A stretch of 27,503 nucleotides of DNA from a virus: positions 1 to 27,503 of IMG/VR virus record IMGVR_UViG_3300030109_004459, one strand, 5' to 3'. The notes beneath the pieces were generated by a model, which saw only the letters and a list, made by a program, of their open reading frames with translations, did not search any database and was not told the DNA's origin. Made by a program: the position numbers and the translations under genes. This document shows, in pieces, positions 1 through 27,503 of this stretch (the stretch's first letter is position 1; every line of letters begins with the position of its first letter).

Positions 1-15
1 AGTGTTGTTAATAAA

Positions 16-104
16 GCAACAGCACACACAGAGCAAACGAAACTCCACATATGAAATAGAGCAAAAGGTCCCTAACGCATTCATATGTTTGTGTGTGCTG
101 TTGC
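16..104 (-). ncRNA. Candidate structured RNA closed by a perfect 15-bp stem
   Basis: Bases 16-30 and 90-104 are a perfect 15-bp inverted repeat (GCAACAGCACACACA and its complement). A second perfect 9-bp pair lies inside it (47-55 with 80-88). Bases 31-46 form a side bulge that could itself pair GAG/CUC, so the whole could fold as a three-way junction with a 24-nt apical loop. A promoter-like site at 113-140 on the minus strand would start RNA at about 106-104, almost exactly at the first paired base. After the closing stem the minus strand reads TTTATT, a weak U-tract. No ORF or tRNA fold is seen. The pairing is seen directly; transcription and function are inferred. It could instead be a DNA site or the leader of an operon to the left of the window. 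Confidence 0.45.
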
Positions 105-112
105 ATACTATA

Positions 113-140
113 ATTGTAGCACATCTACACATATAGTCAA
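113..140 (-). promoter_or_regulatory. Sigma-70-like promoter, leftward
   Basis: On the minus strand this reads TTGACT, a 16-bp spacer, then TACAAT (5/6 matches to each consensus box). The predicted start is near 106, at the foot of the 15-bp stem of the adjacent structured element. Genes further left are outside the window. Confidence 0.5.
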
Positions 141-157
141 TGATGGTAAACATTTAG

Positions 158-170
158 ATTACCTGGTAAT
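158..170. promoter_or_regulatory. Palindromic operator candidate ATTACC-T-GGTAAT
   Basis: A 13-bp odd palindrome with perfect 6-bp arms lies between two leftward promoter-like sites. Another half site (ATTACC) is at 214-219, inside the spacer of the promoter at 202-229, and a near half site (GGTAAA) is at 145-150. This arrangement would suit a dimeric repressor or activator, but no regulator gene is in the window, so this is inference. Confidence 0.4.
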
Positions 171-201
171 TTGCTCAGAACTATAGGCATATTATACTAC
201 T

Positions 202-229
202 ATATTAACACAAATTACCACATTGTCAA
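202..229 (-). promoter_or_regulatory. Sigma-70-like promoter, leftward
   Basis: The minus strand reads TTGACA (perfect), a 16-bp spacer, then TAATAT. The spacer contains an ATTACC/GGTAAT half site. It is divergent from the rightward promoter at 263-290: the two -35 boxes with flanking GG form a perfect 8-bp inverted repeat (224-231 with 261-268). Confidence 0.5.
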
Positions 230-262
230 CCTCTGCAACGTGCGAAAAATGTGTGTGCTAGG

Positions 263-290
263 TTGACAGCAGAGCATTGTGTGTTATAAT
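263..290 (+). promoter_or_regulatory. Consensus sigma-70 promoter, rightward
   Basis: TTGACA and TATAAT, both perfect, are separated by 16 bp. This is the best promoter in the window and one of the few signals on the plus strand. It points at no protein gene: an intrinsic terminator follows about 80-115 bp downstream, so its likely product is the short RNA at about 297-405. Confidence 0.8.
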
Positions 291-296
291 GTAGAT

Positions 297-405
297 ACAA
301 ATTGATTAAGTTTTTTTCTACCTTTCTTTGAAATACTTAATTGGTTTGCACTTGATATAAGACATATGAAAAGGCGTCTTTTTGCTAAATTTGAGGCGCC
401 TTTTT
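297..405 (+). ncRNA. Candidate small non-coding RNA with its own promoter and terminator
   Basis: The predicted start is about 7 nt after the consensus -10 at 285-290. The RNA would open with a 12-bp stem (300-311 with 335-346, nine Watson-Crick and three G-U pairs) closing a pyrimidine-rich 23-nt loop that contains CUACCUUUCUUU. A linker and a terminator hairpin (371-402) with five U follow. The CU-rich loop could pair with purine-rich Shine-Dalgarno sequences, so a regulator of translation is plausible. A 30-codon frame opens at ATG 366 but runs through the terminator and has no good ribosome site, so a coding role is less likely. Promoter, stem and terminator are seen; RNA expression is inferred. 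Confidence 0.6.
371..405 (+). terminator. Intrinsic terminator, probably bidirectional
   Basis: Bases 371-379 pair with 394-402 (AAGGCGTCT with AGGCGCCTT, one G-T) and are followed by T's to 405. Flanking A/T bases extend the stem. On the minus strand the same hairpin is followed by TTTT, so it could also end transcription coming from the two small genes at 635-1077. Confidence 0.7.
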
Positions 406-634
406 CACGTTTTAGACCCCAAAACAGCAGTCAAAATATGGTGAGAATGGTGTTTTAGGCTGTGCAAACGGTGAGAACACGGGAAAAATGGTTTTTTACA
501 GATTGATTACCAGAGGCCGCCTCCACCGTGTCGTACGATGCCTGTACCGTGTATTATATCACCCCGCTACACACTTCTTGCCCTGATCTACTGCGACGCA
601 AATGCTGACGCATCTCTAGGCATATCACAACCAA
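406..634. other. Non-coding gap with an 8-bp direct repeat
   Basis: This gap lies between the bidirectional terminator and the stop of the 75-aa gene. GGTGAGAA occurs at 440-447 and again at 470-477, exactly 30 bp apart, but nothing else links the copies. A minus-strand TATAAT near 550 has no matching -35 box. Short minus-strand frames are under 25 codons and lack ribosome sites. No supported gene is seen. Confidence 0.4.
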
Positions 635-862
635 TTATGCTGTCTGCTCTATGTATTCTAGGATGTCCTCAACGGGTATCAGTGCAACCAATGGTCCTGC
701 TCCGTGATACTTGGATGATCTATGTTCACCCATCTCCCAATAGTTTCCTGCAGGGTGTCGCACATAAAATATATGACTGTCGCCCACTTGCACCTCATCT
801 GTGTCTGTCTCTAGGCTGTCCGTGATCTGTTGCCTTGCCGCACTTATCTCTTTTTTGTTCAT
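635..862 (-). CDS. Small hypothetical phage protein (75 aa)
   Basis: The family is not recognised. The product is acidic, with no membrane segment or signal peptide. Its centre (about residues 22-45) looks like a small beta-rich domain with aromatic residues (HIFYVRHPAGNYWEMGEHR), followed by a hydrophobic stretch and a C-terminal helix (PVEDILEYIEQTA). Its ATG overlaps the stop of the upstream 71-aa gene (TAATG), so the two are probably translationally coupled and co-transcribed from the promoter at 1115-1142. Transcription would end at the hairpin at 371-405. That operon arrangement is the main reason for accepting it as real. Confidence 0.7.
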   Translation of the reverse strand: MNKKEISAARQQITDSLETDTDEVQVGDSHIFYVRHPAGNYWEMGEHRSSKYHGAGPLVALIPVEDILEYIEQTA

Positions 863-1077
863 TATGCTGGCTCCTTTGCCGTATTAAACAAGATTTGACC
901 AATCACATTTGTTTTACCAGCAACGCCAAGACTGTTCTTTTCACCTTGTTCAGTCTCAACATAATGGGGCATCAAATCAATCATTTGATTCAACTGCAAT
1001 TGGGTCTCATTGTCTTCAGTGAGTTTGAGTGCTATTTTCTCTGCTTCAGCACGATCTTTTGCATAGTAGGTCTTCAT
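862..1077 (-). CDS. Small hypothetical phage protein (71 aa)
   Basis: The family is not recognised. The first 30 residues look like an amphipathic helix (KDRAEAEKIALKLTEDNETQLQLNQMIDLM); the rest is polar, with a short hydrophobic stretch (VIGQILF). A GGGAGA ribosome site lies 8 nt before the ATG, and a near-consensus promoter starts RNA about 30 nt upstream. It is the first gene of a two-gene minus-strand operon separate from the structural genes, so its product may be regulatory or act outside the virion. That is inference from location only. Confidence 0.72.
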   Translation of the reverse strand: MKTYYAKDRAEAEKIALKLTEDNETQLQLNQMIDLMPHYVETEQGEKNSLGVAGKTNVIGQILFNTAKEPA

Positions 1078-1114
1078 CTGTTTTTTTCTCCCTTTTTGTT
1101 GTTAAACATAGTTC

Positions 1115-1142
1115 ATTATAACACGGCGTACACAAGCGTCAA
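1115..1142 (-). promoter_or_regulatory. Sigma-70-like promoter for the two small genes
   Basis: The minus strand reads TTGACG (5/6), a 16-bp spacer, then TATAAT (perfect). The start would be near 1108, giving a leader of about 30 nt that ends in the GGGAGA ribosome site of the 71-aa gene. Confidence 0.75.
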
Positions 1143-1218
1143 CTGGCAGAAAAATGCCATAAAATGGGGGTTTTTTCAGGGTTTTCTACAACCTACGGGT
1201 GAGATCTACTGGAAAATG

Positions 1219-1290
1219 GGGCGGTGTGTGTAGTTGAATATGGCTAAACAAGAAACGACACCGCCCAGGGGTTCTAAATGTCATTAGAAC
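1219..1290 (-). terminator. Pair of adjacent hairpins, possible terminator or processing site
   Basis: A 9-bp GC-rich stem (1219-1227 with 1258-1266, 30-nt loop) sits next to a perfect 7-bp stem with a 6-nt loop (1271-1277 with 1284-1290). On the minus strand the GC-rich stem is followed by CATTTTCC, an interrupted T-run. They lie between the upstream promoter candidate (1675-1702) and the promoter of the small operon (1115-1142), where a terminator would insulate one unit from the next. Confidence 0.35.
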
Positions 1291-1304
1291 GAACTGCGTC
1301 CAGG

Positions 1305-1318
1305 TGACTTATAAGTCA
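1305..1318. promoter_or_regulatory. Perfect 14-bp palindrome, operator candidate
   Basis: TGACTTATAAGTCA reads identically on both strands. It overlaps the stop of the short frame at 1309-1407 and lies about 40 bp downstream of the octamer TATAAATA at 1358-1365. A binding site for a dimeric protein is possible; there is no direct support beyond symmetry. Confidence 0.35.
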
Positions 1319-1407
1319 AACATCTGCAAGGAGTAAGACAACACCCAAACGCACTTGTATTTATAGGCGGCAACAGCCACCTGAAGATTCGCTGTGCTCA
1401 TCTTCAT
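1309..1407 (-). CDS. Possible short peptide (30-32 aa)
   Basis: A minus-strand frame opens with two in-frame ATGs (1407 and 1401). GAGGA lies just before them, with good spacing only to the second. The peptide is MSTANLQVAVAAYKYKCVWV followed by ten more mostly hydrophobic residues. The start codons sit in the stem 1382-1388/1400-1406, so the fold would hide them. There is no homology to recognise, and a frame of this size could arise by chance. Confidence 0.25.
   Translation of the reverse strand: MKMSTANLQVAVAAYKYKCVWVLSYSLQMFDL
1358..1365 (-). promoter_or_regulatory. TATAAATA late-promoter-like octamer
   Basis: On the minus strand this is an exact match to the T4 late promoter core, in a non-coding segment. 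It is one of four octamers of this type on the minus strand, all in gene gaps. The next gene downstream starts 280 bp away, so its target is unclear. Confidence 0.4.
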
Positions 1408-1674
1408 TTCCTCAGACTTTATGTAGATTGATTTGCTCAGAGTCCACCTGTTTCCAGGTGGTGACTTTATGTGAGTGGACTCACTCGTCGTTCCAGATGC
1501 ATCTTTTCACGGGAGGATTATACCAACCTCTAGCATCGCTTTCTTTACATCACGCGGTGGTGTTTGTGAATACCCGTTGTGCCATAATGTGTGTGCCTGT
1601 TGACTGTCGCGTTCTTGCTGTTGAGTGCTCCGCTGTGCTGTGTCTGATGTGTGCCTTGTTTGCCTATTCACAAG

Positions 1675-1702
1675 TATATATCCTAAACACTGTGAATGTC
1701 AA
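1675..1702 (-). promoter_or_regulatory. Sigma-70-like promoter downstream of the tail operon
   Basis: The minus strand has a perfect TTGACA at 1702-1697, followed by TATATA after 16 bp or TATACT after 18 bp (1678-1673). It lies just beyond the stop of the last tail gene and would transcribe the inverted-repeat-rich segment towards 1143. Confidence 0.5.
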
Positions 1703-1758
1703 CGATTATTGATTTGGTTGGTAAGGTAGTCTGCTGTTTGGTTGTCAACGGACCAAAA

Positions 1759-1953
1759 TCACCAAAACTGCCTGATGGTCTTTTTGATTTCCAATTTGTG
1801 TGTCTTCACACGATGATTGTGATGATAGAACCAGGTGCAACTGTGCCAGGGATCACCAGGACATTTTGGATTGCCTTTGCCTGCTGGGTTTTGATGATCA
1901 CAACGCCAATAGCCAAATTGTCGTACACGATCAAGGAACTTGATCTGTTTCAT
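1759..1953 (-). CDS. Small Cys/His-rich protein ending the tail operon (64 aa)
   Basis: The family is not recognised. The product is basic and rich in aromatic residues, with three cysteines (C18, C31, C39) and a cluster of histidines (H20, H37, H44, H45, H47, H52). The centre reads HQNPAGKGNPKCPGDPWHSC. The Cys/His spacing could bind a metal ion, but it matches no zinc finger I can name. The ATG overlaps the stop of the tail-tip gene (TAATG), so it is probably made by coupled translation. It is the last gene before the non-coding segment. No signal peptide or membrane segment is seen. Confidence 0.6.
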   Translation of the reverse strand: MKQIKFLDRVRQFGYWRCDHQNPAGKGNPKCPGDPWHSCTWFYHHNHRVKTHKLEIKKTIRQFW

Positions 1954-3824
1954 TATGTGGCTATGGTGTGTCCAGTGACTGCTACAAAATTTGACCTTCT
2001 GTCTAACTCATTCCTCGCGGCAACCCTCACGTCGTAGTTGCTACCTACTAGGACACCTTGTATGAAAAACTCTGTGTCATTGGTTATGCCTGCTGTGGTA
2101 AATGTAGAATCTGAACTCAACTTGAACTGCACGATGTATTCTGTTGTGAAAGGATCAGTGGATGCTGTCCAACTGGCCTTAAGTCGTACCACCGTGCTGT
2201 TTGATGTGGTGTATCCGCCGCTGTTGACATTTAAATTTTGTGCTGAACCTGATGCCAGTGTTAGACCTGTTGGTGCCGCCACTGTGAATGGGTCAGGTAG
2301 GCTGGTTGTGGGCCTTGTGTAATCTGTGCCAGAGGCATCTATCGCATAGGCACCTGATTGGTGTTCCAATGCTGTGATCTCAATGTTGCCTGCTGTGTTG
2401 ATACGCATATCCATAATCCTGAACACTGCGTCAAGGCTCAAGTTTGAATTCTGTACCGTTATGAGATCTCCAACCGCTGTGTTTGATGTTGCCAGGTTGG
2501 TGGCGAAACTGACCAACTTCTCTGAACGTGATCTCCTCACGAACACACGAGCATACTGCTCTGCTATCTTTCTGTCTGCTATCGTAGGCAGTGTGACCCT
2601 CTTCTCCAATCTTATGTTGTTGTCCTGTGTGAGGAATGTGCTGTCATCACTGCTACCTGCCGCAGGAAAAGACACCTCGTTGGGTTCATAATTGGCTGTG
2701 GGGTCAATGTAGGTCACGATACACCTGTTGCATTTGTGTTGTTTGGATTCGCCCTCTATCTGCATACCGCCAATGATGTGATCATTGGTCACTGTGAAAA
2801 CAGTGCTTGGTGATGCAGGTGTGGCCGTGATGTCTGTGTCATCACCACCATTTTCTACCTTTAAAAAATATTGTCCCTGTTGGTATGGCATTATGCCTCT
2901 GAAACCTGCCAATAGGATTTTACAGTTGCTCATTATGTTGTTGGCTGTGTCTATCACGCCATCACAGGTGAAAGCAGTGCCTGAAGAACTGTCTGCGTAG
3001 GTCACTGTCTGGGCACATTGTTGAGCCGCTGACTTGAAACTGGTCCAGTCAAACACATCGTTGGCCAATCCCTTGCCGTACCTGTCATTCCGTAGATAGT
3101 CAACCAATACGTTGACAGGATTCTTGGAATATGCCACCGTGTCTGATGCGTAGGCTGTGCTGTACGAAGCAGGATTGATTCCTGTGACATCTAGGATCTT
3201 CCTACCTTGTAATTGCACCCTGATCTGTGGTATGCCTCCTGAGTAAGGATTGTTGTCTGCGTCTTCCTGTGTTTCAATCTTCTTCCATTCAAATCTCACT
3301 GCGAGATAACACAGTCCTCGCAATCTATGATTGCTTGTCCAGTTTGGTGCTTCCTGTAGAAGTGTTGACACAGTCTGGTCGTCTCTGCCATCAAAAAATT
3401 GTGTTTTCAATCTGTCCTTGTATCTACCTGATCCCACTGTGGCCTGTACACCGTGTGCGTAAGAACTCATTGTGACTTCGTTGTTGTCTATGAAAAGTTT
3501 GGTCATTGCGTTGCATTGACCTTCACTCAACACCATTGCAACATATAGATATTGATTGGTTGATCCATTTGTTGATGTGAATACCCTCGTGCCACCAACT
3601 TGCCTCTCACCATAGACGATAGGAATGTCTTTGACAGCACCCTCGTCATTGATTAGAACACCTTGGATCGCTTCTGTCTGATCTTGTCCTATGTCGTAGT
3701 CTGGTACATCTGTGCTGGCGCCAAAAGGTGAAGTGACCGCTGAAACCACACTGCTGACAATCTTGCCAACTCCCTTGACCACACTCTTAACTGCTTTTGT
3801 GACTGATCTTACTACTCCGCCCAT
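1953..3824 (-). CDS. Tail-tip / central fibre protein, J-like (623 aa)
   Basis: Likely the host-contacting tail-tip protein, comparable in place and layout to lambda gpJ-type proteins, though much shorter (lambda J exceeds 1100 aa). The first 35 residues form a repeated amphipathic, valine- and lysine-rich stretch (VRSVTKAVKSVVKGVGKIV). Residues about 40-480 form the tail-tip body (IPIVYGERQVGGTRVFTSTN near residue 70, typical of J-like N-termini). Residues about 510-620 look like a fibronectin type III domain (APTGLTL at its start, YDVRVAARNEL near its end). A TTG six bases upstream is in frame, but ATG 3824 has the better spacing to AAAGGA. The start overlaps the HlyC-like gene by 13 bases. 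It is followed by the 64-aa gene. Confidence is high for tail tip, lower for the exact sub-family. Confidence 0.8.
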   Translation of the reverse strand: MGGVVRSVTKAVKSVVKGVGKIVSSVVSAVTSPFGASTDVPDYDIGQDQTEAIQGVLINDEGAVKDIPIVYGERQVGGTRVFTSTNGSTNQYLYVAMVLSEGQCNAMTKLFIDNNEVTMSSYAHGVQATVGSGRYKDRLKTQFFDGRDDQTVSTLLQEAPNWTSNHRLRGLCYLAVRFEWKKIETQEDADNNPYSGGIPQIRVQLQGRKILDVTGINPASYSTAYASDTVAYSKNPVNVLVDYLRNDRYGKGLANDVFDWTSFKSAAQQCAQTVTYADSSSGTAFTCDGVIDTANNIMSNCKILLAGFRGIMPYQQGQYFLKVENGGDDTDITATPASPSTVFTVTNDHIIGGMQIEGESKQHKCNRCIVTYIDPTANYEPNEVSFPAAGSSDDSTFLTQDNNIRLEKRVTLPTIADRKIAEQYARVFVRRSRSEKLVSFATNLATSNTAVGDLITVQNSNLSLDAVFRIMDMRINTAGNIEITALEHQSGAYAIDASGTDYTRPTTSLPDPFTVAAPTGLTLASGSAQNLNVNSGGYTTSNSTVVRLKASWTASTDPFTTEYIVQFKLSSDSTFTTAGITNDTEFFIQGVLVGSNYDVRVAARNELDRRSNFVAVTGHTIAT

Positions 3825-4303
3825 AGCCAATGTCCTTTTGTGTGTTGTTTTGTAATTCTTTTAACTTTAAATTTGTCAGATCTTGCCCAATAGATAGGTC
3901 TGTTAGCACCCATCATTCTTACACTGTGATTTTTCAACCATTTCATTACATAGAACGCATTCCGTGATGCCACGAAATCAATATAGCATAAGTTGAAACC
4001 TGTCATCCAGTCCAATGTGTGTATCTTACCTGTTGTTGTGAACTTGTGAAGCACCTGATTGTTCATATATGCCCAATTGGCAAATCCCCATATTTCTCCG
4101 TTGGTTTGGAAAACTTTGTATTGAGCATTCTTGATTGAAGGATGAATGTGTTGCCATAGATCAACATAGGTCAAATGATTATAACGATCAAACTGCAAAT
4201 AGAATTCAATCACATCATTAGTAATGCTTTTAATGGCGTTTGCTCCAACACAGACGCCTGTATAAGGGTCAAGAATACTTTTTGGGTACCTTTGCTTATT
4301 CAT
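3812..4303 (-). CDS. HlyC-like toxin-activating lysine acyltransferase (163 aa)
   Basis: Resembles the HlyC/RTX-C family, which transfers a fatty acyl chain from acyl-ACP to lysines of a target protein. Length matches (HlyC is 170 aa). The expected order of motifs is visible: FYLQFDRYNHL with a His at residue 43, then IHPSIKNAQYKVF, GEIWGFANWAYMNN (residues 69-82), and DWMTGFNLCYIDFVA with Asp at 109. His43 and Asp109 line up with the catalytic His23 and Asp92 of HlyC as I recall that family. No RTX toxin is in the window, so the substrate may be a tail or host protein. The ATG at 4303 follows GGGAG and overlaps the GNAT-like gene by 8 bases; an upstream in-frame start at 4330 is less likely. 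Assignment is by motif reading only. Confidence 0.7.
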   Translation of the reverse strand: MNKQRYPKSILDPYTGVCVGANAIKSITNDVIEFYLQFDRYNHLTYVDLWQHIHPSIKNAQYKVFQTNGEIWGFANWAYMNNQVLHKFTTTGKIHTLDWMTGFNLCYIDFVASRNAFYVMKWLKNHSVRMMGANRPIYWARSDKFKVKRITKQHTKGHWLWAE

Positions 4304-4754
4304 TAATTTTTTTCTCCCAAACAAAGTCAATTTGGTTATAGTCTTGACCGTGTAATAAATTTAATTTGGTATTGTTGTCACACAGAATACTTTGGTCTGT
4401 GGTCTGGATCTTCTCACAGTTGTTCGCCTGTGCCACTGCCTGTGCATCTCTGAATAAAGACGCATATATCTCTTGTGTTCTGTAGTCACCTGCAAGATGT
4501 ATCAGTGTGAATAGACATTGTGTTCTATGATTCCAAGGTAGGTTGTGCAGTTGTAGGATATAGAAACCAATCAACTCATCTTTGATCCAAACACATCTCA
4601 CGATGTTGCTGTTCAGAACAACCAATCTTTTCAAGTGTGTGTTCCAATTCTGTTTGTCAAATTCTGTGTCAACAAAGCCGCGTTCAAAAACTGCCTTGTA
4701 GGCCAATTGGTTGAATTTTTCAAAGTCTTTTATGTGAAAGTCTCTAAACTCCAT
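4296..4754 (-). CDS. GNAT-like acyl/acetyltransferase (152 aa)
   Basis: Length and predicted secondary structure fit the GCN5-related N-acetyltransferase fold: an N-terminal strand-helix (MEFRDFHIKDFEKFNQLAY), a central strand pair (VRCVWIKDELIGFYILQLHN, residues about 52-71), then LFTLIHLAGDYRTQEIYASL and a helix ahead of a C-terminal strand. The canonical acetyl-CoA motif RxxGxG/A is not clear; GDYRTQ stands in its place, so activity is uncertain. It overlaps the hub gene upstream (ATAATG) and the HlyC-like gene downstream by 8 bases, which argues that the two transferases act together. T7-type phages also carry a GNAT-like virion protein, so a virion role is possible. Confidence 0.5.
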   Translation of the reverse strand: MEFRDFHIKDFEKFNQLAYKAVFERGFVDTEFDKQNWNTHLKRLVVLNSNIVRCVWIKDELIGFYILQLHNLPWNHRTQCLFTLIHLAGDYRTQEIYASLFRDAQAVAQANNCEKIQTTDQSILCDNNTKLNLLHGQDYNQIDFVWEKKINE

Positions 4755-5335
4755 TATTTCCTACCCCATTTTATATCTTTTACTATTTCAGCGGAGAAGT
4801 TCATACCAAGGTCGCCACTGAAAATTCTCTGTTGGCTGGTATCATTTGTTCTCCTGCCGTTCTTTCTTTCAAAGTCTGCGAAAAGGCTGGCCACAGTCAT
4901 CGTCACTGTTGCTGTGGATTCTGTTTCTCTGATACTATAATTCATTATCCTGCCATCAAAAACTGTGAACACATCATCTGAAGTGAAACTGTAATCACTG
5001 TCTAGAATGGCTCTATAAATCACCACCCTCTTGTTCATATAATTGTTGTTCAACAACAATGCCACTGTTGTGGTGTCCACTGCTGTGAATGTGAGATCAA
5101 CCTGTCCCACACGTAGGTCTGAACTTTCTACAATGTTGCCAAAATACAAGAATTGTCCCTGTGCAAGGTAAGTGTTGGTTCCTGAATCAGGTGCAGTCGC
5201 ACTGTCATAATCTATGTCTATGTTTGAACTGGTGAAATATAGGCTTGTTGAAAGATGTAGTTCTATTAGATCTACACCAAATACACTTGTGGCCCCTAAT
5301 TTAGTTTCTAAAGAAGATGCTAATTGTCTGCTCAT
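4754..5335 (-). CDS. Tail hub / minor tail protein (193 aa)
   Basis: Likely a distal tail or baseplate-hub component, in the class often labelled DUF2163/DUF1833 or gpL-like. The N-terminus (VFGVDLIELHLSTSLYFTS) names a surface for the tube. A beta-rich centre follows, with a short VFDGRIMNYSIRE strand pair and TATVTMTVASLFADFER. The C-terminus carries RTNDTSQQRIFSGDLGMNFS and ends in KWGRK, a pattern common at the end of such proteins. Its ATG overlaps the stop of the 196-aa gene. It lies between the distal tail protein and the tail-tip gene, as expected for a hub. No cysteine cluster for an iron-sulphur site is seen. Confidence 0.6.
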   Translation of the reverse strand: MSRQLASSLETKLGATSVFGVDLIELHLSTSLYFTSSNIDIDYDSATAPDSGTNTYLAQGQFLYFGNIVESSDLRVGQVDLTFTAVDTTTVALLLNNNYMNKRVVIYRAILDSDYSFTSDDVFTVFDGRIMNYSIRETESTATVTMTVASLFADFERKNGRRTNDTSQQRIFSGDLGMNFSAEIVKDIKWGRK

Positions 5336-5925
5336 TAGATCTCCTCATTAACTTTGAACTCATATTGGAATTTGCCATCTGTTGTTGTGGCAATCTTGAT
5401 GTTGTCACCTGTTAGATGAACTTTGAATGGTACATCATCATAGGTGACGGTTGTTGAATTTGTTATGCCTGTCACCAAAGGTGGATATATGTTGAAAAAA
5501 TCTTCTGATGAAGAATCCATATTGATATCCTCTGTGATCATATAAACTTTCGTGTGATTTGAAAATTTTATTAGATCACCTTTCTTCAGTGTGCCTGAAC
5601 CACCGTTGCCCTTGACTAATGATTGTCCAGCGGCATAGGTTGCGTTGATTGTGATAACTCCAGATGCCGTGCCTCTTGCATCTGTGACCACAGGTGGTAC
5701 TATCGTGAAACTTCCTGCCTGTCCATTTTGTGTGACCAAGAAAGAATAATCAACCATTGCATCTGCCCTGTCTTTCTTTGGCGACCGCAGACTGAAACTC
5801 CAGTATTGAGACCCAGTCTGTAATCTCTGTGTTTTGCCAGATACGCTCACTGACGTCCTCGTGTTGGTGTTGCTCGTAAAATCTAAAGTTGTGAAACCTG
5901 TTGTAAGTGGAAATGTGCCTGACAT
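5335..5925 (-). CDS. Distal / minor tail protein (196 aa)
   Basis: Probably a distal tail protein, by position directly after the tape measure and before the hub gene. The sequence is beta-rich and polar: MSGTFPLTTGFTTLDFTSNT at the start, then a QYWSFSLRSPKKDRADAMVD segment (about residues 40-60), a glycine-rich loop (GNGGSGTLKKGDLIKF) and a repeated strand pattern to the end. SGTLKKGDLIKFSNHTKVY resembles modules of phage tail proteins that bind neighbouring rings. There is no membrane segment. Start and stop overlap both neighbours (ATAATG coupling). The exact family is not certain. Confidence 0.6.
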   Translation of the reverse strand: MSGTFPLTTGFTTLDFTSNTNTRTSVSVSGKTQRLQTGSQYWSFSLRSPKKDRADAMVDYSFLVTQNGQAGSFTIVPPVVTDARGTASGVITINATYAAGQSLVKGNGGSGTLKKGDLIKFSNHTKVYMITEDINMDSSSEDFFNIYPPLVTGITNSTTVTYDDVPFKVHLTGDNIKIATTTDGKFQYEFKVNEEI

Positions 5926-7934
5926 TATGCTGTTAAACTCCTTTTGCCTCTTTCAGCAAGACCTCTATTGATCAAACCTAGTATGAGTTCTTGTCTTGTA
6001 GTTAGTAGTGTGTCAAAGTCAGTGGCATCAATCGTGCTGATGTTGAACGTGACGTTTGTTGAACCGCCACCTGCAACATCTTCTAGTGGTGTGACGTTTG
6101 CGGGTCCTGCCACAATTTCTGGACCTGCTTCACCAACAACACCAAATTGATTTGATTGTATTCGTCCTCCATCTGCGAAGAAGCCTCCAAAGAAACTACC
6201 TCCAGGTATGAAACTCATCGCCGCCTTGATCAATGCCTGTCGTTTTAGGGCACTTGTCAATTTGTCTGTTTCATTTCTTGCATTTCTAATTTTTTGTGCC
6301 AACACATCAAATACAAAAACCTGTAAACCTATCTGGATCAAACCAGATATAAGTTGCCTTAGAACATTCCTTGCAAGATCACCTAATGATTCTTTTAGAC
6401 TTCTTGCTCCTAACAATGCATCTGCGAAAGCATCACCAATTCCTCTTTTCATTGTGCTGAATAGATTGGTTGTTAATTTGACAGCCTCAGTTATGCCATT
6501 GAACTTCTCTTGTGCCTCGTCAAACACCTTGCCAAGTGCATCTCTGTATTTTTGTATTGTTGTTGTTGTGTCTTTTAATTGTTCATTTTCTTTTTTTAAT
6601 TTTTCTCTTGTCTCGTCTACTTTCTTGACCACTGCCGCCTGTTCCAACTCCATCTCTCTCAAAGACTTGATGTATAACAACATCTTCTTGAGATTGCCAT
6701 CGTAGGCATCTTCGTTTTCGTCAAGTGTCTTGATCATTAGACCAATTTCATCAGTGGTGTCTTCTGTGGTGTCACCTGTCTGTTTAAATTTTTTCCTTAA
6801 TTTGTCTGCGGCTGAACTCATCTTGTTGACGCTGTTTTGTAATTTTGCCGCTGTCTCGTCCATACCAAGTGCATCCATAACACCTGCTATCTTGCTACCT
6901 TGTCTCGCTATGAAATCTATTACACCTGCGAACATATCAACCACTTTGTCAAATATTGCACCAATCACTGCAACCACCAATTTGCCTTTGATACCTAGTG
7001 CAAGGAAACCAATGACACCTAATGCTTTGATGTAGCCTGGTAGGCTGTTTGTCGCTGTGACTATGTTGTTGAATGATCTCTGTAAGAAGTCTGTGACTGG
7101 TTTCAGTGCATCAAGAGCCACTGCTGTGCCAATCAATAGTTTTTCAAAATTATCTACTATGGCCTGTCCAAATCCCTGAGCGGCCTTTTCTATGTTGGCA
7201 AAGTTGTCTGTCAATGCTTTATCTAACGTACCAACGATCGCTTTCAATCTATCAAATGGCCCTGATTCAGATATGATCTTTCTTATGTTGAAGAACTTAT
7301 CCTGTACCATTGATTGTAAACCATCTAGGTTTGTGGCTAACGCTGAAGCGGCGCCACCAAACTCACCGTCTGGTCCAAATACCCTGTCAAAGGCTTCTTG
7401 TGTTTCTTTTGCTGTGACCTTGACTCCGTCCTTGAAACCAAGTAAGGCCTTGATACCTCTTTCTCTCAAAAGGTCTGCGGCAGATATACCACCTGACAAT
7501 GCTCTCTGGATCTGTTCTCCTGCAAGCCTGAAGTCAAGTCCTGATATGGCCGCCACGTTGGCAGTCAACTCTAAATTCTTACCTAGTGCTTCTGCGTCTT
7601 TTGATACAACCGCCAAGTTTCCTGATGCGGCCGCTATCTCTTCTAGTGTGAAAGGAACCGTTCCTGCGAACTTGCTCAATGTGTCAAATGCTTTGGCACC
7701 TTCTTCTGCTGATCCAAAAAGGAATTTGAATCTGGTCTGCAGGTTCTCAACCTGTCTACCAACGTCAATGACGCTCTTGCCAAACTTGCCTATTCCTATA
7801 CCAACTAAGGCACCCGCCGCTAATCTAGCCGCTGTACCTAGGCCACCAAGGCTACCCCTCATCTTGTCAAGGTTTCTAGTTGCCTGTTGGACCTGCCTAC
7901 TGTCCGCTTTTAAGACTATGTTTGCATCAGCCAT
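5925..7934 (-). CDS. Tape measure protein (669 aa)
   Basis: Sets tail length and is later expelled through the tube. The N-terminus (ADANIVLKADSRQVQQATRN) and the early hydrophobic helix (residues about 32-52) are typical. Residues about 75-215 form the conserved tape-measure N-terminal domain (VPFTLEEIAAASGNLAVVSK; LLRERGIKALL). A strongly hydrophobic segment follows near 305-340. A coiled coil lies near 425-485, and the C-terminal signature FADGGRIQSNQFGVVGEAGP is at about 590-612. At roughly 0.15 nm per residue the tail would be near 100 nm, a rough family-based estimate. No peptidase or lysozyme motif is seen. The start overlaps the stop of the second chaperone frame (TAATG). Confidence 0.92.
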   Translation of the reverse strand: MADANIVLKADSRQVQQATRNLDKMRGSLGGLGTAARLAAGALVGIGIGKFGKSVIDVGRQVENLQTRFKFLFGSAEEGAKAFDTLSKFAGTVPFTLEEIAAASGNLAVVSKDAEALGKNLELTANVAAISGLDFRLAGEQIQRALSGGISAADLLRERGIKALLGFKDGVKVTAKETQEAFDRVFGPDGEFGGAASALATNLDGLQSMVQDKFFNIRKIISESGPFDRLKAIVGTLDKALTDNFANIEKAAQGFGQAIVDNFEKLLIGTAVALDALKPVTDFLQRSFNNIVTATNSLPGYIKALGVIGFLALGIKGKLVVAVIGAIFDKVVDMFAGVIDFIARQGSKIAGVMDALGMDETAAKLQNSVNKMSSAADKLRKKFKQTGDTTEDTTDEIGLMIKTLDENEDAYDGNLKKMLLYIKSLREMELEQAAVVKKVDETREKLKKENEQLKDTTTTIQKYRDALGKVFDEAQEKFNGITEAVKLTTNLFSTMKRGIGDAFADALLGARSLKESLGDLARNVLRQLISGLIQIGLQVFVFDVLAQKIRNARNETDKLTSALKRQALIKAAMSFIPGGSFFGGFFADGGRIQSNQFGVVGEAGPEIVAGPANVTPLEDVAGGGSTNVTFNISTIDATDFDTLLTTRQELILGLINRGLAERGKRSLTA

Positions 7935-8038
7935 TATCTTTTCTTCCTTTTCATATCACGCATATGCTTCTTGTTTGCATCTGCTTCAAGTTGAAGATAA
8001 CCTGCCCACAATTCAAGTTCAACGGTAGTGAACTCCAT
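7934..8038 (-). CDS. Tail assembly chaperone second frame (gpT-like; 34 aa or -1 extension)
   Basis: This frame lies between the first chaperone gene and the tape measure. It is open from 8122 to 7934, in the -1 frame relative to the upstream gene and overlapping its last 34 bases. The ATG-started part reads EFTTVELELWAGYLQLEADA, ending in a basic tail (MRDMKRKKR), very like the short T part of GT-type chaperones. It could be made by -1 frameshifting in the upstream gene (AAAGGAA at 8116-8110 is the best slip site I see) to give a fusion of about 174 aa, or from its own ATG. Its stop overlaps the tape-measure ATG. It was found by reading the gap; the frame is seen, the mechanism inferred. Confidence 0.65.
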   Translation of the reverse strand: MEFTTVELELWAGYLQLEADANKKHMRDMKRKKR

Positions 8039-8088
8039 TACTTCTTTCAGACCCTTTTTGAGCCTGTCCGCCAACACCAAAAGGAGTC

Positions 8089-8454
8089 TTAACTCTGGGT
8101 TGGAATGGATTCCTTTGCAGATTCAACTGGCGTAAGGGTTCTTGGCCCTGCACCGTTGATCTGACCTACCACCCTCGTAATAACCGCGGGGTCAGCCTCA
8201 TTCATCAAAGTCAATCTGTCCGCGTCAGTGAATATTCTTTTCCCATCTGCGTCTCTGGCCTTGATCACAAGACTTTCAACAAGACTGTCAACTATTTTGC
8301 CTTCGCTCTGTAGTTGTATGATCCGTTGTTCATCTTTGAATGAGTATGTTTTTCTACAATAGATCTCCATATCCCATTCTTCAACTTTTATTTTTTGCAT
8401 ATCACCGCCAATCGCTGATTGGAAGTGAGTTTTTATTTTGTCTGTTGCTGACAT
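8089..8454 (-). CDS. Tail assembly chaperone (gpG-like, 121 aa)
   Basis: By position (between the tube protein and the tape measure) and size this is the G-type chaperone that coats the tape measure during tail assembly. The sequence is charged and helical (KIKVEEWDMEIYCRKTYSFK; GKIVDSLVESLVIKARDADG; IFTDADRLTLMNEADPAVIT). It matches the family that begins with a small N-terminal strand pair and ends in a helix bundle. The last 34 bases overlap a second frame in -1 (see 7934-8038), so a frameshifted long form is likely. The ATG follows GGAGA and overlaps the upstream stop. Confidence 0.75.
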   Translation of the reverse strand: MSATDKIKTHFQSAIGGDMQKIKVEEWDMEIYCRKTYSFKDEQRIIQLQSEGKIVDSLVESLVIKARDADGKRIFTDADRLTLMNEADPAVITRVVGQINGAGPRTLTPVESAKESIPTQS

Positions 8455-8759
8455 TATCTTTTTCTCCTATATTTGTTAGCAACCTCCCTAACGGCTGGTC
8501 GTGTAATGCCTTTAGGTGATTGGTTTGAATATCCATCGTCAAGTCTGCCTATGTAAGGAACATTGTTCCTTATGGTAAATTTAAATCTACCATCTTTTTT
8601 CTTCCAGGCATTCCTTGCACGACCAGAACGTACTGGTGTGAACTTCTTCAACGATTTGAAGAGGTCGTTGGATATTGAGCGTACCTTCTTGGCCAAATCC
8701 GTTTTAAGACCAGAGATAACTCTTTGTGCTTGGGGTGACACCCTAATACTAATCTTCAT
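8454..8759 (-). CDS. HK97 gp10-like neck/tail completion protein (101 aa)
   Basis: A small very basic protein with the pattern of HK97-gp10-type head-tail or tail-completion proteins. It has a helical first half (ISGLKTDLAKKVRSISNDLF) followed by FTPVRSGRARNAWKKK, where the P-x-x-[ST]-G-x-[AL]-x-x-[SA]-W motif (TPVRSGRARNAW) is diagnostic of that family. The strand VPYIGRLDDGYSNQSPKG follows, with the Y-x-x-x-L-x-x-G-x-S pattern typical of its C-terminal part. Here it lies after the tube gene rather than before it, which is less usual. Start and stop both overlap neighbours (TAATG). Confidence 0.8.
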   Translation of the reverse strand: MKISIRVSPQAQRVISGLKTDLAKKVRSISNDLFKSLKKFTPVRSGRARNAWKKKDGRFKFTIRNNVPYIGRLDDGYSNQSPKGITRPAVREVANKYRRKR

Positions 8760-9178
8760 TATAGACTTGTTTTAGTTAATGCACCATTACCTTGGAAAGA
8801 GATTTCTCTCTCTACCATTGAATCAAAGTTAGACGTGATTGAATCACCTGTGATTAAGATCTCGCCTGATAATTTGACACCTGTTGTTTCGCCTGATGGA
8901 TATACTTCAATAGAAGCCGCTGATCCGCCCTGTGCTGATAAAAATACCGCATTGTGAGCCGCGTCATCGTCTCTGTGAAATACAGACATCGTACCGCTGA
9001 ATTGTGCTAAACTTGGCAGATAACTTCTTGAAGTGTCTCCCATTTTAGTTTTTTCAACTGTCGCTGTTTCCTGGTCTATAGTAAAAGATCTAACTTCTGC
9101 AACCGCCGTTGGCGTGCCTGATACGTCAAACTTAACTACTCCAGCCTGTCCATCATAAGATGTTGAGTTTGTTGCCAT
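8759..9178 (-). CDS. Major tail (tube) protein (139 aa)
   Basis: Forms the hexameric rings of the tail tube. The sequence starts with a typical tube opening (TSYDGQAGVVKFDVSGTPTA, then VRSFTIDQETATVEKTKMGD). The MGDTSRSYLPSLAQFSGTMS segment (about residues 46-65), with alternating beta strands, is a hallmark of tube proteins. The C-terminus is a strand-turn-strand (ISFQGNGALTKTSL). At 139 aa it is short, without an extra Ig-like domain. It has a good AGGAGA ribosome site, and its start is 2 bp from the stop of the 65-aa gene. Confidence 0.85.
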   Translation of the reverse strand: MATNSTSYDGQAGVVKFDVSGTPTAVAEVRSFTIDQETATVEKTKMGDTSRSYLPSLAQFSGTMSVFHRDDDAAHNAVFLSAQGGSAASIEVYPSGETTGVKLSGEILITGDSITSNFDSMVEREISFQGNGALTKTSL

Positions 9179-9179
9179 C

Positions 9180-9377
9180 TTATTTCTCCTGTGTTGTTAG
9201 ATCTTTTGGACCGTCAAGATCTGGTTTGTTGTTGACCACCGCAGACGCTTTGATTTTATCTTTACGTCCTTTGGCAGTGTTTGACGGAGTAAAGGTCCAT
9301 CCGTCTTTCAGTCGTTGTTGCATTTGTTTCGCATCAACGAGTTCTGAATCTTGTCCTTTATACATTTCTGTTGGCAT
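9180..9377 (-). CDS. Small hypothetical head-tail region protein (65 aa)
   Basis: The family is not recognised. It has a helical, Gln-rich first half (GQDSELVDAKQMQQRLKDGW) and a polar, basic, probably unstructured C-terminus (NTAKGRKDKIKASAVVNNKP). The KQMQQRLKDGWTFTP pattern is reminiscent of small phage proteins with a membrane- or DNA-free helix next to tail genes, but I cannot name one. It is translationally coupled to the gene upstream (stop and start overlap) and sits just before the tube gene. The operon place and clean ribosome site make it a real gene. Confidence 0.65.
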   Translation of the reverse strand: MPTEMYKGQDSELVDAKQMQQRLKDGWTFTPSNTAKGRKDKIKASAVVNNKPDLDGPKDLTTQEK

Positions 9378-9814
9378 TATAAGACTCCTTTTTTGTATTG
9401 ATATTTGACATCCACAGTGACAACCACCTCACCAAGAGGCAGTTCCCTCTCAATTACATCTATGTTTGATATCTGTGTTTTGACATTGTGAATATTTGAT
9501 GTGCTGATAGTGATATCTCTGTCTCTGGATACCTCTAATGTTTCTTCAATTCTTTCTATTATTTCATTCTTCAAGGTGTCAACTTCTGTGCCCCTGACAT
9601 AGCATCTCAATTCATATGATATGACCCCTTCTCTGGCAGTCATACTGACATCTGTTCGTGTCTCGTTGTTTGTCACAACCAGTATCGCAGGAAATTGTGT
9701 AATTGCTAATTTTTGAATGTCAAAGAAAACTCTTGATACCTTGCCTGGAGCAGGGTCAGTCATATTCTCCAACTGTTCAACTATGTTGTTTGCTATATCT
9801 TCTCTTGCTGACAT
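9377..9814 (-). CDS. Tail terminator / minor tail protein (145 aa)
   Basis: Probably the tail terminator that caps the tube at the neck, by position between the head connector and the tube gene and by length (140-150 aa is usual). It has an N-terminal amphipathic helix (AREDIANNIVEQLENM), the strand FPAILVVTNNETRTDVSM, the YELRCYVRGTEVDTLKNEII strand-helix, and a C-terminal strand (PLGEVVVTVDVKYQYKKGVL). This alpha-beta layout matches lambda gpU/gpZ-like or HK97-type terminators. The assignment is by fold pattern and context, not by a diagnostic motif. It overlaps both neighbours by TAATG. Confidence 0.6.
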   Translation of the reverse strand: MSAREDIANNIVEQLENMTDPAPGKVSRVFFDIQKLAITQFPAILVVTNNETRTDVSMTAREGVISYELRCYVRGTEVDTLKNEIIERIEETLEVSRDRDITISTSNIHNVKTQISNIDVIERELPLGEVVVTVDVKYQYKKGVL

Positions 9815-10263
9815 TATCTAATCAATCTACCTTTATAAAATGCTTGTTTCTCACTGTCCGTGAATGTGCCTGATGAATCTAGGTCATAGTGGACACCGTC
9901 TTTCAATATTAAATCAAATTCCTCTTCAAACTTTGCCTTGTAAAAACCCATCTGTTCTCTGAAGGAATCTCCATCAGGTTCAAATGTTGAAAGTTTAGGA
10001 TAGATGTAATATGCAAGAGTGTGATATACTGCGGCCCTGGTAAATTGTCCTGAATTCAATCTGCTGGGTGATAGTTTCTCGCTACCTCCAAGCACTGATA
10101 TATCATATCTTGAAAATCCAGTTGTAGGCCACCATTTTATATTCAGTAGTCTGATTATGTCGTCGTAAGTTTTCTCGTGCTGTGCTGACCAATCTTGTAT
10201 GCCGTATTTCTTGATGTCTGGAGCATACTCCAAAAGGTCTGTATCTGTTGCGAATGTCGCCAT
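9814..10263 (-). CDS. Head-tail connector / head completion protein (149 aa)
   Basis: Likely an adaptor bound below the portal (gp6/gp15-type), from its position as the first gene of the tail unit and its helical content. It opens with TDTDLLEYAPDIKKYGIQDW, followed by a helix (YDDIIRLLNIKWWPTTGFSR), a central helix with FTRAAVYHTLAYYIYPKL (about residues 74-91) and a C-terminal helix (FREQMGFYKAKFEEEFDLIL). It is preceded by a leader of about 45 nt carrying the octamer AATAAATA (10313-10320) and a hairpin (10289-10305). The SD is AAGGAC. No enzyme motif is seen. Confidence 0.65.
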   Translation of the reverse strand: MATFATDTDLLEYAPDIKKYGIQDWSAQHEKTYDDIIRLLNIKWWPTTGFSRYDISVLGGSEKLSPSRLNSGQFTRAAVYHTLAYYIYPKLSTFEPDGDSFREQMGFYKAKFEEEFDLILKDGVHYDLDSSGTFTDSEKQAFYKGRLIR

Positions 10264-10288
10264 TGTAAAAGTCCTTCTTTTAGTTTCT

Positions 10289-10305
10289 ACAAGGTCCTAC
10301 CTTGT
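10289..10305 (-). promoter_or_regulatory. 5'-leader hairpin before the connector gene
   Basis: Perfect 7-bp arms (ACAAGGT with ACCTTGT) close a 3-nt loop. If transcription starts 5-7 nt after the octamer at 10313-10320, the RNA would begin at this hairpin. Such 5' stems can stabilise mRNA. Confidence 0.5.
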
Positions 10306-10308
10306 GTA

Positions 10309-10800
10309 TCAGTATTTATTGCGGAACTGCGAAGATGTTATTATCTCCACTGGCACATCAACCTTTTGATCATTAACCACTACTATTTCTTGATGCTGAG
10401 CCAATTGTTTTATAAATTTTTTCTGTTGATTGTTGTATTTGCGTTGTTCACCTTTGCCGTAGTCAAACACAGTTTTTAAATTTAGTCCCCAGTCACAACC
10501 TAGTATGTAGATAGGTTTGTGTGTGAGTTTTGTGGCAAGTAGCACTGCAAGGCAACCACTGTTCAAGCCTTGTACTGGTTGTTCACCTATCTTTAGCCAT
10601 TGATCACCAACAGCATAATCAGGCCGTGTGTAATATACTATGCCTTGTTCTCTGTCAATTTTATTGATTACATCTGGATCATAGGCCACAACAAAATCAA
10701 CAGGCCTAACACGCCTGATGTAATTGCAACCAATCTCAAAACCTCGCTTGGGCAGGTCCAGGTATTGTCGCTGACTGTGTCCGTTGAACCAAACAATCAT
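10309..10800 (-). CDS. Accessory protein, Rossmann-like glycosyltransferase/DUF115-type fold (163 aa)
   Basis: It starts at ATG 10800; the longer frame upstream is only the translation of a terminator. The N-terminus (MIVWFNGHSQRQYLDLPKRG) and the following EIGCNYIRRVRPVDFVVAYD, then GLNSGCLAVLLATKL and HKPIYILGCDWG (about residues 100-130), follow a pattern seen in DUF115/MptE-like and some sialyltransferase-like proteins, where a glycine-rich turn after the first strand and the G-x-D near the end bind a nucleotide substrate. The exact substrate is unknown. It lies between the terminator of the coat unit and the octamer of the next unit, with no clear promoter of its own and no good ribosome site, the usual setting of an accessory (moron) gene. 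Confidence 0.5.
   Translation of the reverse strand: MIVWFNGHSQRQYLDLPKRGFEIGCNYIRRVRPVDFVVAYDPDVINKIDREQGIVYYTRPDYAVGDQWLKIGEQPVQGLNSGCLAVLLATKLTHKPIYILGCDWGLNLKTVFDYGKGEQRKYNNQQKKFIKQLAQHQEIVVVNDQKVDVPVEIITSSQFRNKY
10313..10320 (-). promoter_or_regulatory. AATAAATA late-promoter-like octamer before the tail unit
   Basis: On the minus strand AATAAATA lies immediately before the stop of the accessory gene, 50 bp upstream of the connector ATG. It resembles the T4 late core TATAAATA and the NATAAATA motif described for cyanomyoviruses. No -35 box accompanies it. Confidence 0.5.
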
Positions 10801-10806
10801 AGTCGT

Positions 10807-10838
10807 AAAAAAAGGGGCCAATGTTGCCACTGGCCCCA
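10807..10838 (-). terminator. Intrinsic terminator after the major capsid gene
   Basis: On the minus strand GGGGCCA (10838-10832) pairs with TGGCCCC (10820-10814), with a short loop, and seven T's follow (10813-10807). It lies about 25 bp after the stop of the coat gene. It separates the scaffold-coat unit from the accessory gene and gives the coat mRNA a defined 3' end. Confidence 0.85.
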
Positions 10839-10863
10839 ATTATGAGCAAGATAAACCCTCTTA

Positions 10864-11721
10864 TTAGATTGTGTTATCTACGTCTATTTGAACGCCATAA
10901 GTGTTGTGAAGAACTGAAACACCATATCTAGTTGATGCTACTACTTCTTCCGCTCTTAATGAAGCGTCTCTTTGAGTCTCAATGTTTAATCTTTGAGCCA
11001 CCGCTAATCCTAAAGCGTCTCTGGCGAACACACCACAAGTGGCAGATGTCGCTGAGTTCTCTACGATGTTAGATGTTTCAAACACATCAATACCAGCAAT
11101 TCTACCTATGAAACCTTCAGACATTGCCTGATTAGTCACAACAAGTGCGTTGCTTGGATTGTTGAATGTGTTAGTTAAACCTGATTTCAATGCGAACAGA
11201 GCCTGTGGAGTGAACACACCGTAGTATGGACCTGGTACACCAGCCGCTTTTAAAGTTGCGTATGCTTTGTGTAAGTCCGCCACAGTTAATTCACTTTGAG
11301 TGTCTGTTGCCGCGTTGATTTGATTTGTGAAAGAACCAAACAAAGCCGTTAATGCTCTGTCGTGTCTTTTCGCAATCGCTTCACCAAATAACTTACCTAA
11401 GTCTGCGATAACATTTGAAGTTGAGTGATTTCTTGACATATCAGTCACCTTCGCCGCTATACCAGCCTCTGTAAGAGTGATGTCAGCCTTGTCAGTTGAG
11501 ATTGCAGTCATTGATATTTCCGCGTTCTCACCTACGTCTGATGCGATTGTTTGTGTGCCGTATAATGGTACTTGTAATACCTTACCAGCATTTGCAGGAA
11601 CTGTGAAGTTTTTCACAAGTCCTGGCATAATTGCAGTCTCTGATGCTACGAACATCGCTTCTTGTACGATGGGTGCAATCAGATCATTCAATGATGTCGT
11701 GTTTGTTGTTGCTGTTGTCAT
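10864..11721 (-). CDS. Major capsid protein, HK97-like fold (285 aa)
   Basis: Builds the head shell. Size, place after the scaffold gene and fold pattern fit. It has a helical N-arm (SLNDLIAPIVQEAMFVASET), an E-loop-like stretch (FTVPANAGKVLQVPLYGTQT, about residues 40-60), the spine helix with NVIADLGKLFGEAIAKRHDR (about 103-122), the P-domain ending AYATLKAAGVPGPYYGVFTP, and a C-terminal strand set with RYGVSVLHNTYGVQIDVDN. No head-maturation protease gene lies nearby and the protein is short, so no long propeptide is needed. It has an AAGGAG ribosome site 10 nt before ATG. A strong terminator follows, which fits high, separately ended expression. Confidence 0.88.
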   Translation of the reverse strand: MTTATTNTTSLNDLIAPIVQEAMFVASETAIMPGLVKNFTVPANAGKVLQVPLYGTQTIASDVGENAEISMTAISTDKADITLTEAGIAAKVTDMSRNHSTSNVIADLGKLFGEAIAKRHDRALTALFGSFTNQINAATDTQSELTVADLHKAYATLKAAGVPGPYYGVFTPQALFALKSGLTNTFNNPSNALVVTNQAMSEGFIGRIAGIDVFETSNIVENSATSATCGVFARDALGLAVAQRLNIETQRDASLRAEEVVASTRYGVSVLHNTYGVQIDVDNTI

Positions 11722-11750
11722 TTTAGTATGACTCCTTTATTGTTGTTAAT

Positions 11751-12455
11751 TTAAAACGTGCCTTGTGTCTTTCGCCACTCAGCATATTTCTTTCTGTGTT
11801 CTGGATTTGTCATATCCAGACTATTAACATCAACTTGAGGAACACCTTCTGTGCCAGTGTTTGATTTAGATCCACCACCTGGTTGACCTGCTTGAACAAA
11901 GTGTGGATTGGTGTTTAGGAATTCTGAAACCAACCCATCTATGTTAAGAGGATCACCATTGTCAGTGTATCTAGTCTGTCCTGTCTTGGGATCAATGACT
12001 TCAACTTCACCTGCTTCTGACATCTTGACATTCTCCCTAACCAGCCTTGCGACTTGGTCTGGGTTTATTGCCTTCTTGGTTGATGCGGCATTAATCAATG
12101 CACCATCTACCTTGATCTTTGTCAGTTCAGATGTCAGTGTTGAAATCTTGTTGTTGAACTTGTCTGCGTTCTCCTTCAACAGTTTCTCAAACTCTGACTT
12201 CTCCTTGGCTTGGGAAATTTTTTGCTCTTCTTCCTTCTCCAAGAATGTCTGGTATTTCTCAACGTCTATACCTTCAAACTTCTTTGTGTATTTGGCTTCT
12301 GCTTTTCTTCTTACTTCAGCCGCCACAGCATCAATGTCTGCCTGTGTATAAACTTTCGCGGGTTGATTGTCCGCTGTGTCCTGGATCGTGTTAGAGACTG
12401 TTTCAGTTGCCCCAGTGGCAGTTTGAACGTCTGGCGATGTCTGTTCTTGACTCAT
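11751..12455 (-). CDS. Capsid scaffolding protein (234 aa)
   Basis: Directs shell assembly inside the procapsid and is then lost. The composition is typical: an acidic, low-complexity, Gln/Thr-rich N-terminus, then a long charged coiled coil (AAEVRRKAEAKYTKKFEGID; KEEEQKISQAKEKSEFEKLL, residues about 44-115), and a polar C-terminus that ends in a basic helix (NPEHRKKYAEWRKTQGTF), the part that binds coat. It lies directly before the coat gene, which is the rule for scaffolds. No serine-protease motif is seen, so it is a scaffold without protease. The SD is AGGAGG. Its leader carries the octamer at 12502-12509 and a small hairpin. Confidence 0.85.
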   Translation of the reverse strand: MSQEQTSPDVQTATGATETVSNTIQDTADNQPAKVYTQADIDAVAAEVRRKAEAKYTKKFEGIDVEKYQTFLEKEEEQKISQAKEKSEFEKLLKENADKFNNKISTLTSELTKIKVDGALINAASTKKAINPDQVARLVRENVKMSEAGEVEVIDPKTGQTRYTDNGDPLNIDGLVSEFLNTNPHFVQAGQPGGGSKSNTGTEGVPQVDVNSLDMTNPEHRKKYAEWRKTQGTF

Positions 12456-12501
12456 CGTAGTCCTCCTATTGTTATGCGTGGCAGGATTACCACTATGTGT
12501 T

Positions 12502-12509
12502 TATTTATT
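12502..12509 (-). promoter_or_regulatory. AATAAATA late-promoter-like octamer before scaffold and coat
   Basis: On the minus strand AATAAATA overlaps the stop codon of the 159-aa gene, 47 bp upstream of the scaffold ATG. A weak hairpin (GTGGT with GCCAC) follows in the leader. Together with the terminator at 10807-10838 it would bound a scaffold-coat transcript. Confidence 0.5.
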
Positions 12510-12987
12510 AGTAAAACTGCTCAAACGAGTCTATGTCCCACTTCTCGTAGTATCCAGACTGCTTTAACTTTTCTTGTGCTTGTTTCAGTTTTGCCATTCC
12601 CTGTATCATTATCAGAGGCGCTTTGCCATAACTGAATGATACACCTTTATGTAGTCCGTTATTGGCAGGGTGGTCATACATTATGGCGAACAAAGGATTC
12701 TGTTGGTGTGCTCGTTTACAGATGTTTTTTAGTTTTGTTTCTGTTATCTTGTGAGTGAAATAAAGGATGACAATGTCCAGATTGAAAATATTAAAAAGGC
12801 TACAACAATGCACAATCTGATCCAACACATTTTCCTTTGCCATTGTGATCTGGATTTTTCTATCTTCAAGAGTCTTTTTTGCAAACGGACAGATTGCCGC
12901 TCCACTCGCCTTATGCTTTTTAGCAACAACCTGTCCAATCCACTTCTCAATGTCTTTACTTCCTACGGCCACTTTTCTTACGAGCAC
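12508..12987 (-). CDS. Hypothetical protein, possible DUF1415-like (159 aa)
   Basis: Function unknown. The segment IEKWIGQVVAKKHKASGAAI ends in CPFAKK (residues about 13-38). It recalls the ICPFAK/LCPFA signature near the N-terminus of DUF1415 proteins, but the similarity is short. The remainder has a LDIVILYFTHKITETKLKNI strand-helix, HQQNPLFAIMYDHPANNGLH, and a C-terminal helix (MAKLKQAQEKLKQSGYYEKW). It looks like a compact soluble alpha-beta protein of about 18 kDa; no catalytic motif is clear. The start is uncertain: GTG 12987 lacks a good SD, and GTG 12972 is the alternative. It overlaps the end of the basic-peptide frame. Confidence 0.65.
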   Translation of the reverse strand: MLVRKVAVGSKDIEKWIGQVVAKKHKASGAAICPFAKKTLEDRKIQITMAKENVLDQIVHCCSLFNIFNLDIVILYFTHKITETKLKNICKRAHQQNPLFAIMYDHPANNGLHKGVSFSYGKAPLIMIQGMAKLKQAQEKLKQSGYYEKWDIDSFEQFY

Positions 12988-13045
12988 CCATAGGAGATTT
13001 TCTGCCTGACTTTGAGCCTTTCTTATGCTTCTTGCCTTTGTGCAT
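12956..13045 (-). CDS. Very basic 29-aa peptide
   Basis: A 30-codon frame with a strong ribosome site (AAGGAG, 6 nt before ATG) encodes MHKGKKHKKGSKSGRKSPMG and nine further residues. More than half the residues are Lys, Arg or His, and there is no acidic residue at all. It overlaps the end of the gene upstream by 23 bases and the 159-aa gene by about 30. It is too short for usual gene finders. The place between portal and scaffold genes suggests a nucleic-acid or scaffold-binding peptide of the head, but that is inference. Confidence 0.6.
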   Translation of the reverse strand: MHKGKKHKKGSKSGRKSPMGARKKSGRRK

Positions 13046-13307
13046 CTGTCTCTCCTTTTCTGTGTTTGGTTGGGAACTTCTCTGGACGTCCCTCATTTCT
13101 TGAAGGAGCATACAAGTCTAGCAGTTCAACGCCTCTGGCGTGTGCCACTCTTTTCAGCAACACACAGGCCTTTCTGGCCCTTGTTGCATTTGTCTTGCTT
13201 GGATGCTTCATCAATTTCTCGTAGTGAGTGAAATAGTCAAGGCATAGTTGTTTCATCTGCCTATGTCTGGCTGTCTCCTCTGGTATCCTGTATAATTTTC
13301 TAATCAA
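13023..13307 (-). CDS. Hypothetical helical, basic protein (about 94 aa)
   Basis: Function not recognised. The protein is helical and strongly basic, with RKLYRIPEETARHRQMKQLC and NATRARKACVLLKRVAHARG, followed by a polar tail (GRPEKFPTKHRKGETDAQRQ). It may bind nucleic acid or another head protein. The frame is open up to 13403, but that part overlaps the real 70-aa gene. The start chosen is TTG 13307, eleven bases after GGAG and overlapping the upstream stop by 8 bases; ATG 13256 is the alternative. It belongs to the run of small genes between portal and scaffold. Confidence 0.55.
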   Translation of the reverse strand: MIRKLYRIPEETARHRQMKQLCLDYFTHYEKLMKHPSKTNATRARKACVLLKRVAHARGVELLDLYAPSRNEGRPEKFPTKHRKGETDAQRQEA

Positions 13308-13512
13308 ATCTAATCTGTCTCCACGGTATTGCCACACCGTTTTTGTCTTGCACGGTCTCACCTGAATCTGTGAAGTTCGCTGATCCGTACCGTGTGTAGC
13401 CATTGCCTGAGGTCTTCCGCTGATACACTTGGCAAGGTCTTACTGGTCTTCCGTCCACCTCGTACTTTTGGTGATTTGTCTGTTGACCCTTCCTTGACTT
13501 TATGCCTGCCAT
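13300..13512 (-). CDS. Small hypothetical protein of the head region (70 aa)
   Basis: The family is not recognised. The product is basic and polar: GIKSRKGQQTNHQKYEVDGR at the N-terminus, then QVYQRKTSGNGYTRYGSANF, and GVAIPWRQIRFD at the end. The composition resembles short phage structural or packaging accessory proteins. It has a good GGAGGT ribosome site 6 nt before its ATG, and its start is 3 bp after the stop of the 87-aa gene. It is unrelated to the minus-strand frame 13358-13540, which overlaps it and has no ribosome site. Confidence 0.65.
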   Translation of the reverse strand: MAGIKSRKGQQTNHQKYEVDGRPVRPCQVYQRKTSGNGYTRYGSANFTDSGETVQDKNGVAIPWRQIRFD

Positions 13513-13515
13513 CTT

Positions 13516-13779
13516 TTACCTCCACGCTCTTATGCTCCAATATGCTGGACTCAATGATTTCTGTCCTTTGACTTTTTTCAGTATGCCTCCAAATCGTGCC
13601 AAGAAACTTTTCTTCCTTGCAGGAATGTTTTTCTTGATACGCATATTTGGATCTCCAAATCTAACCACCTGCACACGACCTGTTGATTTGTTCGTGACGT
13701 ACACGCCAAACTTCTTTGACTTGCCTGGTGTCCTGAATGGTTTATTGAGTGTTATCTTCCTGCCCTGGTACTCCGCCAT
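13516..13779 (-). CDS. Small conserved head-region protein, RFGDPNM motif (87 aa)
   Basis: A family common next to portal genes in marine phages; its function is not known to me. Conserved features visible here are ITLNKPFRTPGKSKKFGVYV, VVRFGDPNMRIKKNIPARKK (about residues 38-57) and a C-terminal SPAYWSIRAW. It is strongly basic and small, with a likely beta-sandwich first half, so a head or portal accessory role is possible. The start is ATG 13779, five bases after GGAGGA and inside the portal gene's end (38-base overlap). A TTG twelve bases upstream is in frame but would overlap the ribosome site. Confidence 0.7.
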   Translation of the reverse strand: MAEYQGRKITLNKPFRTPGKSKKFGVYVTNKSTGRVQVVRFGDPNMRIKKNIPARKKSFLARFGGILKKVKGQKSLSPAYWSIRAWR

Positions 13780-15325
13780 CTGTTCCTCCAAAATATCTTG
13801 CTATCTCAGGATGTAGATTTAGGATGTCTTCGTTGCTCAATCCCTGTTCAATCATCTCTCTCATATGTGCTACCATACCTGATGGATTGGTCATTGCATC
13901 GTGCTGGCCATCGTCTGCTATTTGGTTCTGCATCTCTTCCATCTCATCTTCATCTTTTGCAAGTAATTCAATTGTTTTCTGATCAATAATAGATTTTACA
14001 TTTGGAGTCGCTGTGGCTGAATCTCTTTGGGCACTAGCGGCTTTGTTGATTATATCCATATCAAGGTTTTTATCTCTGATATGGAAAGCCATTGGGTATT
14101 TGATTTCTCCGTCCCAGGCCTGTCCTTGCCATAGACTGAATAATCTAAATATTTGTTCTTCTGATAGTTCCAAGTTCTTTGCCTTCTCACAAAGTTTGGC
14201 ATCCAACATTAAAAATTCTGATTGCATAGCCACACCTGACATCTGTCTTGTCTCAATCGCTCTGATTGAACCCATATGTGCCATCCTGTCAATAGACTTC
14301 ACAGTCTCGTCCATAGTTTTTAGTATGGCTTCAAGATTACCACCATTGGGTTGTAGTAGGTATGGTTTTAAATTTGGATCTAGTTCTTCTGGCATATCAA
14401 TAACTGCACCTGCTCCTGCCTGTGCTGAAACTGATCTTGTTTTGACCAATGAAGGGTGGTTAGTCAAACTTACCAATTGTTCTGCTTCGCTGTATAGGTT
14501 GGCAAGGAATCTCTGACTCTGTGCCACACCTGAAATGTCTGAAACACCAATACCTCTGATTGGACCTTTGTTGGCATAACACCATACCGCTGGTACCTTG
14601 CCAAGGTTGTTTGGTCTTGTTTCAATCTGTTTCATTGGTTCTTTGACATCATCGCCTGTGTAAGAATATAATTCAATTGCATCTGGTGTCCATTTACGGA
14701 TGTAGAATTCACCCTGTCTCTGGTAAGGTCTCTCATCCTGTTCCAACAACATAAGTTCTGCTATCTCATAATGTCCGTTTGGTTGTCTGATAAACTTCCA
14801 ATTTAAAATGTTCTCTGGTGTGTAGATCTGACAGAAAGGTCTGATGCCCTGAGCCAACTCTTCTGCACGAGTGCCAACCACGGTCTCTGGTCTGTCAACC
14901 AAAACCACGCAGTGTCCATATATTGAACTCTGTACATTGACATCTCTCATAAAGGCCTCCCAACTCTGTCCTTCAAGATCAGCGTCTTTCAAGAACTGTT
15001 CTACCTCTGGTGTGTCTTCTAACCAACCAAAATCTCTTTTAGGTTGTTGTCTGTATAAGAATGCGTTGTATGTGTGAATGATTGAACGGCAGTGATTGTC
15101 TTCAGCCGCGTGTGATAATCTTGTAAGGTATTCACCTTCGTTCTCGTACTGATATCTCTTGAGGTATTGTCCTCGCTTGTATTCAGCACCTCCAAGATAA
15201 CTTCTCTTTAAAAATTTCCAATGATTGATGTATGTGTCATAGTCTTGGTGTACAGGTAATTTGATGCTGTTGCCTGTGGCGTCTGTGAATTGTGTGCCTG
15301 TCAAACCGTATATGTCTTGTGCCAT
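13742..15325 (-). CDS. Portal protein (527 aa)
   Basis: Forms the dodecameric ring at one capsid vertex through which DNA is pumped by the terminase. The clip and stem can be read from the order of segments. They are DYDTYINHWKFLKRSYLGGA with the conserved aromatic N-terminus, HTYNAFLYRQQPKRDFGWLE, the YGHCVVLVDRP strand, QIYTPENILNWKF (Y-x-P-E-x-I-x-N-W is typical of DUF4055-type portals), a central wing (GKVPAVWCYANKGPIRGIGV), and the long helix with ETRQMSGVAMQSEFLMLDAK (about residues 350-375). The C-terminus is acidic and Gln-rich. The length is usual. The ATG overlaps the terminase stop (TAATG). The next gene starts inside its 3' end. Confidence 0.88.
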   Translation of the reverse strand: MAQDIYGLTGTQFTDATGNSIKLPVHQDYDTYINHWKFLKRSYLGGAEYKRGQYLKRYQYENEGEYLTRLSHAAEDNHCRSIIHTYNAFLYRQQPKRDFGWLEDTPEVEQFLKDADLEGQSWEAFMRDVNVQSSIYGHCVVLVDRPETVVGTRAEELAQGIRPFCQIYTPENILNWKFIRQPNGHYEIAELMLLEQDERPYQRQGEFYIRKWTPDAIELYSYTGDDVKEPMKQIETRPNNLGKVPAVWCYANKGPIRGIGVSDISGVAQSQRFLANLYSEAEQLVSLTNHPSLVKTRSVSAQAGAGAVIDMPEELDPNLKPYLLQPNGGNLEAILKTMDETVKSIDRMAHMGSIRAIETRQMSGVAMQSEFLMLDAKLCEKAKNLELSEEQIFRLFSLWQGQAWDGEIKYPMAFHIRDKNLDMDIINKAASAQRDSATATPNVKSIIDQKTIELLAKDEDEMEEMQNQIADDGQHDAMTNPSGMVAHMREMIEQGLSNEDILNLHPEIARYFGGTDGGVPGQEDNTQ

Positions 15326-16569
15326 TATCTAATAACTCCTGTTTTAACACTGAACCTTTGAGGTTCGTCCGTTTCGTATGCTGTCCTGATTGGGTAAAGA
15401 AATGAAATCAAATATCCTAGTGCGTCATTCATATGGTCAAATCCTTGCGTCTTGTCTGGCAACACGGTTCCCTCTTTATATGTGTGTTTGCTAACACTAT
15501 TTAACAGATTCTTACAGGAAGGATGTATGAATACTTGTCGCTCGTCTGACGCGGAACATAACTTGGCATTGACTGAATTTACACGATCTCTGATTGCCAT
15601 ATGCCTTGGTGGTACCTTACAGATGAAGCCTGCATTTTGCAAAATGCTTAAATCTGTTCTGCCACCTGCTGAAGTTTTTCTCTGCCTTGATGCAGGATCT
15701 GGATACACAAATATCTTCTTGCCAGGATATCTACGATGTATCTCTTGGCACAGTTCGTCTGTGTTTGAACTCCATATCGTTATTTCATCAAGCACATAAA
15801 CCACGCCGTTTTTTATGTGTGCCACAACAGCACTCATAGGATCAAGGTTGAAGTCCATTCCTATATGAAGTACGTTGTTGTCAAGCGGTTCATCAAAGTG
15901 TTTGACGTTCTCACTCATTGAGAAACCGTAGTATATTATTCCTGAATATGTCTCCCAGGTTGCTTGGTATTCTTGCCTAAATGTTTTGGTATCTAGATCT
16001 CTCTTGGCCTGTTCAATCTCGCCAGCATCAACAAAACCACCATCAATGGTTGTGAACTGATAACTGCTCCATTCTTTTTCAGTTGTATCCTGTCCCCTCT
16101 GGTATAGGTCGTGAAACCAATTCATACCTTTTGGTGTGCCACAGAACACCGCACTGCCTTTGGTGTCTGATAGTGTGGGTCTCAAAACTTCTGTCCAGGC
16201 TGTTTCATCAATATCAGCACATTCATCTAACACCATAAAATCAATACCAACACCCCTCAATGAGTCCTTGTTGTCAGCACCTCTTAAACATATCCTAGAT
16301 TGATTTTTAAGTTCTATTGTTAGTTCTGCTTCGTTGATTTTTTTGACCCAACGTAGGTCTTTCAATATCTGTTTAAGTTTGACCCAAGCAATTTGTTTTG
16401 CCTGTCTGTATGAGGGGCAAATCATCCACACTAATTTTTCTGGCTCTCGTGCATAATAACAAAGTTCTCTGATTGCCAAAGTAGTCTTACCAAATCTTCT
16501 GCCAGTGACCAATACCCTGAATCTGGCTTGATCATCCGCTACCTTGCGTTGCGGTGTTGATAATTTCAT
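15325..16569 (-). CDS. terL: Terminase large subunit (414 aa)
   Basis: ATP-driven packaging motor and nuclease. The ATPase motifs are clear: Walker A GRRFGKTT (residues 23-30), Walker B FMVLDE (111-116, E116 catalytic) and motif III GTPKG (144-148). The RNase-H-like nuclease is at 235-400: HIGMDFNLDP (D239), VVYVLDEI (D261) and a late acidic site GFDHMNDALGYLI near 385-395, giving the three carboxylates needed. It is 414 aa, shorter than many (450-550), but all motifs are present. The ATG at 16569 has no good SD and lies 20 bp after the small-subunit stop. It is followed by portal with overlapping stop and start, the standard packaging cassette. Confidence 0.96.
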   Translation of the reverse strand: MKLSTPQRKVADDQARFRVLVTGRRFGKTTLAIRELCYYAREPEKLVWMICPSYRQAKQIAWVKLKQILKDLRWVKKINEAELTIELKNQSRICLRGADNKDSLRGVGIDFMVLDECADIDETAWTEVLRPTLSDTKGSAVFCGTPKGMNWFHDLYQRGQDTTEKEWSSYQFTTIDGGFVDAGEIEQAKRDLDTKTFRQEYQATWETYSGIIYYGFSMSENVKHFDEPLDNNVLHIGMDFNLDPMSAVVAHIKNGVVYVLDEITIWSSNTDELCQEIHRRYPGKKIFVYPDPASRQRKTSAGGRTDLSILQNAGFICKVPPRHMAIRDRVNSVNAKLCSASDERQVFIHPSCKNLLNSVSKHTYKEGTVLPDKTQGFDHMNDALGYLISFLYPIRTAYETDEPQRFSVKTGVIR

Positions 16570-16589
16570 ATATTGTAATTATATGGTGA

Positions 16590-16898
16590 CTATTTGTCTT
16601 CCCACGGTAATGGTGCCGTTGACTCTTCGTCTGTTGGTGAATCCTGTTGGCCAAGCCAATTTTTTCCCAAAAACATAAGCATACGAGCATCGCCCGCCAA
16701 TGCCTTTTCAAATTGTGCTCTTCTCAAACTTTTCTTACCTTCAGCCTTGCCCTTCTCTATAAGGTTCTTGAATCTCTTTTGTAGTGTGGTCACTGAAGTG
16801 CCAACGCAGTCTGCTATCTCTTCATAGGTGCAGTGCATTGACGCCAATTTAAAAATTAAATCGTGATCTAATTTGTATGATTTCTTCTGTGCGTCCAT
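16590..16898 (-). CDS. terS: Terminase small subunit (102 aa)
   Basis: Recognises viral DNA to start packaging. The protein begins with a helix-turn-helix (SMHCTYEEIADCVGTSVTTL, residues about 18-37), followed by a basic helix (QKRFKNLIEKGKAEGKKSLR) and a hydrophobic core helix that would form the ring (MLMFLGKNWLGQQD). The C-terminus is acidic, ending PLPWEDK, the likely contact with the large subunit. It is short compared with lambda gpNu1 (181 aa) but usual for compact small subunits. It is located directly before the large subunit, and its ATG overlaps the adaptor stop (TAATG). The assignment is by HTH plus context. Confidence 0.85.
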   Translation of the reverse strand: MDAQKKSYKLDHDLIFKLASMHCTYEEIADCVGTSVTTLQKRFKNLIEKGKAEGKKSLRRAQFEKALAGDARMLMFLGKNWLGQQDSPTDEESTAPLPWEDK

Positions 16899-17248
16899 TA
16901 TAAACTTTTATCCTCGCATATTATTCTAAAATGTCTTGCGTCAGTGTCACCATTGCTTGTGACAATCTTGCAACGGATGTTGTACACATTGCCAGCGGTG
17001 CCACCCTGTAATCTTATGTTGACCAACTTGCCACCTGTGACTGTGATGTCCGTTGATGCGTTGGTAGGATGAACCAAAGGATCTGCGTCACCAGTTGGTG
17101 CTGTTATTGTCACCGTTGGCGTACCAGTAATGCTGTCTCCTGATGTGAGATAATCCGTGAAGTCAAGACCATATTGGATGTTTGACTCTGGATCTTTTGT
17201 TATGAAAAGACCATCGTTGTCTTTTTTGAATCCTGTTAAATTTGCCAT
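16898..17248 (-). CDS. Fibre-tail-adaptor-like protein (116 aa)
   Basis: Similar in layout to short phage proteins often labelled fibre-tail adaptor (Gp77-like). It has KDPESNIQYGLDFTDYLTSG (about residues 18-37) opening a beta-sandwich, then TPTVTITAPTGDAD and the strand VNIRLQGGTAGNVYNIRCKI with the conserved GGTAG loop, then a final TSNGDTDARHFRIICED. This D-W/F-x-x-[YW]L start and L-x-GG-T-x-G-x-x-Y motif is recalled from that family. Such proteins are thought to join fibres to the tail. It overlaps terS at its stop and the 715-aa gene at its start, so it is part of the same unit. Confidence 0.7.
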   Translation of the reverse strand: MANLTGFKKDNDGLFITKDPESNIQYGLDFTDYLTSGDSITGTPTVTITAPTGDADPLVHPTNASTDITVTGGKLVNIRLQGGTAGNVYNIRCKIVTSNGDTDARHFRIICEDKSL

Positions 17249-19395
17249 TAATGATTGCTCCTAACTCTTGGTGTTGAAAATGCGTTTGTCATTGGTGGTA
17301 TATTCAATTTTAAACTCCGTGTTTCTTGCGGAACAAGGTGTGCCCTTGTTTCTGCACTAACGATATTTACTCTATTTTCTGCCATTACCAATGTTTGTCT
17401 ATTTTCCACAGGCAATACGATCGTCCTTGTTTCCGCATCAACCTTGATTGTGTTGAAAGGATCTGCTTGGAAAAACAGTCTGCCAACCTGTAGTGTGCTG
17501 GCAAATGCAGTCAACGCCGCCAAACCTCCTGGTTTGAACAAAGGAATTAATGCAGTAGTTGTAGTGACTGAGAAGTCACCAAATCCAGCAGGTTTGAAAG
17601 TTGGCGTTATTGATATTGATGAAGAAACATCAATGTCAGCGAATGTATCTGTGATGGCACTCGCCGTCAATATTGTGTTGAATGCTCCTGTTATGGCAAT
17701 AGGTGTGTCATCAAGTGCAAATTTTAAACCAACTGACAAGGTAGGTGTGAATGCACCTGTCAATGCCGCACTGGCTTCTAACAATCCTTGTGCAGTCGCT
17801 TCAAATGTAGTTGTTGCACTAACACTGGCCTGTGCTGGTTGATTCAATGCTACATCTTCTGCTAATGTGAAAGCACCTGTGTATGTGACAACATCACCAA
17901 GTTTGAAAGTTGGTGAAAGTGTGATACTAGAATTGGTGTTCAACACATACGGTGTCTCCCACACATCATCTGGCCAGTTGTCCCAGGTCTGTTCATTACC
18001 AAGCCAAGTTGACACAGGCCAGTCATCCCAGGCTGTTGTGGCCAAGAAGTCCCAAGTGTATTCACCTTCTTCAAGTGCAAAATTGTCAGCGGCGTATCCT
18101 ACTTCAAAGTATGTGTTTAGATTGAATGAATCCCATATGTAATCACCTGTGATATCAAATTTGATACCAGCCGCTGTGGCGGTGCTGGTGCTGGCTGTCA
18201 GTGTTTCTAATGTACCAATCTTGAAACTTGGTGTGGCTGACAGGCTGGTGCTGGCAGTCAAAGTTTCATTGTCTAACAATGTTAAATTGGCAGTTGATAC
18301 CAGGAACAATGAAGTGGCATCTAGTGTTTTTGTGAAACCAAGTTTGAAACTAGGTGTCACTGACAGACTTGATGTAGTTGCTAAATCAGTCTGCGGACAT
18401 ATCTTTGTGTTGACGCTGTCTTCACTGACACTTGATGTTGTTGCAAGTGTTAGGTTATCTAAAAAAAATTCTTGGTTGGCGACCACAGCCATCGTGCTGG
18501 TTGTCGTCATTGTTGGAATGGTGTGATCGCTGTCACTGCCATCCATTTCTATGTCTAATCCTTGATAGTGTAATACCGTGCTTGTTGTAGATTGATTTAT
18601 GTCAAATATCTGTTGTGGATTGGCATAGAAAGTTATACTGCCTTCTCCACCACCCCAGTCTGTGGTTATCTTGATGTCTACCGTTGATGTACCATCTCCA
18701 ACCATAGCGGTACTATTGTCAAATGTTGGTATCCAATCACTGAAACCAAAACCTGGTGGACTGAAAAAATTAAAGTCCTCCACGTTTGATACTAGCGAAG
18801 GATTTATATGTCCGTCAAAGTCAAAATCACTGCCTGAATGATAAAGTGTGCCCCTGCCCTTTGGTATGATCTTCTCGCCACGGAAACCATTTCCTGAACT
18901 GTTGATCTGTGTGAAATTGAATTCTTGGGGGTTGATGCTGGGTGGTCCACCATCCCAATTACCTGGTCCTGCTTTTATATTGATGTTGAACGTGCAGGAG
19001 GCACCACTGGCATTTTCTGTGAAAGTCCTCACATAGTAAGCAATGGTCTGCACATAAGCGGCACAACGGCTTGTAGGAATACCCCTGTATGGTATCAACA
19101 TACTGACAGGAGTGCCACCTCCGTAGTCTGGTGCACCTATGGCTTTGCCATCATCGTCATTGGTGAATCTGATTGAAAGTGTTTGAGAAGTTGTGTTGCT
19201 GTGTGAAAGTGTGACTTTCTGTGAGCCTACGTTCCAGGCCTGACCTGTGCCCAATGACCTCCTGTCATAGGGTCTAAAGGTTGGTTGTTGATACGAACCT
19301 ACATCACCATCGCTGTTGACACCACCTGAACCATTGTGGATAGAACTATTGCTACTGGCGAATTTTATGTATCGTACTGTTCTGTTGGTAGCCAC
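17248..19395 (-). CDS. Repeat-containing tail protein (715 aa)
   Basis: Likely a virion (tail or fibre) protein. Residues 1-250 form a beta-rich domain rich in Gly and Ser. From about 330 a motif recurs at irregular spacing: SSLSVTPSFKLG, TSLSATPSFKIG, SSITLSPTFKLG, SSISITPTFKPA and TTALIPLFKPGG, each followed by a short beta turn. The C-terminal stretch has five tandem units of about 9 residues built on E-[TN]-R (AETRTIVLP, VENRQTLVM, AENRVNIVS, AETRAHLVP, QETRSLKLN), a pattern seen in other phage tail proteins. The start is GTG with an exceptionally long ribosome site (AAGGAGGTGATC, 19400-19411). It lies between the 160-aa tail protein and the adaptor. Confidence 0.7.
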   Translation of the reverse strand: MATNRTVRYIKFASSNSSIHNGSGGVNSDGDVGSYQQPTFRPYDRRSLGTGQAWNVGSQKVTLSHSNTTSQTLSIRFTNDDDGKAIGAPDYGGGTPVSMLIPYRGIPTSRCAAYVQTIAYYVRTFTENASGASCTFNINIKAGPGNWDGGPPSINPQEFNFTQINSSGNGFRGEKIIPKGRGTLYHSGSDFDFDGHINPSLVSNVEDFNFFSPPGFGFSDWIPTFDNSTAMVGDGTSTVDIKITTDWGGGEGSITFYANPQQIFDINQSTTSTVLHYQGLDIEMDGSDSDHTIPTMTTTSTMAVVANQEFFLDNLTLATTSSVSEDSVNTKICPQTDLATTSSLSVTPSFKLGFTKTLDATSLFLVSTANLTLLDNETLTASTSLSATPSFKIGTLETLTASTSTATAAGIKFDITGDYIWDSFNLNTYFEVGYAADNFALEEGEYTWDFLATTAWDDWPVSTWLGNEQTWDNWPDDVWETPYVLNTNSSITLSPTFKLGDVVTYTGAFTLAEDVALNQPAQASVSATTTFEATAQGLLEASAALTGAFTPTLSVGLKFALDDTPIAITGAFNTILTASAITDTFADIDVSSSISITPTFKPAGFGDFSVTTTTALIPLFKPGGLAALTAFASTLQVGRLFFQADPFNTIKVDAETRTIVLPVENRQTLVMAENRVNIVSAETRAHLVPQETRSLKLNIPPMTNAFSTPRVRSNH

Positions 19396-19399
19396 GGGA

Positions 19400-19411
19400 G
19401 ATCACCTCCTT
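19400..19411 (-). promoter_or_regulatory. 12-base perfect Shine-Dalgarno site before a GTG start
   Basis: AAGGAGGTGATC is complementary over 12 bases to the usual 3' end of bacterial 16S rRNA (GATCACCTCCTT). It lies 4 bases before GTG 19395 and begins just after the previous stop. Other genes in this window have 4-7 matching bases. Confidence 0.85.
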
Positions 19412-19413
19412 GA

Positions 19414-19896
19414 TTACGCAAGAGATACGCTTAAATTTCCAGATGATATTGTGAATTGGTCACCACTTGATACAGTTTTTGAAGTTGTCAAGGCACCATA
19501 GAACAACACGTTGCCACTTGAACTCTGATCCATAATCGCTATGTGTGTCACAATGTTTCCTGTAGATCCTGCTGACTGATAGTTGGCAGTCGCCACTGGA
19601 AATGAAACTGTTGCGTTGGAACTGATTGTGCCATCTGTTGACGCACCTGCGTTTCCAAATGTGATTGACTGTCTCGCATATGAACCTGCGTTGATTTCGT
19701 AGTATCCAAATTTGCTCGTCGCATCTGTACCTGATGTGTTTGCCTCAAGGGCCGCCGCTAAATTAGTGACCTGTGTAGAGTTTGCCGTTGTGAATAGGGC
19801 AACATACACTGTTCCTGGTGCACTGAAATTACCTGCGGTCTGTCTCAAGACGTGATCTAATAATTTATTTTCTAAATAATCGCTTGCCGCTGTCAT
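19414..19896 (-). CDS. Short tail-fibre-associated protein (160 aa)
   Basis: A widespread phage tail protein family. It opens AASDYLENKLLDHVLRQTAG, with TVYVALFTTANSTQV (about residues 29-43), the INAGSYARQSITFGNAGAST strand pair, VSFPVATANY, VTHIAIMDQSSSGNVLFYGA, then TTSKTVSSGDQFTISSGNLS at the end. This order (YLE-x-x-LLDH, VALFT, G-[SG]-YARQ-x-x-[TF], [VT]-x-H-[IV]-[AG]-I-x-D, LTTSKT-[VI]-x-x-GD) is recalled from many marine and other phages, usually near fibre genes. It binds near the fibre base by context, not by experiment known to me. The SD is AAGGAG. A palindrome (19911-19924) and an octamer (19928-19935) precede it. Confidence 0.75.
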   Translation of the reverse strand: MTAASDYLENKLLDHVLRQTAGNFSAPGTVYVALFTTANSTQVTNLAAALEANTSGTDATSKFGYYEINAGSYARQSITFGNAGASTDGTISSNATVSFPVATANYQSAGSTGNIVTHIAIMDQSSSGNVLFYGALTTSKTVSSGDQFTISSGNLSVSLA

Positions 19897-19910
19897 TGTT
19901 GTTTTCTCCT

Positions 19911-19924
19911 TTGTTATATAACAA
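19911..19924. promoter_or_regulatory. Perfect 14-bp palindrome in the leader of the 160-aa gene
   Basis: TTGTTATATAACAA is self-complementary. It lies between the octamer at 19928-19935 and the ribosome site of the 160-aa gene, about where a transcript from the octamer would start. It may act as an operator or a 5' hairpin. Confidence 0.45.
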
Positions 19925-19927
19925 TGT

Positions 19928-19935
19928 TATTTATT
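19928..19935 (-). promoter_or_regulatory. AATAAATA late-promoter-like octamer before the 160-aa gene
   Basis: AATAAATA on the minus strand lies in the 43-bp gap after the 403-aa gene, 32 bp before the ATG of the 160-aa gene. It would head a unit running through the 715-aa protein, adaptor, terminase and portal genes. Confidence 0.5.
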
Positions 19936-19939
19936 GCTG

Positions 19940-21151
19940 TTATGGTTTGATCAATCTCATCTTTACATCGTTGTAGGTCAATAATGCCGCGCCATCGCCC
20001 CAACGACTCATACGACATTTCTCAATATTGAAACTCTCACTTATCCTTGTTATCTCGCTCAATGTGTTTGTTGATTTAACGAATTTTAATATTATCATAT
20101 TGCCTGAATCCTGTAAGTGTGCGAACAGGAACACATCATTGTTGGCTCCAACGAAACAACCTGATGGTGATAGGTCTGTATCAGCACCTGCTGAATAGGT
20201 CAGTGCGTTTGAACTTGTAACACTGCTGTCGCCTGGAGTGTAGTGATGTATCCTTAATTGGCCCGTGCCTGATGCCTTTCTTTCAAAGAACATCGCTGTG
20301 CTGTTGAAGTCCGTGGTTTCAAAGTGACTGGCTCCTTGGTTTCCAAAATCAAATGCATTAGAAGTGCTTGTGTTAAGATTCAAGGCCACTGAACTGACAC
20401 CTGATATGGCAGTCAATGATTGTGATCCTGTGGTAGTGAGATCCACTTCACAGGGCACAACACTATTGATATTACTGCTTGGTGAGTTTTCAATGGTCTT
20501 CCATTGTATTACTGTGTTGGCGTCTTTGAATCCATTAACCATCCTTGCGTTGTTGTAGAACATATCACCAGTAGAAAACGTTATGCCAGTTGAATTGCTG
20601 GTGCTTGAACTGTTGCCGTTGTCAGTGACTGTTAATATGCTTGTGGCTCTTTGTCTCATATGCACATATTGATCTGTGCCTGGTCGCCTATACATCCTAC
20701 CACCATTGCCTTGGTCTTGTGCAGAGTTGAAGGTGTCGTGCCTGGTCACTGTGGCGCCTGATATAGAAAATATGTTTGCTGTGTTGTTTGGTGACGCTGG
20801 TGAGAATGCGTAGATGTTGCCTGAATTGGTTGGCACGATGTTGGCATTGAAACCTGAGTAGGTAGAAGAATTTGATGTTGAAATCGTCTGGTCTTGGCTG
20901 GTTATTGACAGTGTGCCTGAATTGTTTCTCAACACATCGTATCTTATTAAGTCATTGCTGGATCCACCAGCATCAGTGATGTGCATTGAAACGCCATACT
21001 CATCGTTGAACGCCGCGAAACCTAGGAAACCCTGAACCGCCGCATTCCTTGTGAATGTTTGATCGTTGCTACCATCGTAGTTTAAAAATTCATTTGCACC
21101 TGTGGCTGTTGTGCCCTGTGCTAGTATGCTTTTGGCGAATCCTATTGGCAT
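19940..21151 (-). CDS. Putative fibre/receptor-associated beta protein (403 aa)
   Basis: No named family is recognised. It is beta-rich, with many Asn/Ser/Thr and short strands, perhaps a beta-propeller. The N-terminus (MPIGFAKSILAQGTTATGAN then EFLNYDGSNDQTFTRNAAVQ) and the C-terminus (CRMSRWGDGAALLTYNDVKM then RLIKP) match the ends of the 544-aa protein, where NGTND and ARLGNGVAVLTCGNYYRIIK occupy equivalent places. This suggests paralogues. It lies in the fibre cluster after the 291-aa protein; its ATG is 8 bp after that gene's stop. A receptor-binding or distal tail role is inferred. Confidence 0.6.
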   Translation of the reverse strand: MPIGFAKSILAQGTTATGANEFLNYDGSNDQTFTRNAAVQGFLGFAAFNDEYGVSMHITDAGGSSNDLIRYDVLRNNSGTLSITSQDQTISTSNSSTYSGFNANIVPTNSGNIYAFSPASPNNTANIFSISGATVTRHDTFNSAQDQGNGGRMYRRPGTDQYVHMRQRATSILTVTDNGNSSSTSNSTGITFSTGDMFYNNARMVNGFKDANTVIQWKTIENSPSSNINSVVPCEVDLTTTGSQSLTAISGVSSVALNLNTSTSNAFDFGNQGASHFETTDFNSTAMFFERKASGTGQLRIHHYTPGDSSVTSSNALTYSAGADTDLSPSGCFVGANNDVFLFAHLQDSGNMIILKFVKSTNTLSEITRISESFNIEKCRMSRWGDGAALLTYNDVKMRLIKP

Positions 21152-21158
21152 AGTGCTC

Positions 21159-22034
21159 CTACGCGAATGCTTTGGCTATGTTGGCTATCTTGTTGGTGCC
21201 ATCGTTGAATATTGAAACTACATCTATCGCATTGGCGGCTGTTGATAGTGTTGGTGTGCCTCCCGCAAACTTGGTAGATGCGAAAGCACCTGTCCTTGAA
21301 CCTGTGCCATCCTGTGTTATGATTATTGTCACACTACCGCCTGTTGGTAGATTTGAGATCGTAAATGTTGTGTTGTGTGCCAAGGTCACTGTGTGGACAC
21401 TCGCCAATGCGGCATCAACAGTGATGCCTGTTGAACTTGTCAATGCGTTTATGTCTTCCTGATATCCAACATTGAATCTTACCGTTGCGTTGTTGTTGAT
21501 TACACCTGTGCCTGCAGGATCAAGTGTTATGTCTGCGTTTGAAGGTGATGTTATAGTTGAACCTGTGAATGTTATGTCGCCTGTGCCTGTAAGATAACCT
21601 GCGTCGTTTGTGAACATTGATACAGCACCTGACTTGTTGGTCAGTGTGTCTGAACTTGATGCTGTTATGAAACTTGATGTGACTGGACCATTGATTGTCA
21701 ATGTACCATCTGAATTTGTTGTTGTGGTTATGTTTGTGCCACCCTGTATGTAAAGGGCACCACCATCTGCTATGGCGATGCCTGCTGAGTCATCACCTGA
21801 AAATGTTATGCCTGATGATGTGCCTGTGGCATCAGAGGCCAATTCAAATCTTGCGTTTGATGAGTTGTATTTTAAAATCTGGTTTGCTGAAGGAGAATCT
21901 ATGTTGAACATATCAATGATTGCATTGACGTTGTCAACATTCTGCTTGATGTCTGGTCTTGCCAGTCTAGGTGAATCTGTACCTGCGTCTAAATTTGTTG
22001 TTCCTGCTTTTGTTCCTGCGGGCCAAGTTGCCAT
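21159..22034 (-). CDS. Short tail fibre protein, paralogue of the giant fibre (291 aa)
   Basis: Fibre-like. The N-terminus (GTTNLDAGTDSPRLARPDIK, then QNVDNVNAIIDMFN) is a common start in phage fibres that attach to the tail. The centre has the modules GDDSAGIAIADGGALYIQGG, then TNITTTTNSDGTLTINGP and SSFITASSSDTLTNK, which also occur in the giant fibre at about 27 kb, and GDITFTGSTITSPSNADITL. The C-terminus (residues about 195-291) contains SNLPTGGSVTIIITQDGTGS, a domain shared with the end of the giant fibre (NFPTSTTQSVGVTLYLVQDG). It has a GGAGA ribosome site. Being much smaller, it may be a second fibre for another receptor or an assembly partner. Confidence 0.72.
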   Translation of the reverse strand: MATWPAGTKAGTTNLDAGTDSPRLARPDIKQNVDNVNAIIDMFNIDSPSANQILKYNSSNARFELASDATGTSSGITFSGDDSAGIAIADGGALYIQGGTNITTTTNSDGTLTINGPVTSSFITASSSDTLTNKSGAVSMFTNDAGYLTGTGDITFTGSTITSPSNADITLDPAGTGVINNNATVRFNVGYQEDINALTSSTGITVDAALASVHTVTLAHNTTFTISNLPTGGSVTIIITQDGTGSRTGAFASTKFAGGTPTLSTAANAIDVVSIFNDGTNKIANIAKAFA

Positions 22035-22062
22035 TGTGTTAGTCTCCTTTTTGTATATTTAC

Positions 22063-23697
22063 TTAAACTGTGTTGGTCTTTATAATCCTATAATAGTTGC
22101 CACAGGTCAAAACTGCCACACCATTACCTAATCGTGCCAATGCCATCCTGCCTGCGTTGGGCACGGTTCCTAAATTGATTGAGTCTGCCACCCTTGTTAT
22201 CAAGGGCATATCAGAAGTCTGTTCCTGTAATTCAAAAACACTGACGTATGCTGTTGTGCCCTGTCTCCAGGCCACGCCAAAGTAATCGCCGTGTAGGTCG
22301 CCTATGCACACATCTTCTGCATCAAAGCCTGTGTTTGAACTGTCACTTGTGGTAGTGCTTGAAACAATCTTGGCATTGGTGCTGTGTGTGTTGTTTGCTG
22401 TGACTTCATCAAATCTAAACATCTCTGCCACGCCACCGTCGTGGGCAGTAGGATTGTATTGTGAACTTGCGGTCTCTGTGGTGTCACTCATTGCTGTGAC
22501 GTACAGTGTTCCGCCGTTGGTGCCTGTCTCATCACCATACACCTGTACCATACTGTCGTTTTTAACCATACTGACATTGTTGTCTGGTTTGGTGTTGTTT
22601 GAACCACGTCCAGTGGGTGTGTAGTATTTGACATCAGAATCTGATCTATAAGTGTTTTCATTGTGCAAGGTGAAATTTAGGCCTGAGCCACCATATCCAC
22701 CACCACCGTTATTGGCGTAGTGGTCAAGCAAACCCATCTTGAACACGTTGTCTGATGTTGTGCCATCATCGTCAAATATGTTCAATGACATAAACAGCCT
22801 CTCAGTCTGTCTCTGTCCAATCAAGCCGCTGAAGTCTGTGATGTTGTCATCAGGTTCCAGGTGTTTCCTCATCCTGTGCAGGTGTGGTACTATATTGTCC
22901 TTGTTACCCATTGATCCGCTGTTGAAATAGGTGTCACCATATCTGTTTGCACTATCGTGTTCACCGCCATAGTTTGGCTGTGTGCTGGGCGATGTGATCA
23001 AGCCTGCAAGGCCTGAACCGCCACTGTTGCTTCCGTTGGCTGTGTTGTATCTGAATGAATAATTGCCTTTTAGCCACACGTGTGCCGCGGCTCTGAGTTC
23101 GTCATCGTTGGCTGTGTGCATATACCAAACAATCATATCTGCGTGAGAGTGCCAGAAGTGTTCAGTGTAATTGTAGGTGCCGCTTGGTGAACTTGAGCCA
23201 CCTGATGAAGTGGTGGTCTCATAAACCGTGCAGTCCCAGTTGTCGTTTGGCAGACTTGAGGCCAGTCCTGATATCTTGCCTGAATCTGATAACTCCTGAT
23301 TGAAAACCACTATGGTTCCGCTGTCAACATTACTGGTCAACACCATCTCCGCACCGTTGTTGACCATCTGCACCTTGTTGGTGCCAAGGTTGTGAAATGA
23401 ACCCAATGTGAAATGTCCTGCTGTGGCATCATCCGTGTCTGGCACGAACTTGGCTATGGTCTGTGTGCCATTGTTGTCCACACCCATAAAGAAACTGCCT
23501 GAACTGGACAGGCCAACTTTCTTGAATCCTTTTATGGCTTGATATGTGGTTCCCAATGCTGATGAATCATCCTTGATCCACTGTTGCCAGGCTGTGTCAT
23601 TGGTGCCGTTGTATGTGCTCCAATCCCTAGTCCTGCCTGTGCCTCCACCCAGTGAGCCGCCTATAAAAACTGCTCTTCCTACTCCAGGAAATGTCAT
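22063..23697 (-). CDS. Putative fibre/receptor-associated beta protein (544 aa)
   Basis: A larger paralogue of the 403-aa protein by its two ends. It opens with TFPGVGRAVFIGGSLGGGTG, then RDWSTYNGTNDTAWQQWIKD. Many Asn/Gly-rich loops and short strands follow (HEHDSANRYGDTYF-like surface loops; the Ser/Gly-rich segment SSGGSSSPSGTYNYTEHFWH, residues about 164-183). It ends NAGRMALARLGNGVAVLTCG and NYYRIIKTN. It may be a trimeric or propeller-like tip. No catalytic triad for a depolymerase is evident. It lies between the giant fibre and the 291-aa fibre, with an AAGGAG ribosome site, so a place in the fibre complex is likely. Confidence 0.6.
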   Translation of the reverse strand: MTFPGVGRAVFIGGSLGGGTGRTRDWSTYNGTNDTAWQQWIKDDSSALGTTYQAIKGFKKVGLSSSGSFFMGVDNNGTQTIAKFVPDTDDATAGHFTLGSFHNLGTNKVQMVNNGAEMVLTSNVDSGTIVVFNQELSDSGKISGLASSLPNDNWDCTVYETTTSSGGSSSPSGTYNYTEHFWHSHADMIVWYMHTANDDELRAAAHVWLKGNYSFRYNTANGSNSGGSGLAGLITSPSTQPNYGGEHDSANRYGDTYFNSGSMGNKDNIVPHLHRMRKHLEPDDNITDFSGLIGQRQTERLFMSLNIFDDDGTTSDNVFKMGLLDHYANNGGGGYGGSGLNFTLHNENTYRSDSDVKYYTPTGRGSNNTKPDNNVSMVKNDSMVQVYGDETGTNGGTLYVTAMSDTTETASSQYNPTAHDGGVAEMFRFDEVTANNTHSTNAKIVSSTTTSDSSNTGFDAEDVCIGDLHGDYFGVAWRQGTTAYVSVFELQEQTSDMPLITRVADSINLGTVPNAGRMALARLGNGVAVLTCGNYYRIIKTNTV

Positions 23698-23706
23698 TCG
23701 TACTCC

Positions 23707-26700
23707 TTAACTATAAACTGGACCAAGTGTCCAATAGTAAGTGTTGCTTGATCCGTTGTATCTTGAAAATATGTAAACCGTCTGTATGTCATTTGCACTA
23801 CTTACTGAACTTGAATTGGCACCGTTTGCGAACTTGAATGTCTCGCTACTGCCTGGTGTAAACGTCATTGTTCTTGAACCTGTGCCGTCTTGCACAAGAT
23901 AGAGAGTGACACCAACTGACTGTGTTGTGCTGGTTGGGAAGTTGCTCATCGTGAAACTTGTTATGTTGGCACCAAGGGTCACAATCTGTAAGTTTCCGTT
24001 GTCAAAGTCCACTGTGTATGTGCCGTTGCCTGAATGTGATGCCGTGTATGCACCTTCATTGAATTTCTTTATTGCACCAAACCGTTCATTCGCACTTTCA
24101 TCTTCTGAATAGAAGTTGTAGGTTTCACCACTTGGTGTGACACCACCTTTAGCGGCATAGAAAAGGTATTCGTTTGTAAGATTTTTTGTTCCACTACCAT
24201 CAGTGCTACCACGAACGTGCATACCATAGGCGTTAGTGACTGTTGTTGTCTTGCCTGATGGTGCGGCTTGTGATATGGCAAATCTACCACCAAATTGATT
24301 TGTTTGCGTGATGTCACCATTCTGCAGATCAGTGCTCCAGGCCCCAACCTCTGACCATAAACTAATACCGTTGTGTGTTCCAACTGATACACCGTGACTA
24401 GAAGTGTTAAGTGTGGATGTGTTGAAGAAATGTCCTATACCACGACTGGTTCCTGTGTTCGTTGAGTCAAGACCGTTTTGGTCAACCACTGCGTTGAATT
24501 GGTTTCTCCATCTACAATTTGAACTGCTGGAATCTGATCCTGTCAGTTTTACGTACATTGAATTATTTCTATATGCTCTGTTGCCGTTTGCATTTTCAAT
24601 GTAGTCTGCAATCCTGGTCATACCTGCATTTCTTGTTGCCGTGGTTGCGGCAGAACTATACGTATCTTCTCTGTAATCTGCAAATGTGCCTGCAGGGTTG
24701 AGCACTATGCCACCTGTGCCTGATGTTTGAAGAGTAAGGTCACCATTTGAAGGTGAACTGATTGTTGAACCTGTTATGGCAAGGTCACCTGTGGATCCGC
24801 CACCACCACTGATAGTGATAGTTTTTGTGGCACCTGTTCCTGATGCTGTGACGCCTGAACCAACAAAGTTAAGGGTAGTTCCTGCTGTGGACAGTGCTGA
24901 ACCCTCATCCTGTACTGTGATTCCACTGCCTCCTCCAGAAGCGGCCAATGTGATTGTGTCACCTGACGCACTGGTTGTGATTGTCATATTAGAACCTGCA
25001 ACAAGAGTCAACGTGTCTGTTGCTGAATCTGCCACTACATCATCTTGTCCTGATACTGATATTGTTTTGAATGCGTTTGCGGCACCGCCACCTGAACCTG
25101 AAACCTCTGAATCAACATATGCTTTGATAGATTGCTGTGTTGCCAGTTGTGTGGCACTGTTGCTGGCCATATTGTCTTCGTCTAGTATTGCTGTTCCTGA
25201 AACACCTGTGTTCAACACTGGTGATGTCAAAGTTTTGTTTGTGAATGTTTGTGTTGCTGTGGTTCCAACAATCTCTTGATCTCCACCTGCTGGCAACGTC
25301 AGTGTGTTGGTGACTGAAGCACTGTGTGGTTGTGCTATCACCGTCTGTCCGTGTGAGTTGTTTTCACAGTTGAATATCAATGTTCCTGGATTCGTGTTTC
25401 CTTTTAAAACTGTCTTACCTGTTCCGTTTGGAGCAAGTTCTATGTTGGCATTTGATGTTGTGACAATGTCTTGTCCGTTGACATCAAGGTCGCCACCTAG
25501 TTGTGGTGATGAGTCTTCAGAAAGGTTGTTTATGGATACTGCCTGTGCCCTAGCATCTGTGTAGTATAGATTTGATGAACCTTCTGTTATTTCATCTGTG
25601 TTGTCTTTGGTTGCTATCTGTGTCGCGATATAAGCCTTGACTGATTGCTGTGATGGTGGCCTAGTTGCTGAGTCTGTTGAGAAATTGTCTTCATCAATAA
25701 GACTTAGGTCACCTGCGTCAACGTATGCCTTGACACTCTGTTGACTAGGTAATCTAGTTGCACTGTTGGATGACATATCATCTTCGTCAATCAACGCCGC
25801 CGTGATCCTAGCATCTGCCCTTGTGTTTGTGAAGTAAAGGTTAGATGAACCTTCTGTGATTTCATCTGAATTATCTTTTGTGGCTATTTGTGCATCTACA
25901 TAGGTCTTGATTGCTTTTGCAGAAGCAAGTGTAGTATCTGTACCAGCCACACTTGAAATATCTGTGTCTAGTACACCTGATTTTAGATCAGCAACATCTA
26001 TGTTTGAAATACTGTTTCCTGTTGCCTCTACATCAAATGTTTTGTTTGTGAATGTTAGGGTGTCACTGGCTATGTTGGCATCTTGTGCATCCACATAGGC
26101 CTTGACTGATTGCTGTGATGGCACGTGAGTTGCACTGTCTGAAGCAAAATTATCTTCGTCTTTGAGTGCATTTGTTATCCTAGCGTCTGCCCTTGCATTC
26201 GTGAAATATAAGTTCGTTGATCCTTCTGTTATCTCGTCTGAATTATCTTTTGTGGCTATCTGTGCATCAACGTATGTTTTAATCGCTTTGGCTGATGCTA
26301 TTGTGTCATCACTGCCACTGACACTTGAAATGTCTGTGTCCAACACACCTGACTTTAGATCCGCCACATCAATGTTTGAGATACTGTTGCCAGTGCCTTC
26401 AACATCAAATGTTTTGTTGGTCAATGTTGTTGTTGAACTTGCTGTTATGAAACCTGATGTGTCAGGACCAGTGATCGTCACTGTGTCTCCTGATACCGCA
26501 GTTGTTATGTTAGTACCACCTGCTATCTTCAAGTTGTCATTGTTCTTTGTGCTGAAAGTCACACCAGATGAATCATCACCAACAACCGTTATGTTTGAAT
26601 CTGTTATGAAACCTGCACCATTTGTCAGTTGGTTGTTGTTGCTTGGTATGGTTGGTGTTCCAGAAAGATCTGAATATGCACCTGAAGTTGCCACTGTGTT

Positions 26701-27503
26701 CAAACCTAGGTTTGTCGCGGCATTTGTTTTCTGTGTAGAAGTCAATCCTTGGTTGTTGACATCTATTCTTAATCTGTTGCCCAATGATGTTGAAGTTGTT
26801 GTGGCGAAGTTTGAGTCATCTCCCAATGCCGCCGCCAGTTCATTCAATGTGTTCAAGGCACTTGGTGCTGAGTCAACAACGCCTGCCACCTCTGCGTCAA
26901 CATATGCTTTCACTGACTGCTGTGATGGTAGTTTTGTTGCTGAATTAGAAGACATATTGTCTTCATCAACAAGTGCATTTGTTATCCTAGCGTCTGCTCT
27001 TGCATTTGTGTAATAAAGATTCGTTGAACCTTCACTTACATCATCTGTGTCTCCACTCAATTCACTTAAAGCGTCTTTTGTGGCTATCTGTGCATCTACA
27101 TAAGTTTTGATTGCTTTTGCAGAAGCAATGGTGTTGTCTGATGCTGAAACACTTGATATGTCTGTGTCCAACACACCAGAAGCAAGGTCTGCCACTTCTA
27201 AATTTGTGATACTATTTCCTGTACCATTGGCATCTATGGTTTTGTTCGTCAATGTCAATGTGTCTGATGCTATCGCGGCATCCTGTGCGTCTACGTATGC
27301 TTTCACAGACTGTTGTGATGGCACGTGAGTGGCACTGTCTGAAGACATAGTGTCTTCATCTTTCAATGCGTTTGTTATTCTTGCATCCGCTCTTGCGTTT
27401 GTGAAATATAGGTTGGTAGAACCTTCTGTTATCTCATCTGAATTATCTTTTGTGGCTATTTGTGCATCTACATAGGTCTTGATTGCTTTTGCAGAAGCGA
27501 TTG
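23707..27503 (-). CDS. Giant repeat-built tail fibre (partial, over 1264 aa; N-terminus outside)
   Basis: The frame is open to the right edge, so the start lies beyond the window; a TTG at 27366 is internal. The first two thirds are modules with the cores DEDNMSSNSATKLPSQQSVK-AYVD, DTLTLTNKTIDANGTGNSI, VADLASGVLDTDISSVS and ASAKAIKTYVDAQIATKD. Each module ends near EGSTNLYYTNARADARITNA. Six SAT-QQS[VI]KAYVD cores are visible. Then comes a beta region with GSGITVQDEGSALSTAGTTL, TGDLAITGSTISSPSNGDLT and a 300-aa stretch with aromatic turns. The C-terminal domain (LGANITSFTMSNFPTSTTQS then VGVTLYLVQDGTGSRT) is shared with the 291-aa fibre. Likely a long trimeric fibre for host recognition; repeat number may vary. 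Confidence 0.85.
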   Translation of the reverse strand, partial: IASAKAIKTYVDAQIATKDNSDEITEGSTNLYFTNARADARITNALKDEDTMSSDSATHVPSQQSVKAYVDAQDAAIASDTLTLTNKTIDANGTGNSITNLEVADLASGVLDTDISSVSASDNTIASAKAIKTYVDAQIATKDALSELSGDTDDVSEGSTNLYYTNARADARITNALVDEDNMSSNSATKLPSQQSVKAYVDAEVAGVVDSAPSALNTLNELAAALGDDSNFATTTSTSLGNRLRIDVNNQGLTSTQKTNAATNLGLNTVATSGAYSDLSGTPTIPSNNNQLTNGAGFITDSNITVVGDDSSGVTFSTKNNDNLKIAGGTNITTAVSGDTVTITGPDTSGFITASSTTTLTNKTFDVEGTGNSISNIDVADLKSGVLDTDISSVSGSDDTIASAKAIKTYVDAQIATKDNSDEITEGSTNLYFTNARADARITNALKDEDNFASDSATHVPSQQSVKAYVDAQDANIASDTLTFTNKTFDVEATGNSISNIDVADLKSGVLDTDISSVAGTDTTLASAKAIKTYVDAQIATKDNSDEITEGSSNLYFTNTRADARITAALIDEDDMSSNSATRLPSQQSVKAYVDAGDLSLIDEDNFSTDSATRPPSQQSVKAYIATQIATKDNTDEITEGSSNLYYTDARAQAVSINNLSEDSSPQLGGDLDVNGQDIVTTSNANIELAPNGTGKTVLKGNTNPGTLIFNCENNSHGQTVIAQPHSASVTNTLTLPAGGDQEIVGTTATQTFTNKTLTSPVLNTGVSGTAILDEDNMASNSATQLATQQSIKAYVDSEVSGSGGGAANAFKTISVSGQDDVVADSATDTLTLVAGSNMTITTSASGDTITLAASGGGSGITVQDEGSALSTAGTTLNFVGSGVTASGTGATKTITISGGGGSTGDLAITGSTISSPSNGDLTLQTSGTGGIVLNPAGTFADYREDTYSSAATTATRNAGMTRIADYIENANGNRAYRNNSMYVKLTGSDSSSSNCRWRNQFNAVVDQNGLDSTNTGTSRGIGHFFNTSTLNTSSHGVSVGTHNGISLWSEVGAWSTDLQNGDITQTNQFGGRFAISQAAPSGKTTTVTNAYGMHVRGSTDGSGTKNLTNEYLFYAAKGGVTPSGETYNFYSEDESANERFGAIKKFNEGAYTASHSGNGTYTVDFDNGNLQIVTLGANITSFTMSNFPTSTTQSVGVTLYLVQDGTGSRTMTFTPGSSETFKFANGANSSSVSSANDIQTVYIFSRYNGSSNTYYWTLGPVYS
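25100..27503 (-). repeat. Degenerate direct repeats inside the giant fibre, with one exact 65-bp pair
   Basis: The repeat modules are visible at DNA level. Bases 25862-25926 and 27434-27498 are identical over 65 bp and lie 1572 bp apart, a multiple of 3. A third, diverged copy is near 26222-26300. Cores of the QQSVKAYVD type lie near 27310, 26917, 26104, 25738, 25650 and 25130. Recombination between copies would delete or add whole modules and keep the frame. Confidence 0.85.

Follow-up and report, generated by a model that had tools for sequence, protein, structure and literature searches.

Several small RNAs encoded by phages have known modes of action. PreS of lambda and VpdS of phage VP882 are trans-acting sRNAs that bind Hfq and have demonstrated targets, the OOP RNA of lambdoid phages is transcribed antisense to cII from its own promoter, and PAK_P4as15, antisense to an endolysin gene, occurs in one phage and is missing from a near relative (PMC12197685). 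Phage-encoded sRNAs are in this respect better known than was claimed in the first-pass annotation of the locus studied here, where they were called rarely described (PMC12197685). A further group, the PeSL cassettes of T4-type phages, is characterized in the work cited there, as far as the citing text relates it, as compact promoter/stem-loop units that are dense, repeated between early genes and tied to gene shuffling (cited in PMC4503421). In uncultured marine phages, regulatory RNAs have been little studied. Here we analyzed a window of 27,503 nt (bases 1-27503 of a virus record of 31,938 b) that carries a candidate small RNA gene at 263-405 on the plus strand.

The locus shares with small RNA genes in general a short non-coding stretch flanked by its own promoter and terminator, both of which can be read directly, and a predicted stable structure specific to the transcribed strand. 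Like PreS and VpdS, it would yield a short phage RNA expected to base-pair with host or phage mRNA; however, those RNAs have Hfq binding and shown targets, whereas the only Hfq feature here is a run of five U at the 3' end with no clear Hfq site, which counts against the reading that we prefer. As with OOP, a short transcript would run counter to the surrounding genes from its own promoter within a regulatory region, but the RNA would overlap the opposite transcript at the terminator only. It is not a cis-antisense RNA of the OOP type, since 297-405 overlaps no plausible gene and the nearest minus-strand gene ends at 635. Presence restricted to one lineage recalls PAK_P4as15, although that RNA overlaps a gene and this one does not. 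The unit is also, like a PeSL, a compact promoter with a stem-loop. PeSLs are oriented like their genes and the present unit is single, reversed and equipped with its own terminator, and so falls outside that class.

A terminal repeat of ~98 bases (window 1-98, corresponding to 31841-31938 of the full record, with the last two bases differing) was found, so that this record probably represents the complete genome, circular or circularly assembled, at ~31.84 kb. An ORF survey placed all plausible genes of the genome on the minus strand, and the earlier description of the window as coded almost wholly on that strand was right. The structural protein families comprised a lambda-J-like tail protein, distal tail protein, tape measure, major tail and tail terminator proteins, and those for the head and packaging comprised capsid, scaffold, portal and terminase. 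Among the proteins scanned (all except those encoded by the tail-fibre-like genes, 17248-28627, and by a few small ORFs), we recognized neither a polymerase nor an integrase nor a clear repressor. By terminase, the nearest isolates were phage DSL-LC06 and Pelagibacter phages HTVC112P, 202P, 111P and 026P (51-53% identity). In the coding direction, the end of the last late gene (635-862, minus) is followed by a conserved non-coding block (576-486), the reversed unit, two early promoters (229-202 and 140-113, minus) and the first small early gene (31642-31818 of the full record, minus). The early promoter at 202-229, which adjoins the unit and is divergent from it, is conserved in relatives. The block at 486-576 (minus), with the sequence ATTGATTWCCAGRGGCSKCCT, is 79% identical to that of a relative, G001, lies after the late genes wherever a relative has this junction and is possibly related to an origin or to packaging. 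The first early gene has a 5' leader (17-108, minus) that starts with GCAACAGCACACACA and ends in the complement of this sequence ~75 nt further on, giving a large 5' hairpin immediately downstream of the promoter at 140-113.

The promoter of the unit is of the sigma-70 type and matches TTGACA-16-TATAAT at 12/12 positions (263-290, plus), with GG before the -35 box and TG before the -10 box; a perfect promoter had been reported here by the first-pass annotation, and this was borne out. In simulated genomes with the same first-order composition as the phage, promoters of at least 11/12 with TG arose at ~0.2 per genome and none at 12/12. The combination of such a promoter with a terminator within 200 nt was found once in the phage genome and in 0 of 60 simulated genomes. 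Coding-strand promoters of relatives take the recurrent form GGTTGACA-N16-TGTGYTATAAT-like, and that of the unit consists of GGTTGACA, 16 nt ending in TGTG, and a TTATAAT-like -10 region. Since the unit promoter is thus in the style of the group, it probably originated within the group and not from an unrelated source. A second perfect plus-strand promoter, at 14643 within the portal gene, differs in its 18-nt spacer and its lack of TG; it recurs in G001 together with the coding sequence and was taken as a chance occurrence.

The predicted small RNA is 109 nt long (297-405, plus), with a putative start 7 nt past the -10 box and a putative end after the U run. Its fold of -28.9 kcal/mol (z -4.6) was equaled by 0 of 200 shuffles. 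The 5' hairpin (298-348) has a 14-bp stem (298-311/335-348) with 3 G.U pairs and a pyrimidine-rich loop of 23 nt (312-334), and the 54-nt 5' part gave by itself a z of -4.6 (-4.58), again with 0 of 200 shuffles as good. A single-stranded, A/U-rich linker of 19 nt (349-367) is predicted between this hairpin and the intrinsic terminator (368-405), which has 13 pairs (368-380/393-405), a loop of 12 nt and a U5 end. Since this loop exceeds the limit of a simple terminator scan, the terminator was found by folding and by the scan for promoter-terminator units. The annotation had given the stem as 12 bp at 300-311/335-346, and the stem is real but longer by two pairs; the loop and the terminator that it described both stand. 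On the minus strand the unit folds more weakly (-15.6 kcal/mol, z -1.65), and every one of its 6 non-Watson-Crick pairs reads as G.U on the plus strand but would be A.C on the other. This strand specificity and the G.U asymmetry argue for selection on a plus-strand RNA and not on a symmetric DNA site. Together with the promoter and the terminator, they lend good support to the original reading of a plus-strand small RNA gene. The minus strand has a weaker mirror form of the terminator that could mark the end of the late operon.

The unit was absent at the same junction in five relatives (G001, L086, L088, L090 and G007), in all of which the conserved block, our anchor on the far side, directly abuts the early promoter; the difference in length is ~190 bp. 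G001 has a terminase 100% identical to that of this phage, yet its junction is without the unit. Judged by this comparison, the unit is apparently an insertion in this lineage, or else it was lost in all the others, and insertion is simpler. When the small genes flanking the unit were used as anchors, no relatives of them were found, which marks this as a hypervariable part of the genome. Homologues of the unit were sought by blastn in phage and plasmid collections, with only weak AT-rich noise as a result, and by exact patterns of the loop 22-mer and the stem in IMG/VR, with no match. A covariance model (R1) run over 705 kb of relatives returned only the unit itself, and the unit matched none of the Rfam covariance models. 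The small RNA thus appears to be lineage-specific, with no relative in the collections searched, and this absence of homologues counts against the preferred reading.

That reading, which we hold at a probability of roughly one half in its full form, is that 263-405 (plus) is an accessory small RNA gene whose product base-pairs in trans. Promoter, 5' hairpin and terminator would form a self-contained cassette, inserted at the late/early junction and transcribed by host RNA polymerase under its main sigma factor, probably early and strongly. The product would be a stable RNA of ~109 nt, protected by the 5' hairpin, which would expose the pyrimidine-rich loop (23 nt). This loop would most likely pair in trans with a purine-rich host or phage mRNA and lower its translation or stability. 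Transcription, the RNA ends, the mode of base pairing and the target are what we infer here. The narrower proposal, that the unit gives rise to a discrete short RNA, is considerably safer and we regard it as likely.

The position of the unit between the last late gene and the early promoters would also suit an insulator, in which the convergent promoter and a two-way terminator stop late-operon transcription from entering the early promoters at 229-202 and 140-113 (minus), and the terminator does fold on the minus strand too. However, relatives do without the unit at this same junction, the plus strand gives the better structure, and a terminator by itself needs no 14-bp 5' hairpin, so we consider an insulator rather unlikely, if the foremost of the alternatives. 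Somewhat less probable still is a counter-transcript or primer for the control of replication, comparable to lambda OOP or plasmid RNA I, with the block at 486-576 as part of an origin. This would agree with the large intergenic region of the circular map, flanked on one side by a conserved block, and with the lack of any recognized DNA polymerase among the scanned proteins, which suggests that host replication is probably used; but nothing marks this junction as an origin, and relatives retain the block without the unit. Finally, the sequence might be the leader of a 30-aa protein (366-458, plus) instead of an sRNA, given the ATG at 366 after a short leader. This is the longest ORF starting inside the unit (none reaches at least 31 aa), and its frame crosses the terminator and lacks a clear ribosome site; we therefore judge it very improbable and agree with the annotation that the stretch holds no good ORF.

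The remaining alternative concerns the target. The first-pass annotation had proposed that the loop binds purine-rich ribosome sites, and this did not hold up: in duplex energy against the 39 phage gene starts, 31% of shuffled loops were as good on the mean and 25% on the best, so that what speaks for the idea is the composition of the loop; the same result weighs against the preferred reading. The best complementarity to the loop anywhere in the phage was 12 nt, a length reached by 11 of 200 shuffled loops and not clearly above chance. A scan of GTDB genome contigs with a 22-mer from the loop found exact matches in 22 contigs, all of Pelagibacteraceae and each at the same orthologous position at the end of livF, in antisense orientation and ~55 nt before the start of livG. 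Extended to the loop plus 2 stem nt (312-336), the match was perfect (25/25) in all five that were checked of the genomes with this site. The unit could accordingly be a dedicated antisense RNA that blocks or destabilizes the liv operon mRNA and silences host nutrient uptake during infection, with sister phages carrying interchangeable sRNA cassettes. Under a Markov model, ~1e-5 (22 nt) and 2e-7 (25 nt) matches are expected per SAR11 genome, but over the AT-rich part of GTDB a chance match of 22 nt has a probability of up to several tenths and one of 25 nt a probability of ~0.01-0.03, according to a rough extrapolation from real AT-rich phage words against 400 kb of SAR11 sequence with an assumed share of AT-rich genomes. 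The match does not continue into the rest of the flanking stem, and since the 22-mer was picked from the loop, the agreement of match ends with loop ends weighs little. Only 12 of 297 SAR11 genomes had the site when up to 3 mismatches were allowed, while the reversed control was found in 6, and the site lies within the coding region and not at its start. The G+C content of the phage (43%, with 40% at third positions) is far above the 29.6% of SAR11, which argues against a SAR11 host, and no close terminase was found in 397 SAR11 genomes or in the Alphaproteobacteria genomes searched. We therefore treat the livF match as a lead only and the antisense explanation as a distant prospect.

Across 133 sequences, five units of a promoter followed by a terminator within 200 nt were found, including that of the window and a pair in two sister phages (G001 30900-31037, equivalent to L130:10900-11037, plus; and L087:5112-5248, plus). 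The members of this pair, ~100 nt each with promoter, hairpins and terminator, are 78-81% identical to each other, share an invariant GGGAGTGCTAATCCGCTTTGATC and are not homologous to the unit of the window; their similarity to Rfam families (GcvB, RseX and others) was below threshold, and their conserved motif was absent from five SAR11 genomes. In their first stem, one G-C pair is replaced by A-U with both sides changed, and by eye the middle hairpin is perfect in each while different in sequence, although the automatic alignment does not register this stem and its pair count, from two sequences only, was not above its shuffles. The paired changes are suggestive at most of a conserved structure. 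The pair suggests that this phage group carries sRNA cassettes, and, with the unit of the window, it suggests that these ~32-kb marine siphovirus-like genomes, with no recognized polymerase or integrase, swap small RNA genes at the late/early junction; if so, phage RNA regulators could be searched for by position, not by sequence.

Other non-coding elements recur in the group. A strong hairpin (GGGGACGxC...GxCGTCCCC) that begins within a few nt of a coding-strand promoter and is followed by conserved GGCTGGCGTGGTGCCC and TAAAAATATCCAAATC was seen at L002:19200-19396 (minus; promoters at 31266 and 31396, minus, of the full record), at G001 420 (plus) and in L086 and L088, repeated in relatives; these repeats are closer to PeSL cassettes than the unit of the window is. 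Runs of GACGCAAA / CGCAAAAA motifs precede a coding-strand promoter in every relative seen (L002:19131-19176, minus; G001, G007, G010 and L086) and, being iteron-like, are a possible origin or regulator site. A CCCCCATTTTATGGCATTTTTCTGCC-like repeat lies just upstream of small-gene promoters (window 1146-1175, minus; G001 at ~30870 and ~31035; G010 at ~590) and may be a boundary that allows small genes to be swapped.
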